Source of the DNA: Anthocerotibacter panamensis C109
GTDB lineage: Bacteria > Cyanobacteriota > Cyanobacteriia > Gloeobacterales > Anthocerotibacteraceae
DNA: 64,000 nucleotides
Direction: 5' to 3'
Assembly: GCF_018389385.1 (NCBI RefSeq)
Contig: NZ_CP062698.1
Coordinates: forward strand, 3,938,667 to 4,002,666
Shown: one piece after another, positions 1-64,000 of the stretch
Position numbering within the stretch: position 1 is the first letter of the stretch
Layout: every line of letters starts with the position of its first letter
Notes under the pieces: model-generated
Seen by the model: only the letters and a program-made list of their open reading frames with translations
What the model was told of the DNA's origin: nothing
Database searches by the model: none
Position numbers and translations under genes: made by a program

Positions 1-1
1 C

Positions 2-1771
2 GCAGGCGGAGGGCTTGGGGGGACCGCTGCTGCTCTAGAAGCCCTACAGCGCCAAAAACAGGTGTGTCTGACGGAAATCAGTGACTGGATCGGCGGGCAA
101 GTCAGCCAGCAGGGCGTCTCAGCCCTTGACGAAAGCCAACTTCAGCGGCAGCTTGGGCTTTTCGCACGCAGCTATCGTCGATTCCGAGAAGGCGTGCGGG
201 CGCTGACCGGGGAGGAGAATCCGGGCCAATGTTGGGTGAGTGTCCTGTGTTTCTCGCCTCAGGCAGGGGTGCAGGTCCTCGAAGCGATGCTCAAGCCCTA
301 TCTCGCCTCTGGGCAACTGGTCTTGCTGCGCAATACCGTGGTCAAGGATTTGGAGGTGCGAGATGCTCAGATCCAGTCTGTGACCGTCCTGACCCATATT
401 CCTAGAGCACAGGGGGAGAACCGTTTGCCGCTCTCGCAGGTGCTGGAGGACTGGTATGACCCTGCGCCCTCCGCCCTTTTTATGAAACAACCGATAACGT
501 TGATCCCCTCCTTCCGTCGTCCGCAAGGGCGCTCCTGGATGGTAATCGACGCTACGGAGACGGGGGAACTGCTTCCTCTGGCGGGCATTCCCTACCGTCT
601 GGGCACCGAGCGCCGGACACGCTGGGAACCGAGTGCCAAGGGAGCAGACCCCTACTGCACCCAAAGCTTCACTTATACGTTTGTCCTGGAGCAGACGGCG
701 AACGCCCAAAACTTAGCCCCCCCCGAAGACTACGATTCTCCTTTTAACGGACCTGCCTACAGCTTTGAGCAGGAGTTGTTTTCGTTCCCGGCTATCTTCA
801 CCTATCGCCGGATTCGGGGGCAGGTGCCGGTGAGCTTGTTTCCGGCACAGATCACGATGGCGGACCTCCGGGTGGGAGACCAGTCTATGCAGAATTGGAC
901 TTGGGGCAACGATTGGCGGCTGTCCACGGCGGACACCAATCTGGTCCTGACGCAGGAACAACTAGAGGCACAAGGACAACTACAACAGTGGCGGGGCGGG
1001 CTGCGTCCTGAGGCACTGGCGCGGGCGGAAGCGCACGCCTATGGCTACTATTACTGGTTGGTGAACGGAACCAAAGACGTCTTGCTCCAACAGCGCGACC
1101 CCAGCTACCGCAAACCGACCTACCCCAACTACGCGTTTTTGCGGGGAGTCGCCAGTCCCATGGGCACCGAACATGGCCTCGCGCGCTATCCCTACATCCG
1201 GGAGGGCAGGCGGATCATCGGTCGCCCCTCGCGTAGTTATCCCGAGGGCTTCGCCATCTACGAGACGGACATCACGGGTCAGGAGCCGACTTTGCTCTTT
1301 CCGGGTCGCACGCGCCTTTACCCGGACACAGTGGGTCTTGGGGGATACCCCATCGATTTTCACCCTTGCATCATCAATGATCAGTTTGCACCCGCGCCTG
1401 ATGACGTGACAGGTAGTCCACCCAACCCCCAAGCCCTCTATCAAATTCCGCTTCGGGCATTGATTCCCCAAAAAATCGACAACCTGCTTGCTGGAGCCAA
1501 AAATATCGCGACCACCCACATCACCAATGCTTCCTATCGCGTCCACCCGGTGGAATGGGCGATTGGTGCTGCTGCTGGGAACACGGCGGCTTTTGTCCTG
1601 GAACAAGGAGTGCTCCCCGCCGCTTTGGTGACGGGTACCCCCGCTGCTGACCGTCTGCTCAGTGCTCTTCAGGCGCAGATTCAGGCGCAAGGAAATCCAA
1701 TTCGCTCCTCGCAAAGGGTGCCAGTGCTGTGTCAAGGCTGCTACAGCCGGGTGCGCAGGGTAAAGGAATAG
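2..1771 (+). CDS. FAD-dependent oxidoreductase, 5' end outside window
   Basis: The frame is open from the window edge, so the gene starts upstream. The first codons read GGGLGGTAAALEA, the dinucleotide-binding glycine motif that normally lies a few residues after the start, so only a short N-terminus is missing. The last 120 residues hold the conserved block LIPQKIDNLLAGAKNIATT followed by SYRVHPVEWAIGAAAG, typical of the FAD_oxidored (Pfam12831) group, whose members flavinylate a dehydrogenase-like fold. The substrate is not deducible. The 3' end overlaps by about 30 bp the convergent DUF3146-like gene. The family call is good; the specific reaction is unknown. Confidence 0.8.
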   Translation, partial: AGGGLGGTAAALEALQRQKQVCLTEISDWIGGQVSQQGVSALDESQLQRQLGLFARSYRRFREGVRALTGEENPGQCWVSVLCFSPQAGVQVLEAMLKPYLASGQLVLLRNTVVKDLEVRDAQIQSVTVLTHIPRAQGENRLPLSQVLEDWYDPAPSALFMKQPITLIPSFRRPQGRSWMVIDATETGELLPLAGIPYRLGTERRTRWEPSAKGADPYCTQSFTYTFVLEQTANAQNLAPPEDYDSPFNGPAYSFEQELFSFPAIFTYRRIRGQVPVSLFPAQITMADLRVGDQSMQNWTWGNDWRLSTADTNLVLTQEQLEAQGQLQQWRGGLRPEALARAEAHAYGYYYWLVNGTKDVLLQQRDPSYRKPTYPNYAFLRGVASPMGTEHGLARYPYIREGRRIIGRPSRSYPEGFAIYETDITGQEPTLLFPGRTRLYPDTVGLGGYPIDFHPCIINDQFAPAPDDVTGSPPNPQALYQIPLRALIPQKIDNLLAGAKNIATTHITNASYRVHPVEWAIGAAAGNTAAFVLEQGVLPAALVTGTPAADRLLSALQAQIQAQGNPIRSSQRVPVLCQGCYSRVRRVKE

Positions 1772-1998
1772 ATTTCACCTACTTCTAGGTCATAGTCCTG
1801 TTGCTCCAGGAAGCGTTGGAGCGGTTCGGCGACGAGCGCGCGGCCTTGGGCGGGGTGGACCCGTAGGAGATTGCGGCGGAATTGCCACTGGAAGGTCCAC
1901 TGGAAGGGTCCGGCTGTGACCTCCCCCCGCATATGGCCTTCGCCCAGCGCCAGATGGGTGACACGTAGATGGACTGAAGTATTGGGGGGCTGGGTCAT
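1741..1998 (-). CDS. small conserved cyanobacterial protein, DUF3146-like
   Basis: An 85-residue protein beginning MTQPPNTSVHLRVTHLAL. The pattern GEVTAGPFQWTFQWQFR, then GRALVAEPLQRFLEQQDY, then a terminal YSFTLR is what I remember of the cyanobacterial DUF3146 family, whose function is unknown. A longer frame runs to 2079, but the ATG at 1998 lies just after the stop of the upstream exonuclease gene (2003) and fits the family length, so I chose it. It is probably co-transcribed with that exonuclease. No signal peptide or membrane segment is seen. Confidence 0.65.
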   Translation of the reverse strand: MTQPPNTSVHLRVTHLALGEGHMRGEVTAGPFQWTFQWQFRRNLLRVHPAQGRALVAEPLQRFLEQQDYDLEVGEIYSFTLRTRL

Positions 1999-2002
1999 AA
2001 TG

Positions 2003-2569
2003 TCAGCGGCTGGTAGGAACAGGGTCCACTGGAATTCCGGGGTTTGGAATGGGGATCTGGCTGAGTTTGCACCAGACATGGTAGGTCACCCAGGCATCGA
2101 GGGCCGCGTAGTGGAGTTGTTCCGGGCTCAAAGGGCGGGTCGCCCAGTTGCTCATCTGGTACTGCTTATCTATCTCCAGGTCTAGCAAGTTCGCAGAGAG
2201 CGCCTTGAGCGAACAGCGCGGCTGGAGTCGTTCCTTCGCCATAGCTAGGGTACAGACCACCGACTGGGCGCGGCGGACGCACTTCATCGTATGCAGGTCG
2301 TGGAGGGCGTCGTGGAAGATTTTGGTCACGGATTTGGAGGCCATGATTTCTTCGATAAAGGGTTTGGTGTCTACCGCCAGAGCGTCGAGTAGCCAAATGT
2401 GGTCGCTCTGACCGTCCCAGATCTGCATCAGGGAAACCGTTTGTTTGCGGTTGCGCATCTGGTGTGCGTGGGCCACTTCAATATCTAAGGCAAGTATTTG
2501 GGCTGCCCGCCAGCGGGGCAGGAGGTCCTGGAGTTGTTCTGCGGATGTGATGAGGTGGTAGGGTAGCAT
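2003..2569 (-). CDS. RNase D-like 3'-5' exonuclease
   Basis: A 188-residue DEDDy exonuclease of the RNase D fold. The Exo I motif is LALDIE (D29, E31), Exo II is the HDALHDL segment (D91), and Exo III is HYAALDAW (Y154, D158), preceded by NWATRPLSPEQ, the usual RNase D lead-in. There is no HRDC domain, so this is the short stand-alone form common in cyanobacteria; it would trim 3' ends of RNA or DNA. The start at 2569 is preceded by GGGAG five bases upstream, whereas the longer frame to 2662 lacks such a site. The DUF3146-like gene follows after only a few bases. Confidence 0.85.
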   Translation of the reverse strand: MLPYHLITSAEQLQDLLPRWRAAQILALDIEVAHAHQMRNRKQTVSLMQIWDGQSDHIWLLDALAVDTKPFIEEIMASKSVTKIFHDALHDLHTMKCVRRAQSVVCTLAMAKERLQPRCSLKALSANLLDLEIDKQYQMSNWATRPLSPEQLHYAALDAWVTYHVWCKLSQIPIPNPGIPVDPVPTSR

Positions 2570-2725
2570 ACATACTCCCAGCAAAGGACCCGACACAAAC
2601 GGACACCCCGCCGGGTCGCGGACCTGTCCGAAGCTTATCACACGCCCAGCCAGCCGGTTCACTCTAAACTAGCGGGCCGATAGTAGGCTTTGGGGAACCA
2701 TGTATGCGCTTTATGGAGAAATCCC

Positions 2726-3709
2726 GTGCTTCCAGCTCCCGCCCGCTACTTTCCGATTGCTACCGGACGCTACGAGGTCACGCCAGGTTTGATCCCCTTG
2801 AACACTGCTTTTGGGAATGGGGCGGCGGATGGGCGGGTCTTTCAAATCGATACGAACTTTGAACTATATCGGGCGGCAAAGTTAGCTGCCCGCGCGGAAT
2901 CTTTATCTAAGTATCATCTGACCCAAGGCTATGACCCCGCCGTGGACCAGGAAGTGACCCGCTTCCTAATAGAACAGTTGGTGCTGGAGTATCCCGAGCA
3001 GTTTCTGATAACTCCACCCAGTCCAGTGCAGGGAGTGCGCATGATGTATTGTATGTTGACCGGAGAAGTCCTGGGCTTTGATGAGCAGATGAACTTGCTC
3101 AAGGCAATGGGGTCAGAAGTATCCCCCCCCTATGGCTCTGCCCTGGATGCGCTGGCTTGCCAAATCCAAGAAGACCTTGCTGTAGTCAGTACAGGACCAG
3201 ATGATCAAAATTGGGTCAGTGCGCTGCATCTGTGTTTCCCTAACCATTGGTCCGCCGAGCAGAAGATTGGACAGGATTTTAGGACGGTCCACGAGCCGGT
3301 GCCGGGGATGACCAAGATCAACCGAGCGCAAACACGGCTGGTCGAAGTATTGGTGCAACGGGGTCCTGCGGTGCGTTTCTCCTGGGGCGTGGGGACCGAT
3401 TGCAGGCTCAACCACCATCCCGTGCCCCCGCCTGATATCCCGCTGGACGTTTGGCAAGGACGCTCCTTCAATCCGGCGCAGCCCGGACTGTTTTTACGTG
3501 TGGAACGGCAGGTGCTCTGGGGCTTGCCTCGGGTCCATGCCTTTGTGTTTACCATCCGCACCTACTTCACCGATGTGCACGCGATCCGTCAAGATCCCGA
3601 GCAACGGACCCAACTCGGCTCCGCCCTGCGCTCGATGACACCTGATTCCCTCCAGTACAAGGGATTGGCGGGGATGCGAGAGGAGATTTTGGACTGGCTG
3701 GAGGTATAA
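2726..3709 (+). CDS. heme-dependent oxidative N-demethylase family protein (DUF3445)
   Basis: About 327 residues. The conserved C-terminal block LPRVHAFVFTIRTYFTD and the central PFHHWS-like region (LCFPNHWSAEQKIG) match the DUF3445 family, whose studied members are heme-dependent oxidative N-demethylases acting on methylated amines. The frame is open from a TTG at 2690, but the GTG at 2726 has GGAGA eight bases upstream and begins the conserved sequence MLPAPARYFPIATGRYEV, so I prefer it. It converges on the renalase-like gene with only a few bases between. The substrate in this organism is unknown. Confidence 0.75.
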   Translation: MLPAPARYFPIATGRYEVTPGLIPLNTAFGNGAADGRVFQIDTNFELYRAAKLAARAESLSKYHLTQGYDPAVDQEVTRFLIEQLVLEYPEQFLITPPSPVQGVRMMYCMLTGEVLGFDEQMNLLKAMGSEVSPPYGSALDALACQIQEDLAVVSTGPDDQNWVSALHLCFPNHWSAEQKIGQDFRTVHEPVPGMTKINRAQTRLVEVLVQRGPAVRFSWGVGTDCRLNHHPVPPPDIPLDVWQGRSFNPAQPGLFLRVERQVLWGLPRVHAFVFTIRTYFTDVHAIRQDPEQRTQLGSALRSMTPDSLQYKGLAGMREEILDWLEV

Positions 3710-3713
3710 CCCA

Positions 3714-4754
3714 TTAGGTCAGACGGCTCAAGAGCGCCTGAGCTGCTGTCTGCCCGGAGCGAAAAGCCCCTTCCACGCGACCTTCGGAGCACCAACACCC
3801 ACATAGTGCTAGAGGCGCAGGAAGTCCTTCATTCGTGCCTATGAGTACGTAGCGGCTGGTCAGGGGATTGACGGGTTGGGAATAGCGCCAGGGGCGGGCG
3901 AGAGACCACTCAGGCTGGGTCAGGTCTAGGGAAATATAGGGAGCTAAGCGCTTTTGTGCCTGGGCTAAAACCTGGGTCACGAGGTCAGCCTCGGGCTTTC
4001 CAATCTGTGCTTGGGCAAATTGGGGGGTCGAATGGAAGACGAGGACCGGGCAAGGTGGAGCGGTTCGTTTGCTGGAGTCCACCGCACTCCAGGCGATGAG
4101 TGGGTCTGCTTCCCAGCGCAGTCCCGGCGGAAGCCTTTCCAGACCGGACGCCGGAGCGTAGCCTGCGATGACTGCGAGACAGGGATCAAATTCAATCGCG
4201 TTAACCGAGTGCAGGGTTGGGACTGTATCAGTCAGGGAACTGAGCAGGGCACAGCTTTGAGGAGCCGGGGGGGTGAGCAGGACGGACCGGGCTTGGAGGG
4301 CAACCTCTTCTGCGGTGATTACCCGCCATGAGCTCTCCCCCGGAAGCACTCCGGTCACCCGTGTATCAAAGGCGATGGTCAAATTCCGAGCCATTATTTT
4401 GGCTAGGGTCGTCATCCCTTGGGGGCAGGCGTAGCGCGGATAAGTGTACTGAGGGTCAGCCGGTTCGATGCCGGTTTGGGTAAGCGTCGGAACTGATTCC
4501 ACCCAGGGCATGACCTGACCTTGGGCGAGTAGCGGTGCGAGCACCTCCTGAAAATCTTCACTGCGACAGGTGAAGTACTGTGCTCCGTGGTCTACACGTA
4601 CATCACCATGAGGGGTACTGATGCGCCGCGTCGCCATGCGCCCCCCGACCCCCCGCGATTTCTCCAGCACCCGCACTGCGAGCCCCGCCCGTTGCAGAGC
4701 CTGTGCTGCCGCCAACCCACTGATACCCGCACCGACTACCAATACATCTAGCAT
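3714..4754 (-). CDS. renalase-like NAD(P)/FAD-dependent oxidoreductase
   Basis: About 346 residues. The N-terminus MLDVLVVGAGISGLAAA is a GxGxxG Rossmann motif (G8, G10, G13), followed by the second ADP-binding segment VRVLEKSRGVGGRMATR, which is characteristic of renalase and amine-oxidase-like flavoproteins. The C-terminus ALCGCWCSEGRVEGAFRSGQ is the matching flavin-binding tail. These enzymes oxidise dihydropyridine isomers or amines, but the substrate cannot be inferred. The ATG at 4754 is preceded by GAGGGG at good spacing; an upstream ATG at 4787 would add only 11 residues. Confidence 0.8.
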   Translation of the reverse strand: MLDVLVVGAGISGLAAAQALQRAGLAVRVLEKSRGVGGRMATRRISTPHGDVRVDHGAQYFTCRSEDFQEVLAPLLAQGQVMPWVESVPTLTQTGIEPADPQYTYPRYACPQGMTTLAKIMARNLTIAFDTRVTGVLPGESSWRVITAEEVALQARSVLLTPPAPQSCALLSSLTDTVPTLHSVNAIEFDPCLAVIAGYAPASGLERLPPGLRWEADPLIAWSAVDSSKRTAPPCPVLVFHSTPQFAQAQIGKPEADLVTQVLAQAQKRLAPYISLDLTQPEWSLARPWRYSQPVNPLTSRYVLIGTNEGLPAPLALCGCWCSEGRVEGAFRSGQTAAQALLSRLT

Positions 4755-5076
4755 CTTCCCCTCTTCTGGCTGGCTCCGCTTTTCCATAGTACGAAGCGTT
4801 GACTATTATGGGGGAAGCTCTGGGCGACGCGCGATGGTTCAAGCAGAACGATCTTTGGGAATTGCGCTCGTATAGCTATGGCAATCCCCCAGGATGCCTT
4901 AAAGAAGTGCATCTGTGAATGTACTGTATCTCATGAATAGATTTTCTAGGACAGCAAAGCCCTAGGTTTAGGCATGTCGAAGCGCTGTTCAATGCATGGG
5001 CAACAACGTGTCGCGTAACGTCTGAGGTTGGTACACTGGGGGGAAATGAGCCGCCTGTACCCTTCCTGGATGAGCT
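4755..5076. other. intergenic region between divergent genes
   Basis: This 322-bp stretch separates the renalase-like gene (minus) from pepP (plus), so it should hold both promoters. A TACACT hexamer at about 5031-5036, roughly 40 bases before the pepP start, could be a -10 element, but no convincing -35 pairs with it. Open frames here (4876-5337 on the minus strand) lack a ribosome-binding site and mainly mirror pepP. I see no RNA gene. Confidence 0.4.
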
Positions 5077-6969
5077 ATGACTACCAGCCTGCGCTTTGCT
5101 TACCGCCATCTCCCTGTCTTCACCGCCGATCCCCAAACAGCTCAGGCCAATCTGGAAACGTTGCTCGGGGAATGGGGTGTGGACTGCCTCTTCATCACCG
5201 CCCAGGATGCCTTCCTCTCGGAATACAACGTCCCCAGCAACAACCAACGCTATGCCCTGAGCAATTTCGCTGGTTCGACCGGGGATGGTATTTTTACCAG
5301 CCAAAAGCTGACGGGGCAATTGGGGAACCAAGCCCAATTTTTACTCTTTGTAGACGGGCGCTATCACATGCAGGCTGACCGGGAGACCGCGCCTGAATGG
5401 GTACAGGTGGTCAAACTTGACATTTCCAAGACCCTCGAAGACGGCTTGCTGGGCTGGCTCAAGGAAGTCCCCGCCGACCGGCTGACAGTAGCCATCGACG
5501 GAGCGCGCACGACCTGGAAACGCTTTAAGCAGATCCAGACCGTCTGTGAAGAGCGGGGCTTTAGCCTCCGAGTCCTGCTGCACAACGAGATCTCCACAGC
5601 GCTCAACTTGCCGGGTTGGTCGGTGGACCGGGCGGTTGAGCCCTTACCGCTCGCAGCGACGGGGCGGACGATAGCCGGGAACCTTACTGCTTTGCACCAG
5701 TGCTTGCCCGCTGACGTCACCCCTGAGGCTGCCTGTATCCTCACCTGCATGAGCGACGACGTGGCTTGGTTGTTGGGAGCACGGGGCTTTCACCTGCCTT
5801 ACGCCTCGTCATTGCTCGCTTACACCTGCACGATTGGGCGCGATATCCTGCTTTTCTTGCCGCCCGGAACCGAGGATACGCCGGTTCATCTGGAGCCGGG
5901 GACCGATTTTCGGCTGGTAGTTTTGCGCAGTCTGGAGGAACTGACTATAGCACTCAGGGGCTATCACGTCGAGCACCTACTCTTTAGTGAAAGGGCTATG
6001 AACGCCTTCTTGCCCACGTTCGCTCACCAATACTGGCCTGAGGCAAAACTGATCGAAGACTACCACGGGCTAGAGCGTCTCCGCACGGAGAAGACACCCG
6101 AGGAGTTGGCTGCGATCCGCAGTGCTTTCCTTAAAAGTAGCCGCGCGATTGCCGCGACCCTACGCTGGGTGAAGGCATCTGTCCAACTCCAGCCCGGAGC
6201 GCTCACCTGCGACCCCACTTTCACCGCTCCCATCAGCGAAATCGACCTCAGTAACAAGATTGCCTGCGAATATCTGGCTCAAGGGGCCTTGGAACTCTCC
6301 TTCCGCACCATTGCCGCCACCGGAGCGAGTGGAGCCATCATCCACTACACTACCCCCAGCCCGGAGAACCTGCTGGCAGATGGTGATCTTGCCCTACTTG
6401 ACAGTGGGGCCTACTACGCCGAGGGCTTCGCCACGGACTGCACCCGAGTCGCCTACTGTAACAGCGGCACCAGCATCCCCGCCCCCTGGCAAAAAGAAAT
6501 CTATACCGTCACCCTCAAGGCCGCCATTGCCGGACTGCGGGCCGAGTTTCACCAGGACACCCCCTGTAAAGAAATTGACGCGCAGGTCCGGGCTGTCTGC
6601 CAAAAGTACGGCTATGACTACAATCACGGCACCGGTCACGGCGTCGGCATCCTCGTCCATGAGTCTGGGATTCGCCTGTCGCCCATCTCTACCTATGGCT
6701 TCACGGAGCACGCTGTCGTAAGTATCGAGCCTGGGATCTATCTGGCCGGTAAGGGCGGTGTCCGCATCGAGAATGTCGCGGTCGTCCGCCGCCACCCCAC
6801 CCAAGCGGACCACTTCTGCTTCGAGAATCTAGCCTTTGTCGGTCTCGACTGGGAACTCATCGACGTAGACCTACTCGATGCAGGGGAGCGCGCATACCTC
6901 AGCACCTACGAACGTCAGTGCCAAACCTTGGGGACCACAGTCACCGACTGCCCCTTGCTCCTTCGCTAG
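5077..6969 (+). CDS. pepP: Xaa-Pro aminopeptidase (aminopeptidase P, M24B)
   Basis: A 630-residue cytosolic metallopeptidase that removes an N-terminal residue preceding proline. It has the long three-part layout of eukaryote-type aminopeptidase P: two creatinase-like N-terminal domains (about 1-320), then a pita-bread catalytic domain. Metal ligands are visible: Asp in LALLDSGAYY (about 442), Asp in ATDCTRV (about 453), His in GTGHGVG (about 517), Glu in SIEPGIY (about 551) and Glu in RIENVAV (about 565). The C-terminus carries the extra domain of the long form. It begins MTTSLRFAYRHLPVF. It stands alone between divergent and convergent neighbours. Confidence 0.93.
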   Translation: MTTSLRFAYRHLPVFTADPQTAQANLETLLGEWGVDCLFITAQDAFLSEYNVPSNNQRYALSNFAGSTGDGIFTSQKLTGQLGNQAQFLLFVDGRYHMQADRETAPEWVQVVKLDISKTLEDGLLGWLKEVPADRLTVAIDGARTTWKRFKQIQTVCEERGFSLRVLLHNEISTALNLPGWSVDRAVEPLPLAATGRTIAGNLTALHQCLPADVTPEAACILTCMSDDVAWLLGARGFHLPYASSLLAYTCTIGRDILLFLPPGTEDTPVHLEPGTDFRLVVLRSLEELTIALRGYHVEHLLFSERAMNAFLPTFAHQYWPEAKLIEDYHGLERLRTEKTPEELAAIRSAFLKSSRAIAATLRWVKASVQLQPGALTCDPTFTAPISEIDLSNKIACEYLAQGALELSFRTIAATGASGAIIHYTTPSPENLLADGDLALLDSGAYYAEGFATDCTRVAYCNSGTSIPAPWQKEIYTVTLKAAIAGLRAEFHQDTPCKEIDAQVRAVCQKYGYDYNHGTGHGVGILVHESGIRLSPISTYGFTEHAVVSIEPGIYLAGKGGVRIENVAVVRRHPTQADHFCFENLAFVGLDWELIDVDLLDAGERAYLSTYERQCQTLGTTVTDCPLLLR

Positions 6970-6997
6970 AGCAGCCGTCCTCTAAGCCAACCATCCC

Positions 6998-7693
6998 TCA
7001 GCGCTGAGAAGCTTCCCCTAAAGGATCAGCGACATACTGAAAAGTAGGCTCGGTGTTCCAAGGCCCCCGCTCGTCCTGTCCGCTATCCTGCGAGAGGTTG
7101 AAGTAGAGATTGACGGTCTCGTCCGGTTGGATAGTGCCGAAGAAAGGGTCGGTGAGCTTACCCAAGGATTCCAGCGCCTTCATGAACATCTGCGCGTGGG
7201 AGATCTCCCGAGTCAGCAAATGCACCAGCGTCTTTTGGGTTCCTTCGTCGCTAGCTAGTTTGATGAGTTGCTCGTAGGTCTGCCTCGCCCCTGCTTCCGC
7301 TGCGATATTCGCCCTCAGGTCGCGCACGACATCGCCGCCTTCATTGAGATAGCTGGCGCTCCAGGCTACCCCTTGACTATCCAGAAAATGTGGACCCACG
7401 CCCCGTACCGCGAACAGGGTGCTCTTGAAGGCTTCGGTCTGGTCTACATGCTTGGTGTGACCCTCAATAAGCTTACCGACCATCTCTAGGTGGCTAAACT
7501 CTTCGACGGCAATGTCTTGGAGCATGTCACGGATCCCTGGATGTTCGACATGGAACGACTGGACCCAATACTGTAACGCGGCAGAAAGCTCGCCCGTCGC
7601 CCCCCCAAATTGTTCGAGCAAAAGCTGCGCGTAGCGGGGGTTGGGGTCATTGATTTGGACGGCATGGATGGGCTCTTTTTTGTGGAAGAACAT
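6998..7693 (-). CDS. manganese catalase
   Basis: A 231-residue non-heme catalase that dismutates hydrogen peroxide with a dimanganese centre inside a ferritin-like four-helix bundle. Ligands lie at the family spacing: E35 (GATGELSAA), E65 and H68 (EEFSHLEM), E133 (AAEAGARQTYE) and H166 (REISHAQMF). The C-terminal tail is short, as in compact cyanobacterial forms. It is monocistronic and converges on pepP; the terminator after chlN lies upstream. Expression under oxidative stress is likely but is not shown by the sequence. Confidence 0.93.
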   Translation of the reverse strand: MFFHKKEPIHAVQINDPNPRYAQLLLEQFGGATGELSAALQYWVQSFHVEHPGIRDMLQDIAVEEFSHLEMVGKLIEGHTKHVDQTEAFKSTLFAVRGVGPHFLDSQGVAWSASYLNEGGDVVRDLRANIAAEAGARQTYEQLIKLASDEGTQKTLVHLLTREISHAQMFMKALESLGKLTDPFFGTIQPDETVNLYFNLSQDSGQDERGPWNTEPTFQYVADPLGEASQR

Positions 7694-7797
7694 GCGCCTT
7701 TACCTTGTGCGTCGTGGAGACCGGGCGGTGCACTTTCGGTGCAGTATTGCCAAGCCTAAGTCAAACGCTTGCATGACGACCTCTCCCCTAAGAGGCA

Positions 7798-7832
7798 CAA
7801 AAAACAAATCCCCATAGGCGGACCCATGGGGA
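7798..7832 (-). terminator. Rho-independent terminator after chlN
   Basis: On the minus strand a 7-bp GC-rich stem (TCCCCAT, 10-base loop, ATGGGGA) is followed by TTTGTTTTTT. It begins about 15 bases beyond the chlN stop and fits a canonical intrinsic terminator for the chlL-chlN operon. Confidence 0.8.
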
Positions 7833-7846
7833 CTGAGGATTATGAC

Positions 7847-9223
<1,377 letters not shown>

Positions 9224-10060
9224 CTAAACCAGGGCAGGGACAGCCTGGGGGCGACTATAAAAATCGGAGAGCAGATTGAACAGGTCGCGGTCGGGTGATT
9301 CCTTGGGCACCACGCCCTCGGGTCCGGCTAGCAGATGGTCGGCAATATTGAGGTAGTACTGGCAAACCGGCTCCAAGGATGGGTCGGATTCAGCCATCTC
9401 GAAAATGGTCTTGCCCTTGACACGGGAGATACGGATGTCGTCAATCAATGGCAGCACTTCGAGCACCGGCATATTCACCGTAGCGACGTACTTGTCGATG
9501 AGGTCGCGCTTGTTGGTACGGTTGCCAATCAGTCCGGCAAGGCGCAACGGATGGGTGCGGGCCTTTTCGCGGCAAGAAGCGGCGATCCGGTTGGCAGCAA
9601 AAAGGGCATCAAATCCGTTATCTGTGACGATGAGACAGTAATCCGAGTAGTTGAGCGGAGCTGCAAACCCGCCGCAGACCACATCGCCTAACACATCGAA
9701 GAGAATGACATCGTATTCTTCAAAGGCCCGCAATTCCTTGAGGAGCTTCACCGTCTCCCCAACCACATACCCGCCACAGCCTGCTCCGGCAGGAGGACCA
9801 CCCGCTTCGACACAGGACACGCCTCCATAGCCCGGATAGATGACGTCCTCCGGCCAGATGTCCTCATAGTGGTAATCCTTCTCATCCAGCGTGTCAATGA
9901 CCGTAGGGATGAGAAATCCGGTCAGGGTGAAGGTACTGTCATGTTTGGGATCGCAGCCAATCTGGAGGACTTTTTTGCCTCGCTTCGCCAGCGCCACCGA
10001 AATGTTACAACTGGTGGTCGACTTGCCAATGCCGCCCTTCCCATATACGGAAAACTTCAC
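9224..10060 (-). CDS. chlL: light-independent protochlorophyllide reductase ATP-binding protein L
   Basis: A 278-residue NifH-like reductase. The dimer binds ATP and one bridging 4Fe-4S cluster and passes electrons to ChlN-ChlB. The P-loop is [10 protein letters not shown] (residues 6-15). The cluster cysteines are C95 ([11 protein letters not shown]) and C129 ([11 protein letters not shown]). ATG at 10060 gives the standard N-terminus. It is first in the chlL-chlN operon. The system is oxygen-sensitive, as in all cyanobacteria that carry it. Confidence 0.97.
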
Positions 10061-10104
10061 GTTTTGCTCCTAACCTTGGGTGGATGGTAGCCCGATGTAG
10101 TCAG

Positions 10105-10131
10105 ATTATAGAGGATTAAGCGAAACTTCAA
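10105..10131 (-). promoter_or_regulatory. candidate chlL promoter
   Basis: On the minus strand a perfect TATAAT (10105-10110) lies about 45 bases before the chlL start, with TTGAAG 15 bases upstream of it (10126-10131). The -10 is strong, but the spacer is shorter than ideal, so the -35 assignment is uncertain. Confidence 0.4.
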
Positions 10132-10397
10132 GAACCAAGGTGCAAGTATTTACTCGTTTGAATATAAATATTTGTTAAGAGGTGTTGCTCTATTGCAAGG
10201 CAAGGGATCACGCGTTCTCGTCTGTGGCTTAACGCTATTATCGATGAGCCAAGCCCTTGCTAGCACAGACTTTTCTGGACTCACTGCGACATTAGAATTC
10301 AGGTAACATGATTCGCTGTCTAGTATCCTAAGGGCTGAAAAATATATCATAGCTACGGCAACATAGGGCTGTGTGACAACAACATTACGGAGTGAAG
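10111..10397. other. intergenic region between chlL and apt
   Basis: Divergent promoter region, AT-richer than its surroundings. Apart from the chlL -10 box it contains TAAATATTTGTTAAG-like AT-rich stretches near 10165-10180. A 66-codon minus-strand frame (10150-10350) has no ribosome-binding site and no recognisable product. I see no RNA gene. Confidence 0.35.
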
Positions 10398-10916
10398 ATG
10401 GACCTCAAGCAGTACATCAAGGATGTGCCGGATTTTCCAGAGCCGGGGATTTTATTTCGGGATATTACCCCATTGCTCGCTGATGGCGTGGCGTGGAGCA
10501 CCACGATTGAGCGGATGCGTGAAGCGGTTGCCCCGCTGCGCCCGGACTATCTGGTGGGGATGGAGTCGCGCGGCTTCATCTTCGCTGCTGCGCTGGCGGT
10601 TCAACTAGGCGTGGGCTTTGTTCCGGTGCGCAAACCGGGTAAACTCCCCCGTGCTGCCTTCAGTCAGGACTATGCCCTGGAGTACCGCACGGATCGGCTG
10701 GAGGTGCATCAGGATTGCTTCGCCGCCGTACCCGGTGGGCGCGTCGTGGTTGTGGATGATGTCATTGCTACAGGAGGCACAGCTAAAGCCACAGTTGACC
10801 TGATCAGGCAAGCTGGGGGGACGCTGGTTGGCTTCTGCTTTTTGGTGGAATTGGGCTTTCTTCAGGGGCGTACTGTGCTCCCTAAAGTACCGGTGATCAG
10901 TCTGGTCCACTATTGA
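10398..10916 (+). CDS. apt: adenine phosphoribosyltransferase
   Basis: A 172-residue enzyme that salvages adenine by joining it to PRPP to make AMP. The PRPP-binding signature [17 protein letters not shown] lies near residues 115-131, and the N-terminal [17 protein letters not shown] is the family hallmark. The frame opens with GTG at 10392, but the ATG at 10398 has GGAG six bases upstream and gives the standard N-terminus [14 protein letters not shown]. It converges on the TonB receptor gene. Cytosolic; no unusual feature. Confidence 0.95.
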
Positions 10917-10942
10917 GCCTGCGCTCAGTCGGGGTTGGTTTA

Positions 10943-13324
10943 TTAAAAGCTTGACTCCAGGCCTACTGTGAAGTTGATGGGCGGAGCCCCGTTGCCGAAG
11001 TTGCGTTCGTAGGCCAAGTTGGTGAGGTTGTTGATCAAGCCCGTAAGCGTGACTGCCGGGTTAATGGGGATACGAACGGTCAGGTCCAAGGTGAAATAGC
11101 CCGGAAGCAAACTGGCAGTAGGGAGCGCACTGCTATTGGCGATGAGGTTACCCCCAGGGAAGCGGGCCAAATCACCATTGGGTGTGAATCCTACCCCCGG
11201 ACCGATGTGATAGGGGTCCGAGGCTCGCAAGCCCTGGAAGTTGGCGAACAGAGAGACGCGCCAATCGCCGGGGGAACGATAGCTAAACCCAGTCTGTCCG
11301 CTGTGGAACGGGACCAAGGGATACTGGCTATCGTTGATTTCATCTTTGAAGCCCTGCACCACCCGCGCGTCGGTATAGGTCTCCGTAGCGAAAAAATTCC
11401 AGCCCGGAGCAAAGCGCCAGTCAAATCTCAACTCAAACCCGCTGAAGCGTGTCTGAGGGAAGTTGACCCGCACCAGATTTCCAGGCGCATAGCCCTGGTC
11501 TAGCAGCGCTTGGTCCTGGGGCGTGAAGTTCCCGTCTTGGGCAGGGGTGATGCGATTGAAGGTCAGTAAGTTTTGGATATCGCTCAAGAAATAGGCTGCC
11601 CGGACATTGGTCTGCGGCGTCGGTTGCCAGTCGAGACCCACGTCAAAGGTCGAGCCCGATTCAGCCAGTAGGTTAGGATTTCCTTGGTCTGTGCCATTGG
11701 CAAACAGGTCATTGAAATTGGGAGTCTTATAAACTTTGGCAAAAGACGTGCGCAAAGTCAGGTTGGGCGCAACTTCCCAGACAATCCCTACGCTGGGGTC
11801 CAAAGAACTGGCAAAAGTCCTGGAACCGCTGCCAATAAGTGCAGAGGCACTGGTGAAAGCATAGTTACTGCCGAAGGTTTCGCGCAGACCCAAAGTCGCG
11901 GTCACCTTCTCTGCCAGTTTTAGCGTTCCCAAGGCAAACAGCGACGGGCGATTGACTTGGGCTGTGAACGTTGGTTCCTGAAGAGATCCTGGCGTCTCTA
12001 AATTGAGGGTGAAGGCCCGCCCCGTCTCACGGATAAAATCAAAACCATAGGTGAGGTTGAACCCCGGTGAGATTTGCCAGTCATGAAGAAGGCGCAGGTT
12101 ATAGATGTCGATATGGACCGATGCATCTTCTTCCTGCACCCCTTCGGGGCTGATATCGGTTTCGGTGCCGAAGCCGGTGTCATAGCCTAGGCGCAGTTGT
12201 AGCTTCGAGTCATCGCCTTCACCCAATTTGCGGTTGAAGGTCAGCCCTGTCCCGAAATATTCGATGCGGGTGCGGATGCGGGTTTCGTCATTGAGGCCCA
12301 ATTCATTGGGGGTACAGAATGCGCCCGCTGCACAGCCAGGATCGCCTGCCACCGGGAGGAGCCCACGCTGGTCGGTCAGCGCAACGAGATTGAGGCCCCG
12401 GATACCCTTGCGCCAGTAAGAACTAGAACTGACAGAAGTCCGTTCGTCAATATCCCAATCGAGGTTGAGCCCAAAGGTAGTGCTGTTGACTTCGCCATTG
12501 GGTCGAATGCCGGTCAGGGTCTCAGCCGGATAGGTCACCCCAAAGAGAGTCCGCTCGGGGCGCGCGACCTGATAGGTGAAATCGCTGTTGGTATTAAACG
12601 TCGTAGCAAAAGCACTGAAGCGTACACTTTGGCCTAGAGGGCTACCGACCTGCACGCTGTAATTGCTGTAGCCGTAACTGCCAAAAGTTACGTTGGTGTC
12701 CAAGGTGAATTTATCGGGGGGGCGCTCGGTAATGACATTGATGACCCCACCGACAGCGGTCGAGCCATAGAGCGTCGTCGCTCCGCCCTTGAGCACTTCG
12801 ACGCGCTCAATCCCAAAAACCGGCAGTTCAGCCAGATCTGCCTGTTCCTGATTGAGGTTATTCACCGAACGTCCATCGATTAAGAGGGCGGTGCTGGTAG
12901 CGGGCAAGCCCCGGATGAAGTAGGCACTGTGGACATCTTCGCCCGCCCCAAAAAGATTACTCACCACCCCCGAAACGCCCCGGAGCGCATCCCCGACTTG
13001 GCGGGAGCCGGTGCGCTGGATCTCGCCTTGGTTGACGATGGTGACACTACTGGTGGACTCGCGTACCGAAGTCCGGCGGCCTAAATTCGCCGTGACGGTA
13101 TATTCATCAAGCAGATCTACCGTCCCATCGTCTGAGTCAGCGGAATCTGGAAGCGGTTTTTGGGCGAGCGTCAGGGCCTCGGCTTGGGTTCTTTGTCCGG
13201 CGAGGAGGGTTTGCTTGTCGAGCAATTTGGGGTTGGAATCTAGGGAAAATGAGGGTTCAGCCTGAGCACAGGCCGCCAACGGCACCGCGAGGGCGAGGGT
13301 GAATAAAGACCAAGACTTAGACAT
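10943..13324 (-). CDS. TonB-dependent outer-membrane receptor
   Basis: A roughly 793-residue receptor. A signal peptide (MSKSWSLFTLALAVPLAACAQA) is followed by a linker, then the plug domain (about 85-200; TSSVTIVNQGEIQRTGSRQ, RGLPATSTALLIDGRSVN, RVEVLKGGATTLYGSTAVGG) and a 22-strand-type barrel. The chain ends in phenylalanine (FTVGLESSF), the outer-membrane assembly signal. The C-terminal YERNFGNGAPP resembles siderophore and vitamin B12 receptors. The ligand is unknown; a ferric siderophore is likely by frequency. ATG at 13324 was chosen because it begins a proper signal peptide. No TonB, ExbB or ExbD gene is adjacent. Confidence 0.9.
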   Translation of the reverse strand: MSKSWSLFTLALAVPLAACAQAEPSFSLDSNPKLLDKQTLLAGQRTQAEALTLAQKPLPDSADSDDGTVDLLDEYTVTANLGRRTSVRESTSSVTIVNQGEIQRTGSRQVGDALRGVSGVVSNLFGAGEDVHSAYFIRGLPATSTALLIDGRSVNNLNQEQADLAELPVFGIERVEVLKGGATTLYGSTAVGGVINVITERPPDKFTLDTNVTFGSYGYSNYSVQVGSPLGQSVRFSAFATTFNTNSDFTYQVARPERTLFGVTYPAETLTGIRPNGEVNSTTFGLNLDWDIDERTSVSSSSYWRKGIRGLNLVALTDQRGLLPVAGDPGCAAGAFCTPNELGLNDETRIRTRIEYFGTGLTFNRKLGEGDDSKLQLRLGYDTGFGTETDISPEGVQEEDASVHIDIYNLRLLHDWQISPGFNLTYGFDFIRETGRAFTLNLETPGSLQEPTFTAQVNRPSLFALGTLKLAEKVTATLGLRETFGSNYAFTSASALIGSGSRTFASSLDPSVGIVWEVAPNLTLRTSFAKVYKTPNFNDLFANGTDQGNPNLLAESGSTFDVGLDWQPTPQTNVRAAYFLSDIQNLLTFNRITPAQDGNFTPQDQALLDQGYAPGNLVRVNFPQTRFSGFELRFDWRFAPGWNFFATETYTDARVVQGFKDEINDSQYPLVPFHSGQTGFSYRSPGDWRVSLFANFQGLRASDPYHIGPGVGFTPNGDLARFPGGNLIANSSALPTASLLPGYFTLDLTVRIPINPAVTLTGLINNLTNLAYERNFGNGAPPINFTVGLESSF

Positions 13325-13400
13325 AGTAGGCCAACCAAAGGATGCCCCTACCATCAAGCAGAGCAAGCCTCCTTGTCAAAAGACAGGATGTCTTCAGATG

Positions 13401-14429
13401 TCAACCCAACGTCGTTGCCTTAGCCGTAAGCCGCGACAAAAATGCCTGGGGCGGTTGTAGATAGGGCCACGCAAAAGCATGACGGAAGGCGTTCTCCTGA
13501 CAGCGGCGCATCTGATGGAAGTCAATCACATCGCGGGTCAGCAGATTCTCATATTCAAAGGGCAGGCGGACGTTGTGGAGTCCGGCGTTGTCGGTACAGA
13601 TGGCAATGTCTACCCCACTGTCAAAACAGCGCTGGAAGACGACTTTAAGTTGGTCTATCGATTGGAGGTTGCCGGTCTGAAAGTAAGTAGTCGGGCAGAC
13701 CTCCAGACACTGACCGCGCTGCGCGACCTGTGCGAGCAATTCCGGGTAGCGCAAGGGGATCTGGATGCCATGGCCGATGCGACTAATGTAGGGTAGGAGC
13801 TGGGGGTGGGAGCCTTCTTCAGTCTCATAGAGGTGGGCGGTTGTCTTGAGGCCCAAAGCCAAGGCGTATTTGTAAAGTTCCACAAACTCGTCCATGCGCT
13901 CGGCATAGAGACTGGTTCCCCCGGCCATGTCGATGCCTGAGACCATCCCCTCCGACTTTGCCGCCAACTCCACAATGGCGCGGTTGACTGCGTAGGGCAG
14001 GCGGGTGTGCAGACAGAGCAGTTGGGTAGTAATGATGGGATATTCGGTCTGGCGGGCAGCCTCCCCGACCGCCTGCACGACTTCTTTCATCTGCTGGATG
14101 CGTTCAGCCTCCGTCAAATGGTGATTGGTGCGGTAGTAGGGGGTGTAGCGCAGTTCTAGGTAGGCTAGATTCTCGAAGACATAGGCACCCCGAATGAGAC
14201 GGTAGACGAAGTAGGGCAACTCTTCAAGAGTCTGGACCGACTCGACGAGGGTGTGCAGTTCTAGATATTCCTCTAACGTCGCTCGCGGTTGGGTATAAAA
14301 ATTTTCAAAATCCTCATAGACTGCAAACCGCTCCGCTAGGGGATGGCCCTGCCGCAGCAGGTAGCGCCATAGTACCCTAGGGACTACGGAACCGCCCAGA
14401 TGACGATGAAGTTCTGCATGGAGGGCCAT
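13401..14429 (-). CDS. adenosine deaminase-family hydrolase
   Basis: A 342-residue amidohydrolase-fold protein. The HxH zinc motif is at H8 and H10 (ELHRHLGGS). The usual HAGE motif appears as HLYE (TTAHLYETEEG), keeping the His and Glu. SRIGHGI is the conserved active-site His segment. The terminal metal motif reads CTDNAG where adenosine deaminases normally have STDDP, so the aspartate is kept but its partner is Asn. This resembles a cyanobacterial branch of the family, and the real substrate may be a modified purine nucleoside or aminodeoxyfutalosine-like compound. It is divergent from the lysine aminotransferase gene. Confidence 0.8.
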   Translation of the reverse strand: MALHAELHRHLGGSVVPRVLWRYLLRQGHPLAERFAVYEDFENFYTQPRATLEEYLELHTLVESVQTLEELPYFVYRLIRGAYVFENLAYLELRYTPYYRTNHHLTEAERIQQMKEVVQAVGEAARQTEYPIITTQLLCLHTRLPYAVNRAIVELAAKSEGMVSGIDMAGGTSLYAERMDEFVELYKYALALGLKTTAHLYETEEGSHPQLLPYISRIGHGIQIPLRYPELLAQVAQRGQCLEVCPTTYFQTGNLQSIDQLKVVFQRCFDSGVDIAICTDNAGLHNVRLPFEYENLLTRDVIDFHQMRRCQENAFRHAFAWPYLQPPQAFLSRLTAKATTLG

Positions 14430-14605
14430 GGGGGTTTTTGGTTAAGAGTGTCTCTATATCCTACACAAACACCTTGGAGGAAGATTATTGTTTTGATAAT
14501 CCCGATAAAAATCATGATCATACTGAGTAAAAATACCCAATATATACCTCATGACATTGCGCGGCCCCAGGCCCGGTCTGTATACTTGAGTGCTCCCATG
14601 CGGTA

Positions 14606-15943
14606 ATGGTTATGTCTGTGCACAAAACTGTAGAACGTCTACAAAAGCATATCCTGGCCGATGGAGAACGGGTAGTAGTAGACCTGGAGCGCTCTCAGGG
14701 CTCAGTTTTGATGGATGCGGAATCAGGGCAGGAGTTGGTGGACTTCCACGGCTTTATCGCCTCGCTCCCTTTGGGTTACAACCATCCCAGCGTCGTCTCG
14801 GATGACGGCTATCAGGAGAAACTCCACCGCGCCAGTCAGTACCGAGTGGCGATCCCAGATATATATCATCCTTACTATGCCGACTTTGTCGAAGCCTTTG
14901 CCAGCACTTTGCCTCCTGAATTCCGGCAGCATCTCTTTTTTATTGATGGCGGCACTCTAGCGGTCGAGAACGCCATGAAGACGGCTATGGATTACAAACT
15001 GCGTCGTAACTTCAACCGGGACATCCACAGTAAAGGCTATCAAGTCCTGCACTTCAAACACGCCTTCCATGGTCGTAGCGGCTACTGCCTCTCGGTCACC
15101 AATACCAATGACCCGCGCAAATACGCCCACTTTGCCAAGTTTGACTGGCCGCGGATGGAGGCTCCGGCCCTATACTTTGACCTAGAGGGCTGTGCCCATC
15201 GGGATGTAGCTTTAGAGGAACAGGCCCTCGCTGCGATCCGGGCAGTCCTGAGTGGCCCTCGCGTCGATGATATCTGCGCGATCTTGGTGGAGCCAATCCA
15301 GGGTGAAGGCGGGGACCGCCATCTCAGCCCGGAGTTTCTCCAGGGTCTGCGCGACCTGAGCCGCCAGTTTGACAGTCTGTTAATCTTCGACGAAGTGCAG
15401 TGTGGATTTGGTACCACGGGCAAATGGTGGGCTTTTGAGCACCATTCGGTCGCCCCGGACCTCGTCGCCTTCGGTAAGAAGACCCAAACTTGCGGCATTG
15501 CCGCCACCGGCTACATTGATTCTGTCGAGAACACCTTCACTACGCCCTCACGGATCAGTTCGACGTGGGGCGGGCAATTGACGGACATGGTCCGCTGCGA
15601 GAAGATTATCCAGGTCATCCGCGACGAGCATCTGCTCAGAAACATCACGGTCCAGGGGGAATATCTGCTTGCTCAACTGCGGCAGTTTGCCCAACAGACC
15701 GGGCTCATCGACAATGTGCGGGGCCGGGGTAGTTTCCTGGGCTTTGATGTGCTCGATACCCCGACGCGCAATGAGGTCCGCGAACAAGCCAAGCAGGAGG
15801 GCTGTCTCTTTTTGGTCTGCGGCGATGTGAGTCTGCGCTTTCGCCCTGCCTTGACCATCCAGCAGTGGGAAATTGACCGGGGGCTCGCGATCCTATTCAA
15901 GGTCCTCCGTCGCGTGGCAAAGCCGATGACCAGCAAGGTTTAG
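14606..15943 (+). CDS. lat: L-lysine 6-transaminase
   Basis: A 445-residue class III PLP aminotransferase. The FDEVQCGFGTTGKWWAFEHH block (261-280) and the PLP lysine segment AFGKKTQTCG (K291/K292) are specific to L-lysine epsilon-aminotransferases, which convert lysine and 2-oxoglutarate to piperideine-6-carboxylate and glutamate. The N-terminal FHGFIASLPLGYNHP also fits. ATG at 14606 is preceded by a weak ribosome-binding site, and a second ATG lies two codons on. No downstream partner is present: the next items are an integrase remnant and tRNA-Ala. A role in lysine catabolism or osmolyte synthesis is inference. Confidence 0.88.
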   Translation: MVMSVHKTVERLQKHILADGERVVVDLERSQGSVLMDAESGQELVDFHGFIASLPLGYNHPSVVSDDGYQEKLHRASQYRVAIPDIYHPYYADFVEAFASTLPPEFRQHLFFIDGGTLAVENAMKTAMDYKLRRNFNRDIHSKGYQVLHFKHAFHGRSGYCLSVTNTNDPRKYAHFAKFDWPRMEAPALYFDLEGCAHRDVALEEQALAAIRAVLSGPRVDDICAILVEPIQGEGGDRHLSPEFLQGLRDLSRQFDSLLIFDEVQCGFGTTGKWWAFEHHSVAPDLVAFGKKTQTCGIAATGYIDSVENTFTTPSRISSTWGGQLTDMVRCEKIIQVIRDEHLLRNITVQGEYLLAQLRQFAQQTGLIDNVRGRGSFLGFDVLDTPTRNEVREQAKQEGCLFLVCGDVSLRFRPALTIQQWEIDRGLAILFKVLRRVAKPMTSKV

Positions 15944-16213
15944 CCACCATATCCTGCGTAGAATAAGCACAAATTGTCTAAAGTAACTAGAAGAAAATTG
16001 CTTGAGGGTAGGGTCAAAGTGCCCAGAAACGATATCTAGGTAAATCTCGTTGCCCTTCCGTTCTGCGGCCTGCCGGTTGATTCTAAAGTCTGGAAGCTCG
16101 ATGCCTAGGGAGTATTGCCTGCCTCCATACCGCCACCGCAGCCGCAAACGGCCCCGAAACTCTTCTACGGATACCGTCTCTTTAGGAGCCTTCCGCTGTA
16201 TATTGGCCCTCAA
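15893..16213 (-). pseudogene. integrase N-terminal fragment (arm-type DNA-binding domain)
   Basis: The frame encodes VSVEEFRGRLRLRWRYGG, then SLGIELPDFRINRQAAERK, then a DIVSGHFDPTL segment. This is the arm-DNA-binding N-terminal domain (DUF3596-like) of phage-type tyrosine recombinases. Only about 70 matching residues remain; the rest is unrelated and runs into the 3' end of the lysine aminotransferase gene. No catalytic domain follows. The fragment begins about 50 bp from tRNA-Ala(CGC), the usual integrase-beside-tRNA arrangement. I read it as a relic of an older insertion. It starts with TTG and has no good ribosome-binding site. Confidence 0.7.
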
Positions 16214-16262
16214 TGTTGATATTCAAAGTGTACTCAAAACTCCTAGAAAGACCTTTACTTTA

Positions 16263-16335
16263 TGGAGAGTACCGGATTCGAACCGGTCACCTCTGCGGTG
16301 CGATCGCAGCGCTCTACCAAATGAGCTAACTCCCC
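16263..16335 (-). tRNA. tRNA-Ala (anticodon CGC)
   Basis: A full cloverleaf on the minus strand: acceptor GGGGAGT pairs with ACTCTCC, D-arm GCTC/GAGC, anticodon stem CTGCG/CGCAG around the loop ATCGCAC (anticodon CGC), and T-arm ACCGG-TTCGAAT-CCGGT. The discriminator base is A and CCA is not encoded. The anticodon stem-loop contains a GCGATCGC octamer. Confidence 0.95.
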
Positions 16336-16453
16336 CTATTGGATAATTTTACTGTATCTTTAGGAGTCTCCGTGCACCCAGTTCTCTATTTGTCTTGGCA
16401 GTTTTGAAATAGACCAATACACTTTATGGGGAAAGACGTAAGAGGCTTCACGC

Positions 16454-17149
16454 GTGGATTTCAATCAAGCACTATTACGAATAGCGACCCAGGCGGCTTC
16501 GGCCTATATCAGCGCTCGTAGCCTGAGTAATCCGCAAACCCGCCCGGATACCCTAGCTGGGTTACATCTGGCAGAATCAGGAGCAGTACCCTTTCTGGAG
16601 GCGTTGAGCCAACGAGCTACCCAAGAGGGAGACCCGTGGTTGGCAGAACGGCTGATGCGCCATGCCCAAGATGAGCGTCGCCATGGGGCCATTTTCGCCC
16701 AAGCCCTCAAGCGCATGGGGCGGGACCTCATCGACTTCCAGCCCCTGCGCGGTGGTGCTCAGCCTCGCAGTCCTTTTTTTGAAAAATATTTTGAAGGCTA
16801 TAGCCGGGAGCAGTTGCAGGCTACCCACATTGATTGGGTGCTCATGATGGCTGCAACCCATGTCCTGGAGGCAGATGCCAGTAAGGACTTCGTGCGCATG
16901 GCTAGGGCTTTGCCCCAAGGGGACCCCCTCCAAGCCGGAATGTATGCCATTGCAGCGGATGAAGGGGGACATGCACACTACCTCAAAGAAGCATTGGTCC
17001 GCCGTATCGGACTCAGGGCTGCCGAGGAAGCCATCGAGAACTATCGGGTGCACAAGACGCAAGCCATTCTATACATGGTCAGCCAGATGCTCCAATCAGG
17101 CCGCCTAGAAGGACCCAAGCTCACCCGTACTACCACCCTAGCGGCCTGA
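16454..17149 (+). CDS. ferritin-like domain protein
   Basis: A 231-residue helical protein with two carboxylate-histidine sets of a ferritin-like diiron or dimanganese bundle: an early Glu (E41), the ExxH in DERRH (E74, H77), an acidic residue in THVLEADASKDF, and the second ExxH-like ADEGGHAHY near residue 175. It resembles uncharacterised cyanobacterial ferritin-like proteins rather than bacterioferritin or Dps. A GTG start is used because no ATG is near. Its 3' end lies five bases from the convergent exported protein. Possible roles are metal storage or oxidase activity; I cannot choose. Confidence 0.7.
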   Translation: MDFNQALLRIATQAASAYISARSLSNPQTRPDTLAGLHLAESGAVPFLEALSQRATQEGDPWLAERLMRHAQDERRHGAIFAQALKRMGRDLIDFQPLRGGAQPRSPFFEKYFEGYSREQLQATHIDWVLMMAATHVLEADASKDFVRMARALPQGDPLQAGMYAIAADEGGHAHYLKEALVRRIGLRAAEEAIENYRVHKTQAILYMVSQMLQSGRLEGPKLTRTTTLAA

Positions 17150-17154
17150 ACAGG

Positions 17155-17865
17155 CTAGGGATTGGGGCTAGACGAGGGGCCTGTGGTGACCGTGCCATTG
17201 ATGGTGTTGCCGCTGTTGGTTGTGCCGGTGACGGTCTTGGTCCAGCCCTGCCCAGGGACATAGTTGTACTTGGCGTTGGTATTGGAGCCACCGATGACCT
17301 GTCCGCTGCTATTGGTGACCGTGGTGGCTTTTTGAAAACTGCCGTCTTCCTGCTTGGTCAAGGTCGAATCAATAGTACGGGTCTGTCCGTTGCGGGTAAT
17401 TGTGCTTTCTTTGGTCCCAGTATTGGTGGTGTTGTCATAGGAAGAGGTGCTGCTCCGGCTACCGACCACGTTGCCACTACTGTTTGTGATGGTGCTGCTG
17501 CCATTGCGCTGATAGCCAGCGTCGGTCTGAGTCCGGGTGCCATTGCGGTTCAGATTGTAGATAGAGCCATTGCCAGCGGTGATCTGACCGGAGCCGTTCG
17601 TGGTTATGCTCCCATCTGCGTTGCGCGTGCGGGTATCCGTAGTGTCAAAACTGCCGGAGCGGGATTGACCGTTGAGCCCGGTGCGCGTGTAGGTACCGGA
17701 ATTTGAGAAGGCTCCTGGCCCAGTGCGGATACGGTTGCTCTGAGAGGAGAAAGCACGGCCACTGCTAGAACTAAAAGTGCGGGTGCGCTCCCGAGCCATA
17801 GCAGGCGGGAGGAAACTCAAGGTGACCAGCAGAGCAACCCCTGTGAGCGAAAACTTATTCATCAT
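17155..17865 (-). CDS. exported Ser/Thr/Asn/Gly-rich low-complexity protein
   Basis: About 236 residues. A signal peptide (MMNKFSLTGVALLVTLSFLP, cleavage after PAMA) precedes a chain made almost wholly of Ser, Thr, Asn, Gly and Arg. Short imperfect repeats such as RTRTFSSSSGR, TRTGLNGQ, TNGSGQITAGNG and TNSSGNVVG recur at about 20-30 residues, as in many secreted cyanobacterial proteins of unknown role. There are no cysteines in the mature part. The start at 17865 has AGGGGA upstream; the longer open frame to 18051 overlaps the divergent TPR gene and is rejected. Function unknown; cell-surface or matrix material is possible. Confidence 0.7.
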   Translation of the reverse strand: MMNKFSLTGVALLVTLSFLPPAMARERTRTFSSSSGRAFSSQSNRIRTGPGAFSNSGTYTRTGLNGQSRSGSFDTTDTRTRNADGSITTNGSGQITAGNGSIYNLNRNGTRTQTDAGYQRNGSSTITNSSGNVVGSRSSTSSYDNTTNTGTKESTITRNGQTRTIDSTLTKQEDGSFQKATTVTNSSGQVIGGSNTNAKYNYVPGQGWTKTVTGTTNSGNTINGTVTTGPSSSPNP

Positions 17866-17961
17866 GGAAATCCCCTGGAGCAGTACACGCCTTGAGACGG
17901 TCACGGGGAGTTTACGGTTCAGGGGCGGTACGGTTTTCCCCACCCTTCTACTACACTGGTC

Positions 17962-19269
17962 ATGAAGCCTTACCTCCGGTGCCCTGTGCTCTCGTACAAA
18001 AGTGCCCTGCCTGCACTCCTGGCGCTCACTTTGTTGGGGCTGCCTACCCACGCCCAGACGACCAATCCCCTTTTGGAACAGGCCCGCAGTGCTTCCTTAA
18101 AGGGAAACTGGCCTCAGGCGGTAAAGCTTTACCGTCAGGCGGTCAAGCAAGACCCCAAAACCGCCGAACTGTGGAATAACCTGGGGGTTGCCCTACGTAA
18201 GAGCGGTCAGCGCACAGAGGCGAGCAGTGCCTATCGTCGGGCTTTGGCGTTGCGCCCCGACTTTGCTGAAGCGTATAGCAACCTCGCTGTGGTTCAGGCG
18301 GAATTAGGGGACCTGAGCGGAGCTTTGATCGCAGCCCAAAAAGCAGTCAAGCTTGACCCTCAAAATCCAGTGGCGCTCCTCAATGTCGCCTTTATCCAAG
18401 AAGAGCAGCAAGACTGGGAGCGCGCCGCCAAGACCTATCGCCGCTACATGGAACAATTTGGAGAGACCGCCCGAGTACGCTACCGGCTGGCTGTCGTCTA
18501 TCAAAAACAAGACCAGCTCTCAGAGGCGCTTGGGCATCTGCAACGGGCTGTAGACCAGGAGCCGACGAACCAAGAGTATCGTCTGGCTCTAGGGCGGCTG
18601 GAGTATCAGTTGGGCAATCCCTCCCGCGCTTTGCGCAATCTGGACGGTCAGGTGAGTACCAATAATCCCGAGACCCTCCATCTTTTGGGTCGTCTCTCCT
18701 ACGAATCAGGCCGCTATGACCAAGCCGTGACTTCTCTGGAGCGGGTGAACGAGCTTCAGGCCGACAACCCGCAACTGCTCAATGATTTGGGGGTAGCCCT
18801 TGTTCGTACCGACCGGCTACCCGATGCCTGTAAAGCTCTGGAGCAGGCGGTTGCGCTCCAGCCGGATTATGCTGAGGCTTGGGCCAATCTGGGTCTGGTG
18901 TACAAGCGGCTGCATGAACCGGAACGAGCCATCCTCTCCTACCGCAAGGCCATCGCATTAAACAACAAACTCCCCCAAGCCTATAACAATCTCGCCAGCT
19001 TGCTTTTGGAGCAAAAACAGACCGCCGAAGCCATTCAAAACCTCAAGCAGGCTGTCGCCCTTGACCCCGAGTATTGGGAAGCCCAACGCGGTTTAGCATT
19101 GGCCTATGCCCTCAACAGGAATATGGAAGAAGCCGAAACCCAAGGAGCAAAGGCGCTTGCGGTCGCCCGCACTCCCCAGCAGTTCATCCAGTCCAACAAC
19201 GACCTCACGGCCATTCAACAGCTCCGCCCCGACGACCTCAACCCCCGGCGGACCCCCAAAGCCCAGTGA
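17962..19269 (+). CDS. exported tetratricopeptide-repeat protein
   Basis: A 435-residue protein. The N-terminal signal peptide includes SALPALLALTLLGLPTHAQ, so the protein is periplasmic or lumenal. The rest is about eleven TPR units with the usual WNNLGVALRKSGQRTEA, AYSNLAVVQAELGDLSGA and AWANLGLVYKRLHEPERA patterns. TPR arrays hold other proteins; the partner is unknown. Its TGA overlaps the GTG start of rsmD by two bases, so the two are translationally coupled. It is divergent from the low-complexity exported protein. Confidence 0.85.
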   Translation: MKPYLRCPVLSYKSALPALLALTLLGLPTHAQTTNPLLEQARSASLKGNWPQAVKLYRQAVKQDPKTAELWNNLGVALRKSGQRTEASSAYRRALALRPDFAEAYSNLAVVQAELGDLSGALIAAQKAVKLDPQNPVALLNVAFIQEEQQDWERAAKTYRRYMEQFGETARVRYRLAVVYQKQDQLSEALGHLQRAVDQEPTNQEYRLALGRLEYQLGNPSRALRNLDGQVSTNNPETLHLLGRLSYESGRYDQAVTSLERVNELQADNPQLLNDLGVALVRTDRLPDACKALEQAVALQPDYAEAWANLGLVYKRLHEPERAILSYRKAIALNNKLPQAYNNLASLLLEQKQTAEAIQNLKQAVALDPEYWEAQRGLALAYALNRNMEEAETQGAKALAVARTPQQFIQSNNDLTAIQQLRPDDLNPRRTPKAQ

Positions 19270-19841
19270 CCCTCCGCATCTACGGTAATCGTCGCCTCAA
19301 GACCCTCCCCGGACTCGCCACCCGCCCCACCACCGGCCGGGTGCGTGAGGCGCTTTTCAATATCTGGCAAGACCGGATTGAGGGGTGCCGTTGGCTGGAT
19401 CTCTGTAGCGGTTGTGGGAGTATTGGGGCCGAAGCCCTGGTCCGAGGAGCTGCTTGGGTCTGTGGAGTAGAGCAATCGGCGACAGCCTGCCGCATTATCC
19501 AAGAAAACTGGGAGCCATTGGGAGCAGGTCGTTTCAGCCTCTACCGCGCCGCACTCCCCGAGGCTCTGGGGTGGATTGCCCGCCGCGAAGCTCCTTTTGA
19601 CTTAGTCTATCTGGACCCTCCCTACGACAGCAGGCTCTATTTGCCCGTCCTGGCTCAATTGCTTGCCACACGACTCTTGAAGCCAGAAGGACAGGTTGCC
19701 TGCGAACACGCCAGCAAACACCCCCCTGGTCTTGCTCCCGGCTGGGAATGCTATGACGAACGCACCTATGGCAGGAGTGGGTTGAGCTTCTATGCCCCGG
19801 CCCTAATGGGGCAAGGCCGCCCAGAGACTGGCTGCGACTAG
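19266..19841 (+). CDS. rsmD: 16S rRNA (guanine966-N2)-methyltransferase
   Basis: A 191-residue SAM-dependent methyltransferase that makes m2G966 in 16S rRNA. The N-terminus LRIYGNRRLKTLPG with TRPTTGRVREALFNIWQD is diagnostic of RsmD. The SAM motif is LDLCSGCGSIGAEAL (about residue 44) and the catalytic motif is DPPY (about 115). The GTG at 19266 overlaps the TGA of the TPR gene (GTGA); the longer open frame upstream only shadows that gene. The 3' end overlaps the convergent zinc-ribbon gene by about 39 bp. Confidence 0.93.
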   Translation: MTLRIYGNRRLKTLPGLATRPTTGRVREALFNIWQDRIEGCRWLDLCSGCGSIGAEALVRGAAWVCGVEQSATACRIIQENWEPLGAGRFSLYRAALPEALGWIARREAPFDLVYLDPPYDSRLYLPVLAQLLATRLLKPEGQVACEHASKHPPGLAPGWECYDERTYGRSGLSFYAPALMGQGRPETGCD

Positions 19842-20126
19842 CAGGAGCACCGCGACCAGCCAGCTCCACTGACGCCGGGGGCGATAGGTCACCGGCGCAG
19901 GAGTAGGCTGACGAGCATCGCGATAGAGGGTGCACTGAGTGGCGTGAGGATAGTTGGGCAAGGTGCAGTTGTCTTCCCGGTAGACACAGGTTTCACACAG
20001 CACCTCCCCCTCGGGGGCGGTAAAAATATTCACCCCAGGATGACCATACGCCTTGAAAGCCTTGCCGCAGGTGCGACAGGCGATGGCATTGGTCTTATTG
20101 GGGGTGCCGCAGCGCGGGCATTCCAT
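19803..20126 (-). CDS. double zinc-ribbon protein with C-terminal membrane anchor
   Basis: A 107-residue protein. The first zinc ribbon has CPRCG and CRTCG (residues 3-22) and a second cysteine set has CETC plus later cysteines (about 44-65). A proline-rich linker and a single C-terminal transmembrane helix (WSWLVAVLLLVAASLWAA) follow. The start MECPRCG at 20126 is preferred over 20147. Many cyanobacterial membrane-tethered zinc ribbons of this layout are uncharacterised. Its promoter must lie between it and the aminopeptidase gene, which is also on the minus strand and ends at 20170. Confidence 0.7.
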   Translation of the reverse strand: MECPRCGTPNKTNAIACRTCGKAFKAYGHPGVNIFTAPEGEVLCETCVYREDNCTLPNYPHATQCTLYRDARQPTPAPVTYRPRRQWSWLVAVLLLVAASLWAALPH

Positions 20127-20169
20127 CGGCGATGTTCCTGCTCTCAAGGCCAGTATAGCCGCGCTACTC

Positions 20170-22815
20170 TCAGCCGCCTTGGCGCTTCACCCAACGGTCA
20201 ATAGCGGGTAGCTCGCGGGCCTTAAGGTTGGCTTGGAAGCGGATGCGCTCGGCTCCTTTGGCAATTTCGGCCTGCACCTCGGCGGGGAGCTTGCTGCGGG
20301 CAAACGCCTCCAATTCATCCGCCCGCGACGTATCATTAAATTCGCTTGTCAGACTGGGGAAGTATCCATTGCGGCCAAAATACGTCAGTTTGCCCAAGAG
20401 CGCCTTATAGTTTTTGCGGGCGAAGTCCCAGGCCATCTCCGGGTGTTCGCCCTGCGTGGCAACCCCCCGCACCAGCCAGACAGCGCGGGTGGGTGGCAGT
20501 TCATCCGTGAGGGCCAAATCCAGGGTATGACGGGCCAAATTGGGGTCCAGCGCGGCCCTGAGCGCATTGTAAAACTGTTGTTGGTCCTCGCTAGTCCGCG
20601 CCTTACGCCCGAGGGCGCGCAGTTGGTCGTAGGTCTTCTGGTCACTGTAGCGGCCTACTATATAAAAAACCGGTACCCTGAGGTCAGCAGCAAGCGTCTT
20701 GGGGTCGGTGCGAAACGCCTGAAACCGCTTGCGGGCCTCAGCAATCACCCCGCTATCTCCGAAGGTTCCCAAAGTGGTGAGGACCTTGGCTCTTAGGACG
20801 CTCATCGTCGGCGGCTCAGAGGGCTTGGCCTCCCAGCCCAGGCGCGCCAACAGCGGCTGCAACAGCGCGCGCCCAGAAGCCCTGAATCCTCGTTGTCCCG
20901 GCTGGTTGCGCTCCAGGCTATCCATAGTCATCAGGGTATCGAGGACCTGCTGCCACGTGATGAGGTCGGTATTCTGCTGAACCTGTGGCATGAGCGCCAG
21001 ATAATCCTCTGCTGAAGCCCGCCCTGCCTCTACCAGTGCCCAGGTGTCACTGAGCAGGTTGACCCGGTCGGCAGCAGGGAGTTCCCCAGCGGCTTTACCC
21101 AGGGCCAAAGCCAAGTCCGCTTGATACTGGACCCGGTAATAACCTGTGTTGCCCGTGTTGACCTTGAGGGTCCCCTGGCAATCTCCAGCGAGGGCCGTGG
21201 TGCGTTTACCCTCCAGCAAAGCGTAGGCAGCAGGGGTACTAGAACCTACAGCATTGAAGGCGACAGGGATACGCCACTGGAGCGGTTGGGGCGCTAGGTC
21301 GTTGATAGTGAAGCGGTCCTGTTCCAGAGTGAGGGTACGGCGACCTCCGGTACAGGAAGAGGCCACCCGGACTAGCGGAAAACCAGGTTGCTCAGTCCAT
21401 CCGGCGGCTAGAATGCTGACCGGTTTGGCGGTGGACTGTTCCAGGGCAGCCCAGAGGTCGGCGGTCGTAGTATTGCTGTATTGATGTTGGGACATATAGC
21501 GGCGAATCCCATCCCGGAAGCCATCCTCTCCAAGGTAAGCTTCCAACATGCGCAGGAACGACTGGCCTTTGAGGTAGGTAATGCTATCGAAGGCGTCATT
21601 GGCTTCGCTCTCGTTCTTGACTGGCTGCTGAATCGCATGGGTTGTGCGTCGGGCATCCAGAGCCATGGCGGTGTCCTTGTCCGCGCTGGCGCGCAACCAC
21701 GCTTGCCAACTGGGATTGAAGTGGTCGGTGGCCTTGGTCCCCATCCAGGAGGCGAAGCCCTCGTTGAGCCAGAGATTATCCCACCAAGCCATGGTCACCA
21801 AGTCCCCAAACCATTGGTGGGCCATTTCGTGGGCGATGACACTATAGATATCTTCGCGGGTCTGCTGGGAAGAGCGATTGGGGTCGTAGAGGAGGATCGC
21901 TTCGTTATAGACAATCCCGCCCCAGTTCTCCATCGCGCCGCTGAAGCCTCCAGGAACGGCAATTTGGTCGAGTTTGGGCAGGGGATACTTCACCCCAAAG
22001 TAGTCATTGTAGTAAGACAGCAGTTGCTTGGTCGCCTGGAGCGCATAACGGCCCTGTTCTTTTTTGCCCTGAGTGGTGATGACGCGTACTTTTACGCCAT
22101 CCACTTCGTCTTCCAGCGCTTCGAGTTCCCCGGCGACCAGAACCATCAGGTAGCTCGACATCTTGGGGGTGCGCGCAAAGGTAACCGACTTGAGGCCCTT
22201 ACCCGCAGGCTTTTCTTGGAGCATGGGCATATTGGAGGTCGCTAGCCAGTTTTGGGGGACGACTACCGTCAATTGATAGGTAGCGCGGTAGACAGGTTCG
22301 TCCCAGCTCGGGAACATGCGGCGGGCATCCGTGGGCTCCATCTGAGTCGCCAGGAGCATCTTCTCCCCCTTAGCTGTCAGGTAGCGGTCATAGTAGAGCC
22401 CCTGAGGTTGGGGACCGATTTTACCTGCAAACGAGAGGACCAAGCGATGGACGCCAGGGGTAACCACCTTGGGGAACGTCAGGGTGACCGTCTGCTGGTC
22501 AGCATGGGTCTGAATCGTGGCGGTCTGCCCTTGCTCCGCCACCAATTCGGCACGGCGGACCGTCAGCTCCAAAGCATTGAGGACCAAGGTCTTGCTCGCC
22601 TTTTGGACATCGATGTCAATGGTTTCGGAGCCTTGGGTGGTCAAGGATTTGAGGTCAGGGGTGAGTGTGATGGCATAGTGGCGAGGCTGGGCGATCTTGG
22701 GCAATTGTCCAGGGGTCGTGTCAAAAGAAAAAGCTGCTTCCGCCCCAGCAGGGCGGACAGTCCCCAGCCCCAGGCAGGTCAGGAGCACCATACAAAACAA
22801 GCGATAGTTCAGCAT
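20170..22815 (-). CDS. exported M1-family aminopeptidase
   Basis: An 881-residue zinc aminopeptidase. A signal peptide (ending RPAGAEA near residue 26) sends it out of the cytosol. It has the N-terminal saddle domain (30-240), the substrate motif GAMENWGG (293-300), the zinc site HEMAHQWF (329-336) with the distal Glu in LWLNEGFASW (E352), and a C-terminal ERAP1-like helical domain. The layout matches the secreted aminopeptidase N group; it would trim peptides in the periplasm. It is alone in its transcription unit, with tRNA-Phe upstream on the other strand. Confidence 0.93.
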   Translation of the reverse strand: MLNYRLFCMVLLTCLGLGTVRPAGAEAAFSFDTTPGQLPKIAQPRHYAITLTPDLKSLTTQGSETIDIDVQKASKTLVLNALELTVRRAELVAEQGQTATIQTHADQQTVTLTFPKVVTPGVHRLVLSFAGKIGPQPQGLYYDRYLTAKGEKMLLATQMEPTDARRMFPSWDEPVYRATYQLTVVVPQNWLATSNMPMLQEKPAGKGLKSVTFARTPKMSSYLMVLVAGELEALEDEVDGVKVRVITTQGKKEQGRYALQATKQLLSYYNDYFGVKYPLPKLDQIAVPGGFSGAMENWGGIVYNEAILLYDPNRSSQQTREDIYSVIAHEMAHQWFGDLVTMAWWDNLWLNEGFASWMGTKATDHFNPSWQAWLRASADKDTAMALDARRTTHAIQQPVKNESEANDAFDSITYLKGQSFLRMLEAYLGEDGFRDGIRRYMSQHQYSNTTTADLWAALEQSTAKPVSILAAGWTEQPGFPLVRVASSCTGGRRTLTLEQDRFTINDLAPQPLQWRIPVAFNAVGSSTPAAYALLEGKRTTALAGDCQGTLKVNTGNTGYYRVQYQADLALALGKAAGELPAADRVNLLSDTWALVEAGRASAEDYLALMPQVQQNTDLITWQQVLDTLMTMDSLERNQPGQRGFRASGRALLQPLLARLGWEAKPSEPPTMSVLRAKVLTTLGTFGDSGVIAEARKRFQAFRTDPKTLAADLRVPVFYIVGRYSDQKTYDQLRALGRKARTSEDQQQFYNALRAALDPNLARHTLDLALTDELPPTRAVWLVRGVATQGEHPEMAWDFARKNYKALLGKLTYFGRNGYFPSLTSEFNDTSRADELEAFARSKLPAEVQAEIAKGAERIRFQANLKARELPAIDRWVKRQGG

Positions 22816-23038
22816 CTGAGGTCTTCCCCCGCTGGCGTTTGGCCTCGGTGGTTTTTGAGACAGCGCTTCTCATAGTACTGTGGCCTATATCGATTAGGTG
22901 TCCATATCTCACAACTACGGAGTTCTCTGTGCAAAAGCCAAGGGCAGAATCCTTGAAAAGGCTACCTGATCCGTTCCATATCGTAGTAGATTTGAGAAAG
23001 GCAAGCGGATAAGCGCCAAATGCGTCAAAGTCCCCTTA

Positions 23039-23111
<73 letters not shown>

Positions 23112-23123
23112 CTCCTTATACAA

Positions 23124-23159
23124 GCCACCAAACCCTCGCCAGCCGGGGGTTTGGCTTTT
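23124..23159 (+). terminator. terminator after tRNA-Phe
   Basis: A strong hairpin: CCAAACCC (23128-23135) pairs with GGGTTTGG (23147-23154) and is followed by CTTTT. It lies 16 bases after the tRNA and would stop tRNA transcription before the integrase gene. It is on the element side of the attachment site. Confidence 0.7.
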
Positions 23160-23219
23160 GGGACTAGAGTGGGATAGTCGGAGATAGTACAAGATGATAA
23201 GGGATAGATAGGGTTTCGA

Positions 23220-24428
23220 GTGGGCAAAAATAGTCAAAAGCTAGGCAAGCTACTGACCCCTGAAGCATTTGCCACGCTCCTAGCCCAGGCGAACCATGAG
23301 CTAGATGCGGCGCGGTGCCGGGTCGTCATTGAGCAGGTCGGCCAGCGGCTCCATCTACGGGGTACGCTCCCCCCGAAGCCAAGGAGTGGAAAGACTGCCC
23401 CCACTCAGCAGCGCATCAGTCTGGGGGTCGCTGCCACGGTGGAAGGGCTCAAGAGGGCGACCGCCGAGGCCCGGAAAGTTTCAGCGCTTTTGGACCTGAA
23501 AGAATTCTCATGGGAGCCATACCTGCGTAAGAAAGAGGAGGCCATCCCCGAGTCCCCCAGTGCCCGTACGGTGGGGCAGCTACTCCAGGAGTTTGAGAGT
23601 GACTATTTCACGCACCGTGCACGGACTACCAGCAAAGAGCACACATTCCTGGTTGAATACCGTCGCCCGTTGAGCAAGCTCCCCCAGGAACGAACCCTAG
23701 AGCGCGAGTCATGCCTTGCCTTGATCCGCCAACACGACCCCGATAGTCGGACCCGCCTGCGTATGGCGACGGCGCTGGGCCACTTGGCCCGCTTCGCTGG
23801 GGATGAGGCCCTCGCACAGGAACTGCTGGGGCTACGCGGCGGCTGGAGGTCGGCAGAGCATGAGATTAAAGACCTCCCCAGCGACAAAACTATCCAGGAG
23901 TGCTGGGCCAGTATCCCTGCCACGAGTGCCGCCTGGAAATGGGCCTATGGAATGCTTGCCACCTATGGCTTGCGGCCTCACGAAATCTGGCACCTAGACA
24001 TCACTGAGCTAGAGGCTGGGGGGCAGGTGGTGAAAGTGGGCAATCACACCAAAACCGGACGGCGAGAAGTGTGGCCGTGCCACCCAGAATGGATAGAGAT
24101 GTTTGACTTGCGGGCGGTGCAGGTGCCACCCTCTAGCAAGGCAGGAAGCGGTAACGCAGATATAGGCCACCGGGTAGCTGTCCAGTTTCAACGGTACAAA
24201 ATCCCGCACCATCCCTATGCCCTACGCCATGCCTATGCTGTGCGGTTGATTGGCTACGGCATCGCAGACACCGTAGCTGCTCGGTGGATGGGCCATACGG
24301 CGCAGGTCCATCAAAGCATCTATCACGATTTCTTAGGACGGGCAAACCACGAGGAAATTTTTAACCGTGCGCTAGCAAGACCAGACCGACCCATACCCCC
24401 CGGCCTATCTGGGCTAGAGGGGGAATGA
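23220..24428 (+). CDS. int: tyrosine recombinase / integrase
   Basis: A 402-residue site-specific recombinase. The catalytic domain (about 210-402) shows R252 (YGLRPHEIWHL), R336 (PYALRHAYAV), H359 (WMGHTA) and the nucleophile Y368 (SIYHDF). The first position of the HxxR box reads Tyr instead of His (Y333), with H331 close by. The N-terminal half has an arm-binding and core-binding layout like that of integrases from cyanobacterial genomes and plasmids. The GTG start at 23220 is the only reasonable one. It directs integration and excision of the element at tRNA-Phe. Two small HTH proteins at 59,439 and 60,191 are possible excisionases. Confidence 0.88.
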   Translation: MGKNSQKLGKLLTPEAFATLLAQANHELDAARCRVVIEQVGQRLHLRGTLPPKPRSGKTAPTQQRISLGVAATVEGLKRATAEARKVSALLDLKEFSWEPYLRKKEEAIPESPSARTVGQLLQEFESDYFTHRARTTSKEHTFLVEYRRPLSKLPQERTLERESCLALIRQHDPDSRTRLRMATALGHLARFAGDEALAQELLGLRGGWRSAEHEIKDLPSDKTIQECWASIPATSAAWKWAYGMLATYGLRPHEIWHLDITELEAGGQVVKVGNHTKTGRREVWPCHPEWIEMFDLRAVQVPPSSKAGSGNADIGHRVAVQFQRYKIPHHPYALRHAYAVRLIGYGIADTVAARWMGHTAQVHQSIYHDFLGRANHEEIFNRALARPDRPIPPGLSGLEGE

Positions 24429-25118
24429 ACCCAAGCGCTACGGCTCTAACCCCAAGTCCCGCAAGCGCTGGTCCAGGGCATCAACCGCTCTCGACCAGCG
24501 CGACGTGCTCAACCCTTACACGTCATTCTCTACCGGGCGGACCCGGTACCCGCCCCCTATAACCGCTATGTGCGCGTGGTCGGGAGTATCGAAGAACTGT
24601 GCGGGGTTACCCTCTCGCTCAAGAATAAGAGCAACGCCGCCCGGATGCTTGCTGCATGGCATAAGCACGGGACGCTCATTCTGCAATATTTCATTGAACA
24701 CAAATCTCTCCCTGGTAAACGGGAAGTGCAGCGGTTGGCCGGAGGCTCTCGGGGACGTGCCGGTTCTATAACCCGCGCTCTGGAGTGGTTCAGCGCTCAG
24801 GTTTTACCTCAGCTAGAGGCAAATCCACGCCTCATTGAAGGGGCTCCAGAATTCCTTGACGCCTTACGCCTTGCTGCTTGCCAAACTTTTGAGGTCCAAC
24901 CCCAGACCTCGATTTTACCTTTTAGCGATGAGGTGCTCCGAACCTACTGGGTGGAGCGTTACCGCCAGGGAGACGCTGTTGAACGTCTAGTGACCTGGAT
25001 GTGTAGCGCCCACCTCGACCAAGCTATCCAACAGGGAATGCAGGCCATTATGCCCCTGATTGAAGTTTTGCGCAGGGTCTGTCAAAAAGCCCGCCCTAGT
25101 CTCACACGCCCACCTTAA
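24425..25118 (+). pseudogene. unknown gene broken by two apparent frameshifts, or 182-residue CDS from GTG 24570
   Basis: An ATG at 24425 overlaps the integrase TGA (ATGA). The coding pattern then moves through three frames. Frame of 24427 gives PKRYGSNPKSRKRWSRAS up to about 24520. From about 24519 the pattern continues in the frame of 24570 as HVILYRADPVPAPYNRYV and on to the stop at 25118. Both shifts need one extra base, as if two single bases had been lost. The intact part (24570-25118) is a 182-residue, mostly helical protein with no domain I recognise. It may still be translated from GTG at 24570, though that start has no good ribosome-binding site. Sequencing error is an alternative. 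Confidence 0.45.
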
Positions 25119-25567
25119 AGTGATGCTCACCATGAGTAGAGGGCAGTAAAGGCTGTCCTCTACTTTGTCCTGTGTGTGGGTATCTCGAAAGGTCCAAAGG
25201 AGCCTTCCTCAAACAAAATGGAGCATTTTCCGGTCTGAATTGGCTGGATTTGCTATCCTTTCCCCTCCCACACACCAGGAATCCGGGTCATCCAACGCAC
25301 TTGCCGACCACTTATATGGTCAGGGCTAAATTCACCTACCAGCAAAGGAGGTAAGGGCTAAAAACCATCATCAGAGTTCTCGGAGGTGGGAGAGAGCAGA
25401 AACAACAATCTGGTAAGGGCATGAATAAGAAATAATCCTGTAGCAGCACTGACCCGTAACGTTTGACTAAAAGCTTCATGGGTTGAAAGGATGTATGGAT
25501 AAACCTTTGAACATATGAACCCTTTAAGCTATTATAAATGGGCAAACAGTTCTAGGGCTGAATATCT
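25119..25567. other. intergenic region upstream of parA
   Basis: About 450 bp without a convincing gene. Short frames (25172-25354 plus, 25336-25545 minus) lack ribosome-binding sites. It must hold the parA promoter: TATAAATGG near 25533 with TTTGAACATA about 20 bases before is a possible -10/-35 pair. A partition (parS-like) site may lie here or at the hairpin after 26,660, but no clear iteron set is visible. Confidence 0.35.
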
Positions 25568-26290
25568 ATGACAATTTCTGTCGCTGTTTTTAACCTCAAA
25601 GGAGGGACAACCAAAAGCACCACGACCCTGAATCTAGGGGCAGCACTCGCTTTGCTCAAGCTAAAGGTGGTGCTTTTGGATCTAGATGGGCAGCGTACCC
25701 TGTCTTTTGGATTGGGTGTGGACGGAAAGCAGCCCACAGTGTTGGATTGGTTCGACAGGAATGAACCTTTTGAACCTTTGATCCTGAACAAGTACCTAAG
25801 CATCGTGCCTGGAGACCTTGACATATTTCGGTGGCAGCCGCGACGCGAAAGCTTTCAACAAGTGCTGCGTCAGCTTACAGGCTATCAGGTAGTACTCTTC
25901 GACTGCCCACCCTCGCTGGTAGCTATCACCGGGCAAGTTCTCCTTCATACCGACCGCGTACTCCTACCAACGCTGTGTGAACCAGCCAGTCTCAAGGGAG
26001 TTTCAGAGGCAGTAAATCTTATTCGCCGCAGCCGGGACATCCCCATCGAGATTCTCAGGACGCGCTATCGTCCGCGATTGGTGCAGACTCAGCAGGCTGA
26101 TGAGACTCTGGTTGAGGGGGCTGGAGACTTAGGGTACCGTCTCTTGTACACTACCATCCCGGAGAATGTGGCCGTAAGCGAAGCTATCGGCGCCCAGCAA
26201 CCCGTGAGCATGTATGCTCCGAAGTCCCCTGGGGCAGTAGCTTATCAGGCCCTAGCGAAAGAGTGCCGCAAGTTATGGGGGGTCCAGTAG
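25568..26290 (+). CDS. parA: ParA/MinD-family partition ATPase
   Basis: A 240-residue ATPase. The deviant Walker A motif KGGTTKSTTT lies at residues 11-20, followed by the strand LLDLDGQRT, where canonical ParA has DPQ. The middle strand VVLFDCPPSL contains the Walker A' partner Asp. There is no N-terminal HTH, so this is the short plasmid type (Ib-like). It would segregate the circular form of the element. A small basic gene follows with no gap, the normal place for the centromere-binding partner. Confidence 0.85.
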   Translation: MTISVAVFNLKGGTTKSTTTLNLGAALALLKLKVVLLDLDGQRTLSFGLGVDGKQPTVLDWFDRNEPFEPLILNKYLSIVPGDLDIFRWQPRRESFQQVLRQLTGYQVVLFDCPPSLVAITGQVLLHTDRVLLPTLCEPASLKGVSEAVNLIRRSRDIPIEILRTRYRPRLVQTQQADETLVEGAGDLGYRLLYTTIPENVAVSEAIGAQQPVSMYAPKSPGAVAYQALAKECRKLWGVQ

Positions 26291-26671
26291 ATGTCAGGCA
26301 GAAAACGACCTCGCTTGTCGCTTAGTGATTTTTCCGGCCTTGAAGAGCGTGGACCAGATGAAACACAGGAGGCAGAAGCTGTTTCTGCGCAGGTAGAGCA
26401 GGCGCTACCCGTCGTTAAACCTCCTCTCAAGAAGCCCAGGAAGAAGACGATCCAAACCGAGCTGAGCCTAGAACATCATCGGTGGTTGGTCGAGACGGCT
26501 GAACAAATCCGGTCCAATAGCACCGAGCCCACCCCTCCCGACCAGCGCTGCTATCCCCAACACCTAATCTCGGTTGCCATAGACATGTTACAAGCCAGTG
26601 GATTGGATTGGACCCGTGTCCAAGGGGTAAAGAACTTGAGAAAACAGTTAGGGCTTGAGCCCAACCCTTGA
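26291..26671 (+). CDS. probable small partition partner of ParA
   Basis: A 126-residue protein whose ATG directly abuts the parA stop. The first 60 residues are charged and disordered with a basic patch (PPLKKPRKKTIQTEL). The rest (LEHHRWLVETAEQIRS, QHLISVAIDMLQ) could form a ribbon-helix-helix-like fold, as in ParG/Omega-type partners. The role is inferred from position and shape; I do not recognise a named family. Its last codons and the following 25 bases form a perfect 15-bp hairpin. Confidence 0.6.
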   Translation: MSGRKRPRLSLSDFSGLEERGPDETQEAEAVSAQVEQALPVVKPPLKKPRKKTIQTELSLEHHRWLVETAEQIRSNSTEPTPPDQRCYPQHLISVAIDMLQASGLDWTRVQGVKNLRKQLGLEPNP

Positions 26672-26696
26672 ACTGTTAAAGAGTTCAAGGGTTGGG
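26660..26696. repeat. perfect 15-bp inverted repeat at the end of the parA operon
   Basis: CCCAACCCTTGAACT (26660-26674) pairs without mismatch with 26682-26696 across a 7-base loop. The left arm covers the last codons and stop of the small partition gene. No T-tract follows on either strand, so it is not a standard terminator. It could be an RNA-stabilising hairpin or a protein-binding (centromere or operator) site. Confidence 0.75.
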
Positions 26697-26777
26697 TCCA
26701 ACATTAGTTGGGAACCCAGTGCTGAGGATACGCGGTCTGCTCAGGGTAGCCTATTGGGTACCTGTCCCCGAGGCTAT

Positions 26778-27413
26778 ATGTCCCTTCCTAATGCTGGAAG
26801 AAATATCCGTGCCTTAGCCCGTAGTCGTCGTTTTGATGCTTTGCTGTATTTCATTTTTGCGGTAGGTGTAGCCGCAGCACCTTTCATGATCGCCACAGTG
26901 TTGAAACTAAAATTGCCCTCACTAGTCCTGTACTTGGGATTACCCATGGCCGCTTTTGCCCTTCTATCCGCACGCAAGCAGTGGCAGCGGGCCGACCAAG
27001 CCGACCAGGGAGCCCAAGGGGAAGAGGATGTAGAGCGCTTACTTCAGAAGCTCCCACCTGAGTGGATTACGGAATTCAACCATCCCATGAGGCGTGTAGG
27101 AGACATCGACATTATCGTTCGTTCACCCCGAGGGCGGGTCTGGGCCATTGATGTCAAATCTCATCGGGGAACTGTACGTGTTCAAGACGGGGAACTGTAC
27201 CGAAAGGTGGCAGGTCAGGACAGATCCTTTGAGAAGAATTTCCTTACGGCGGTCAAGAAGCAGGCGGTTCTATTGCGGGAATCCCAAGAGCTGCGCTATG
27301 TCCAGCCGGTGATCTGCTTCTCTCATGCCGTCTGCTTTTTGCCGGAAAAGGTTCAAGGGGTACAGGTGGTTTCGGCAGACCAGCTAGTGAATTATCTACT
27401 GTCTGAAGGGTAG
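26778..27413 (+). CDS. membrane-anchored NERD-domain protein (copy 1)
   Basis: A 211-residue protein. Two adjacent N-terminal transmembrane helices (about 20-60; LLYFIFAVGVAAAPFMI, then SLVLYLGLPMAAFALL) precede a nuclease-related domain. The domain motifs are QGAQGEEDVERLLQKLP, GDIDIIV (the Asp pair) and VWAIDVKSHRG (Asp and Lys of the nuclease core). The ATG at 26778 follows GAGG six bases upstream; the longer open frame starts inside the hairpin region and is rejected. A paralogue sits at 39351-39992 at the end of the secretion operon. NERD proteins are thought to act on DNA; a role in entry exclusion or incoming DNA handling is inference. Confidence 0.75.
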   Translation: MSLPNAGRNIRALARSRRFDALLYFIFAVGVAAAPFMIATVLKLKLPSLVLYLGLPMAAFALLSARKQWQRADQADQGAQGEEDVERLLQKLPPEWITEFNHPMRRVGDIDIIVRSPRGRVWAIDVKSHRGTVRVQDGELYRKVAGQDRSFEKNFLTAVKKQAVLLRESQELRYVQPVICFSHAVCFLPEKVQGVQVVSADQLVNYLLSEG

Positions 27414-27529
27414 TCAAGAGAAGACGAGCTGCACGGACAGGCTCAATTTGCCCGAGCCCTCGCCCTAACCCACTGACTGGGTGGGTCGTTTGTGGATTTC
27501 CAGATCCTGAGAAATCTGCCCTGAGGCTA

Positions 27530-27790
27530 CTACTCTGGATTCCTCGTCCTAGTCAAAGTCTCAGCGAAGGCATTCTCTAGCTCAGTGATAGAAGCCTGAT
27601 AAAGCTCCATGAGAATGCGTGTTTGCGTAAAGGTCAGAGTCGGGGTTGTACGCCCTGCCTCCCAATTGCGCACTGTGGATACGGCAATATCAAGCGTCCG
27701 AGCGGCTTGCTCCTGGGTCACCCCGACATTTCGCCTGAGTGCCTGGATGCCAAAAGCTTCAGTGGGGGCCAAAGTAAAAACCATGTTCAC
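27530..27790 (-). CDS. XRE-family HTH regulator
   Basis: An 86-residue protein. The central helix-turn-helix reads VGVTQEQAARTLDIAVSTVRNWEAGRTTP, the standard Cro/CI-type XRE fold. It is divergent from the gene set beginning at 28,120 and separated from it by an AT-rich region with a strong promoter, so it is a likely repressor of that promoter. ATG at 27790 and a second in-frame ATG two codons on are both possible starts. Confidence 0.85.
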   Translation of the reverse strand: MNMVFTLAPTEAFGIQALRRNVGVTQEQAARTLDIAVSTVRNWEAGRTTPTLTFTQTRILMELYQASITELENAFAETLTRTRNPE

Positions 27791-27830
27791 CTACCGTTTA
27801 CCATACCGGAATCCTAACACAGTTAACTAG

Positions 27831-27906
27831 CATCAGTTGATGAGCTTTACTTATCTGACGGTCAAAGTATTTAATTAAATGATATTATTTAAATGCCTTT
27901 AATTAA
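27831..27906. promoter_or_regulatory. AT-rich operator-like region between XRE gene and its target
   Basis: The stretch holds two TTTAATTAA-like boxes (near 27870 and 27897), a TTTAAATG between them, and CTGACGGT / ATGACGGT copies near 27855 and 27923. These short symmetric AT motifs flank a strong promoter and are good candidates for XRE binding sites. Which repeats are bound cannot be decided by reading. Confidence 0.45.
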
Positions 27907-27936
27907 TTGACAGTACTAGTTAAATGACGGTATATT
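27907..27936 (+). promoter_or_regulatory. strong sigma-70-type promoter
   Basis: TTGACA (27907-27912), an 18-base spacer and TATATT (27931-27936). The -35 is perfect and the -10 differs from TATAAT at one base. It drives the plus-strand set 28,120-29,182 through a long structured leader, and it sits opposite the XRE regulator gene. Confidence 0.7.
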
Positions 27937-27944
27937 TATTACAT

Positions 27945-28107
27945 AAGGGAACTAAATAAAGCGGGCGGGAGCCGGACAAGTCCCCGAAACTGTTGACCGA
28001 CAGACGAGATATGAACCCGGTGCTGTCCGGGAGTACCACCCCCTCATGCAAAAACCGGGCTGCCCCGCGAAGAACGCCCGGTTTCTGAAACACCTACGCT
28101 AAAAGGA
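27945..28107 (+). promoter_or_regulatory. structured 5' leader with hairpins and a 25-codon upstream frame
   Basis: After the promoter comes a GC-rich leader. One hairpin is CCCGG/CCGGG (28016-28031); a second is AAACCGGGC (28052-28060) with GCCCGGTTT (28076-28084), a perfect 9-bp stem. An ATG at 28011 opens a 25-residue frame (28011-28088) that covers both hairpins and ends just past the second stem. Its ribosome-binding site is weak. The arrangement resembles an attenuator or a leader-peptide control region. The second stem is followed by only a few T residues, so simple termination is uncertain. Confidence 0.5.
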
Positions 28108-28119
28108 ATGCTTTTCCCA

Positions 28120-28311
28120 ATGTACACCATCACTGAAGCGGCCTCCCGCTACTGGAACATTAACGGTGTTGCGGTTCAGTTTGCTACTGCGTTAAAGACC
28201 ACAGCCGTCGCTTTCTACTACCCACGGGCTGAAATCCTTATCCCCATTACGCGTGATCAATACCTCTGGGGCATGGACTACGATCCCCGCTCTGAGATTG
28301 ACGCCGCCTAG
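28120..28311 (+). CDS. small hypothetical protein
   Basis: A 63-residue protein beginning MYTITEAASRYWNINGVAV. I do not recognise a family. The opening could form a helix-turn-helix-like start, but it is too short to call. An ATG at 28108 is also in frame; it lies one base after AAGG, too close to serve, so I prefer 28120. It is first in the set controlled by the strong promoter at 27,907. Confidence 0.5.
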   Translation: MYTITEAASRYWNINGVAVQFATALKTTAVAFYYPRAEILIPITRDQYLWGMDYDPRSEIDAA

Positions 28312-28319
28312 CCGCCTAG

Positions 28320-28339
28320 CCCCCTGGTTAGCCAGGGGG
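28320..28339 (+). repeat. 8-bp hairpin between two small genes
   Basis: CCCCCTGG-TTAG-CCAGGGGG, a perfect stem with a four-base loop, nine bases after the stop of the small gene. No T-tract follows. AGGAGG for the next gene begins 12 bases later. It may stabilise or partly terminate the transcript. Confidence 0.55.
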
Positions 28340-28365
28340 CATTCACTATTCAGGAGGATTCACCC

Positions 28366-28701
28366 GTGGAAAACGTTTCAATACTTACTGCTCCCTTGTT
28401 CAAATATAAGGATCTTGTTCCTCAGTGGCCGACCCTAGAGGTCGCTCAGACCATCCCCAAAGAGTACCGCTCCCGCTTCACCAGCGGGCGGGGCACTATC
28501 GGGCTCGGGCTTGTCCTTGCCATCGTGCGGGTGTTAATGGGCATGGCGGGCGGATTCTTTGAGCCTACGCGGACTGCCTGGACCGCCTATCCCGATGACC
28601 CAATCCCAGCGTCAGTATGCGCTGTCTCAATCTATTTAGAGGAGAAGAAAGATGAACGAACTCCCCACCCCAGAACGCCCGCGCCCGACCAGTCTCCCTA
28701 A
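28366..28701 (+). CDS. hypothetical protein
   Basis: A 111-residue protein with a GTG start preceded by AGGAGG eight bases upstream, a strong translation signal. A hydrophobic stretch (GTIGLGLVLAIVRVLMGMAGG) near residues 44-64 may cross the membrane. No domain is recognised. Its last 50 bases overlap the start of the Rad52-like gene, which suggests coupled expression. Confidence 0.55.
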   Translation: MENVSILTAPLFKYKDLVPQWPTLEVAQTIPKEYRSRFTSGRGTIGLGLVLAIVRVLMGMAGGFFEPTRTAWTAYPDDPIPASVCAVSIYLEEKKDERTPHPRTPAPDQSP

Positions 28702-29182
28702 GCGCACCGTCAGCCCTAGCCCAGGTACAACCCACCCGACCCAAGGACTGGCGCAGGAATTCCCCCCAGGACCGGCCCGGATGCGTTTGTTTGCCAAGAT
28801 CATGGCCGACTTGGCTAAGCCCATCCCACCCCGGCTGATCCGCACCCGGCAGCAGGACGGGGCCACCATTCCTTACATTCCTTGGCACACGGTCAATCAT
28901 CTGCTTGATCACTACGCTCCAGGTTGGGAAGGGCAGATCACAGAAGTCTGCTTCAGTAATGACCGTATCTATGTGGTTTATGCACTAACGATCCACGCCA
29001 GTGATTGCAGTGTGACCCGCATGGCGACGGGGACGGAGTTACTCAAGGGTACAGACCGGCAGGGCAAGCCCCGTGAAGTCGCTTTTGGTGACCCGAGTTC
29101 TAACGCAGAGAGTCAGGCTTTTCGCAGAGCGGCGGCCCGGTTCAATCTTGGGTTACATCTTTATGAGAAAGGCAGTGGGTAG
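28652..29182 (+). CDS. Rad52/Rad22-like single-strand annealing protein
   Basis: A 176-residue protein. After a proline-rich 40-residue tail comes PIPPRLIRTRQQDGATIPYIPW, then HHLLDHYAPGWEG-like, then GDPSSNAESQAFRRAAARF near the C-terminus. The last block, with its ARF and LGLHLYEK ending, is the signature of Rad52/22-type annealing proteins seen in cyanobacteria and phages. It would anneal complementary single strands, useful in repair or in circularising transferred DNA. ATG at 28652 follows GGAGAAGAAAG. There is no partner exonuclease next to it. Confidence 0.75.
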   Translation: MNELPTPERPRPTSLPKRTVSPSPGTTHPTQGLAQEFPPGPARMRLFAKIMADLAKPIPPRLIRTRQQDGATIPYIPWHTVNHLLDHYAPGWEGQITEVCFSNDRIYVVYALTIHASDCSVTRMATGTELLKGTDRQGKPREVAFGDPSSNAESQAFRRAAARFNLGLHLYEKGSG

Positions 29183-29249
29183 GTGTAGTGGTCTCATAGT
29201 CAGAGCTTTAGCCAGCGGTCTAGAGTACCTCTAGATTATTACCCGTTGC

Positions 29250-29460
29250 CAAGAAATAACCTGAGCCCAGTTATTGACATCCTCCCGCCGCTAAGCCTTG
29301 CGACTATAGCTATGCCTCCAGGCGGGCTATGGGATTCCCTAACATCACTGATTAGGGTTTCTGCTTCAACGGGAGCGCAACCGCTTTACCCTAAGCTTGC
29401 GCTATAGGGTGGGCCTTCTCGCCAAGCCAAAAAGGTAAAACAGCCTCGGGTTATTTCTTG
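29250..29460. mobile_element. IS200/IS605-type right-end remnant bounded by 16-base inverted repeats
   Basis: CAAGAAATAACCTGAG (29250-29265) matches the inverse of 29445-29460 at 15 of 16 positions. Inside, ATTGACATCCTCC begins at about 29272 and the block GGGATTCC ... CACTGATTAGGGTTTCTG follows; the same order occurs in the element at 52,086. On the minus strand this reads as a right end finishing GGAGGATGTCAAT, the pattern of IS605-group elements whose right end encodes an omega-RNA scaffold. No transposase is present. The rest of the 29,183-29,531 gap holds nothing I can identify. Confidence 0.5.
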
Positions 29461-29531
29461 CGCTTTTCCCATCGGCTGAGTCACGAGTAGTGCACTGTGC
29501 GCTCGACTATGCTCCCCGACTAAGCACAGGC

Positions 29532-29801
29532 TCATGGGCGGTAATCGCTTGCCGTATATTGACCTTTACGAACAAACCCTTGAGCAGTTGCAGAGGGGCT
29601 AACCGCGAGAAGACATTTGAGGGTTGGGTTATGGTGGATGCGGTCAAACAAATTGTAGTCATTTAGCAAAACGAGGAACTTATATCCTCGGTACATAACG
29701 TAGTAATCCTTACCAGGGGTGACGCCACCAGGGGTGACGCCACCAGGGATGACGTCAACTGGTATATGCAGATCTTCCTGGTCAAACCAATGACTAGCCA
29801 T
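29532..29801 (-). CDS. small hypothetical protein with GGVTP repeats
   Basis: An 89-residue protein. AAGGAG lies seven bases before the ATG, so translation is likely. The sequence IPGGVTPGGVTPGKD comes from a short tandem DNA repeat (about 29,718-29,755) of a GGTGACGCCACCA-type unit. The remainder (YVMYRGYKFLVLLNDYNLFD) looks like a small beta-rich fold. No family is recognised. It stands alone between IS debris and the serine recombinase. Confidence 0.5.
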   Translation of the reverse strand: MASHWFDQEDLHIPVDVIPGGVTPGGVTPGKDYYVMYRGYKFLVLLNDYNLFDRIHHNPTLKCLLAVSPSATAQGFVRKGQYTASDYRP

Positions 29802-30084
29802 GGATTGCTCCTTAATTGGGTGACGCTCTTTTATAACCCACCTTAGATATCAAAACGCCCACCGCTGTGAAACAAGCCCTGCTTCTACAAGGATTACTGC
29901 CTGGGCTTCAAAAGAATGGTATGCACGGCAATCTGCTCCAGGCGTCTCGAAAACGGATGTTTTTAGGACGGTTGGGGAATTCACGATTGAATGCTGCTTC
30001 TAGAACGCCAAAAGTGTCGCTTTACTCGTCTCAAAATCTATGTATGATTAACCTGTCCTAAAATAGCTCTTCGGATAGGTGCCT
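29802..30084. other. region upstream of serine recombinase, possible res-type site
   Basis: No convincing gene; a 64-codon plus-strand frame (29867-30061) lacks a ribosome-binding site. An inverted pair TTTTAGGAC (29961-29969) and GTCCTAAAA (30055-30063) is separated by 85 bp and ends 21 bases before the recombinase start. Resolvases usually act on sites directly upstream of their gene, so this pair could be part of such a site. Confidence 0.35.
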
Positions 30085-30657
30085 ATGCTCATCGGGTATG
30101 CTCGGGTCTCCACTGTTGACCAATCGCTCAACCTCCAGCTCGATGCTCTGAAGGCGGCGGGTTGCACTAAGGTTTTCACTGACACAGCCAGCGGCAGCAA
30201 GGATGACCGGATGGGTCTGACCCAGGTCATCGAGTTTGCCCGCTCGGGGGATACGGTAATGGTCTGGAAGCTTGACCGTCTAGGGCGCTCTCTCAAACAT
30301 CTGGTAGAGACAGTCCATGGGTTGCAAGACCGGGAAGTAGGGTTTAGGAGCCTCCAGGAAAGCATTGATACCACTAGCTCCAGCGGCAAGCTATTCTTCC
30401 ACCTGTTTGCGGCCTTAGCCGAGTTCGAGCGTGACATCATCCGGGAGCGGACCCAGGCAGGCCTCAAAGCGGCCCGCGCCCGGGGGCGCAATGGGGGACG
30501 ACCCACCAAACTAGACGGCAAGCAAGTAGCCATGGCCCGGACCCTGCTGAGCGACCGCAGGAACACGGTGGGCGATGTAGCCCAAACGCTGGGAGTTGCC
30601 CGGTCCACGCTGTATAGGTACATGGATCAAACAGAGGATGTGGATAATGAGAGTTAA
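30085..30657 (+). CDS. serine recombinase (resolvase/invertase family)
   Basis: A 190-residue small serine recombinase. The N-terminus LIGYARVSTVDQSLNLQLDAL carries the catalytic Ser in the ARVST motif. KLDRLGRSLKHLV and the E-helix region LAALAEFERDIIRERTQAGL-like follow, and the C-terminus has a helix-turn-helix (VGDVAQTLGVARSTLYRYM). It would resolve multimers or invert a DNA segment. GTG at 30079 is also in frame, but the ATG at 30085 gives the standard start. On a plasmid-like element, dimer resolution is the simplest role. Confidence 0.9.
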   Translation: MLIGYARVSTVDQSLNLQLDALKAAGCTKVFTDTASGSKDDRMGLTQVIEFARSGDTVMVWKLDRLGRSLKHLVETVHGLQDREVGFRSLQESIDTTSSSGKLFFHLFAALAEFERDIIRERTQAGLKAARARGRNGGRPTKLDGKQVAMARTLLSDRRNTVGDVAQTLGVARSTLYRYMDQTEDVDNES

Positions 30658-30703
30658 AAAGGACGCACTACTTGAAATACAGCTAGTTATCTGGAGAAGC
30701 TGC

Positions 30704-31549
30704 TCAGGGTGGGGCGAGAAAAAGAGCGAACTGACTCAAATCCTCTACAAGTATATATGGTTTTCTGTTCTTGGAGAGAACAAGTGTTCCAAAGACTAGG
30801 AGATACGCACCAGCAAGATCTTCCTCATCATTGATTCTATAGCGCTGGAATGCTATATCGACAAATTGAACGTCGATCAGAACACTGACTGCGGCGAACT
30901 CTCCAAAGGGCCACCCGGAGTTGAGCCATAGCGATCCATTGTTATCTAGGCGAGCGTCCGTTACTAGGCCCCAGTATCCTCCATATTTATTAATGTCTCT
31001 ATCGCTAATGGAGTGAAAATTCTTAAAGAAGTTGTGGACCGGAAAGTTTCCCTTTCCGGGGATCTGAAGAAGTTGTTCGGAATGCTGGAAGCTCTCCGAT
31101 TCGGTCAAGTTGTATAGGAGTCTGCTGAGACGCTTGCTTGTCTCGTTAGTGTTCAGGCGAGGACCTGATGCACTGTAGCGGGCAGGACGTTTACGCACAT
31201 CAGGTGGTGGAGATATATCAGAAGTATCAACGTTGGTGCGGTTATCTGATCCAAGAGCAAAATCAACAACTATGACGGCTCCAGAATTTTCCCAGGATTC
31301 GCGTTCACCGCTAAATTGGCTTTTTTGTCGGTCTGACTCGGGCGAGGCGAGCGTACAGCCAGGAGCATGGGGGCGGGCACCAAAACAAGCTGGCTGACCA
31401 CTACGAGCAGCTTTTCGGAAAAAAGCAGGGCCATCACACTGATTACATATGAGGCAGCGGCGTTTTTGCGCCAGTTCAGTGGGAGGTAGCTGAGCGAAAT
31501 CGTAAGCAGTGTAAACAAAATTGTCAGAAGTGTACCTAGCTACATCCAT
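30704..31549 (-). CDS. hypothetical protein with N-terminal cysteine cluster
   Basis: A 281-residue protein. The N-terminal 70 residues contain CLICNQC, a later single Cys (PACFG) and HAPGC, a pattern that could bind zinc. The middle is Ser/Asp-rich and probably disordered. The C-terminal 120 residues (YGGYWGLVTDARLDNNGSLWL and beyond) look like a folded, beta-rich domain. I do not recognise it. It is AT-richer than its neighbours and convergent with the serine recombinase. It may be cargo. Confidence 0.5.
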   Translation of the reverse strand: MDVARYTSDNFVYTAYDFAQLPPTELAQKRRCLICNQCDGPAFFRKAARSGQPACFGARPHAPGCTLASPESDRQKSQFSGERESWENSGAVIVVDFALGSDNRTNVDTSDISPPPDVRKRPARYSASGPRLNTNETSKRLSRLLYNLTESESFQHSEQLLQIPGKGNFPVHNFFKNFHSISDRDINKYGGYWGLVTDARLDNNGSLWLNSGWPFGEFAAVSVLIDVQFVDIAFQRYRINDEEDLAGAYLLVFGTLVLSKNRKPYILVEDLSQFALFLAPP

Positions 31550-31703
31550 AAATTCGCAACCTCAGAACTAACTAAACATAGTAATGAACTGTTTGATATA
31601 GAAAATAACGCTCTTTACCTAAAAATCTTTTCGTGTACCCAAACAGTAGTAGCCATTATCGGGCAATTAATCCATCATAAAAGGGTAGTGATGGAAAAGG
31701 GTA

Positions 31704-32453
31704 ATGGATAAGCAGCAGGGCGTAGGGAATGGGAAAGGAATTGATAAAGAAAATGATGCCCTAGAACAAATACTGGGTTTGAAGGAAGAGGAAGCACAAA
31801 TCACGGCCCCCTTTAACTACTTGGGTCTGGAGGAAGAAAAGAGAGGACGGGTACAGCAGAAGGCGGAGGAGATTAAGAGTTTGGTGCGCAGATCGCTCAC
31901 TGACTTGCTCCAGATAGGGAAGTGGTTGATTGAGGTGAAAGAGGATCTGGAGCATGGACAGTTCGGGGAATGGCTGAGTGCCGAGTTTGCCTGGACAAGC
32001 AGGACAGCACGGTACCTGATGAATGCAGCACGGACATTCAAAACGGAAGAAATTTCCAATTTGAAGATCGTCCCCTCAGCCATGCTCGCCTTGTCATCCC
32101 CAGAACTGCCCGAAGAAGCCAGACAGGAAGCAATCACCCGCGCCCAGGAAGGGGAGCGAATCAACGTCGAGAAAGCACGAGAGATTGTGGCAAAGCACAG
32201 AACATCAGATAAAGATGAGAGCACTGAAAGAATAGACGAACAGCAAGAAGAACGGGCAAGTACGATAAAAGACTGGACTAAAGAAGTTGAGGAAGCCCTG
32301 ACAAGCTTTTTATACGAACACGCAAAGAACTATAGAGCGACGGTTGATGAACAGGCACAAACCTGTAGCTGTGAGATATGTCAGAAGGCACATCAGGTGA
32401 TAGGGCGTAAGCCAAAGAAAAAGAGTAGAGAGCGGACTAAGAAAGCAGGGTAA
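31704..32453 (+). CDS. DUF3102-domain protein
   Basis: A 249-residue, highly charged protein. Residues about 55-110 (RRSLTDLLQIGKWLIEVKEDLEHGQFGEWL, here broken: RRSLTDLLQIGKW and LIEVKEDLEHGQFGEWL, then FAWTSRTARYLMNAA) fit DUF3102, a domain common on plasmids and phages and often linked to DNA binding or partition. A Lys/Arg-rich tail ends the chain. It is followed by a clear terminator, so it ends a transcription unit. Function unknown. Confidence 0.7.
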   Translation: MDKQQGVGNGKGIDKENDALEQILGLKEEEAQITAPFNYLGLEEEKRGRVQQKAEEIKSLVRRSLTDLLQIGKWLIEVKEDLEHGQFGEWLSAEFAWTSRTARYLMNAARTFKTEEISNLKIVPSAMLALSSPELPEEARQEAITRAQEGERINVEKAREIVAKHRTSDKDESTERIDEQQEERASTIKDWTKEVEEALTSFLYEHAKNYRATVDEQAQTCSCEICQKAHQVIGRKPKKKSRERTKKAG

Positions 32454-32485
32454 CTAAGGGCTATAAGCCTAGGAGCATTTGATAG

Positions 32486-32514
32486 AAAAAGGGGAGGCAA
32501 GGCTTCCCTTTTTT
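32486..32514 (+). terminator. Rho-independent terminator
   Basis: GGGGAGGC pairs with GCTTCCCT across the loop AAG, and the stem is extended by AAAA/TTTT. The 3' side runs into TTTTTT. It lies 33 bases after the DUF3102 gene and is also flanked by A residues, so it may work on both strands. Confidence 0.85.
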
Positions 32515-33048
32515 GATGGATAACTCCCGTGACCGACGAAGGAGGGCGCAGCGGCCCTAGCGGGCCTTAAAAACAGCCATGAGGTAGCACAAAGGCATGG
32601 ACCAACAGCCTATTAAGGCGGTGGCGCTACGCGCGGTCAATAGGTGCACCTGCGGTGCGGCAACAGCCTCCAGGGGGAACGGGAAATGCAGCCGGGAAAC
32701 GCCAAAGAGGGAACAGCCAAACAGCCCTCACACCTGTGCACTTCTGCGAAGCTGCTGTTAAAGCGCTGAAACTCTTATCCGAAGCGAATCTTATAAGGGT
32801 ACACAATGTATACATAGCAGCACTCAAGTTCTTACTCTGAGCCAGTCTAAATGTATACATAATTACTGCTCTGGTTACTATCAATAACTAGGATTTATAA
32901 ATAAAAAATCGCTGAAATGCCTTCTAGCAAGGAGTTTTACTGAAATAGTCTCGTATACAGAACAGGGCTCAAGCCCTTACTCAGAGCGGATTCTGATGTA
33001 TAATTGTTCTGGTTTGACATTATTGTTTCTTGGGTGAGGAACTTAGCT
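32515..33048. other. 534-bp noncoding region before the mobilisation genes; oriT candidate
   Basis: No convincing gene. The palindrome ATGTATACAT occurs twice (32806-32815 and 32851-32860). A roughly 40-bp imperfect direct repeat starts TCAAG..CTTACTC.GAGC: copy one at about 32,825, copy two at about 32,969, each followed by a TATA-like box (ATGTATACAT, then ATGTATAATTG). The second copy looks like a promoter for the gene at 33,049. Conjugative elements commonly keep oriT just upstream of the relaxosome genes, so this is the best place for it. The nick site is not identifiable by eye. Confidence 0.45.
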
Positions 33049-33534
33049 ATGGGTAAAGAATGGGACGGGCGAGTCACTCTTTACTTCAGCAAAGAAGAAA
33101 GAGGCGAGATTGTAGAGGAGATGACAAAGACAGGTTTAAGCCATACAGAAGTAGTTTGGTCTCGCATACGGATAGGAAGGTTACTCAGTTCTATCGCCTA
33201 CGAGATGGGGACTATTCAGGGACAGGTGGGGGCACTTACAGAACGTATAGTCAATCCATCATCCCAGGTAAGACGAGAGGAGTTATTGATAGAGCTTAGC
33301 TACGTCAGGAATCTGCTTGAGGTTATGAATGAGGAATTAGGTAAGACGCACCGCAACGAAAAGGCCCAGGAGCGCGTCAACTCCTTACCTGCTAGTGTGA
33401 ACAGTAATCCAACACTGCGCGAGATTATCTATGTCAGTTATCTCATCGAGATACTCAATGAGGAGGCAGGTAAAAGCCACAGAAATCAGATAGCCCGCGA
33501 TAAACTAAATCAGGTCACGATGCAGATGTTATGA
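33049..33534 (+). CDS. probable relaxosome accessory protein (MobC/TrwA-like)
   Basis: A 161-residue protein beginning MGKEWDGRVTLYFSKEERGE, a beta-strand then helix start as in ribbon-helix-helix proteins. It is followed by two helical repeats: LSYVRNLLEVMNEELGKTHRN and VSYLIEILNEEAGKSHRN (about 45 residues apart). GAGG lies ten bases before the ATG at 33049; the longer open frame from 33004 is rejected. Its TGA overlaps the ATG of the coupling protein. By position and shape it should bind oriT with the relaxase; no named family is recognised with certainty. Confidence 0.6.
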   Translation: MGKEWDGRVTLYFSKEERGEIVEEMTKTGLSHTEVVWSRIRIGRLLSSIAYEMGTIQGQVGALTERIVNPSSQVRREELLIELSYVRNLLEVMNEELGKTHRNEKAQERVNSLPASVNSNPTLREIIYVSYLIEILNEEAGKSHRNQIARDKLNQVTMQML

Positions 33535-35297
33535 GAACACCCCGAGGGAGTGAGGTAGCCCGCAATAATATCAGCATGGGCTGGGGGAATTTCCGCTGGC
33601 TCGCAGGGTGGGGATTGAGTGCTTTTTTCATCGTATTTTTCGTAGTAGGTTTCTTGCTAACCAAAGACCACCTGTCGGGTGCCATGCAGGAACTGTTTAC
33701 CCTGAATCTAGTACCAGACAGCAGCCTTCCTCCGACACTGGACTTTGAGGCTGCACACCGCAGGCAGGAACGGGACTTCGTGCTTTTGGGGCTGGGGCTA
33801 GCTGCCGTAGCAGGGGTAGGCGCGGCGGTCCTAGTGGACTGGTATTGGATCTCGCTATTCAGCCGACAGGAGGAGGACCTGGAAGAGGAGACCTTCCTCC
33901 GGGGCACTCAGAAGTCGGGGGTAGCGGAACTCAATGCCCGCATTGAGGAGGAGGGATTGGATGGGGATCTGCGGTTAGGAGAGGCCCTCCTGCCGGTCGG
34001 CATGGAGGACCGCTCACTACTCATCACCGGGTCGCAGGGGACGGGCAAGTCCACCCTCATCATGCAGTTGATGGACGCCATTGAGACCCGGCACGACGGG
34101 GTGGTGACCTACGACAAGACCGGGGGCTATGTCCGGGCTTATTACACCCCAGAGCGCGGGGATATTATCCTTAATCCTTTTGACGATAAGGGGGCCATCT
34201 GGAACCCGTGGGCGGAGGGGGAAAACTATGAAAGCATCGCTGAGAGTCTCATCCCCGAAAATCCGCAAGCGGACCCCTTCTGGCCGAGTTCCGCCCGCAA
34301 GATCCTAGTAGCCCTGCTCAAGCGGGTGCGGACAAACCAGCAGCTAGCCTATGCCATCGACCAGTTGGACCCGAAAGCGATGGCAAAGCTGCTGGAGGGG
34401 GACGGGGCGACCCGAGTGCTGGCTGAGTCGGAGATGGCAGCCAGCGTTCTGGCGACCCTGGCGACTGCCGTGGGGTGCTTCAGCTATCTAAAGGACGGGG
34501 ACGGAGCCTTTTCCCTACGGACATGGATCAAAGAAGGGCGGGCGGGGTGGATCTTCCTCACCTGCCCTCAGGCATACCAGGAGCGAATCAAGCCGCTTAT
34601 CTCGCTGTGGTTTGACCTACTATCCAAAGGACTTCTAGAGCGCGAGGAGCGCAGCGATGGCCCCAGAACTTGGTTCGTGCTGGACGAGCTGGCGAGCTTA
34701 CAGGCCCTGCCCTCCCTGCCTAATCTACTGGCGGAGGGCAGGAAGTATCGCGGGGCGGTGGTGCTCGGGTTCCAGACCATGGCCCAGGTCGAACACATCT
34801 ACGCCGAGAAGCAGGCCCGAGCCATCGCCGCTACCTGCCGGACCAAAGTGTTTCTTGCGACTGAGGAGGAGTACACGGCGGAGTGGATCTCAAAGACCAT
34901 CGGGGACCAGGAAATTGAGGAGTTGAAGGAGAGCCTGAGCATGGGGCCATCCGAGAACCGCGATGGTGTGAGCCTGAGTCGCCAAGTGCGCACACGGCGA
35001 GCGGTAATGGCGGCGGAGATTATGAATCTGCCAGATCTGACGGCCTTCCTAAAGCTACACGGTGGCTACCCAGTCTGTCTGATCAAGTTGATCCCCTGCC
35101 AACGACCCGACCGGATGAAAGCCCTGGAGGAGCGCAAAAGACTGGCTGACTTGCAGCGCCTGGAGCATAGGCCCATATTGCTGCTTCCTGCGCCAACGGA
35201 TAGCGGGCTGGAGGACCGGGTGGTGCGGGCACCCTCTGTAGTACCCCCAGCGCAATCAGTGGTGAGTGCTCAGTTAGCCGAGGAAGGTTGGGAGTAA
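33531..35297 (+). CDS. type IV coupling protein (VirD4/TrwB/TraD-like)
   Basis: A 588-residue inner-membrane ATPase that links the relaxosome to the secretion channel. Two transmembrane helices lie at about 24-44 and 84-102. The P-loop is GSQGTGKST (167-175). The Walker B-type strand is TWFVLDELASL, with GFQTMAQVEHIYAEKQARAIAA next, typical of the TrwB/TraD group. The ATG overlaps the previous stop (ATGA). The relaxase gene starts three bases after its stop, the usual MobF order of accessory, coupling and relaxase genes. Confidence 0.88.
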   Translation: MRTPRGSEVARNNISMGWGNFRWLAGWGLSAFFIVFFVVGFLLTKDHLSGAMQELFTLNLVPDSSLPPTLDFEAAHRRQERDFVLLGLGLAAVAGVGAAVLVDWYWISLFSRQEEDLEEETFLRGTQKSGVAELNARIEEEGLDGDLRLGEALLPVGMEDRSLLITGSQGTGKSTLIMQLMDAIETRHDGVVTYDKTGGYVRAYYTPERGDIILNPFDDKGAIWNPWAEGENYESIAESLIPENPQADPFWPSSARKILVALLKRVRTNQQLAYAIDQLDPKAMAKLLEGDGATRVLAESEMAASVLATLATAVGCFSYLKDGDGAFSLRTWIKEGRAGWIFLTCPQAYQERIKPLISLWFDLLSKGLLEREERSDGPRTWFVLDELASLQALPSLPNLLAEGRKYRGAVVLGFQTMAQVEHIYAEKQARAIAATCRTKVFLATEEEYTAEWISKTIGDQEIEELKESLSMGPSENRDGVSLSRQVRTRRAVMAAEIMNLPDLTAFLKLHGGYPVCLIKLIPCQRPDRMKALEERKRLADLQRLEHRPILLLPAPTDSGLEDRVVRAPSVVPPAQSVVSAQLAEEGWE

Positions 35298-35299
35298 GC

Positions 35300-37864
35300 A
35301 TGGTCCTATCTGTTTCCAAAATTATGTCGGCGGCCCAAGCCAAAATCTACTACGACAAGGACAACTACTACAGCCGAGGCGAGGGTATCGGCGGCTCTCA
35401 GTGGTACGGTCAGGGGGCGGAGCGCCTGGGGCTAGAAGGACGCGTGGACGGTGAGGTTTTGGAGCAGCTTCTGGAGGGCCGGGGGCCAAATGGTGAGGAG
35501 TTGCGCAAGCGCACCACGAAAAAGCCTCCAGTTCTGGCCTTCGATGCGACGTTTAGTGCTCCTAAAAGCGTCAGTTTGGCCGGACTGGTGGGCGGGGATG
35601 AGCAGGTAATTCAGGCCCACGACCAAGCAGTGCGCAAGGCCCTGGACTATTTTGAGGAGCACTACACCACTACCCGCAGCCGGGTCGAGGGCAAGATCCA
35701 GGTGAGCCAGACGGGTAACATCGCCGCTGCCATCTATCAACACGACACTAGCCGGGAGCAAGACCCCCAGCTCCACAGCCACGCCGTCATCCTGAATACC
35801 ACCGAGGGACCGAAGGGCTGGCGTACCCTCGATGGCGGAGAGTTATATCAAAACAAAATGCTCCTGGGACAGGTCTACCGCAGCGAACTTGCCCGCTCGC
35901 TTAAGGAGTTAGGCTACCAACTGGAGGTGGATCACGAAAAAGGGTTATTCGAGATAGCAGGCTACAGCCGTGAGCAGTTGGAGGGATTTTCTAAGCGGGC
36001 TGCACAAATCCGAGAGACAGGCGCTATCACGCCGGAGCAGAAGGCCGAAGCAGCAATAAAGACCCGACCGGTCAAGCGTGTAGCCGACCGGGAGCAGTTG
36101 AACGAGGATTGGCGGCGGCAAGCCCACGACCTCGGAATAGAGCACCCACGACCCCGCCCCACTCGGGAGCGGATGGAAGGCGGTAGGTCAGCCACGGAAG
36201 CGGTCACCTACTCCATTGCCCATAATACTGAGCGAGCAGTAGGGGTCAAGCGGGGCAAACTGGCCCGAGATGCGCTGGCCTACGGTTTGGGGGATCTGCT
36301 TGTCGCAGAGGTAGACCGGGCCATCGAGTATAACCGCGAGGAAGGGATGCTTGTGGGTGGCCGCCAGCGGCAGTTTGTGACCCGCGAAGCCTTGATTATC
36401 GAACAGCAGTCCATCAATGTTGTTAAGCGGGGTCAGGGTCAGGTGGCGGCTATCACCACCCGTGAGAGGCTGGACCAGGTGCTGGAGGGAACCACGCTCA
36501 ATAAGGGGCAGCGCAGGGCCATCGAGATGCTGGCGACTACCACCGACCGGGTCGTGGGGGTGCAGGGGGTGGCCGGGGCGGGCAAGACCTTCGCCCTCAA
36601 CCAGTTCCGGCAGATCGCCGAGACCTCGGGCTACACGGTGCGCGGCTTCGCGCCCTCAGCCAGCGCCGCTGGAACCTTGGGCAAAGAAGCGCTTATCGAT
36701 TCGGACACGGTTTCCGCCCTTCTTCTAGAGCGACCGCCCCAGGAACGAGGGAAGGCGCTATGGCTGGTCGATGAGGCAAGCCTACTCGATGCGAAGCAGG
36801 GCCGAGACCTACTGACCAAAGCAGAGCGGGAGGGGGTGCGCTTGGTGCTGATTGGAGATACTAAGCAGCTATCGAGTGTGGGGGCAGGGAATCCATTCCG
36901 GGCGCTCCAAGACGCGGGCTTAGTCACAGCCCAGATTGATGAGCACATCCGACAGAAGCAGCAGAAGCTCAAACAGGCAGTAGAGCTGAGCCGGTCGGGG
37001 AGAATTCGTGAGGCGCTGGATCTCGTGGACATCCACGGGGGGGATGCCCGCAACGTTGCCCGCGACTACTTGGCCTTGACCCCAGAGGAGCGCAAGGGCA
37101 CGCTCGTTGTCACCGGCACCCATGCCCGACGTGGGGAGGTCACCGGGTATATCCGCGAGGGACTCCAGCAGGAAGGGGTGCTGACCGGGCCGGAGCAGGA
37201 ACTACAGGTGCTCCGGGCCAAAGGGCTGACCATCGCCCAGCGCCAGGACGTGCGCAACTACAAAGAGGGCGATGTCATCGAGTTCAACAAGCGGGTGGGT
37301 GACCTCAAAAAGGGCGTGGCCTACAAGGTTCTGGGGGTGGACCAGGATTTGCGCCAAATCTCGCTGGTCGCAGCGGAAGGCTCCCCGGTCACCGTGAATC
37401 TGATGGATGTGAAGGGGGACAGCCTGGAGGTCTACCGGAGCAACGCCCTCGGAGTCGCCCAGGGCGAACAGTTGCGCTACACCAAGAACAACTACGCCCT
37501 AGGCCAGATCAATAACCAGAGCTTCACAGTGGAAACGGTGCAGGGGGCGCAGGTGACGATCCGCAACGCTAAAGGGGAGCTACAGACCCTCCAGACCAAG
37601 GACCTGCGCCATGTGACCTACGACTACACCACCACTACCCATGCGAGTCAGGGCCGGACCAGCGACCGGGTGTTTTATGTGGCCGAGGCGGACAAGAAGA
37701 CAACCCTCAGCCGCGAGAGCTTCTATGTAGGCTTGTCGCGGGCCAGACATGAGGCGCGGATTTATACCGATGATCTGGAGGTGGCAGCTCGAGAATCCTC
37801 ACGCAGTAAAACTAACGATATTGCTCTGGAGGTAACGAACCGTGGAGTGTACAAGAAGCGCTGA
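35300..37864 (+). CDS. MobF-family conjugative relaxase-helicase (TrwC/TraI-like)
   Basis: An 854-residue bifunctional protein. The N-terminal relaxase domain (1-300) has the tyrosines Y17, Y18, Y23 and Y24, the acidic residue in LAFDATFSAPKSVS (D82), and the three-histidine metal site H148, H159, H161 (QHDTSREQDPQLHSHAV). The C-terminal part is a RecD-like helicase with P-loop VAGAGKTF (about residue 430) and LVDEASLL. It would nick oriT, stay linked to the 5' end and unwind the strand for transfer. The ATG at 35300 has GGGAG six bases upstream. It is shorter than F TraI and close to TrwC in size. Confidence 0.93.
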   Translation: MVLSVSKIMSAAQAKIYYDKDNYYSRGEGIGGSQWYGQGAERLGLEGRVDGEVLEQLLEGRGPNGEELRKRTTKKPPVLAFDATFSAPKSVSLAGLVGGDEQVIQAHDQAVRKALDYFEEHYTTTRSRVEGKIQVSQTGNIAAAIYQHDTSREQDPQLHSHAVILNTTEGPKGWRTLDGGELYQNKMLLGQVYRSELARSLKELGYQLEVDHEKGLFEIAGYSREQLEGFSKRAAQIRETGAITPEQKAEAAIKTRPVKRVADREQLNEDWRRQAHDLGIEHPRPRPTRERMEGGRSATEAVTYSIAHNTERAVGVKRGKLARDALAYGLGDLLVAEVDRAIEYNREEGMLVGGRQRQFVTREALIIEQQSINVVKRGQGQVAAITTRERLDQVLEGTTLNKGQRRAIEMLATTTDRVVGVQGVAGAGKTFALNQFRQIAETSGYTVRGFAPSASAAGTLGKEALIDSDTVSALLLERPPQERGKALWLVDEASLLDAKQGRDLLTKAEREGVRLVLIGDTKQLSSVGAGNPFRALQDAGLVTAQIDEHIRQKQQKLKQAVELSRSGRIREALDLVDIHGGDARNVARDYLALTPEERKGTLVVTGTHARRGEVTGYIREGLQQEGVLTGPEQELQVLRAKGLTIAQRQDVRNYKEGDVIEFNKRVGDLKKGVAYKVLGVDQDLRQISLVAAEGSPVTVNLMDVKGDSLEVYRSNALGVAQGEQLRYTKNNYALGQINNQSFTVETVQGAQVTIRNAKGELQTLQTKDLRHVTYDYTTTTHASQGRTSDRVFYVAEADKKTTLSRESFYVGLSRARHEARIYTDDLEVAARESSRSKTNDIALEVTNRGVYKKR

Positions 37865-38054
37865 TTGGAGCGATAGCTGTAAGAGCCCGAAATCATCCAG
37901 ACCTCGACTTACAAAAAAAGCGATTTCCATCTCAAGGTGATGTGTCCTCCCTTACCCGACAGATAAACGCCTTGCCCTATTTCATGATAATTAGCCTTTT
38001 TTACCCTCCCATAGTTCATGATGAAGAGGCACAATTCACTCAAATGACCTTGCT

Positions 38055-38477
38055 GTGATCACCCTTAACTCAACTACGACCCACTCCATCCTGACCTTTG
38101 GGTATGGCAACCGTAAAAGCCATGCTGAGTTCCTTGCTTACTTAAAAGAGCACTCGGTGGTGATGGTGGCAGATGTGCGCTATTCACCTAGAGCTTGGAG
38201 TGCAATCTGGAATGCACAAGGAATCCGTAAGGTCTGCGAGCAAGTTGGAGTGCAATATGCCTCAATGCCAGAACTAGGCAACACTTCGGGTACTGCTGAT
38301 TGGGTTCCCCCTGATCCAGATAAAGTAGTCAAGGCACTTCAGGAGTTAGCTAAACTGACTGAGCTTGGTTCGGTTGCCTTGGTTTGTGCTGAATTAAACC
38401 CCAAAAGCTGCCACCGAACTTCTGTTGCGAATGCGCTAGCTTCGATAGTTAAGATGCCAGTTATTCACCTCCCTTAG
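38055..38477 (+). CDS. DUF488-family protein
   Basis: A 140-residue protein. TFGYGNRKSHAEFLAYL at the start, VADVRYSPRAW, and the C-terminal LVCAELNPKSCHRTSVA fit DUF488, a small family of unknown function with a conserved Arg and a Cys-His-Arg tail. The GTG start is weakly placed; the preceding 190 bp contains repeated TTCATGAT but no clear promoter. It looks like cargo. It converges with the end of the secretion operon. Confidence 0.75.
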   Translation: MITLNSTTTHSILTFGYGNRKSHAEFLAYLKEHSVVMVADVRYSPRAWSAIWNAQGIRKVCEQVGVQYASMPELGNTSGTADWVPPDPDKVVKALQELAKLTELGSVALVCAELNPKSCHRTSVANALASIVKMPVIHLP

Positions 38478-38707
38478 ATGACTTTTGACGGCGCTCTTCA
38501 ACCGGAAACCTTATAAGACTACCTGGTAGCACATCTCAATGAAGCGTCAAGAATCACTGCCGCTTTAGCACGGTGAGTATGTCAACCTCTGCCTCTTGCT
38601 TCACCTTGACAGATTCCGAGAAGAGGTGGACCAGTGGAGAGAGATTGGACGCAGATGGGCTGGTTAAGGAGGGGGTGGGGTTGCTGAAGGGTGGAGTGAA
38701 GCAGGCA

Positions 38708-39370
38708 CTACCGGGAGGTTGACGGATTGCGCCAGCCCTTGGGCAGGGTGGGACTCAACACCCAGGTCATGAACGGGAAAAACTGCTGTCCGCGCTGCAT
38801 GTCAGTCCCTTGCAAATAACTACGCTCGCCCTGGCGGTAAAAGTTACCTTCCAAATGGAGATTTTGCGTGGTGGGAGGAGAGGACCCCAACCCCAACGGC
38901 GCCAGCACACTACTCTGGGCAGGCTGTCCAGGGAGAGGGCGAATTTCCTCTGCAATATCGATGACCACACTCCCGTCAGAGCGGATGATACCCTGACCAG
39001 TGCCGCGACCGGTGCCGCGACCATCGCGTTCGGGGTCACCACTCCAGGTAAGCATAAACCTATCCCCGTCAACCGCCGTAACACGGGCTATCCAGAACTC
39101 CGCTACTTTACCCCGGTCTTGATGGAAGCCAAAGAGAAAACGCCGGGGCAAATCTGCGGTGAGCCCCACTGCCGGACTCGTGGTAGTGGTCAGACGCGGC
39201 CACAGCAGAACCACTGCGATGAGTAGCAGCAGTACTGCCACGCCGATGATGATGGGCTGAAGTACTTTGCTGAAGGGCGCAGCAGTGGAGGCAGGCTTCG
39301 GTTTCTGGGATGCCTTCCCGCCGAAATCCTTCTTGAGCTTTTGAATAAGATTATTGGCCTCGCTCACCAT
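38708..39370 (-). CDS. single-span membrane protein, end of secretion operon
   Basis: A 220-residue protein. A cytosolic N-terminal tail of about 35 residues precedes one transmembrane helix (VLQPIIIGVAVLLLLIAVVL, residues 36-55) and an outside domain of 160 residues with a GRGTGRGTGQG tract. VirB8 proteins share this short-tail, one-helix, outer-domain layout, but I see no VirB8 sequence motif, so the assignment is open. The start has GGAGGGG at good spacing and overlaps the NERD gene by 20 bp. It is the last gene of the minus-strand operon. Confidence 0.55.
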   Translation of the reverse strand: MVSEANNLIQKLKKDFGGKASQKPKPASTAAPFSKVLQPIIIGVAVLLLLIAVVLLWPRLTTTTSPAVGLTADLPRRFLFGFHQDRGKVAEFWIARVTAVDGDRFMLTWSGDPERDGRGTGRGTGQGIIRSDGSVVIDIAEEIRPLPGQPAQSSVLAPLGLGSSPPTTQNLHLEGNFYRQGERSYLQGTDMQRGQQFFPFMTWVLSPTLPKGWRNPSTSR

Positions 39371-39992
39371 GCCCCTCCAAGAAGCGAATCAGATTTTTGG
39401 CTGAAACTAGGTAGACCCCACGGACCCGAGGGGGACAGTCGAGTGCTGCCTTAGTGAAACACAGCACCGGTTCGACGACGGGGAGATTCTTTGACCGGGC
39501 AACAACCCCAGCTTGTGCCAGGGCCTGGGCCAAGAAGTCCTTTTGAAATGCCACCACCTTCCCCTGGGAATGACGCATCAGGGTACCGTCGCGCAAGATG
39601 ATACGCCCCCAATGGCTTTTCACATCAATGGTCCAGGCCCGCCCTCCTGGGCTAAACACGGTGATATCCACATCGCCAACACCGGGATAAACCCGCCCGT
39701 ATTCGCAGCGCCACCCCCGAGGGAGTTGGACCAGCAAACTGGCGACATATTCTTCAGCTTGGGCTCCCTGCTGTGCGTGAGCAGCACGCTTCAGCGACCC
39801 CTTAGCGCGATAGAGCAAAAAACCGCCAAGACCGCAAGGGAGGAGACTGAGTAGGGGAAAAGGGCTGAAATAAAGCAGCATGGCCGGGAGCAACCCCACC
39901 CCCACGGCCCAAAGCATCTGATACGTCGCTTGGGCACGTCGGGTGTCCGCCATGTCATACACATTCTGTCCAGCACGCTTACGTCTGGTCAT
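39351..39992 (-). CDS. membrane-anchored NERD-domain protein (copy 2)
   Basis: A 213-residue protein with two N-terminal membrane helices (MLWAVGVGLLPAMLLYF and LSLLPCGLGGFLLY) and a NERD domain. The motifs match copy 1 closely: QGAQAEEYVASLLVQLP, GDVDITV, TIDVKSHWG, and a matching C-terminus (VYLVSAKNLIRFLEG). It is translated by ATGA-type overlap with the upstream PH-domain gene. Position inside the transfer operon suggests a role at the membrane during DNA transfer or exclusion; this is inference. Confidence 0.75.
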   Translation of the reverse strand: MTRRKRAGQNVYDMADTRRAQATYQMLWAVGVGLLPAMLLYFSPFPLLSLLPCGLGGFLLYRAKGSLKRAAHAQQGAQAEEYVASLLVQLPRGWRCEYGRVYPGVGDVDITVFSPGGRAWTIDVKSHWGRIILRDGTLMRHSQGKVVAFQKDFLAQALAQAGVVARSKNLPVVEPVLCFTKAALDCPPRVRGVYLVSAKNLIRFLEGHGERGQ

Positions 39993-40453
39993 GGCCTTCT
40001 CCTGGCGAGGCTTTGCAGTTCTTCAATCAGCTTGTAAATCTCTTCTACCCCCTCAATATTTTGTAAAACTAAATCCCCCTCATAAATGTCCTTTCCACTC
40101 CGAGCGGCCACCTGTGCAGAGGTCTGAAGGCGAATCGTTCCCACGCCAACCGCAGGGATAATGATGGTTTTGGTCACCTTTTGAATAGCGATAATATCAA
40201 TACGGTCTTCCTCTCGAAAAATAATCCCGAAGCGCTTAGTAATTGAATTAGAAGAGATCTCGTAGCGCACAGACCTCCAAAGTGCGTATTGATAGATGCC
40301 CCACGCGAGCGGCAAAATCACCAGAATCCCCAGAGGCAGCCACAAAAATGTCAGGGCCAGCGCAAAAAAAGCACCCAGACCAGCGGCCCACAACAATGGC
40401 AACACGAAATAGGTGTAGCTATAGCTGAAGGTCAGCGGTTCATTGGATGCCAC
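39989..40453 (-). CDS. membrane protein with bacterial PH domain
   Basis: A 154-residue protein. Two close membrane helices (YFVLPLLWAAGLGAFFAL and LPLGILVILPLAWGIYQY) precede a bPH2-type domain (SVRYEISSNSITKRFGII, then RIDIIAIQKVTKTI and GVGTIRLQTSAQ), as in YdbS/YdbT proteins. The GTG start is preceded by AGGAGG at good spacing and overlaps the upstream gene by 14 bases. Function in the secretion operon is unknown; membrane anchoring or complex assembly is possible. Confidence 0.65.
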   Translation of the reverse strand: MASNEPLTFSYSYTYFVLPLLWAAGLGAFFALALTFLWLPLGILVILPLAWGIYQYALWRSVRYEISSNSITKRFGIIFREEDRIDIIAIQKVTKTIIIPAVGVGTIRLQTSAQVAARSGKDIYEGDLVLQNIEGVEEIYKLIEELQSLARRRP

Positions 40454-40898
40454 CTAGAACCTCCTGAAAGGTATAGCGTTCGCCGGTAAAGCACCACAAG
40501 GCATCACCGGGCTGACTGACGATAGGAAAGCGCAGGCAGGGCAGGCCGTGCTTGAGTTGAGTGGTGACCGTTACAAAGTTATTGGGGGTTGCCGGAGGTG
40601 GGGTGCGGCTCAATAACAGCACCTCAAACACCTTGGTGTACTCCTTGCCCGAAGGGATATAGCCATCAAGGGAGCAGCCTCCAGAGCCACAATCGGCGAG
40701 GGAATTGGCGTCAACTAGATAAAGGGGAGTTTTCTGCCGGGGAACCTGGACGCGGGCGAAGCGAGCCGCCTGGGGATTGCTCACGGTCCTGACCGCCTGT
40801 TGACGCAGAACGACGGGAGCTTGGGCAAAGGGTCTCCACTGCAAAGGAGCTGCCCCAGCGGGTAAGGCAATTAGGCCAAGTAGGAGAATAGCTTTCAT
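40440..40898 (-). CDS. exported protein of the secretion operon
   Basis: A 152-residue protein with a signal peptide (MKAILLLGLIALPAGA) and a mature part with four cysteines (LADCGSGGC, LPCLRF, LWCFTGE) that may form disulfides. An in-frame ATG at 40910 would add four residues; the start at 40898 gives the cleaner signal. No family is recognised. It sits between the transglycosylase-like gene and the PH-domain gene, so it is probably a periplasmic or outer-membrane part of the transfer machine. Confidence 0.55.
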   Translation of the reverse strand: MKAILLLGLIALPAGAAPLQWRPFAQAPVVLRQQAVRTVSNPQAARFARVQVPRQKTPLYLVDANSLADCGSGGCSLDGYIPSGKEYTKVFEVLLLSRTPPPATPNNFVTVTTQLKHGLPCLRFPIVSQPGDALWCFTGERYTFQEVLGGIQ

Positions 40899-40919
40899 CG
40901 GTGTGCCCATGAGGAATTT

Positions 40920-42323
40920 CTAGGTGACAGCGCAGGAGAGTTGACTGAGGGATCTCTTATAGTTTGCTAGAGCAGTTTTACCATAGCCGTAGATGCTGAG
41001 CCTGCCCAAGACATCAGACCGACCAGAGTCAATCCGGGAAGAATCTGGACCACCAAAGTGAATCTGCGCAGCCCGTTCTATCAGCCGGTCGCCGCTGAAA
41101 TTTCTACCCGTAGTCGGGTCTATCTGACGAGAAGCGATTCCGATATTGGTGCAGGCGTCGGAGCGGAACAGGTCATCCTGTTGCCTGGGGGTAAAATTGC
41201 GTAGGACTTCCTGGGGGGAGGGACGGACCCCGCCATTGACCTTGGCGAGAAAAGCGCTGCCGCCTGGGTTCTGGGCAATGACGGCGCGGACATCAGAGCG
41301 CGACCCCAGATACTGATAGCGTCCCAGCGGAAAGGTGTTGAGGTTGGTAAGATAGGGGCCAACGGACCCGTAGCTCCCCTCAATCCTGCTGATAGCGGTG
41401 GCGTAGGCTTGATAAGCAATCCCCTGGCAGTTGGAACAGTCGCCAGGGTCCAAAGGCGCACTGCCAGGGTTGGCAGGCGCATTGCGTGAGGGGTTGTAGG
41501 TAGTTAAAGGATAGGAGGGGATGAAGCCCCCCGGCCCCTCAGGAATATAAAGGGCGTAGTTCTGCTCGCTGGCATCCGGCCAGGGCAGGGGCACCCAGAC
41601 GCAGCCGAAGAGATAGCAAACCAAGATCTCGGCGTGGAAATGGGCGGTGCCAGGACGTTCCGCGCTAATCGTATCAAGTTGGACCCGAAACTGGGGGGTG
41701 AGATAGCGGTACTGGCCCACGTACCAGGGGTGGCCGCGATCAACAGCGAAGATAGCGGCATCTCCCCCTTGTACCCGGCGGGCAATGACTTCCACGATGC
41801 TCGGATAGGCTCCGCCAAAGAGGGGAGTGGCTGAACCGAAGGCGGAGATCTGGCTATAGAAGGGAAAGTTACCCAGGCCGGGAATGGCATTGAAGGTCAG
41901 ACTGGTGATATTCGGGATAGCTCCAAGGGTAAGTGCTTGGAGAGAGGGGAATCTGATGAAGTAATCAAAGTTGAGGTCCGGGATATCGACCAAGGAGACA
42001 TTGAGATAATTCCCCACCTCGTCTGTAGGCAGGGTGTAGCCCGCCATCAAAAGTTCCGGGATGAGCCCAGGAATGTCGTTGACGGTAAGACCCAGCAGTC
42101 CGGGAACATCCTGGAGGGCGTACCAATTGATGTTGGGCAAACTGCTTACTGGGAGCGAGGAAAGCCCTTGGGCAAAGGCTGAAACCGGCAGGTTGGTCAG
42201 GTTTCCCACATCCTGGGTGAGAATGCGGGCCGGGTCATAGTAGTCCCAGGTGAAGGCTGCTGGGGTTTGGGCCAGGGCAGGAGCAGCCAGAGACATAGCT
42301 AACAGGAACCTGCGACGGTTCAT
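40920..42323 (-). CDS. exported protein, possible peptidoglycan hydrolase of the transfer system
   Basis: A 467-residue protein. The signal peptide is MNRRRFLLAMSLAAPALAQ. Residues 30-170 are an unusual leucine/proline-rich set of short repeats (LTNLPVSAFAQGLSSLPVSS, LQDVPGLLGLTVNDIPGLI, and similar). The C-terminal 180 residues contain AISRIEGSYGSVGPY, then LGRYQYLGSRSDVRA, then YGYGKTALANYKRSL: a Glu followed by a GRYQ-type segment, as in lysozyme/transglycosylase folds. VirB1-like activity is plausible but only inferred. Cysteine pairs CYLFGC and CSNCQ suggest disulfides. It overlaps the next upstream gene by ATGA. Confidence 0.6.
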   Translation of the reverse strand: MNRRRFLLAMSLAAPALAQTPAAFTWDYYDPARILTQDVGNLTNLPVSAFAQGLSSLPVSSLPNINWYALQDVPGLLGLTVNDIPGLIPELLMAGYTLPTDEVGNYLNVSLVDIPDLNFDYFIRFPSLQALTLGAIPNITSLTFNAIPGLGNFPFYSQISAFGSATPLFGGAYPSIVEVIARRVQGGDAAIFAVDRGHPWYVGQYRYLTPQFRVQLDTISAERPGTAHFHAEILVCYLFGCVWVPLPWPDASEQNYALYIPEGPGGFIPSYPLTTYNPSRNAPANPGSAPLDPGDCSNCQGIAYQAYATAISRIEGSYGSVGPYLTNLNTFPLGRYQYLGSRSDVRAVIAQNPGGSAFLAKVNGGVRPSPQEVLRNFTPRQQDDLFRSDACTNIGIASRQIDPTTGRNFSGDRLIERAAQIHFGGPDSSRIDSGRSDVLGRLSIYGYGKTALANYKRSLSQLSCAVT

Positions 42324-42904
42324 GGCTGGTCCTCAACACGTTCCGTCGAGCCAGGACCGATATTCACAAATGTTTGTGGCACCACAATGGGCGATGTGAA
42401 CCCCTGCTGGGTGACAATTCCCCGCGCTGGTACCGGTGGAGGAGAAGATGGGAATCTGCGATAGGCTTCTATAGCTGGAGGCAACACCGGTAAATTAGCC
42501 TGAATGGGTTGCGGCACAGGCTGGGGAGGGGCAACCAGCGTAAGGATGGGCTGCACCAGAGGATTGGGGGTGTACTGGAGAAAGAACACCAGCACTTGCC
42601 CAGAGCGCATTTGTACGGTAAGTGTCCCCAGGGTACGTCCCAGTTGGGGCAGGACTTTTAGCTCTTTAGGGCTGGCCGAGGTCTGGAGCAAAATAACCCG
42701 GCCTCCCTTATTGAAGCGGACTAAGAACAGGACGGGATTCGAGATCCAAGCATCGGCAACCGTGTCCTGCTCGAACTTGATAATGCGGTCAAAATCATGG
42801 GTCACGGTCAGATGTAAACCCTCCACCGCCCTTGCCACCGGCAGCCGCAGTTGGGCCTGGACGGGCAGGGCCACAAGGAGGAACAAAAGGGCCAGGTACT
42901 TCAT
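42320..42904 (-). CDS. exported VirB9/TrbG-like protein (tentative)
   Basis: A 194-residue protein with a signal peptide (MKYLALLFLLVALPVQAQ). The first 100 mature residues (LHLTVTHDFDRIIKFEQDT, then GRVILLQTSAS, then TLTVQMRSGQVLVFFLQYTP) form a beta-rich domain like the N-terminal part of VirB9/TrbG proteins; a proline-rich tail follows. It lies next to virB10, where virB9 is expected, and overlaps both neighbours. The family match is weak, so the name rests partly on position. Confidence 0.55.
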   Translation of the reverse strand: MKYLALLFLLVALPVQAQLRLPVARAVEGLHLTVTHDFDRIIKFEQDTVADAWISNPVLFLVRFNKGGRVILLQTSASPKELKVLPQLGRTLGTLTVQMRSGQVLVFFLQYTPNPLVQPILTLVAPPQPVPQPIQANLPVLPPAIEAYRRFPSSPPPVPARGIVTQQGFTSPIVVPQTFVNIGPGSTERVEDQP

Positions 42905-44304
42905 CAGATTCCCTCCGGCAAATACAACGCAAATACGGTACCGGGCCTGATCGTGTAGATAGCTCCTCGTGAATCCTGCCGTTGAAAATCCGCGTCCGAG
43001 CGCTGGGTTTGCCTTTGGAATACGCTGGAGACGCCTTGGGCCACTGCTCGCACACCAGCTACGCTCAAGTCTCCAGATTGCGTGGTGGTTTGAATGGGAA
43101 CCCCAGTCAAGGAGTTGTTGGAGGTTACAACAGACTGACCAAAGTCACGGGAGAGTTGCGCCGCTCCGGTGCCCAAGGCGGTGGACAAGTCCGCCCCCAG
43201 ATAATTAGGGCTCTCTATGCTCGCAACAAGCCCTTCCGCCAGCTCGCCAGAGGAACCAATGACCCATGCTGATGCACCACGAAGAGGATAGATGCGGGTA
43301 CCCACCGTGAGGGATTGGAACTGTATATAAACACGACCTAGCGCCTCATCCAGGCGGCTGAGGGTGCCTTGCACCAAGGCCCCATCAGGGATGACCAGTC
43401 TTCCATCAAGCTGCACCTCCCCTTTCACGGTGGCGAGGAACAATGTTTTATCCTGTCGCCTACCTACCGCCTGGAGCAGATTTTTTGAGGTCAGTTGCAG
43501 CCAGTTGCCAGGAGGAAGGAGCGTCCATCCTACAGTGAGTGAAGCGGATAGCTGAGGCGTTTGAGACGCGACGGCAATAGCTGAGGGGTTCGCCTCCTGT
43601 GTAGAGGACAACGGTGTAACGGGCAACGCATCCGCCCTTAGCCCTCTTGAACCAAGCACAGGGAAATTAGCTATAACCGGTACATTCTCTTGGGGTCTGG
43701 GCACAGCCGTATTGGTCTCAATCTTGGGCAGTTGTGGATCAGGTGGCAAGGGGACGGCCCCGACGACCTCGGCTCCCACATACGGGGTGCGATTATTGGC
43801 CCTCAGTTGGACGACCGTAAGTGCTTCTTGCTTCGCCCGTTCGGCACTATTGAGGGATGTTGCAGGAGGGGGGTGGCGTCCTGGAGGCTGCGGCGTAGCC
43901 TGAGGAGAGATGGCGGGTGTGAATGGTGAAGCGGTGGCAGGCACCGGTGCCGCTGGCACAGGCGGTGGAGCCGTAGGCACTGAGGGCGCAGCGGGCATAG
44001 AAGTAGCAGGCACCGGAGGCGTAGCAGCGGGCGTAGGGACAGGAGCAGTCGTGGAAGACCGGAGTGAAAACAGAGCAAATCCTGCAACAACGACCAAAAA
44101 AATCAGCAGAGCAATCCCGAAAAAACTAACTCTAGTTGTATCCAGATAGTACTGGTCATCCAAGGCATTTTTGCGATAAAAGACAGGCTTGAGGTATTTT
44201 TCATGAAACCGCTGATACGTCCGATTGCGGCTTGTGGCCCCATCTAGGCGCTTAGCGGGAGCTGCCGCTTCAGGTAGCTTTTCTGATTCAGTGGTTTGTG
44301 TCAT
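42904..44304 (-). CDS. virB10: VirB10/TrbI-like core-complex protein
   Basis: A 466-residue protein that spans inner and outer membranes in type IV secretion. A 65-residue cytosolic tail precedes one transmembrane helix (VSFFGIALLIFLVVVAGFAL), a long Pro/Ala-rich linker (about 85-150) and a C-terminal beta-barrel domain. VirB10 features in that domain include LVIPDGALVQGTLSRLDEA, QFQSLTVGTRIYPLRG and the end IRPGTVFALYLPEGI. The antenna region is within the barrel domain. It overlaps the VirB9-like gene by one base (TGATG). Confidence 0.85.
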   Translation of the reverse strand: MTQTTESEKLPEAAAPAKRLDGATSRNRTYQRFHEKYLKPVFYRKNALDDQYYLDTTRVSFFGIALLIFLVVVAGFALFSLRSSTTAPVPTPAATPPVPATSMPAAPSVPTAPPPVPAAPVPATASPFTPAISPQATPQPPGRHPPPATSLNSAERAKQEALTVVQLRANNRTPYVGAEVVGAVPLPPDPQLPKIETNTAVPRPQENVPVIANFPVLGSRGLRADALPVTPLSSTQEANPSAIAVASQTPQLSASLTVGWTLLPPGNWLQLTSKNLLQAVGRRQDKTLFLATVKGEVQLDGRLVIPDGALVQGTLSRLDEALGRVYIQFQSLTVGTRIYPLRGASAWVIGSSGELAEGLVASIESPNYLGADLSTALGTGAAQLSRDFGQSVVTSNNSLTGVPIQTTTQSGDLSVAGVRAVAQGVSSVFQRQTQRSDADFQRQDSRGAIYTIRPGTVFALYLPEGI

Positions 44305-44307
44305 GGA

Positions 44308-44733
44308 TCACCTACGAAACAGGGTTAAGGGAAAAGCTAATCCCAGTAGCTCACCCCGACGGATAGGGCCAAAGTAACGCGAATCAATACTTGCGGCCTC
44401 GTTATCCCCTTGCAACCAAAATTCATCCGGCCCTAGGATGAGTGTCTTGCCTTGCCAGACTACTTGGTCCCCTGAGATGTGCGTAACTCGTTTGCAAAGC
44501 GTTGTCGTACGATGAGCCAACTTTGGATGGCGTGCGATCAGGCCAGCAGGTAGCCGGGTGATGATAATATCTCCTCGCCGGGGAGCGTCTGAACGAACGA
44601 AAAGAACTACCCCACTGTCAGGTATGGTCGGAGCCATCGATACGTCACTGATTACGTCCAGCGAGACAAAGTGCAAAGCCCCATACAACAAGAGCAATAG
44701 GCAGAGCAACCAAGCTCCACGAACCCGTGTCAT
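44308..44733 (-). CDS. TraF/signal peptidase I-like protease
   Basis: A 141-residue S26 peptidase. One N-terminal helix (WLLCLLLLLYGALHF) is followed by the catalytic serine in SDVSMAPTI, the lysine in TTTLCKRVTHISGD, and the end motif LQGDNEAASIDSRYFGPI. This is the set used by signal peptidases and by plasmid TraF, which processes conjugative pilin. It lies between virB10 and virB6 and probably matures the pilin-like proteins made at 49,882-50,551. Confidence 0.88.
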   Translation of the reverse strand: MTRVRGAWLLCLLLLLYGALHFVSLDVISDVSMAPTIPDSGVVLFVRSDAPRRGDIIITRLPAGLIARHPKLAHRTTTLCKRVTHISGDQVVWQGKTLILGPDEFWLQGDNEAASIDSRYFGPIRRGELLGLAFPLTLFRR

Positions 44734-45908
44734 TACTCCCTCCCGGTTCTTGGTACGGGGGCGAAGGTATCACCTACGCGCCGGACGGCTGCGGTCACGG
44801 GCGCTGTACTGCGGTCCACTGCTGAGACCAATCCCCGCTCCAAGGGTCTTCTCACGCGCTGGTCAAAAGTGTTGACCAGATTAGCCCGAGCACGTTCACC
44901 CTGTTGCGCTAAGGCAGTTTGCGAGAGCACCCCGCGTACACCGGAGGAGAGACCTGAAGCGGCACTCGATGCAGAGCGGGCTAGGGGCTGGCCAATGCGT
45001 ACTGCTAGCCCTGCGGCAAGGGTGACCCCGCCAATCGCAGCCTCAGCCAACCCCGAAGAGGCTAGGCTTTGAGCAGTTCCCTTAGCTGCGATAGCAAAAA
45101 ATTTGGCAAAGCCCGGTACGCGTTGCTGCATAATCACGCCAAAAATAACCACAAATAGCAGCCAAGCAATCTGCGCTAAAAGACTTGTGATACCTACATT
45201 AGTTGAAGTAATCTGAGTCAAACCAACCTGCAATAGAAGGAGCGTAAACCACAATAAAACTTTACCGAGAAAGGGTTTAAATACCTGCTCAAGGCCAAGG
45301 TTGATAATCGTCCAGAACCATCCACTGGTTTGTGGGAGGAGCAAACCCATAACCCCAGCACGACAGAGAAATGGAAAGATGATAAATAAATAGAACATCG
45401 CTTCTCCGGTATTGATGACGTAAAAGACCCCCATAACAACAACACCTAGCGTCAGCACAAACCAGGACAACCCATAGATGATAGAGAGGGGATCACTCAG
45501 GGATTGACTTATACGAGTTGCAGTGTCGTTGGCGAGGTTCAAAACATCAATCCCACCAGCGACACTGCTTGCAAAAAGTAGGTTTGAAAAATCAAGGAGC
45601 AGAAAAAATAGCGAAAATAAAAACTCAACAAAAACGCGAACATTAATGACAGCTATAACTATAATCAAATTTCGCGTGAAAGAAAATAAGACCTCTTTGA
45701 TTATCCCTGGATTGCCAGATATAAATAGATAGTACGAGCGGAAGAGGACGGAATATAAAAAGAAAAAAGAGGTAAACACACCAATCAAGATAAGCCAAGT
45801 CCCGTACCATGGGGAATTGAAGAATGCCCCACTCGCCTGAATCAAAATATTATAAAGGTTTTGCTCAAGACCCTGGAACGGATTGGCTGCTTGTGCTAAG
45901 AAGAGCAT
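44733..45908 (-). CDS. virB6: VirB6/TrbL-like polytopic channel protein
   Basis: A 391-residue protein with about six to seven membrane helices in the first 300 residues (for example WLILIGVFTSFFFLYSVLF, LSWFVLTLGVVVMGVFYVI, LLAQIAWLLFVVIFGVIM) and an Ala/Ser/Arg-rich cytosolic tail of about 110 residues. This size, topology and place beside virB4 and virB10 fit VirB6/TrbL. Its start overlaps the stop of nothing upstream; 16 bases separate it from the virB4/virB5-like frame. Function: part of the inner-membrane channel. Confidence 0.75.
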   Translation of the reverse strand: MLFLAQAANPFQGLEQNLYNILIQASGAFFNSPWYGTWLILIGVFTSFFFLYSVLFRSYYLFISGNPGIIKEVLFSFTRNLIIVIAVINVRVFVEFLFSLFFLLLDFSNLLFASSVAGGIDVLNLANDTATRISQSLSDPLSIIYGLSWFVLTLGVVVMGVFYVINTGEAMFYLFIIFPFLCRAGVMGLLLPQTSGWFWTIINLGLEQVFKPFLGKVLLWFTLLLLQVGLTQITSTNVGITSLLAQIAWLLFVVIFGVIMQQRVPGFAKFFAIAAKGTAQSLASSGLAEAAIGGVTLAAGLAVRIGQPLARSASSAASGLSSGVRGVLSQTALAQQGERARANLVNTFDQRVRRPLERGLVSAVDRSTAPVTAAVRRVGDTFAPVPRTGRE

Positions 45909-45924
45909 AAAATCTTCCTCCAGT

Positions 45925-46734
45925 TTAATATTTTGTAGGACGCAATGCTGTGGGCACTTGAGTTCTGGATGTCAATCCACTCAGGAGATTATTAAAATTC
46001 GCCTGTAGCCCGAAGACAGAACGACCTTGTTGGGCAGCCTGATCCACCTCCCACTGCTTTTGGGCTGATTGTGCTTCCTGGAGTTGACCAAGCGCATTAA
46101 TTGTTTGGGCATTTAGATTGGCAACTGTTTGCAGGAAAGCGGTATTCCCTTGTCCCACGGAGGTGGAACAGTTGAGCCCTTGCTTATCGGCCACAGCCTT
46201 TAAGGCAAGGGCCTGAGCATAAAGTTGGTAGGCATTATTCTGAGCCGCGATCTGGTCATACACATAGGGCGCGGCGGCGGCGGATTGGTAGGCTGCTGCT
46301 GCCTGATTGAAGGCGGTCTGGGCTTGGTCATAGGCAGGTTGGGCCTGCGTGTTACAAAAGTTTTTACTTTCGTTATCGACCTGTGCCCGTAGCTGGGGGA
46401 TGTCCTGATTGAGGGTTGCCTGCGCCCCGGTCTGGTTGGCTTGCCCTTGGAGGATGCTTTTTTGCAAGAGGGATTGCTGTCGTTGAAAGGTGTACTCTCC
46501 TCCTGGAGCTTGAGGGGTTACGCCCGCTGAATTCACATAGTCGTGATTCTGCGGATCATTGACCTGCAAGTCACAGTTGACGGTGAACGTTTGACCCGTA
46601 TAAGGGTTTGTCGCCACACATAAACTGAACTGTGCTTGGGCGTGGACCGAGAAGGTCAATATCCAAAACACAAATACAGCAAGAATCCCTGTGGAGGGAG
46701 ATCTTCCCAATCTTGCTTGTCTTAGCTGTTCCAT
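45925..46734 (-). CDS. VirB5-like exported coiled-coil protein nested in the virB4 frame
   Basis: An in-frame ATG at 46734 is preceded by GGAGG seven bases upstream and begins a signal peptide: charged start (MEQLRQARLGRSPSTG), hydrophobic core (ILAVFVFWILTFSV) and cleavage site (HAQA). The mature part is an Ala/Gln-rich coiled coil of about 230 residues with a few cysteines (FSLCVATNP, KNFCNTQ, GLNCSTS), the shape of VirB5/TrbJ-type pilus proteins. No stop codon separates it from virB4, so the same codons also form the C-terminus of a 1180-residue fusion. I think the exported form comes from this internal start. Confidence 0.7.
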   Translation of the reverse strand: MEQLRQARLGRSPSTGILAVFVFWILTFSVHAQAQFSLCVATNPYTGQTFTVNCDLQVNDPQNHDYVNSAGVTPQAPGGEYTFQRQQSLLQKSILQGQANQTGAQATLNQDIPQLRAQVDNESKNFCNTQAQPAYDQAQTAFNQAAAAYQSAAAAPYVYDQIAAQNNAYQLYAQALALKAVADKQGLNCSTSVGQGNTAFLQTVANLNAQTINALGQLQEAQSAQKQWEVDQAAQQGRSVFGLQANFNNLLSGLTSRTQVPTALRPTKY

Positions 46735-49467
46735 GTGTTGTCCTCCGTTGTCTAACGCTCTACGCACCCGCTCTTCTTCTGCTAGCTGGTTTACTAGGTC
46801 CAAAACCTGCAACCATCCCGCTTCACGCGACAGTTTCTCTGTGTCGGTATGCGATACCGGAAGACCATTCGGCCAAACTCGACCAAAAATCCATGCCGCG
46901 ATCTGACATTGCTCGGGGGTCGCTTCGGTGATGGAATCCGCTCCCAACAGCTTCAAAATGTTCTGCCGCAGGATGCATTCAGGCTTGTGCCCTGTCAACA
47001 GGGCAATCCAACTCCCGGCTTGGGTAGCAGGGACAGGATTTACCAGCAGCATGGACTCCAAACTCCCGTTGTAATTTCTCCGCCGATAGAAAAATTGTCC
47101 GTATACCCCCGCCACGCGCTTGAGTTGCGGCAATAGTTCTGCTTCGGTCTGCGTAAGGCTGAGCGCTTCAATAACATCCTCTGTACCCTCTCCAGAACCC
47201 AATAGAATCCACTGGTTTGCAGCTTTACGCACTGTGAGACCAGCAGGAGAATTTAGATCATCCACAAATTGTGTAATAAACCAAATGTTTACACCAAAGT
47301 GACGACGACGACGGGTAATCTCTGCTAAAAATCGCCCTTCATCGAGAGCAAAAAACCCCCAACCCTCATCAATAAAGAGATTGATAGTGTAATTGTTGCC
47401 TTGTTCTATCGACAGTTGGGTTAGCACCTCTGCGAAGGAAAGCATTCTGGCTCTTAGCAAGGTGGAGATTTTGGCTTTCATATAGGGATTTGTAAGCTCA
47501 GACAGGCTCCAGGATACCGTTGGATGGGCAAGTAAATCGCGTATTCGCAAACCATCATTTCGCCCAAAGTAGGCATAAAACTGTCCATTCGGGCTTTTAA
47601 ATTCGTAAAGTTTAGTTATAAATTCTCCAGAGCAAAAGGACTCCAATGACCGAGCCCAATTTATCAGATTATCCTTGGTAGGCTGATGGCTCTCTTCCTT
47701 AGCTAAACTCAGAAGAACGTGTACAAAAGTATCATAGTTAGTGGATGTTCCAGCGATTTGATAAGCCTTGAGTAAAGCTCTAGTCAAAAGTGCCTCTTGT
47801 TCTCCAGATAAATCTACTCCAGGCTTACGGTGAATATCAAACCACAGGGAGGAGGTGATCTCTATCCGCTCAGCGACAGTTGGGGTTGAGCCTGCAATGT
47901 CAAAGGTGGGTAAACAGATACTTCCATCTTCGGTAAATCGTATGTTGAGCCCCTGGTTATGGCGAGTTTGAAAATCATAGGAGGTTAGCTCAGTGTTGGT
48001 GTCTACAGTCCAAACATATTGAAAGGGCAGTAGCATCAACTGCTGGATCTGGACCTTACAGGCTACACCCTTACCCGTCCCAGGCGGACCGAACACAAGC
48101 ATACAAGTCCCGGAGGTTGGTCCTACAAGGGCTTTGCGAACCAGCCCTCCCCGCTCGCTCCAGTAGGTGATGTAGGGAATCCCGTCTGATACCGGGTCGC
48201 TGTTTGGCATCCCATAGTGCGGGATGAACCAGCAGAGCAGATCTGAGCGGACAATATGCCCACGGTTGCGATAATCGACCATTGTTGGTGGGACTCCAGG
48301 TGAGGCTGCAACCATTGCCTGTTTAACGCGAGGACGGCTGCTCTCGGCAAAAAAGGTGGTACCGGGATAATTAGAAGCGATGCTTACCACCAATCGCATG
48401 GCTTCTTCCAAACCTTCTAAGCTGCTAGCAGCTACGCGGATGGTCATCGTATACCGCACCACATTTGAGGTGCGCGCTAAATCTCTGCGCAATTCCTGTA
48501 CGTTTTGAACGGTCTCATCTAAGCCTAGGTTCGCTACGCGCTGCCCAAAACTGCCTTGCAAGTCTCGTGCGACAAGGTCACGCTTCTCCAGTTCTTTTGC
48601 GATGGTGGTCTTGCCCGTCATAAACCATGTCTGGCTAATGTAATAATCCACACCCTCTAAAGCAAATAAATCTTCAAATCCGTGGCTTGCACGCTCAGGG
48701 AGGCCAACCAGAGCAAGGTAGCCAACGTATTTGGTGCCAACTACGGCATACCTTGGGCTAAAGGCAACAGAGGTGTTGGCTAGATCCCGACGGAGTGATT
48801 CCACCGCAGCCTCGGGGTAGCGCTGCAACGTATCGGTGCTGAGCTGCCCGTGGACTAACCCTCGCTTGGGCTTGGGAGCCCCCACATAATAGGAGGCTTC
48901 AGGATTCCAGTATTCCCACACAGGACGGATTACTTCCTGGGGAGCAGTCAGTAATTCAACCCCGTACCCTGCCTCAGTAAAGGCAGCACAGAAACCCGCA
49001 GCACGCTGCTGGATAAGCTTTTCAGACTTATCCAAATCTTGTCGTGAAATAACTTTTTTCTCTAGCGTGTAGCTAAGAAACAGATAGGTGCAAAGAACTG
49101 GAATTAATCCTTGCTCCATCTGGCGCAGGGCAAAATCCTGGTAAATACGGGCTGTATCCTCAAGATGAGGACTACCTGAAGCGCTATAGGTCTCCCCTAA
49201 AAGATGAGAATTAGTGATATTCCTGCGATACCGAACTATCTGTAGTTGCTCATTTAGACCAACACTATCCTCATTGGAGAAAAAGAAGTTTAACGGTTGG
49301 ATATGGCGGTTATAAAGCACTTCGACATCCAGTAGTCGAGTGTCTGGCTCCTGAAGGCGAATCACCGCAATCAACCAATTATTCCCCTTTAGGTCTCGAC
49401 TGACCATGAAGCCACTGGGGCGCACATCGATTACTGGAATTTGATGGGTGAGGTTTACCGTTTCCAT
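45925..49467 (-). CDS. virB4: VirB4 ATPase, continuous frame with VirB5-like C-terminus
   Basis: The open frame encodes 1180 residues. Residues 1-911 are a VirB4-type secretion ATPase: N-terminal domain to about 440, then P-loop region FGPPGTGKG (459-467), Walker B INLFIDEGWGFF (695-706) and a HFGVNIWFITQFVDDL segment. The P-loop ends in Gly467, where Ser or Thr is expected, so nucleotide use may be altered. After residue 911 the frame runs on into an exported-type protein with its own start signals, a topology that makes little sense for one polypeptide. The stop codon of virB4 seems to be lost or was never present. Confidence 0.85.
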   Translation of the reverse strand: METVNLTHQIPVIDVRPSGFMVSRDLKGNNWLIAVIRLQEPDTRLLDVEVLYNRHIQPLNFFFSNEDSVGLNEQLQIVRYRRNITNSHLLGETYSASGSPHLEDTARIYQDFALRQMEQGLIPVLCTYLFLSYTLEKKVISRQDLDKSEKLIQQRAAGFCAAFTEAGYGVELLTAPQEVIRPVWEYWNPEASYYVGAPKPKRGLVHGQLSTDTLQRYPEAAVESLRRDLANTSVAFSPRYAVVGTKYVGYLALVGLPERASHGFEDLFALEGVDYYISQTWFMTGKTTIAKELEKRDLVARDLQGSFGQRVANLGLDETVQNVQELRRDLARTSNVVRYTMTIRVAASSLEGLEEAMRLVVSIASNYPGTTFFAESSRPRVKQAMVAASPGVPPTMVDYRNRGHIVRSDLLCWFIPHYGMPNSDPVSDGIPYITYWSERGGLVRKALVGPTSGTCMLVFGPPGTGKGVACKVQIQQLMLLPFQYVWTVDTNTELTSYDFQTRHNQGLNIRFTEDGSICLPTFDIAGSTPTVAERIEITSSLWFDIHRKPGVDLSGEQEALLTRALLKAYQIAGTSTNYDTFVHVLLSLAKEESHQPTKDNLINWARSLESFCSGEFITKLYEFKSPNGQFYAYFGRNDGLRIRDLLAHPTVSWSLSELTNPYMKAKISTLLRARMLSFAEVLTQLSIEQGNNYTINLFIDEGWGFFALDEGRFLAEITRRRRHFGVNIWFITQFVDDLNSPAGLTVRKAANQWILLGSGEGTEDVIEALSLTQTEAELLPQLKRVAGVYGQFFYRRRNYNGSLESMLLVNPVPATQAGSWIALLTGHKPECILRQNILKLLGADSITEATPEQCQIAAWIFGRVWPNGLPVSHTDTEKLSREAGWLQVLDLVNQLAEEERVRRALDNGGQHMEQLRQARLGRSPSTGILAVFVFWILTFSVHAQAQFSLCVATNPYTGQTFTVNCDLQVNDPQNHDYVNSAGVTPQAPGGEYTFQRQQSLLQKSILQGQANQTGAQATLNQDIPQLRAQVDNESKNFCNTQAQPAYDQAQTAFNQAAAAYQSAAAAPYVYDQIAAQNNAYQLYAQALALKAVADKQGLNCSTSVGQGNTAFLQTVANLNAQTINALGQLQEAQSAQKQWEVDQAAQQGRSVFGLQANFNNLLSGLTSRTQVPTALRPTKY

Positions 49468-49477
49468 ATCACTCCTT

Positions 49478-49885
49478 TCAGTCCAGCCAGTATCGGTCTA
49501 TTTCGGTGTCGGGCCTTCCCCCTTCCCAGAAGTGAGGGTCGGAGCCTGCAAGAAGCTCAAAGAAATCATTGAGTTCCTGATAAAAGTCAAGCAGGTATCC
49601 CCGAGGCTTGCCCTCGCGGATTTTTAGATAAGATAGAGATATAACTATCCATAAAAAGAAGGTGGGAACCCAGGGAGTCAGATTAAATTGAGGGGGCTCT
49701 CCCCCTGCTTTACCTCCCAAAAGGGTGACCGCATCAAAATTGATAATGAGCGGGGGGAAAATGAGCCATACCAAAAACCCAATGGGTAGGAATAGGGATA
49801 GCACAAAAATAAGATCCTGGTACTCTATCCCAAAGACCCGCGCACTAGGGGTGAGGTCGCGGACTATCGTGGTATCTGGTATCAC
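49478..49885 (-). CDS. virB3: VirB3/TrbD-like inner-membrane protein
   Basis: A 135-residue protein with two N-terminal helices (DLIFVLSLFLPIGFLVWLIF, then a second span near WVPTFFLWIVISLSYLKI) and an acidic tail. Position directly before virB4 and this two-helix form fit VirB3/TrbD. It is larger than most VirB3 proteins. It overlaps the upstream pilin-like gene by four bases (ATGA). Confidence 0.65.
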   Translation of the reverse strand: MIPDTTIVRDLTPSARVFGIEYQDLIFVLSLFLPIGFLVWLIFPPLIINFDAVTLLGGKAGGEPPQFNLTPWVPTFFLWIVISLSYLKIREGKPRGYLLDFYQELNDFFELLAGSDPHFWEGGRPDTEIDRYWLD

Positions 49886-50208
49886 GGCTCCTCCAACAGT
49901 CTGAGATGCTGGAGCGAGAGCGCTGTGGATGCTGTTGGAGCCACGCCTGCCGAGGCAAGCACTGCCTGGACAATGGACTTTCCACCATCGCCGACGATGA
50001 AACTGACCGTCAAGCTGAGCGCCACGGTAACGATCAGCCCTGCAAGGAAAGAATTGATGCTCTTTAGCAACCGCCCTTCTTTACTAATCACTGACTGTAG
50101 AACGTGGATGCAGACAGCAATCAGCAGACCAAAGAGCCCTACAAAAAATAGAAACACTGCCAGATTGGACCCGTCCGCCGCCACCGGGCTAGTGGTTGCT
50201 AGCAGCAC
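49882..50208 (-). CDS. VirB2-like pilin, copy 2
   Basis: A 108-residue protein from the GTG at 50208, with GGAGG nine bases upstream. It has two hydrophobic segments (LAVFLFFVGLFGLLIAVCI and FLAGLIVTVALSLTVSFIV) joined by a short loop (SKEGRLLKSIN), the hairpin topology of VirB2 pilins. The longer open frame to 50304 only shadows the upstream pilin gene. It resembles copy 1 along its length (start LLATTSPVAADGSNLAVFL against ILATTNLQGLSSDASNLGVI). Confidence 0.65.
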   Translation of the reverse strand: MLLATTSPVAADGSNLAVFLFFVGLFGLLIAVCIHVLQSVISKEGRLLKSINSFLAGLIVTVALSLTVSFIVGDGGKSIVQAVLASAGVAPTASTALSLQHLRLLEEP

Positions 50209-50551
50209 TTTCCTCTTCCTCCCAGCGATACAAGGTAGCAGCGGTAAACCCAACGGAGTTGTTGGGGGCAATCGCTGCAAATGATCCAAACGTACTGGAC
50301 ACAATGTTTTGAGCTACTACACCCTGACCCTGTACGTAGGTGGCAAGGGCACTGATAGATATCGTCGCGATTACGCCAACGATTAAGCTCTCCACAAGCG
50401 TCAAAATCCGGTTCTGATTCCCCAGGAACCGAACGCCAATAGCAAAAATAAAAGCCACTAAAATACCGAGCAGTACTGCAAAGAATAATATGACACCCAG
50501 ATTGGAGGCGTCACTCGATAGTCCTTGCAGGTTTGTTGTAGCGAGAATCAC
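50189..50551 (-). CDS. VirB2-like pilin, copy 1
   Basis: A 120-residue protein from GTG 50551 (GGAG eight bases before), with two hydrophobic segments (LGVILFFAVLLGILVAFIF and ESLIVGVIATISISALATY) around a short basic loop. It is a tandem paralogue of the next gene, which it overlaps by 20 bases. An ATG at 50596 is also in frame and would add 15 residues. The pair is probably the major and a minor pilin; the TraF-like peptidase is the likely processing enzyme. Confidence 0.65.
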   Translation of the reverse strand: MILATTNLQGLSSDASNLGVILFFAVLLGILVAFIFAIGVRFLGNQNRILTLVESLIVGVIATISISALATYVQGQGVVAQNIVSSTFGSFAAIAPNNSVGFTAATLYRWEEEESAASNH

Positions 50552-50629
50552 AGCTTCATCTCCATAGGGATCTCCTTTTGCAGGGGATAGGGACACTCTA
50601 TAAATCAGTACTGGTTTTACTGGTCCGTT

Positions 50630-51253
50630 TTACAAAAAGCCGCTACCCGTGGGGTTGGAAGACCAAATGGACATGAGGGCTCTCAGATAAGCATGGGTCG
50701 CTTCAGCAGGTGAGTCGAGCTCACCCGCAAAGTACCTAAGCTCCGCCTTTAGCTTCCCGGATCGTTTAATCAACGTCAGGAAGGATGGCTTTTTCAAACC
50801 TTGAAGCCCATTACGTAAATCTGCGTCTGCTTGGAACAACTCCTCAAGCCGTTCTCGCATCCTTTGCTCAGCATCTGAGTTGGCAAGCCTATCAAGCGGC
50901 AGATCCTCCCCCGCAGGATCCAGCCATTTCTCCTCGACATGAAGAATATTGTCCCGCCAGAAGCAACTACGCTTGCGGGCTAATCCAGCGCCCAAACCCG
51001 CTTGCCCCGTATTTTGAAGTAAGGGACACAATTTTTTGAAGATCTGTGCTGAGGCTTCCTCAGTGCTGGCTTGCACTAGGGCGGGATTTTGCTTGAATAC
51101 CAAGAACGTGGCGATCAACAAGTACTGAGGCAGCTCATCATAGGCGAGTAGAGGACGAAGATAATTGAATCGATACATACTGCTTTTAATTTTTCTTTGG
51201 ACCTCAGGCGTCAGAATCTTCAAGAGGATAAGGTTCATGTCCCTTTCGTGCAT
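50630..51253 (-). CDS. sigma-factor-like protein heading the secretion operon (paralogue A)
   Basis: A 207-residue protein. Residues 10-95 (LTPEVQRKIKSSMYRFNYLR, then LLAYDELPQYLLIATFLVFK and PLLQNTGQAGLGAGLARKR) match the protein at 52,435-52,764 closely. The segment LRPLLAYDELPQYLLIAT has the spacing of sigma-70 region 2 (compare HLEADELSQYIRIAAWKAL in the paralogue), so both may be small sigma-like or helical DNA/RNA-binding proteins. Its C-terminal half is helical and charged. It lies 33 bp before the pilin genes. The match to sigma factors is weak and is my inference. Confidence 0.5.
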   Translation of the reverse strand: MHERDMNLILLKILTPEVQRKIKSSMYRFNYLRPLLAYDELPQYLLIATFLVFKQNPALVQASTEEASAQIFKKLCPLLQNTGQAGLGAGLARKRSCFWRDNILHVEEKWLDPAGEDLPLDRLANSDAEQRMRERLEELFQADADLRNGLQGLKKPSFLTLIKRSGKLKAELRYFAGELDSPAEATHAYLRALMSIWSSNPTGSGFL

Positions 51254-51366
51254 CTCTTCTCTCCTAAAAAAGGTGGCTTTCTTTTTAGAAGCGATTTTTG
51301 AGTTCTGTCTTTTTTAGGCTGAAGATGTGACAAACCATATATTGAGCATCCTGCTCCTTGTAGTTC

Positions 51367-51381
51367 CTAGGCTGAGCCTAG
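51367..51381. promoter_or_regulatory. 15-bp palindrome upstream of the secretion operon
   Basis: CTAGGCT-G-AGCCTAG, perfect with a single central base. It lies 114 bases before the first gene of the minus-strand secretion operon, where an operator is expected. The region 51254-51366 contains no gene and should hold the promoter. Confidence 0.45.
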
Positions 51382-51417
51382 AACAAGGGCAACGGCAAGT
51401 TGAGCGTGCATGAACTA

Positions 51418-51443
51418 CTCCCCACCGCAAGCTGAGTGGGGAG
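51418..51443. repeat. 8-bp hairpin beside the IS remnant
   Basis: CTCCCCAC (51418-51425) pairs with GTGGGGAG (51436-51443), followed by TTTCCC on the plus strand. It could be a weak terminator or a structural part of the left end of the IS remnant. Confidence 0.5.
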
Positions 51444-51580
51444 TTTCCCTCTCAGACTGAGTGGTTTGTTTTTGACGCTTCTTCGCCCCAAGTTGCCGCA
51501 TACTTGCGCATTTGGTAGAGCTTGACGACTCTGCCCCTGGGAGCTACCTGGGGGCTTTGTTTTGCACTCATGAGGTATGT

Positions 51581-51690
51581 GTGAAGTACCAATCTCTATC
51601 GCGCTCCGCGTTTGACCTCAAAGCTCACCTCGTTCTCGTCACCAAGTACCGCCGCAAAGTCATCACTCCCAAGATGCTAGAGCGGATGGG
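51581..51690 (+). pseudogene. tnpA: tnpA (Y1 transposase) N-terminal fragment
   Basis: From the GTG at 51581 the frame reads KYQSLSRSAFDLKAHLVLVT, then KYRRKVITPKMLERM, the N-terminus of IS200-type Y1 transposases. Only about 37 residues remain; the HUH motif and catalytic tyrosine are deleted. The frame then runs into out-of-frame tnpB DNA. Confidence 0.8.
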
Positions 51691-51704
51691 GTCAATTCCT
51701 GTCA

Positions 51705-52004
51705 ATTCTTGCTGTCAAAGCTGCAAATGCTGGACGGATGACGATAGCAGTGAATCCAAACGGCACAAGTCAAGAGTGTTCTAGTTGTGGCACACACGTT
51801 CCAAAGACTTTAGCCGACAGGTGGCATAGCTGCCCTAGCTGTGGACTGAGTCTTGACCGTGACCACAATGCAGCCCTGAACATCAAACAGCGGGCTGTGA
51901 ACAGCCCGCTAAAGGCGGTGGGTCATCCCGTCTCTGCTAGGGGAGGCTTCCAGGATGCTGGGCCGTTGAACCTAGAAGCCCGCCCTATACCGCTTTGCGG
52001 TTAG
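51705..52004 (+). pseudogene. tnpB: tnpB C-terminal fragment with zinc finger
   Basis: The frame from 51705 reads ILAVKAANAGRMTIAVNP, then the zinc finger CSSCG ... CPSCG, then the RuvC-III segment LDRDHNAALNIK, as at the end of IS605-family TnpB nucleases. About 100 residues remain. The RuvC-I and RuvC-II parts are absent, so it is inactive. A frame from ATG 51738 remains open but is not a functional gene. Confidence 0.8.
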
Positions 52005-52136
52005 GGACGGGAGTATGTCACACAGAGAGGTGCTTTATGCCCTGCTCAAGGAGACTAATCAAGCAGCCTAATTGACAGGGCTATCAATTGACATCCTCAC
52101 CTGGCTGAAGCCATGGTGATTCCTAAACCTCACGAT

Positions 52137-52161
52137 ATGGCCTGCGGCCACGCAGGGCTAT
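52137..52161. repeat. 25-bp palindromic repeat, copy 1
   Basis: The unit starts ATGGCCTGCGGCC and ends ACGCAGGGCTAT; its core CCTGCG-GCCA-CGCAGG is a perfect hairpin. An identical copy lies 167 bp downstream. At this position it interrupts the sequence CACGAT / TAGGTTTCTG, which is continuous in the related copy at 29,346-29,363 (CACTGATTAGGGTTTCTG). Confidence 0.8.
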
Positions 52162-52303
52162 TAGGTTTCTGTTTCCTTCCATTGCTGGGGTTGCTTACGC
52201 ACGCCCCAATGGGTCTACGCAACTGCCTCCACTCTCTAGGAGTTTTTTGGTCTTATGTTCGCTCCACAGACTTCAAGCTTTAACCCGCTTTCCCGGATGC
52301 CCC

Positions 52304-52328
52304 ATGGCCTGCGGCCACGCAGGGCTAT
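52304..52328. repeat. 25-bp palindromic repeat, copy 2
   Basis: Identical over 25 bases to 52137-52161, in the same orientation, flanked by GGATGCCCC on the left and CGGTATGGG on the right. The flanks of the two copies differ, so the unit itself is what is repeated. Confidence 0.8.
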
Positions 52329-52434
52329 CGGTATGGGTCGGGGCAGACTTGGTTATCGTCCACCCCGCATTCAAGTTATCGCGCTCACACGGCTTTGTAA
52401 AGCCGTCCTAGAAGGACGGGGTCTTATACCCATT

Positions 52435-52764
52435 TCACTCAAATAAAGGAAGCATCGCACGGTGGAACTGGTTTCCCTTGCGCCGTACCCCGGCTCCAAG
52501 CTTCTCTTTGCCCGTGTTGAGCACCAGGGGGACAAGCCGGTCATAGATCTGAGTGGTCACTTTGCGAGGGGTGCTCTGGAGCAGATTGGGTTGTCGGACC
52601 AGGGCTTTCCAGGCGGCAATCCTGATGTACTGGCTCAGTTCGTCCGCCTCCAGGTGCCCGCGCAGATGCCCGAAATAGTTGATGCGGCCATAGATCTGCC
52701 GTACCACCTCAGGGGTAAGCAACTGTAGGATCTGCTGGTTCAACCGGTGCTCCTGTTCGGTCAT
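52435..52764 (-). pseudogene. sigma-like protein, paralogue B, truncated by the solo IS element
   Basis: The 109-residue frame matches the first 95 residues of the protein at 50,630-51,253 (LLTPEVVRQIYGRINYFG, HLEADELSQYIRIAAWKAL, LVLNTGKEKLGAGVRRKG), then stops where the IS605-type element begins. The paralogue is about twice as long, so the C-terminal half is probably lost. It lies 27 bp after the replication protein gene and would be co-expressed with it. The remaining part could still be a small active protein. Confidence 0.55.
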
Positions 52765-52791
52765 GGTCTCCTCAAATGGTTGGGCTGGCTG

Positions 52792-55700
52792 TCACCTTTG
52801 CCGGAGCCACTCATGCAGGGCGTAGGGCAGATCGTCCTCACACAGGCGCTCAAGCCAGCGCTCTGCTGTCGCTCTAAGGGGGCCTAGTTCGTCGCCTAGA
52901 AATGCTGAAAGGTCTATACAGAGTACGTTGTAGGCATCGGCCATACTGGTGGTGAGGCGGCTGGTGAGCTGCACCTGCTCCTCTACTGACTGGCGGTGCT
53001 CTATCCATCGCGTCATCTGTTTGACCGCTGCGGGGTCGAGCCAATAAATGCGTTGCCGGTTGTCTATCTTTTTGCTGCTATTAACGTCCGAGTCCTGCAC
53101 TGGTGGCGGCTGTGACAGGACGGGTATCCGCTTTTGTCTGGAGCACAGGCGGTAGCCGATGCGCCTGAGGAGGGTACCTAGGAACTGCACGGGATTGAGG
53201 TCGATACTCGTGGGGACGGTGAGGTGAAAGGCGGCGTAGATGCTGCGGGCGTATTTCTTGCATAGGCGGGTGAACTCGCGGAGGTCGGATCGGGTAAATT
53301 CCTGGCCGGGGGTGAGGTCTTCCAGGTGTGCCGCTTTGAAGAGCCGCTGGAGCAGGTGTTTTTGGAGCAGGTAGTAGTGCCGGTGCTCGCGGTAGTGCTC
53401 GCGTTCGGCTCGGTCGCGCTCCTGGAGTGCTTCATCGGGGGCTAAATAGATTTCTAGGGCGCTTATCTCCCGGCGCAGTCGGCCCCTGCGGTCATCGGCG
53501 ACTAGTTCGGGGGTGACGGCTTGACCATAGAAGCTGCGCAGTTCATAGCGCTCGAGCTCCCAGTGCCGCTCCAGGGGGAGATAGCCTGACGCTTCTAGCA
53601 ATTCTTTAAGTTGGCGGTACTGGCTGGGGGTGAGGTCACGGGCGGTAGCGATGCCGCAGATCCGCCGTGTCTGGATCTCCTGGGCGGATAGGCGCAGGCG
53701 CTCTCCAGCTACGACGAGGCTGTCGGGGCTGAGGGGGGTGGCGTCCTGGAGGGTGTGGCCGTCGGCCTGGACGTAGTACTCAAAAAGTTCGCCCAGGTGG
53801 ACTAAACCACGGGATTCCTGGGCACGCACGGCGCTCCAGAGGCGGGTGAACCAGCGCTGGCGGTTGCTGGGTTCGGGCAGGGGGTCGCCTTGGGCGGTCC
53901 ACTGTTCGGCTAGGTCGTAGGCGGCACCGTAGAAGCTTTTGTCCTGGGGGCGGTTGATGTAGCGGGGGTCCACCCAGAATTCCACTTCCCCAGACCGTGG
54001 TTGGCGGACGCGGCCCTGTTGCTGGATGAGGTCGGTGGGCGCGGTGGTACCTGCCACACCACAGAGGAAAACCCGGTCGAAGTGCTCTACGTCAATGGAG
54101 ACGCCGGTCCCGATGGTCGGGGAGTAGAGCAGGCAGTCAATGCCCACTAGCTGGTCATTGATGTGGTCGAGAAAGTTCTGGTTCTCGGGGGAGAGATTTT
54201 GAGAGTGGATGCTGATGATTTTTTTCTGGGGGAAGTGGCGGCTGAGGGCTTCTTCGAGGTTTTGGATTTCTTTGCGGGAGTTGGCGGCGTAGGCCACGCG
54301 CTCTCCTTGAGCAAGGCACTGAAACAGGCGGGCCTGTAGATGTTGGCGGCTGGGGTGACGCAGGAAGCGCCTGCCTCCAGGTTGGTGGTGGTTGATGAGC
54401 AGTTGACCGTCTGGACGGTTGACCGTCTGGACGGTCAGGCGTCCAAGATGGGCGTCCAGACAGATGAGGTGCTGGGCTTGAGTGGTGACTGCGAGGAAGG
54501 TCTGGAGCACTTCATCCAGACGCGGGCGGACAGTGATGCCGCACAGATGCCGCAGGACTTGCTCGGACTCGTCGAGGATAACTAGGTCGTAGCTGCTGGG
54601 GTTGAGGTTGACTAGGGAATCAGCGCAGACAACGAGTTTGTCGGAGCTGTAGGCTCCGCTAAGGTAGCAGGTTATCCCCAGGCGGCGGGCGAGCTGCCAC
54701 GCGAGGCTCTGGCGATGCGTAATGACCAGGACGCAGGGGGCTGCCTGGACTAGGGGGATGAGTGCTTGGGTCTTGCCGGTGCCCACGGGGGAGCGCACGA
54801 AGAGGACCGGGGGGAGGTCGCCATAGGCGGGCAGATGCCCGGTCATCCAGGGGTCTGAGCATTCGGTGATGGGGATGTCGGCGGGGAGGTCATCTTCTGC
54901 CACGAGCCACTGGTGGTAGGTGCGGGCCTCGGTCACGAGTTGGGCGAGGGCGCTGGGGCCGTGGGCGACCAGATAGTCGTCGGCTCCCTTATGGGGGCCT
55001 GCGGGTAGCTCGATGATGCGGACCTCAGCCCCAGCGCGGCGGAGCAATCCCGATAGGCGGCTCAGGGCGGCGCGGACCTGGGGTTTGGTGAGGATGTCGT
55101 TATCAAAAAGCAAGTACACTGTGCGTCCCTGAGCGAGGGCAGTCAGCCAGGGGTGGAGGATGCCGTATTTGCGGCAGGTGCTGACGCCGGGGATGCTCAG
55201 GGCAATGTATCCGGCGGTGAGGAGGCTGCCTGCTTTTTTGCCGCCTTCGGTGATGAAGATGGGCACTTCGGGGTGCGTGCTCACCCAGTGCCAGAAGCCG
55301 AGGATCTGGTCGGTGGGGGTGATGGGGAGGTTATAGATTTGGGCGCACTTCTCCCATAAAGGGCTGGGAACCTCTAGAAGTAGGGGTTCCACGGGCACGC
55401 CCTTGGGGGAGAGGTATTTGGGCCGGTCTGGGTGGAAGCCCCGGTATTGGGGTTTCCACTGGTACCAGTGCTGGCGCAGTCCGGTTTCAAGGTCTACGCC
55501 ACACACGAGCCACCCGCCTTGGGGGTGCTCGCGCACGTTGCTCAGGATGATACTAGGGTCTACGGCACTGGCGGTCCACTCGTTTAGAGTCTGGTCGGTC
55601 AGGGGGACGGGTTGGGCAAATAGGGCGGGGATGGGTTTGGTCTGAGGGGGGCGCGAGATCTGGGGGAGTGCTGCGTCTACGGGCACCCAGAGTCCGCCCA

Positions 55701-55929
55701 TGCCTTTAGCTAACGGGCGGACGAATTTCCAGCCCGCCATAGGGAGGGGATAGTCGTAGGTGCGACAGAGGATGGCCCCACGGTCGGTCACTTTGCAGCG
55801 CTTGGTGCTAGTACACAGGGGACAAGAGGAGCGGGTGCCGGGGCGGGTGCGTAGGGTGCTGGTCTCTGTGGCGGGGTTGTCCGGGTGGAGTTCCCAGGCG
55901 CTGGTGGGGAGGAGGGAGCTTTCACTCAT
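52792..55929 (-). CDS. plasmid replication protein, CyRepA1-like primase-helicase
   Basis: A 1045-residue protein with an N-terminal zinc finger (C36, C39, C45, C55), a DUF3854/Toprim-like domain (about 190-340; PIFITEGGKKAGSLLTAGYI and VYLLFDNDIL), and a helicase part with P-loop RSPVGTGKTQAL (about residue 385), VILDESEQV and GVSIDVEHFDRVFLCGV. This order is that of the CyRepA1 family of cyanobacterial plasmid replication proteins. It probably primes and drives replication of the excised element. It overlaps the stop of the AlkB-like gene by four bases and ends an operon of small genes. The AT-poor coding and codon use match the operon around it. Confidence 0.85.
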   Translation of the reverse strand: MSESSLLPTSAWELHPDNPATETSTLRTRPGTRSSCPLCTSTKRCKVTDRGAILCRTYDYPLPMAGWKFVRPLAKGMGGLWVPVDAALPQISRPPQTKPIPALFAQPVPLTDQTLNEWTASAVDPSIILSNVREHPQGGWLVCGVDLETGLRQHWYQWKPQYRGFHPDRPKYLSPKGVPVEPLLLEVPSPLWEKCAQIYNLPITPTDQILGFWHWVSTHPEVPIFITEGGKKAGSLLTAGYIALSIPGVSTCRKYGILHPWLTALAQGRTVYLLFDNDILTKPQVRAALSRLSGLLRRAGAEVRIIELPAGPHKGADDYLVAHGPSALAQLVTEARTYHQWLVAEDDLPADIPITECSDPWMTGHLPAYGDLPPVLFVRSPVGTGKTQALIPLVQAAPCVLVITHRQSLAWQLARRLGITCYLSGAYSSDKLVVCADSLVNLNPSSYDLVILDESEQVLRHLCGITVRPRLDEVLQTFLAVTTQAQHLICLDAHLGRLTVQTVNRPDGQLLINHHQPGGRRFLRHPSRQHLQARLFQCLAQGERVAYAANSRKEIQNLEEALSRHFPQKKIISIHSQNLSPENQNFLDHINDQLVGIDCLLYSPTIGTGVSIDVEHFDRVFLCGVAGTTAPTDLIQQQGRVRQPRSGEVEFWVDPRYINRPQDKSFYGAAYDLAEQWTAQGDPLPEPSNRQRWFTRLWSAVRAQESRGLVHLGELFEYYVQADGHTLQDATPLSPDSLVVAGERLRLSAQEIQTRRICGIATARDLTPSQYRQLKELLEASGYLPLERHWELERYELRSFYGQAVTPELVADDRRGRLRREISALEIYLAPDEALQERDRAEREHYREHRHYYLLQKHLLQRLFKAAHLEDLTPGQEFTRSDLREFTRLCKKYARSIYAAFHLTVPTSIDLNPVQFLGTLLRRIGYRLCSRQKRIPVLSQPPPVQDSDVNSSKKIDNRQRIYWLDPAAVKQMTRWIEHRQSVEEQVQLTSRLTTSMADAYNVLCIDLSAFLGDELGPLRATAERWLERLCEDDLPYALHEWLRQR

Positions 55930-56564
55930 GGGCGGGCCCGACGGATAGTGATGGAAATGCGTCCGGGCTGCATCTGGAGGAAGGCTGGGACAGTGTTGCT
56001 GAGGATGCGTCGGACCTCGTGGAACCGCATCCGTCCGCCCCCAGCCATAATCAAGCAGTCCCCAGAGTACATCTCAACCTGTCGGGCGGGGGCTTCGCGG
56101 CTATACCCGCCCAGGTAGAAGTGGCAGGCATCGCCCAAGGCCACAGTGACGATGGGGGAGCCTGCTTCCAGCAGGGCGGGGGCTTCGCTACGGTCCTGAT
56201 GGGCTCCCAGACTGGAGCCAGGGGGGAACCAGTTCACTAGGGCGGTGTCGGGCTGGAAAGGACACCACTGGTCTCCCGGCCCACCCAGGGCATCGAGCGC
56301 CAGATTAGCCATAGCAGTGAGCCCTGTAGGAAAGGGACGGCGCGGGGGATGGTAATCGTAGGGCTCCCAGTGATGCCCCAGGCAGCAGATGGGGTGGTTC
56401 ATGGGCGTGCCGTTGGGCATGAGGGGGGTGAAGAAGCCTCCGGCACACCATTCCCTCGTTTGCTCTAGGAGTGCTTTTTGGGTGGGTGGGTCGAGAAAAT
56501 CGGGAATCAGCCAGCAGTCGGGGGCTAGCTCTGATAGTTCTCGGGGCAGGAGGTTAGTCTGCAT
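55926..56564 (-). CDS. AlkB-like 2-oxoglutarate/Fe(II) dioxygenase
   Basis: A 212-residue enzyme. The iron ligands are H122 and D124 (SLGAHQDRSE) and H182 (MRFHEVRRI); the 2-oxoglutarate arginine is in GRISITIRRA (R202, R208). LVNWFPPGSSLGAHQD and GDCLIMAGGGRMRFHEV are typical of AlkB. AlkB enzymes remove methyl groups from DNA or RNA bases. The start MQTNLLPREL at 56564 is preferred over 56600. It overlaps both neighbours, so it belongs to the replication operon. Next to a DNA methylase, it may be a repair or counter-defence function. Confidence 0.85.
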   Translation of the reverse strand: MQTNLLPRELSELAPDCWLIPDFLDPPTQKALLEQTREWCAGGFFTPLMPNGTPMNHPICCLGHHWEPYDYHPPRRPFPTGLTAMANLALDALGGPGDQWCPFQPDTALVNWFPPGSSLGAHQDRSEAPALLEAGSPIVTVALGDACHFYLGGYSREAPARQVEMYSGDCLIMAGGGRMRFHEVRRILSNTVPAFLQMQPGRISITIRRARP

Positions 56565-57417
56565 GGTTATCCAGCGGTAGGAGAATTTGAGCCTGCGCAT
56601 TGTTCAATGCCGCCTTGGGAGATAGCCAGATACACTCAATAGCCTTCTTGCCACTGTTGATTGAGATGGATTTGGTGACTTTATGCCAACCCTTGTAGAG
56701 GCGTTGGTACAAATCGGAGTCATAGCCACTAAGCATGGCCAGTCCCTCGACTGAATTCAAAGTTTCGGCCAGCGCAATATGGTCGGACTCCGTCATTTCG
56801 TGGCGATATGCCTTCATGACACTGCGCGTGGCTGGCAGATAAGGGGGATCGCAGTAAAAGAGGGTTGCAGTCCCGTCGAACCTGTGGATCGTTTCCAATG
56901 CGGGCTTGCACTCTATGTGAATCTGCTTCAGTCGGTGAACTACAGCCCAAAGGTGGTCCATTTTGTTCCATTTCCTGATCGGGGAAGCTCTGCTCTGGAG
57001 ATCCCGCACATACCTCCACCCACTTGAGCAGCCTCGGGTTGGCCCTCCAAAAGACTGAATAGAGCGCACATAAAAGCGTCTAGCGGATTCTAAGAGGTCA
57101 TCGGTTGGCAAATGAGAGCGCAGCTGCTCCGCCCGACTGTAGGGAGTCAGGTAAATTTTCTGAAGTAGTTCCTCGGAGCGTTCCCGGAGAACTTGGAAGA
57201 AATTGACTACCTCCATGTCTAAATCGTTGTAGACGTCGATCCCTGAAGGCTCCTTCGAGAGGATAATGCTGCCTGCACCTCCGTAGGGCTCAACGAAACA
57301 AACATGCGGGGGCAATAGAGACAGGAGTGTTGCTCGCATAGCAAACTTGCCCCCGTGCCAGCGCAGCGCTGGCCGGTGGATACCGTTATAGATTCGTGTT
57401 CTTGTTGGGCTAACCAT
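56554..57417 (-). CDS. DNA adenine methyltransferase, D12 (Dam-like) class
   Basis: A 287-residue enzyme. Motif X-like LRWHGGKF is at residues 18-25, the SAM motif FVEPYGGAGS at 41-50 and the catalytic motif DPPY at 190-193. The motif order is that of the D12/alpha class, which makes N6-methyladenine. No restriction endonuclease is adjacent, so it is probably a solitary methylase for host-range protection or regulation. GGAGGGAC lies before the ATG at 57417, and the start overlaps the preceding gene by eight bases. The target sequence is unknown. Confidence 0.87.
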   Translation of the reverse strand: MVSPTRTRIYNGIHRPALRWHGGKFAMRATLLSLLPPHVCFVEPYGGAGSIILSKEPSGIDVYNDLDMEVVNFFQVLRERSEELLQKIYLTPYSRAEQLRSHLPTDDLLESARRFYVRSIQSFGGPTRGCSSGWRYVRDLQSRASPIRKWNKMDHLWAVVHRLKQIHIECKPALETIHRFDGTATLFYCDPPYLPATRSVMKAYRHEMTESDHIALAETLNSVEGLAMLSGYDSDLYQRLYKGWHKVTKSISINSGKKAIECIWLSPKAALNNAQAQILLPLDNHAD

Positions 57418-57610
57418 ATCGTCCCTCCCGCACACGGGCATTGATGTAAAGCTTGGCGAGGAGGATAGCCTGGGGTAGGTGCTCCTGGGTGACCAGGGTC
57501 TGGAAGCGGGTGGAGCCACTGGGACTGTAGGTTGTGATCTCGTAGGTGAGCCCCAGGCGCACGCAGCCTATAAACCAGTCCTGCCAGGGAGTGAGAGCGC
57601 AGGTGCTCAT
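57410..57610 (-). CDS. small hypothetical protein
   Basis: A 66-residue protein from MSTCALTPWQDWF, with GGAGG nine bases upstream and an ATGA overlap with the preceding gene's stop. LGLTYEITTYSPSGSTRFQT and PQAILLAKLYINARV could form a small alpha-beta fold. No family is recognised. It lies in the replication operon. Confidence 0.5.
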   Translation of the reverse strand: MSTCALTPWQDWFIGCVRLGLTYEITTYSPSGSTRFQTLVTQEHLPQAILLAKLYINARVREGRYG

Positions 57611-58008
57611 GAGCATGTCCCTCCCTCCTGGCGCTTACGGCGGGCGGCCTCTAAATCGAGGATTGTGCCTGCGGTGGGCAACGGCAAGTCGGTCAGATGG
57701 GCAAACAGAATGTTATGGATTTCGGCTAGTCTACGAAGCTCGGTATACCCAGCCTTAGGAGTCTGATGGCAGACTCCTAAGGCCAGGATCTGCTCACGGT
57801 ATTCAACGAGCAGGCCCACCAGGATGAAGATCTTCTCGGGAGTGAGCCAGGACTCCTGGAGTAGGCTATCCATAATCTGGAGTTGGGCGACCTCCTGGGG
57901 GGTTATCAGGAAGAGCCCTCCTTGGTTCAGCAGGTGCAGGGTGTCGGGGTCCAGGTACTGGGCTGCTTGGTTCTGGGCCTGCTGTAGGCGGGTGGCAAGG
58001 TTTTCCAT
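57607..58008 (-). CDS. hypothetical helical protein
   Basis: A 133-residue protein starting MENLATRLQQAQNQAAQYL, mostly helical and coiled. The frame extends to 58071, but the ATG at 58008 has GGAG ten bases upstream. A basic C-terminus (AARRKRQEGG) may bind nucleic acid. No family is recognised. It precedes the 66-residue gene by ATGA overlap. Confidence 0.5.
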   Translation of the reverse strand: MENLATRLQQAQNQAAQYLDPDTLHLLNQGGLFLITPQEVAQLQIMDSLLQESWLTPEKIFILVGLLVEYREQILALGVCHQTPKAGYTELRRLAEIHNILFAHLTDLPLPTAGTILDLEAARRKRQEGGTCS

Positions 58009-58211
58009 AGAGTCTTCTCCAGGTAGTGTGGGAGATTGGCAAACTTCAACAGGATTTGACAAAATAGGCATAGGAGAACCTCAACAAATATCTGTGCGGG
58101 GTTTCGGCTCGGGGCGGCTTGTGCGGGGGCATAAGCCGTTTTTTTAAGGGCTTGCTGGGGTGGCGTCCTGGCGTTCGAGTTCTATCTGCTCGCGGTAAGG
58201 GGCAAGCTGGC

Positions 58212-58643
58212 TCAGAATGGATGGTCCATATTCCGCTCCATGTCTTCGTTGTGCTGGCTCTGCATGGCGGGCAGGGTCTGCGGTTGAACCTTCAACTTGC
58301 CAACACAACGATTGAGTTCTTCTTCAGTCATACATTCCGGTTCTGACTTGCCTGTAAGCTGCTCAAGCAAATTTTTCCATTCTGGGTTGTAAAAGCTCAG
58401 ACCGAGCCTTCGCAACTCGTTGTAAAGCTCTGTAATAAGCTCCCTCCGAGTAATCCCCAACTGCCCCTTTACGAGGCGTTTCAGTTCATAGAGTACTTCC
58501 TCGGGGCTCTGCCCCGAATCTACAAGGGCTTCCACCTCCAGCCGCTCATGCTCATGGTCACCCGTATTGACTAAGCCGCCATAGCGTATTGAGACGATGT
58601 GCAGCTCTCCAGGAGCCGTGATGTAGGTCGTTCTCTCGTTCAT
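58212..58643 (-). CDS. hypothetical protein
   Basis: A 143-residue protein. It starts MNERTTYITAPGELHIVSIRY and is acidic and helical afterwards (SPEEVLYELKRLVKGQLG, RRELITELYNELRRLG). No domain is recognised. It is downstream of the 108-residue gene at 58,652 and in the same direction. Two cysteines are separated widely. The region 58,009-58,211 on its 3' side holds no gene. Confidence 0.5.
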   Translation of the reverse strand: MNERTTYITAPGELHIVSIRYGGLVNTGDHEHERLEVEALVDSGQSPEEVLYELKRLVKGQLGITRRELITELYNELRRLGLSFYNPEWKNLLEQLTGKSEPECMTEEELNRCVGKLKVQPQTLPAMQSQHNEDMERNMDHPF

Positions 58644-58651
58644 TTAGTTTA

Positions 58652-58978
58652 TTACTCCGTTAGTGATGATGACTCTGGTGCTTTAACCGAAGCTATTAGA
58701 GAGGCAACCCACTCACCTACTGACATATGGTGTGCATCCTGAACCGCAGGGATTGGAATCGCCATTGAATATATCTGCTCGTGGTAGGGGGTAAGCTGGC
58801 GTTCGAGAATCCATTGCTGCACGGTGTTGATGCAGTGATAGGACCACTGGTTTGCCTTTTGGTCCCACCGTCGGTCGAAAATCCCGACAACAATGCCCTT
58901 GGGATAGCTGCCGGTGGTGACAGTCACAACAGCAAAGTCTCCGACTTCGTAGTGGGGCATAGGTCTGGGGTTAGCCAT
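58652..58978 (-). CDS. hypothetical protein
   Basis: A 108-residue protein from MANPRPMPHYEVGDFAVV, with GGAGG before the ATG. The first 60 residues (FAVVTVTTGSYPKGIVVGIFD) look like a small beta-barrel fold. No family is recognised. The ATG lies within the last codons of the upstream gene (ends 58971). Confidence 0.5.
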   Translation of the reverse strand: MANPRPMPHYEVGDFAVVTVTTGSYPKGIVVGIFDRRWDQKANQWSYHCINTVQQWILERQLTPYHEQIYSMAIPIPAVQDAHHMSVGEWVASLIASVKAPESSSLTE

Positions 58979-59240
58979 GGGGCACCTCCCCCACGGGATT
59001 TGCTGCGAGAACCTGGATGGTGGCGTCACTGATTTCAACCGCTAGACGAGCGGTTTGGGCGATGATCTGGGGCGGGGTGGGACTGAGGGGTACTTGGCTG
59101 CACAGTCCTGTGAGGGCGGCAGCGATGAAGAGGTCATGGCGCGTAATCGGGGCATCCAGGAAAGAGAGGAGGAGATCTGGGTCAATGCCTGCTGCCTTGA
59201 GGATCTGTCTGGTTGCGGGGTTTTGTTCGAGTTGGGTCAT
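58971..59240 (-). CDS. small hypothetical protein
   Basis: An 89-residue protein from MTQLEQNPATRQILKAAG, with GAGG six bases upstream. It is mostly helical (LFIAAALTGLCSQV, IIAQTARLAVEISDATIQVL). The frame continues to 59402, but that part overlaps hairpins and lacks translation signals. No family is recognised. Confidence 0.45.
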   Translation of the reverse strand: MTQLEQNPATRQILKAAGIDPDLLLSFLDAPITRHDLFIAAALTGLCSQVPLSPTPPQIIAQTARLAVEISDATIQVLAANPVGEVPHG

Positions 59241-59312
59241 GAGGTGCCTCTGGGTAGTGGTGGACAGGAGGAAATTCCTGGAGGTACACCAACCCCAGGA
59301 CGGTAGGCAGGT

Positions 59313-59332
59313 TCGCCCGATTGGTCGGGCGA
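59313..59332. repeat. 8-bp perfect hairpin
   Basis: TCGCCCGA-TTGG-TCGGGCGA, in the 198-bp gap between two small genes. It lies next to the terminator-like hairpin at 59,336-59,365 and may be an operator or part of a control region. Confidence 0.5.
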
Positions 59333-59335
59333 TTA

Positions 59336-59365
59336 GAAAAACCCTGGTGCCATGCAGCCCCAGGG
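59336..59365 (-). terminator. terminator-like hairpin in the small-gene operon
   Basis: On the minus strand CCCTGG and CCAGGG form a stem across a 12-base loop, followed by TTTTTC. It lies after the HTH gene at 59,439 and would split the operon or reduce transcription of the downstream replication genes. Confidence 0.55.
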
Positions 59366-59438
59366 CTGGGATTTTCCCCAACTTGGTTACCCCCCTCATC
59401 ATTGGGGGGTGAAAATCTGTTCTGGGTGAGACCTGTCA

Positions 59439-59723
59439 TTAGACGCTCCTGCGCGTCTTTTTCTTGGACGCGTTTGGGAGTGTGCGAATGGCGATAGGTC
59501 GTTCCTCCGGTGGTTTGGCTGTCCAGTCTGAGAGAGCGTTTTCCGACCAAATGCGGGGCGCTCTGGGGCCTGCTGAGACCTGCCGATAGTGGGTGCCGTA
59601 CAGAAAAAGCTCTTCTTTGACCCACCGCCGCAGGGTACAGGTACTTACCCCACCTAGTAATTTGGCGGCCTGAGCGTCGCGTAGGGTAAAGTCGCGTAGG
59701 GAGAGGTCACGCAGTGCGGGCAT
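59439..59723 (-). CDS. MerR/excisionase-like HTH protein
   Basis: A 94-residue basic protein. LRDAQAAKLLGGVSTCTLRRWVKEE is a MerR-like winged-helix start as in excisionases, and the tail is rich in Lys and Arg (NASKKKTRRSV). It overlaps the preceding gene's stop by ATGA. It could be a recombination directionality factor for the tRNA-Phe integrase, though that gene is 35 kb away in this linear map (closer when the element is circular). Confidence 0.6.
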   Translation of the reverse strand: MPALRDLSLRDFTLRDAQAAKLLGGVSTCTLRRWVKEELFLYGTHYRQVSAGPRAPRIWSENALSDWTAKPPEERPIAIRTLPNASKKKTRRSV

Positions 59724-59926
59724 CAGGGGATCTCCTCTAGGGTTTGGTAGAGGGAGTTAGTCTGGGTGGCGATCTCATCTAGCAGGAGCGTCACTGCATG
59801 GGAGTCACTCCCCCAGAGAGTGCTCTCCAGCATTGGGAGTAGCGCATGAATTTGTTTGGCGCGGACCCAGGCGGGGTAGAACTTGTGGTCGGGGTGGAGC
59901 GGGGTGGAGAAAGGCGGTGTATCCAT
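59723..59926 (-). CDS. small hypothetical protein
   Basis: A 67-residue protein beginning MDTPPFSTPLHPDHKFYPAW. It is mostly helical after residue 18 and has no recognised domain. Its TGA overlaps the ATG of the HTH gene, so the two are coupled. Confidence 0.45.
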   Translation of the reverse strand: MDTPPFSTPLHPDHKFYPAWVRAKQIHALLPMLESTLWGSDSHAVTLLLDEIATQTNSLYQTLEEIP

Positions 59927-59951
59927 AGGGCAAACTCCTCAGTAGAAACAG

Positions 59952-60194
59952 TTAAAGGCTCGAAAGTGAACGGCGGTCATCGTGAAACTCAGAAACTAAG
60001 CAGGCCACCACATCCCCCAACTCAGGAGAGCGATACTCCCGCCACTCTTTCCCATTGCCCTCACGGTCGGGCTCTAAAGGACAGAGCCGCAGCCGTGCTG
60101 ACAGCGCCTTGGGCAACTCTGGCTGCTCATCGGGGTCCACATCGTAAAAGTGAAATTCTGTCTGGCCGGATAAGAAAGGCCTTGTAGTAGTCAC
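59952..60194 (-). CDS. small hypothetical protein
   Basis: An 80-residue acidic protein. The GTG at 60194 overlaps the upstream stop (GTGA); a TTG at 60200 is an alternative. TEFHFYDVDPDEQPELPK and WREYRSPELGDVVACLV are the only notable segments. No family is recognised. Confidence 0.45.
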   Translation of the reverse strand: MTTTRPFLSGQTEFHFYDVDPDEQPELPKALSARLRLCPLEPDREGNGKEWREYRSPELGDVVACLVSEFHDDRRSLSSL

Positions 60195-60526
60195 GCGCAA
60201 CCCTCCAAGGTGTCTCCCCGTCTGTTCTTCTCATCACGGAGCTTGGTTGGTGCTCCCCAAATCTCAAAGAGCGCTATGCGGTTAAATCGGTAGCAAGGTT
60301 TATTCCCGCTGCTGATATTCCAATAGTGCTTGCCCTGCTTCAGCTTCCCTCCATGCCGGTCGAGATTTTTGAGCAGGGTTTGGCGGCTGATACTAAACGT
60401 CTCACAAGTCTCCGCAGTGCCCATCAGGTTTTGGCCTGTAGGCGGAGCCTGCACTTTCCGGGGCCGCCCCCCAAGATTTTTTTGGGTTTGGGTGCCATGC
60501 TCGGCGGGGAGAGATTTCTTAGCCAT
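60191..60526 (-). CDS. HTH-like small DNA-binding protein
   Basis: A 111-residue basic protein from MAKKSLPAEHGTQ. The centre TCETFSISRQTLLKNLDRHGG, followed by KQGKHYWNISSG, looks like a winged-helix excisionase domain. GGAG lies before the ATG. It is the second possible excisionase in this operon. The N-terminal 45 residues are basic and disordered. Confidence 0.5.
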   Translation of the reverse strand: MAKKSLPAEHGTQTQKNLGGRPRKVQAPPTGQNLMGTAETCETFSISRQTLLKNLDRHGGKLKQGKHYWNISSGNKPCYRFNRIALFEIWGAPTKLRDEKNRRGDTLEGCA

Positions 60527-60559
60527 AAGCCTTCTCCTCAAAACTCCTCAAAAAAAGCC

Positions 60560-60727
60560 CTAGGGAAGAGGCCACTCCCCCCCAGGGCGTCGTTGTTCCC
60601 CGCTGTTCCGCCCACGAATGGGCGAAATTCTGTGTGGGAGGGTAAGAGAAAAGCCTTGGAGGGCAGTAATCACGCGAACCCTCCAAGCGGCCTTGAGGGT
60701 CTCCAAAAGAAACTCTTTGCGATTCAT
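60560..60727 (-). CDS. 55-residue basic hypothetical protein
   Basis: The ATG at 60727 overlaps the previous gene's stop by ATGA and has GGAGG six bases upstream. The protein starts MNRKEFLLETLKAAWRVRV and ends in a proline- and arginine-rich tail. No family is recognised. The overlap and the ribosome-binding site make it a believable gene despite its size. Confidence 0.5.
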   Translation of the reverse strand: MNRKEFLLETLKAAWRVRVITALQGFSLTLPHRISPIRGRNSGEQRRPGGEWPLP

Positions 60728-61296
60728 GGTGCCTCCGGGTGTTGGGCGTAGTCGTGGTCGAATGGCCCGAGGCTCGGGCCGATATAGCGCTGCTGGTGAG
60801 CGGGGTAGCCGTAGATAAGGCTCTTCACCTTGGGCGGGTCGGTGGTCAGGCACTGGTCACAGAGGATTGCCAGAGCACCATCTTGGGGCAAGCCACAGAC
60901 GGTACAGCCCCAGCCGGTTCCTGGAATGGGGGCCTTTTCTGGCAGGGCGAGGAAATTGCGGACGGTGGGGCCGGTCTTGCCACAGGAGCAACAGGGGCCG
61001 CAGTCGGGGATGGACTTATCTTCTGTGGCTTCAGTGAACCAATGAGCGGAGATGGGGCACCCGTTGGCGACGGCATCGCGGGACTCTTTAAGGGAAATGC
61101 GGGACTGCCATCGCCGCCATAATTCTCGTGCGAGGAGTTCCTTTTGGCTTTGGCTCAAACGAGTATGGTCGAGGATGTAACAGGGTTCGTCTGTGGAGTT
61201 ATCTGGGGTGGGCGACAGGACGGGTACCACGCGGTCGGGGAAGATGCTGTCAAAAGGGGTGGGCCGGTTGAGTAGGGTTAGGGTAGGGCGGTCCAT
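60724..61296 (-). CDS. cysteine-rich hypothetical protein
   Basis: A 190-residue protein starting MDRPTLTLLNRPTPFDSIF. Residues about 95-150 carry two metal-binding type sets: CGPCCSCGKTG and later CTVCG with CDQC. It may be a small zinc-binding protein; no family is recognised. A frame extension to 61332 is rejected in favour of the ATG with AAGGA upstream. Confidence 0.5.
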   Translation of the reverse strand: MDRPTLTLLNRPTPFDSIFPDRVVPVLSPTPDNSTDEPCYILDHTRLSQSQKELLARELWRRWQSRISLKESRDAVANGCPISAHWFTEATEDKSIPDCGPCCSCGKTGPTVRNFLALPEKAPIPGTGWGCTVCGLPQDGALAILCDQCLTTDPPKVKSLIYGYPAHQQRYIGPSLGPFDHDYAQHPEAP

Positions 61297-61565
61297 GGTG
61301 TTTCCTTGGGGTCGTGGGGTCTGATGAGGCACGGGAAGCTATCTGGGGGCTGGTTGGTCAGGATGCGCAGGAGCCATAGGGGGTAAGAAGGGGGTAAGAG
61401 AGTGGGTGTCCCTGGAGTGCGTAGACTTTTTCCCATAGCTAGAGCGGTTTTCTTGCTACTAATGGGATAGCCAGATTCAAGTACATCTAAAAAACGAGGT
61501 GGGCGTTGGTCGTCATCCAAAGTCTCGAACTTAAGCCCCGTAAGGAGGCTAAACCGAGGTGCCAT
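61278..61565 (-). CDS. small hypothetical protein
   Basis: A 95-residue protein from MAPRFSLLTGLKFETLDDD. Its 3' end overlaps the next gene's start by 19 bases. The segment FLDVLESGYPISSKKTALAMG could be a short helix-turn-helix. No family is recognised. TTG at 61571 is an alternative start. Confidence 0.45.
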   Translation of the reverse strand: MAPRFSLLTGLKFETLDDDQRPPRFLDVLESGYPISSKKTALAMGKSLRTPGTPTLLPPSYPLWLLRILTNQPPDSFPCLIRPHDPKETPWTALP

Positions 61566-61815
61566 TACCAAGCCTTCGAGTATTGGGTGTAGTCGTGGTC
61601 AAAGGTGCTTTGTATCGATCTGGGAAAACCACATGTAGCGGCTCACCTAAAAAAGTAGCTATCACCCTATCAGTAGGCTCTGATTTGGGCTCTAGCTTGT
61701 TTGGAGGGCGCAAGGCATGGTACACGGAGGAATCGCGCAACCCTTGCGCCGCAGCAAACTTTTCAATCGTTCCATACGCCTTACGAATGGCAGCCTTTAC
61801 GTCTTCGCGGTGCAT
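61549..61815 (-). CDS. Ner-like HTH transcriptional regulator
   Basis: An 88-residue protein. MHREDVKAAIRKAYGTIEKF, then AAQGLRDSSVYHALRPPNK, then EPLHVVFPDRY is the form of Ner/Nlp-type small regulators of phages and elements. It is first in the minus-strand replication operon and is divergent from the HTH-TPR gene. Both should be controlled from the 204-bp region between them, which contains two tandem palindromes. Confidence 0.7.
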   Translation of the reverse strand: MHREDVKAAIRKAYGTIEKFAAAQGLRDSSVYHALRPPNKLEPKSEPTDRVIATFLGEPLHVVFPDRYKAPLTTTTPNTRRLGNGTSV

Positions 61816-61843
61816 ACGCAGTCCTTGCGAGAATGCTATGATT

Positions 61844-61857
61844 TTCAGGAACCTGAA
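61844..61857. promoter_or_regulatory. operator palindrome 1 (TTCAG-N4-CTGAA)
   Basis: TTCAGGAACCTGAA: two six-base arms around AA. It lies 29 bases before the Ner-like gene start. A second palindrome of the same pattern starts 16 bases later, about one and a half helix turns away. Confidence 0.65.
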
Positions 61858-61859
61858 GT

Positions 61860-61873
61860 TTCAGATTTCTGAA
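61860..61873. promoter_or_regulatory. operator palindrome 2 (TTCAG-N4-CTGAA)
   Basis: TTCAGATTTCTGAA: the same outer arms TTCAG/CTGAA as palindrome 1, with a different centre. The pair suits cooperative binding of a dimeric HTH protein, most simply the Ner-like or CI-type regulator encoded on either side. Confidence 0.65.
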
Positions 61874-62019
61874 GGTTCCCATCATTTTCGTAAGGCCTCT
61901 GGAAAATGTCAATAGTGAATCCAGTTCTGTGCGTGAAAATACGCATGACATAATGCAAATCCAAACCCCTACTGCAAAACCACGCTTGTCAAATGCTCAA
62001 CCCGTAACGAGAAACCGCT

Positions 62020-63375
62020 ATGTCTAAGCGTCGCAAGCCTGTTTCTTCAGGTGCAGAGCCATTTTCAGCGTTTGCCCAACGTCTCAAACTGATTGTTGGC
62101 ACGCAGCGGGGGGCCATAGCTAAATTTGCAAGGCGCATAGCGCCTTCCGATATCAAAAATCAAAAGGCTTGGGATAGTCTGATCAGGGCGTACCTCACTG
62201 GTATGACTAGACCTGGTGCTGATAAAGTGGCCGAGATTGCAAGTACGGCAGGGGTAGCAAGTGACTGGTTGATGCTTGGTAACGGGCCAATGGATAAAGC
62301 TTCTGAGTTTTATGAAGGCCGCTCTCCACCCTCCACTCAGCCAGAACTCCAAGTAACGTGGACAATTGCAGATGAGATCCTTAAGGATGCTAAAGCTTTG
62401 CTTCAATTAGGTGAGTATATCGGGGCTATAGATAAGCTTAAAAAATGCCTACGCACTGGGGAGATTCTGGGGCAATCTTGGGTTGAAAATCAACTTTATT
62501 GTATAAATAATTTAGGGCGCTGCCATTATCTACTAGCCAGGGGAGTTGATGAGAATTTGAATCTGGCCCAGGATTATTATGAGACTTCTCTTTCTTTGGC
62601 TACACAAATTGCTGATAAAAATATGATTTGTGAATCCCATGTTAATTTGGGGAACTGTGAACTTCGTCGCGGGCATTTTATCGAGGCAGAGAAACTCTTC
62701 AAGCAGGCCGAAGCTGAAGCTGATGATTTGAACTCACAAGTGAACAAGCGCCATGTTCTCCAGGGATTAGGTACCCTTGCTGCTGCAATTGGAGACCTGG
62801 ATATGTCATTACAATGCTACTTAGCCTGCGTTGATGTCAAAGACGATAGCTTAGACAAGAGATTTGCAGAGAAATATTACGCCCTATGGAATAACATAGG
62901 TTTCACGTACTTGCACTTAGGTGATTATGAAAGGGCAAGTTATTATCTTCAGAAAGTGCTTAAATATACAAATTCATTGAAAGATAATTATGTGAAAGCT
63001 TTTGTTTTAGAGAATCTCGGCCTTAATGAGGAACTAAATGGAAATCTTGAGAAAGCCCAATATTATTATCAAGAAAGCCTTGAAGCCCATCGATTACCTG
63101 GAGCACTCATACAACTTTCAGGTTTATTATCAGGAGAACCTGCTCAACTTCTAGCCAAAGAAGGGATGGAAATGCTTATCAACCAACCTTTTGAGGCAGT
63201 TCTTGATCAATCATTCTCCTGGAATACTCTTATTCAAGTTTTAGGAAATTCTGTTATTCCTTATGCTCGGAAGTGGATTAACAAAATAACAGAGTGTCTG
63301 CGGAGTGATCAGAAATTCTGGCAGACACCCTCAAGAAGCAAGCTGTTGAAGCTTATTGGTGGTCAATCTACTTAG
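62020..63375 (+). CDS. CI-type HTH regulator with C-terminal TPR domain
   Basis: A 451-residue protein. Residues about 15-90 fit the phage CI-type HTH domain (FAQRLKLIVGTQRGAIAKFA, then ASDWLMLGNGPM). Residues about 110-370 are TPR-like helices (INNLGRCHYLLA, HVNLGNCELRRGHFIEAEKL, WNNIGFTYLHLGDYERASYYL, and others). The C-terminus is helical. An HTH joined to a TPR array is the layout of peptide-sensing RRNPP regulators in Firmicutes; here the relationship is by layout only. It is divergent from the Ner-like gene and convergent with a small secreted protein, with an 8-base overlap. Coding is AT-richer than the replication operon. Confidence 0.75.
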   Translation: MSKRRKPVSSGAEPFSAFAQRLKLIVGTQRGAIAKFARRIAPSDIKNQKAWDSLIRAYLTGMTRPGADKVAEIASTAGVASDWLMLGNGPMDKASEFYEGRSPPSTQPELQVTWTIADEILKDAKALLQLGEYIGAIDKLKKCLRTGEILGQSWVENQLYCINNLGRCHYLLARGVDENLNLAQDYYETSLSLATQIADKNMICESHVNLGNCELRRGHFIEAEKLFKQAEAEADDLNSQVNKRHVLQGLGTLAAAIGDLDMSLQCYLACVDVKDDSLDKRFAEKYYALWNNIGFTYLHLGDYERASYYLQKVLKYTNSLKDNYVKAFVLENLGLNEELNGNLEKAQYYYQESLEAHRLPGALIQLSGLLSGEPAQLLAKEGMEMLINQPFEAVLDQSFSWNTLIQVLGNSVIPYARKWINKITECLRSDQKFWQTPSRSKLLKLIGGQST

Positions 63376-63664
63376 TAGGAGGAGGAGGAAGCAGGGCATT
63401 GGGAGCAACCAGATACCTTGAGCAGAACTCATTCCAGACAATAACGTATTCAGGATATGGAGGGCTTACAAAATCTCCATTACTTTGCCAAAACTGGCAA
63501 ACCTCTGGAACAACCTTATTTTCGCAATACTGTAAGGTGTCGGCGTCACCCCTAATAGTCTGGCTTGTGCAGGCTATTGTGAGAGAAGCCGGGGGGTAAG
63601 CAAAGTCGGCAACAGCAGGTTGTGCAGATGCTAAAGCAAGGACTAGAAGCAATTTTTTTGACAT
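63368..63664 (-). CDS. small secreted protein with four cysteines
   Basis: A 98-residue protein. The signal peptide MSKKLLLVLALASAQPAVA is followed by a mature part of about 79 residues with cysteines at 32, 47, 56 and 81 (TIACTSQ, LQYCENK, PEVCQFW, NEFCSRY), enough for two disulfides, and a proline-rich end (LLPPPPTK). GAGGAG lies before the ATG. It converges with and overlaps the HTH-TPR gene by eight bases. No family is recognised. It may be a secreted signal, an exclusion factor or a periplasmic partner; position alone suggests a link to the regulator. Confidence 0.6.
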   Translation of the reverse strand: MSKKLLLVLALASAQPAVADFAYPPASLTIACTSQTIRGDADTLQYCENKVVPEVCQFWQSNGDFVSPPYPEYVIVWNEFCSRYLVAPNALLPPPPTK

Positions 63665-64000
63665 GGATGGCTCCTCTTCAAGTTAAAGAAATTATATCCT
63701 TCTATTTCCCTTAAGTGACTTTCATTTTCTGCTCACACCAAGGCGGCGGCGGCGGCGGGAAGTAGCTTATAGAAGTCTGCTGTTTCATCTTTTATCTAGT
63801 CATAAGCTTACGTAAGATAACGTAGCACAATTCATTAAACTAAAGTAATGAGGAATATACGGATAAAATACAAGCATAAAATAAAATCTCCAACGTATAT
63901 TTAGCCTTGCTAAAAACTTTATAAAGGTTAGATTTGTGTATGTTTTTGAGGAGATTTTACCCTCTCATCTGCTTCCAGGTGTCCGTGAGCCGGTCCATCA
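63665..64000. other. noncoding end of the window
   Basis: 336 bp with no gene. It contains the promoter region of the small secreted protein gene, a run of GGC triplets at 63742-63759, and an AT-rich stretch with ACGTAAGATAACGTAG near 63,810. Near the end, TTTTGAGGAGATTTTAC may precede the next gene. No copy of the tRNA-Phe end is present, so the element continues. Confidence 0.4.

Follow-up and report, generated by a model that had tools for sequence, protein, structure and literature searches.

In Anthocerotibacter panamensis C109, the coding frame of a VirB4-type ATPase of a T4SS runs without a stop into an exported protein in the position of VirB5, which raises the questions of how the two came to share a frame and whether that frame yields one product or two. 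The original prediction was of two products, a VirB5-like protein from an internal start and a VirB4 with a C-terminal extension, on the argument that fusing a cytosolic ATPase to an exported protein would be topologically senseless. We analysed a window of 64,000 nucleotides around the frame (positions 3938667-4002666 of the complete 4,187,797-bp genome; coordinates below are those of the window) together with the homologous loci of related genomes. The system was found in four of the nine genomes of the order: the present one (G000), its nearest relative from another genus of the same family (G001, 48% identity), and one genome each from another family (G008) and from a third (G002). Among 386 other cyanobacterial genomes, for which the best two candidates per genome were scored, no further relatives appeared beyond distant TraC-type matches, and collections of genome contigs, viral contigs and plasmids likewise returned only distant TraC-type matches, mostly from Pseudomonas.

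The frame belongs to an integrative element, with a tRNA-Phe at 23039-23112 and an integrase at 23220. This ICE spans ~84.8 kb and sits in the tRNA-Phe (window 23039-24428), whose 3' end recurs as a perfect repeat of 25 bp at G000:C1:4046548-4046572. The distal 25-bp copy comes without a tRNA gene, and the right end of the element lies outside the window. The element encodes a TrwC-type relaxase and a TrwB-type coupling protein (TrwB_AAD_bind), which together with a weak TrbI-like protein, and with the remaining components assigned by position, make up a conjugation gene set. The operon is arranged in the following order:

50189-50596 and 49882-50304, minus strand: two tandem small membrane proteins in the VirB2 position, of similar pattern and paired in G001 too
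49478-49885, minus strand: small membrane protein in the VirB3 position, preceding virB4 as it does in G001 and G002; no Pfam match
45925-49467, minus strand: the merged frame of 1180 codons, with VirB4-type ATPase, signal peptide and VirB5-position exported protein; stop-free in translation, with the order and open junction of G001
44733-45908, minus strand: polytopic membrane protein in the VirB6 position, with 50% identity to its G001 counterpart and with homologues after virB5 in G002 and G008 too
44308-44733, minus strand: S26 signal peptidase (PF10502, E = 2.5e-15), two genes downstream of the merged frame in the same operon
42904-44304, minus strand: VirB10/TrbI-like protein (PF03743, E = 0.011, a weak match)

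The tandem pair before the VirB3-position gene is a candidate for duplicated VirB2-type pilins, without a family match.

The merged frame is open over its whole length, as had been claimed, on a strand that the original prediction left unstated: 1180 sense codons run on the minus strand from an ATG at 49467 to a TAA at 45925-45927, and the plus strand of the same interval has many stops and no open reading. The internal ATG at codon 912, with GGAGG seven bases upstream, is also where it had been placed, in frame (GGAGG-ACAACAC-ATG, within ttagacaacGGAGGacaacacATGgaacagctaag on the minus strand). The parts of the frame are as follows:

46735-49467, minus strand: VirB4 part, residues 1-911, recognised by TIGR02746 and by identity to the VirB4s of G001, G002 and G008
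46742-46746, minus strand: internal Shine-Dalgarno sequence GGAGG, the most open among 12 operon starts
46735-46741, minus strand: seven-base spacer ACAACAC between GGAGG and ATG
46732-46734, minus strand: internal ATG, codon 912, the inferred virB5 start, in frame and 47 codons past the start of a WPxG motif
46722-46724, minus strand: TAA in the +1 frame, spaced (ATG, 7 nt, TAA) as in G002, which may be left over from the former stop of virB4
46633-46734, minus strand: signal peptide of 34 residues, predicted to be cut after HAQA, with a hydropathy peak and an A/Q site common to G001, G002 and G008
45925-46632, minus strand: mature protein of 235 residues, and its stop, in the VirB5 position; its model is largely helical, and it is related in sequence to the G008 protein and the 3' part of the G001 gene

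By its sequence the ATPase is a divergent VirB4 of the T4SS type, with a Walker A motif (GPPGTGK, residues 460-466) and a Walker B-type motif (LFIDEGW, residues 697-703). Matches to TIGR02746 (TraC-F-type, E = 5e-13) and AAA_10 (5.6e-6) fall on this part, both below the curated cutoffs and the first of them far below, and it is 36-50% identical to the separate or fused VirB4s of G001, G002 and G008.

The relatives show what the locus looks like unmerged. In G008, virB4 ends in SFSRKEGRR and a stop, and virB5 starts in an ATGA overlap of 4 nt; in G002, virB4 ends in IQICAE and a stop, with an overlap of 13 nt with the start of virB5 in another frame. In both, virB4 is read in the +1 frame with respect to the virB5 ATG. 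From WPxG to the end of VirB4 there are 49 residues in G002 and 52 in G008. In the window, M912 comes 47 residues after the start of WPxG, and the +1-frame TAA, 7 nt after the ATG, occupies the exact place of the virB4 stop of G002. The alignment proposed with the original prediction thus places a stop near this point in G002 and G008, and hence indicates that two genes have merged. Close relatives with a stop between the two parts had been named as a finding that would count against the prediction if combined with a sequencing error; such stops are present in the more distant G002 and G008, but the junction of the nearest relative is open.

In G001, the VirB4 frame is free of stops through the signal peptide and ~90 residues of the mature protein, up to DGFTQQASDTVTQGTPW and a stop. 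Its other two frames contain no stop from the conserved end of VirB4 to the hydrophobic core either, so no single indel at the G001 junction would give a normally placed stop. Two local features of this locus were also observed. At CAGGGGAC (L010:4715-4740), after a G4 run, the virB5 homologue moves into the -1 frame, and a TAG follows soon after; a one-base error of sequencing or assembly, a genuine break or a slippery site could each account for the shift. At L010:4340-4470, a 16-nt direct repeat (ccccgtgcaggcccaa) flanks the core of the signal peptide, so that PVQAQ is encoded twice. The simplest history for G000, judging from these alignments, would be a net length change of +1 (mod 3) in the poorly conserved tail of virB4. 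We estimate the chance of finding no stop in a short unconstrained stretch at (61/64)^10 to (61/64)^25, or ~0.6 to 0.3; because short stretches lack stops this often by chance, their absence is weak evidence of selection. No slippery sequence that would allow programmed frameshifting to the remnant TAA was seen on inspection by eye.

The internal start looks functional on its sequence features. The computed energy of its duplex with the anti-Shine-Dalgarno sequence (-9.5 kcal/mol) is close to those of VirB3 (-9.3), VirB4 (-9.1) and VirB6 (-9.3), and the mean unpaired probability over its ribosome site is 0.65, compared with 0.42 +/- 0.08 at 58 other internal ATGs and 0.24-0.51 at the 11 other operon starts. 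The frame therefore combines an in-frame internal start, read from the sequence, with a ribosome-binding site that is accessible by computed openness. In 21 genes of the window, two of the 116 in-frame internal ATGs have GGAGG or AGGAG at a distance of 5-9 nt. Of these two, codon 912 alone falls at a signal peptide and at the point where the relatives have their gene boundary, which is why we read it as the old virB5 start. A chance ATG at this codon was considered and rejected, given the rarity of such Shine-Dalgarno sequences among internal ATGs and the openness of the ribosome site. In G001 the corresponding start is not visibly conserved: the candidate, an ATG-GTA with a duplex energy of -6.3 kcal/mol, is weak and lies ~11 codons upstream of the aligned M912.

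From codon 912 the frame encodes MEQLRQARLGRSPSTGILAVFVFWILTFSVHAQA, followed by QFSLC after the predicted cut, a regular Sec signal peptide. Both the sequence and a hydropathy scan agree here with the signal peptide and HAQA site originally described: across the 1180 residues, the only 19-residue Kyte-Doolittle window above 1.3 is at 925-943, with a peak of 1.77. The A/Q site is kept in 4/4 loci, and the hydrophobic core is clear in G000, G001 and G002 and weaker in G008. The notion that the fusion is topologically senseless does not survive this analysis. A lone hydrophobic segment that follows positive charges and precedes AxA/Q would make an ordinary N-in/C-out protein, as internal cleavable signal segments preceded by Arg residues orient proteins in this way; topological impossibility was discarded on the strength of this single segment. 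Of the two-product proposal there remain, then, the merged genes and a functional-looking internal start, without the topological argument that had led to it. The S26 signal peptidase of the operon could be the enzyme that cuts the fusion, to judge from its gene. The gene is also present in G001 and G008, and since G008 encodes one just as G001 does, the enzyme is not specific to merged loci. Signal peptides within long proteins are sometimes left uncut, which counts against processing.

The exported part can be called VirB5 by position only. It has a signal peptide and its gene lies between virB4 and virB6 in 4/4 loci, and the mature protein is 38-46% identical to the G008 protein and to the 3' part of the G001 gene. 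A single-sequence AlphaFold model is mostly helical, with three long core helices and a core pLDDT of 70-80. Sequence searches of Pfam, NCBIfam, PHROGs and the PDB with this protein or its relatives gave no match, nor did profile searches of the PDB, and Foldseek with the low-confidence single-sequence model found no VirB5 (best E = 0.17); the VirB5/TraC fold is a bundle of three helices. The assignment thus draws on synteny, signal peptide and helix content rather than on homology to a known family: the proposed VirB5-like exported protein holds in its position and its signal peptide, and lacks a match to a VirB5 family or fold.

We favour the explanation, with a probability of roughly 0.6, that overlapping virB4 and virB5-position genes merged, that both starts were kept, and that the long product is probably processed. 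The length change in the virB4 tail would have put virB4 out of the frame of its stop. Ribosomes beginning at the first start would then produce a VirB4 that continues into the signal peptide and the VirB5-like protein, and those beginning at codon 912 an ordinary exported preprotein. The long product would most likely cross the membrane once, with its VirB4 portion kept cytosolic and its VirB5 portion exported; a cut by signal peptidase at AQA/Q would then release the mature protein, and VirB4 would retain a membrane tail at its C-terminus. We infer that the internal start is used, that the long product inserts into the membrane and is cleaved, and that the arrangement brings any benefit; the fusion of these neighbouring T4SS genes, with the inner start kept, is, from the alignments, very probably real.

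An artefact would make the locus ordinary: if a base had been gained or lost near the junction by a sequencing or assembly error, the true virB4 stop would be the +1-frame TAA, as in G002, and that TAA stands exactly at the G002 distance, for which the chance is ~3/64. However, the similarity to G002 in frame 0 apparently reaches VRRALDN (versus ARKSMEA), beyond the nearest stops of the other frames, so that an error would be confined to ~25 bases without runs of identical bases longer than two. The junction of an independent genome from another genus, G001, is also open, and this, with the lack of homopolymers at the junction, makes a sequencing error in G000 quite improbable. The merger could also be real and neutral in effect, with the VirB5-like protein coming from the internal start only and the VirB4 tail a tolerated by-product that is mostly degraded, VirB4 working with whatever remains of it. 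One indel suffices for this, the stretch free of constraint is short, and G000 retains the +1-frame TAA, as it might after a recent event; yet every VirB4 molecule would begin with a signal peptide attached, followed by an exported domain of 235 residues, and an open junction in a deeply diverged second genus suggests that the fusion is compatible with long-term function. We regard this harmless loss of a stop as unlikely.

Conversely, the internal start might be a relic, and the VirB5-like protein might be obtained only by cutting the long product, at 1:1 with VirB4. The topology permits cutting, the operon includes a gene for a signal peptidase, and G001 lacks a good internal start. In G000, by contrast, the internal Shine-Dalgarno sequence equals those of VirB3, VirB4 and VirB6 in strength and is the least structured, although it should have decayed if unused, and such an obligate fusion seems improbable to us. 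A further, tentative reading, possible on the sequence but somewhat doubtful, is that of a conserved VirB4-VirB5 polyprotein, in which VirB4 would carry a C-terminal signal-anchor tail, signal peptidase would release a pilus-tip-type protein beside the motor, and the internal start would top up the supply.

The arrangement that we favour, a merger with both starts kept, has parallels in known systems. The separate virB4 and virB5 genes of G002 and G008 have the same order, homologous proteins and the same boundary, but with a stop, another frame and an overlap of 13 or 4 nt. Fusions of VirB3 to VirB4, such as CagE of Helicobacter pylori and its counterparts in Campylobacter, likewise merge neighbouring T4SS genes and give VirB4 added membrane anchorage; for CagE, a processed VirB4 band was proposed by the authors (PMC4643968). 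In these fusions VirB3 is at the N-terminus, whereas the merged frame adds, at the C-terminus, a VirB5-position protein that is exported and has a signal peptide of its own. The large-subunit gene of type I CRISPR systems also makes Cas11 (Cas11b) from an internal in-frame start (PMC11899642), an established case of a second functional product and the same arrangement of a C-terminal product within a longer one. Unlike Cas11, the short product here begins with a signal peptide, so that the two forms would be on different sides of the membrane. A literature search for a VirB4-VirB5 fusion found no report.

The locus is a clear case of overlapping operon genes that merged with the inner start kept, and other members of the order still have the two genes unmerged. 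If cells do make the long product and cut it, the pilus motor would be tied to the membrane and at least part of the supply of the VirB5-like protein would be fixed to that of VirB4. The polyprotein reading, if true, would amount to a new coupling of the T4SS motor to the supply of the pilus tip.

Follow-up and report, generated by a model that had tools for sequence, protein, structure and literature searches.

Two identical stretches of 25 bases, at 52137-52161 and 52304-52328, lie on the + strand of the 64,000 nucleotides of Anthocerotibacter panamensis DNA analysed here (the window), in the same orientation and 167 bp apart, and we think, with a probability of about 0.88, that they are two copies of a mobile hairpin, dispersed and non-autonomous. 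The preliminary description of this DNA had reported the same repeat, which the sequence bears out, and had taken the unit to be 25 bp long; its size has to be corrected, since the insert has 24 nt and the final T already belongs to the target, as the first base of TYR. The 16-nt core gives two matches in the window with up to two mismatches, against 0.07 expected by shuffling. Unit A, the inserted bulged hairpin ATGGCCTGCGGCCACGCAGGGCTA, occupies 52137..52160 (+), with a T on its left at 52136 and the right-hand target bases TTA (consensus TYR) at 52161..52163 (+). Unit B is the identical 24-nt unit at 52304..52327 (+), with a C on its left at 52303 and the right-hand target bases TCG at 52328..52330 (+). 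Both are seeds of the covariance model described below, which they match with 45.8 and 43.4 bits, respectively. That the 24-nt hairpin is a mobile unit at all we regard as still closer to certain.

The search for relatives of the unit was extended to the whole genome, a single contig of 4,187,797 bases (C1; 4.19 Mb), and further copies were found outside the window. With up to one mismatch allowed, the core 16-mer matches C1 at five places and its reversed control at none, and a looser pattern brought out more copies. A covariance model built from nine own-genome copies (the seeds) gives 16 matches in this genome at E 0.01 or better. Eleven of them reach 35 bits or more and are the nine seeds plus the two units of a second copy of the host element, a small number that speaks against a mobile hairpin; two weaker matches lie near 25 bits and three at 17-20 bits, the latter left uncounted. 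Among the 59 genomes searched, 22 (own included) have some match at E 0.01 or better, and matches of 33 bits or more occur only in the own genome (G000) and in a relative of the same family, Candidatus Cyanaurora vandensis LV9 (G001), with seven matches at 33-43 bits and four at 17-18; all others stay at or below 24.9 bits. The same-order genomes G003-G006 have matches near 18 bits, and G041 has 12, among them a related but distinct tandem hairpin. In a collection of 84,980 species, a pattern scan, which misses 23-nt copies, returned seven stretches, five from Cyanaurora and two lone ones, in an Acidobacteriota MAG and an Actinomycetaceae MAG. The unit pattern had no match in viral contigs; a shorter 21-nt pattern matched one viral contig (L238). 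As for replichore strand bias, the origin and terminus could not be located because of noise in the GC skew of the fetched loci. Our literature search found no description of this 24-nt hairpin family.

The inserted unit has the consensus ATGGCCTNCGGCCACGNNGGCCTA and is 23 nt long in some copies. It folds as a bulged hairpin in which 91.6% of the cells are standard pairs over 17 aligned copies. The covariation score is 0.194 versus a shuffled mean of 0.103, and none of 500 shuffles, which ignore relatedness, reaches it. Base changes on both sides occur in two pairs, and columns 11 and 20 (U-G, G-C, C-G) carry most of the signal. Because one pair dominates and related sequences can exceed shuffles, the alignment supports selection on the hairpin fold without proving it. 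By inspection, at least five of the six frames of the unit are free of stop codons, and its bottom strand reads YRA^TAG-hairpin-CAT^R.

The unit enters between Y and TYR without target duplication at 14 sites, in two genomes of one family. These independent sites are 11 own and 3 of Cyanaurora, copies of one host being counted once, and at 14/14 the unit is preceded by Y and followed by TYR (Y^TYR); the model includes flank columns, which govern the finding of 2676834, 581743 and the Cyanaurora copies, and the nine seeds were found without the right flank. The empty copies already contain TYR, so TYR is the target and nothing is duplicated. Eleven of the 14 sites are in or right beside IS genes, with a chance of 4e-6 if IS were 20% of the genome, which is an assumed share; this enrichment may reflect tolerance of insertion. 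The Pfam domains at the sites are those of TnpB, Transposase_mut, DDE_3 and DDE_Tnp_1, the last matched in two parts (26.2 bits in front and 22.4 at the back, with a cut-off of 23). The unit at 871092 begins 4 nt past the stop codon of a DDE_3 gene, and at one Cyanaurora site an IS3-like tail was judged by eye. The reading frame is kept because 24 nt make eight codons. Four units (3031758, 737816, 99320 and 100372) encode YGLRPRxPI (or xSI), and other units use other frames.

The comparison of occupied and empty sites defines the ends of the insert. In the DDE_Tnp_1 gene at C1:100358, AGCCAAT is followed by the 24 nt and by TCGCTTAC; a truncated paralogue on the same chromosome, at C1:763215, reads AGCCAATTCGCTTAC, and the flanking blocks of the two are identical at 73/74 and 153/154 positions (226/228 bases). 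Twenty of the 26 protein matches that span this unit show a gap of eight residues, lying no more than three residues from the insert (13/18 distinct sequences), and the remaining six are remote, with 34-35% identity. For the second identical unit of this gene, at 99306, the 8-residue gap is present in 17/17 spanning matches (10/10 distinct). When genome contigs were scanned for homologues of the DDE gene, 50 candidate stretches emerged, none of which was confirmed. The TnpB of 396 aa at C1:3031755 contains GYPN-YGLRPRKPI-KKNARSVEYK, versus GYPQF-KKNTRSVEYK in Cyanaurora copies. Here, 22 of 33 spanning matches have the 8-residue gap, six of them plus a nearby gap of one or two residues. Among the other 11, eight are remote matches gapped in other ways (28-35% identity), one shows a gap of nine residues in a shifted position, and two are a single place in G036 with a different 8-residue insertion close by. 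The predicted structure of this TnpB (mean pLDDT 72, pTM 0.48) puts the insert in a low-confidence loop, residues 99-111 with pLDDT below 50, which fits tolerance of the insert and proves nothing.

For the TnpB-like fragment at 737802, which alone gives no Pfam match, a paralogue in the own genome is without the eight residues, and for the TnpB at 335825 the paralogue used for 737802 shows a 24-nt gap. A Mutator-type transposase of Cyanaurora has a same-order homologue in G004 without the eight residues, and two more Cyanaurora elements are present as occupied and empty copies within one MAG, with inserts of 24 nt and 23 nt. No homologue spanning the site was found for unit B or for the units at 871092, 1762912 and 581743. 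At the Uma2 site, 2676834, two homologues are without 20 residues, not eight.

Other small insertions and palindromes were observed in these genes. The G036 insertion mentioned above, in the TnpB of locus L158, comes from another lineage and adds eight codons, VALAVRST, at almost the same point of TnpB as the 24-nt unit. Cyanaurora has a second palindrome, GGGGTCCGGTACCGGACCCC plus one base, of 21 nt (L117 near 2015-2035, L116 near 386-406 and L235:495-510), which in L117 and L116 lies in the same TnpB 3' ends, whereas two sibling copies are without it. The core of this palindrome is present in 6/235 fetched loci, some being one place.

Across the 11 own sites, identity between units is limited to two pairs, which are exactly the two pairs less than 2 kb apart: the window pair (167 bp) and the DDE pair (1052 bp), each in one orientation. 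The other sites are single. If identity and linkage were unrelated, the chance of this coincidence would be 1/1485, with only two pairs to judge from. Identical units linked in one element suggest short-range copying, by which units would spread within the element. Elhai et al. are said to have proposed in 2008 RNA intermediates for similar units of Nostoc. Spread of the whole family via an RNA copy, or via template switching at replication forks with a nearby unit as donor, draws its support from these linked pairs; we think that it is less likely than transfer by an enzyme, to which the exact ends and the Y^TYR target at the tested sites point (23 nt in one Cyanaurora group), though it is the strongest of the alternatives.

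As for the enzyme, a folded single strand of the unit might be moved in trans by an HUH/Y1 enzyme of the IS200/IS605 type. Insertion of IS200/IS605 elements proceeds without duplication and at a short target. We propose such single-strand transfer at somewhat less than even odds because it would be expected to give precise ends without a duplication and to involve a short target and a bulged hairpin. The own genome offers two candidates. One is a complete IS200-type TnpA at C1:4011357, whose stop codon is followed, after 17 nt, by a 21-nt relative of the unit, a neighbourhood that is suggestive only as a hint to the enzyme. The other is a solitary RAYT-like Y1 gene, C1:2643027-2643680 (L038:1045-1695), which holds a different internal palindrome, GGGTAATGCATTCGC..GCGGATGCATTACCC. 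In Cyanaurora, whose assembly is a fragmented MAG (93% complete), no RAYT was recognised and two partial Y1 matches lie at contig edges, one with YIQNQ (IS200 type) and one untyped. Neither candidate of the own genome nor the Cyanaurora Y1 matches could be tied to the 24-nt unit.

The shorter relative, ATGGCTNCGCCACGCNGGCTA, is 21 nt long, again a length divisible by three, except in L124 (22 nt), and occurs at C1:3506721-3506747 (-), at C1:4011751-4011771 (+) and in L089, L110 and L124. The Y^TYR target is present at both own copies. The own copy at the IS200-type gene follows the complete TnpA, and in G041 the relative is in tandem with another hairpin.

The preliminary description had expected a REP-like repeat moved by a RayT transposase, an expectation that the data do not sustain. 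REPs are palindromes of 20-40 bp, dispersed and in some cases within genes, and most are sorted by GTAG or CGTC tags, according to an excerpt of one account (PMC3733652). The 24-nt unit is likewise a short dispersed palindrome with some copies inside genes, its hairpin is bulged, ATAG precedes the stem on the bottom strand, and the own genome has a solitary RAYT-like Y1 gene. However, the GTAG/CGTC tag is absent, the TAG of the bottom strand following an A that derives from the target. In the portion consulted of another paper, inverted doublets are the mobile unit of REPINs and single REPs are expected to be immobile (PMC3116915); the units found here are single or direct and never form inverted doublets, and their copy number is low. 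No linked RAYT was found: the locus of the sole RAYT-like gene (L038) has no match to the model of the 24-nt unit, and Cyanaurora has only its two partial Y1 matches. A standard REP or REPIN mobilised by RAYT (TnpA-REP) thus appears improbable, and it was rejected as the driver since the sole RAYT-like gene has an unrelated palindrome. That palindrome resembles REPs inserted into tnpA-REP genes of a subclass that is plentiful in Cyanobacteria, as far as these are presented in an extract of PMC6006769.

Both window units belong to a 356-bp mini-element of the IS200/IS605 type at 52085..52440 (-), which on the minus strand consists of a vestigial TnpB tail and the right end of an IS200/IS605-type TnpB element. 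The terminal hairpin of its right end (CACCTGG..CCATGGTG) was recognised from sequence and fold at 52098..52118 (-), and a hairpin at the opposite end (CCGTCCTAGAAGGACGG) from the sequence at 52403..52419 (-), in a stretch that matches other genomes. Parts of the host, mainly its two ends, have matches in 19 of the 59 searched genomes (own included). The window also contains a chimeric remnant (51574-52004) in which the start of an IS200-type TnpA is fused to the end of a TnpB and whose own right end lies just ahead of the element. The second copy of the host, C1:4043448-4043803, has two mismatches and carries both units, one with a changed base; the insertions of units A and B therefore predate the duplication of the host.

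The presence of both units in both host copies, and the fact that such ends normally have hairpins, would also agree with hairpins inherent to the end of the element, for example as part of a guide-RNA scaffold. We consider this very improbable, since homologous ends in five other genomes are without unit A and related units lie in unrelated transposase genes. The reading of the empty site of unit A covered six of the loci that match the host. Five of these six aligned relatives (G015, G046, G034, G026 and G005) span the site without the 24 nt, their ends reading CACGAC-TTAGG, CACGAC-TTAAG, CACGAT-CTAAG, CGCGAT-CTAGG and CACGAT-TTGGA where the window has CACGAT, the 24 nt and TTAGG; the sixth (G025) was aligned elsewhere, yet it reads CACGATTTAG in a local match. 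For unit A, these empty homologues led us to reject an inherent IS end. According to the predicted fold, unit A splits a hairpin, and its excision restores a perfect 8-bp stem like that of the related IS605-type right-end remnant at 29272-29400, whose corresponding hairpin (29337..29357, -) is without the unit. The preliminary description had offered this remnant, at 29346-29363, as the empty site; it does lack the unit, but it is a diverged homologue only, and the IS ends of the five genomes serve better. Its broader proposal, that a very small palindromic unit has been inserted, is supported by these ends and by the occupied and empty pair on the same chromosome. It had also allowed that the unit might be found nowhere else and be inherent in all IS ends; relatives do occur elsewhere, and homologous ends are without it. 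Chance hairpins or an assembly artefact, which the shortness of the units and the fragmented Cyanaurora MAG might suggest, are excluded for practical purposes by the occupied and empty pair within the one contig that forms the own genome, by the control (0 reversed versus 5) and by the target common to 14/14 sites.

The mobile hairpin can be placed beside several known small repeats. In Nostoc and its relatives, the SDR units of Elhai et al. (2008) reportedly have about 21-27 nt, form hairpins with compensatory changes, are dispersed, often lie inside mini-transposons and were judged mobile. To our knowledge, SDRs are confined to one cyanobacterial subgroup, and the way in which such Nostoc units, about two dozen bases long, move has been an open question from their first description onwards. 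Set beside this description, the 24-nt unit is alike in size, in its hairpin with changes on both sides (two pairs), in its dispersal and in having occupied and empty sites that speak for mobility, and, by analogy, it would work like the Nostoc SDRs; in contrast, its hosts belong to another, deep-branching order. MITEs and PATEs of IS200/IS605 are non-autonomous. The unit shares this property, and its 356-bp host is itself of such a kind, but the unit shows neither transposon ends nor a target duplication, and no parent of it was found. The SDR work of 2008 is cited in PMC4390886 and PMC2884548, of which excerpts were consulted, and the excerpt of the former states that one SDR family splits the octamer HIP1 after its third base, whereas the target of our unit is Y^TYR. 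Rickettsia palindromic elements also enter genes without shifting the frame and contribute residues to the encoded proteins, as described in a part of PMC10969869; these elements have about 150 bp and a conserved encoded peptide, whereas the present unit is six times shorter, mostly enters transposase genes and encodes the YGLRPRxPI/xSI peptide in four units, with other frames elsewhere.

In our opinion, few pieces of DNA that have been seen to move are as small as this hairpin of 24 nt, whose host chromosome is that of a deep-branching cyanobacterium. Since a single chromosome provides the insert with its exact ends and its target, together with an empty site of almost the same sequence, the mechanism becomes testable. 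By lengthening transposases by eight residues, among them a TnpB of 396 aa that is otherwise complete, the unit indicates that very small DNA can reshape proteins. A more far-reaching and rather doubtful view is that the 24 nt act as an eight-codon cassette, with exact entry at Y^TYR, conservation of the frame in TnpB, DDE and Mutator genes, short-range copying and a route that is neither RAYT/REPIN nor that of a known IS. If that were true, transposons may carry hyper-parasites of 24 bases.
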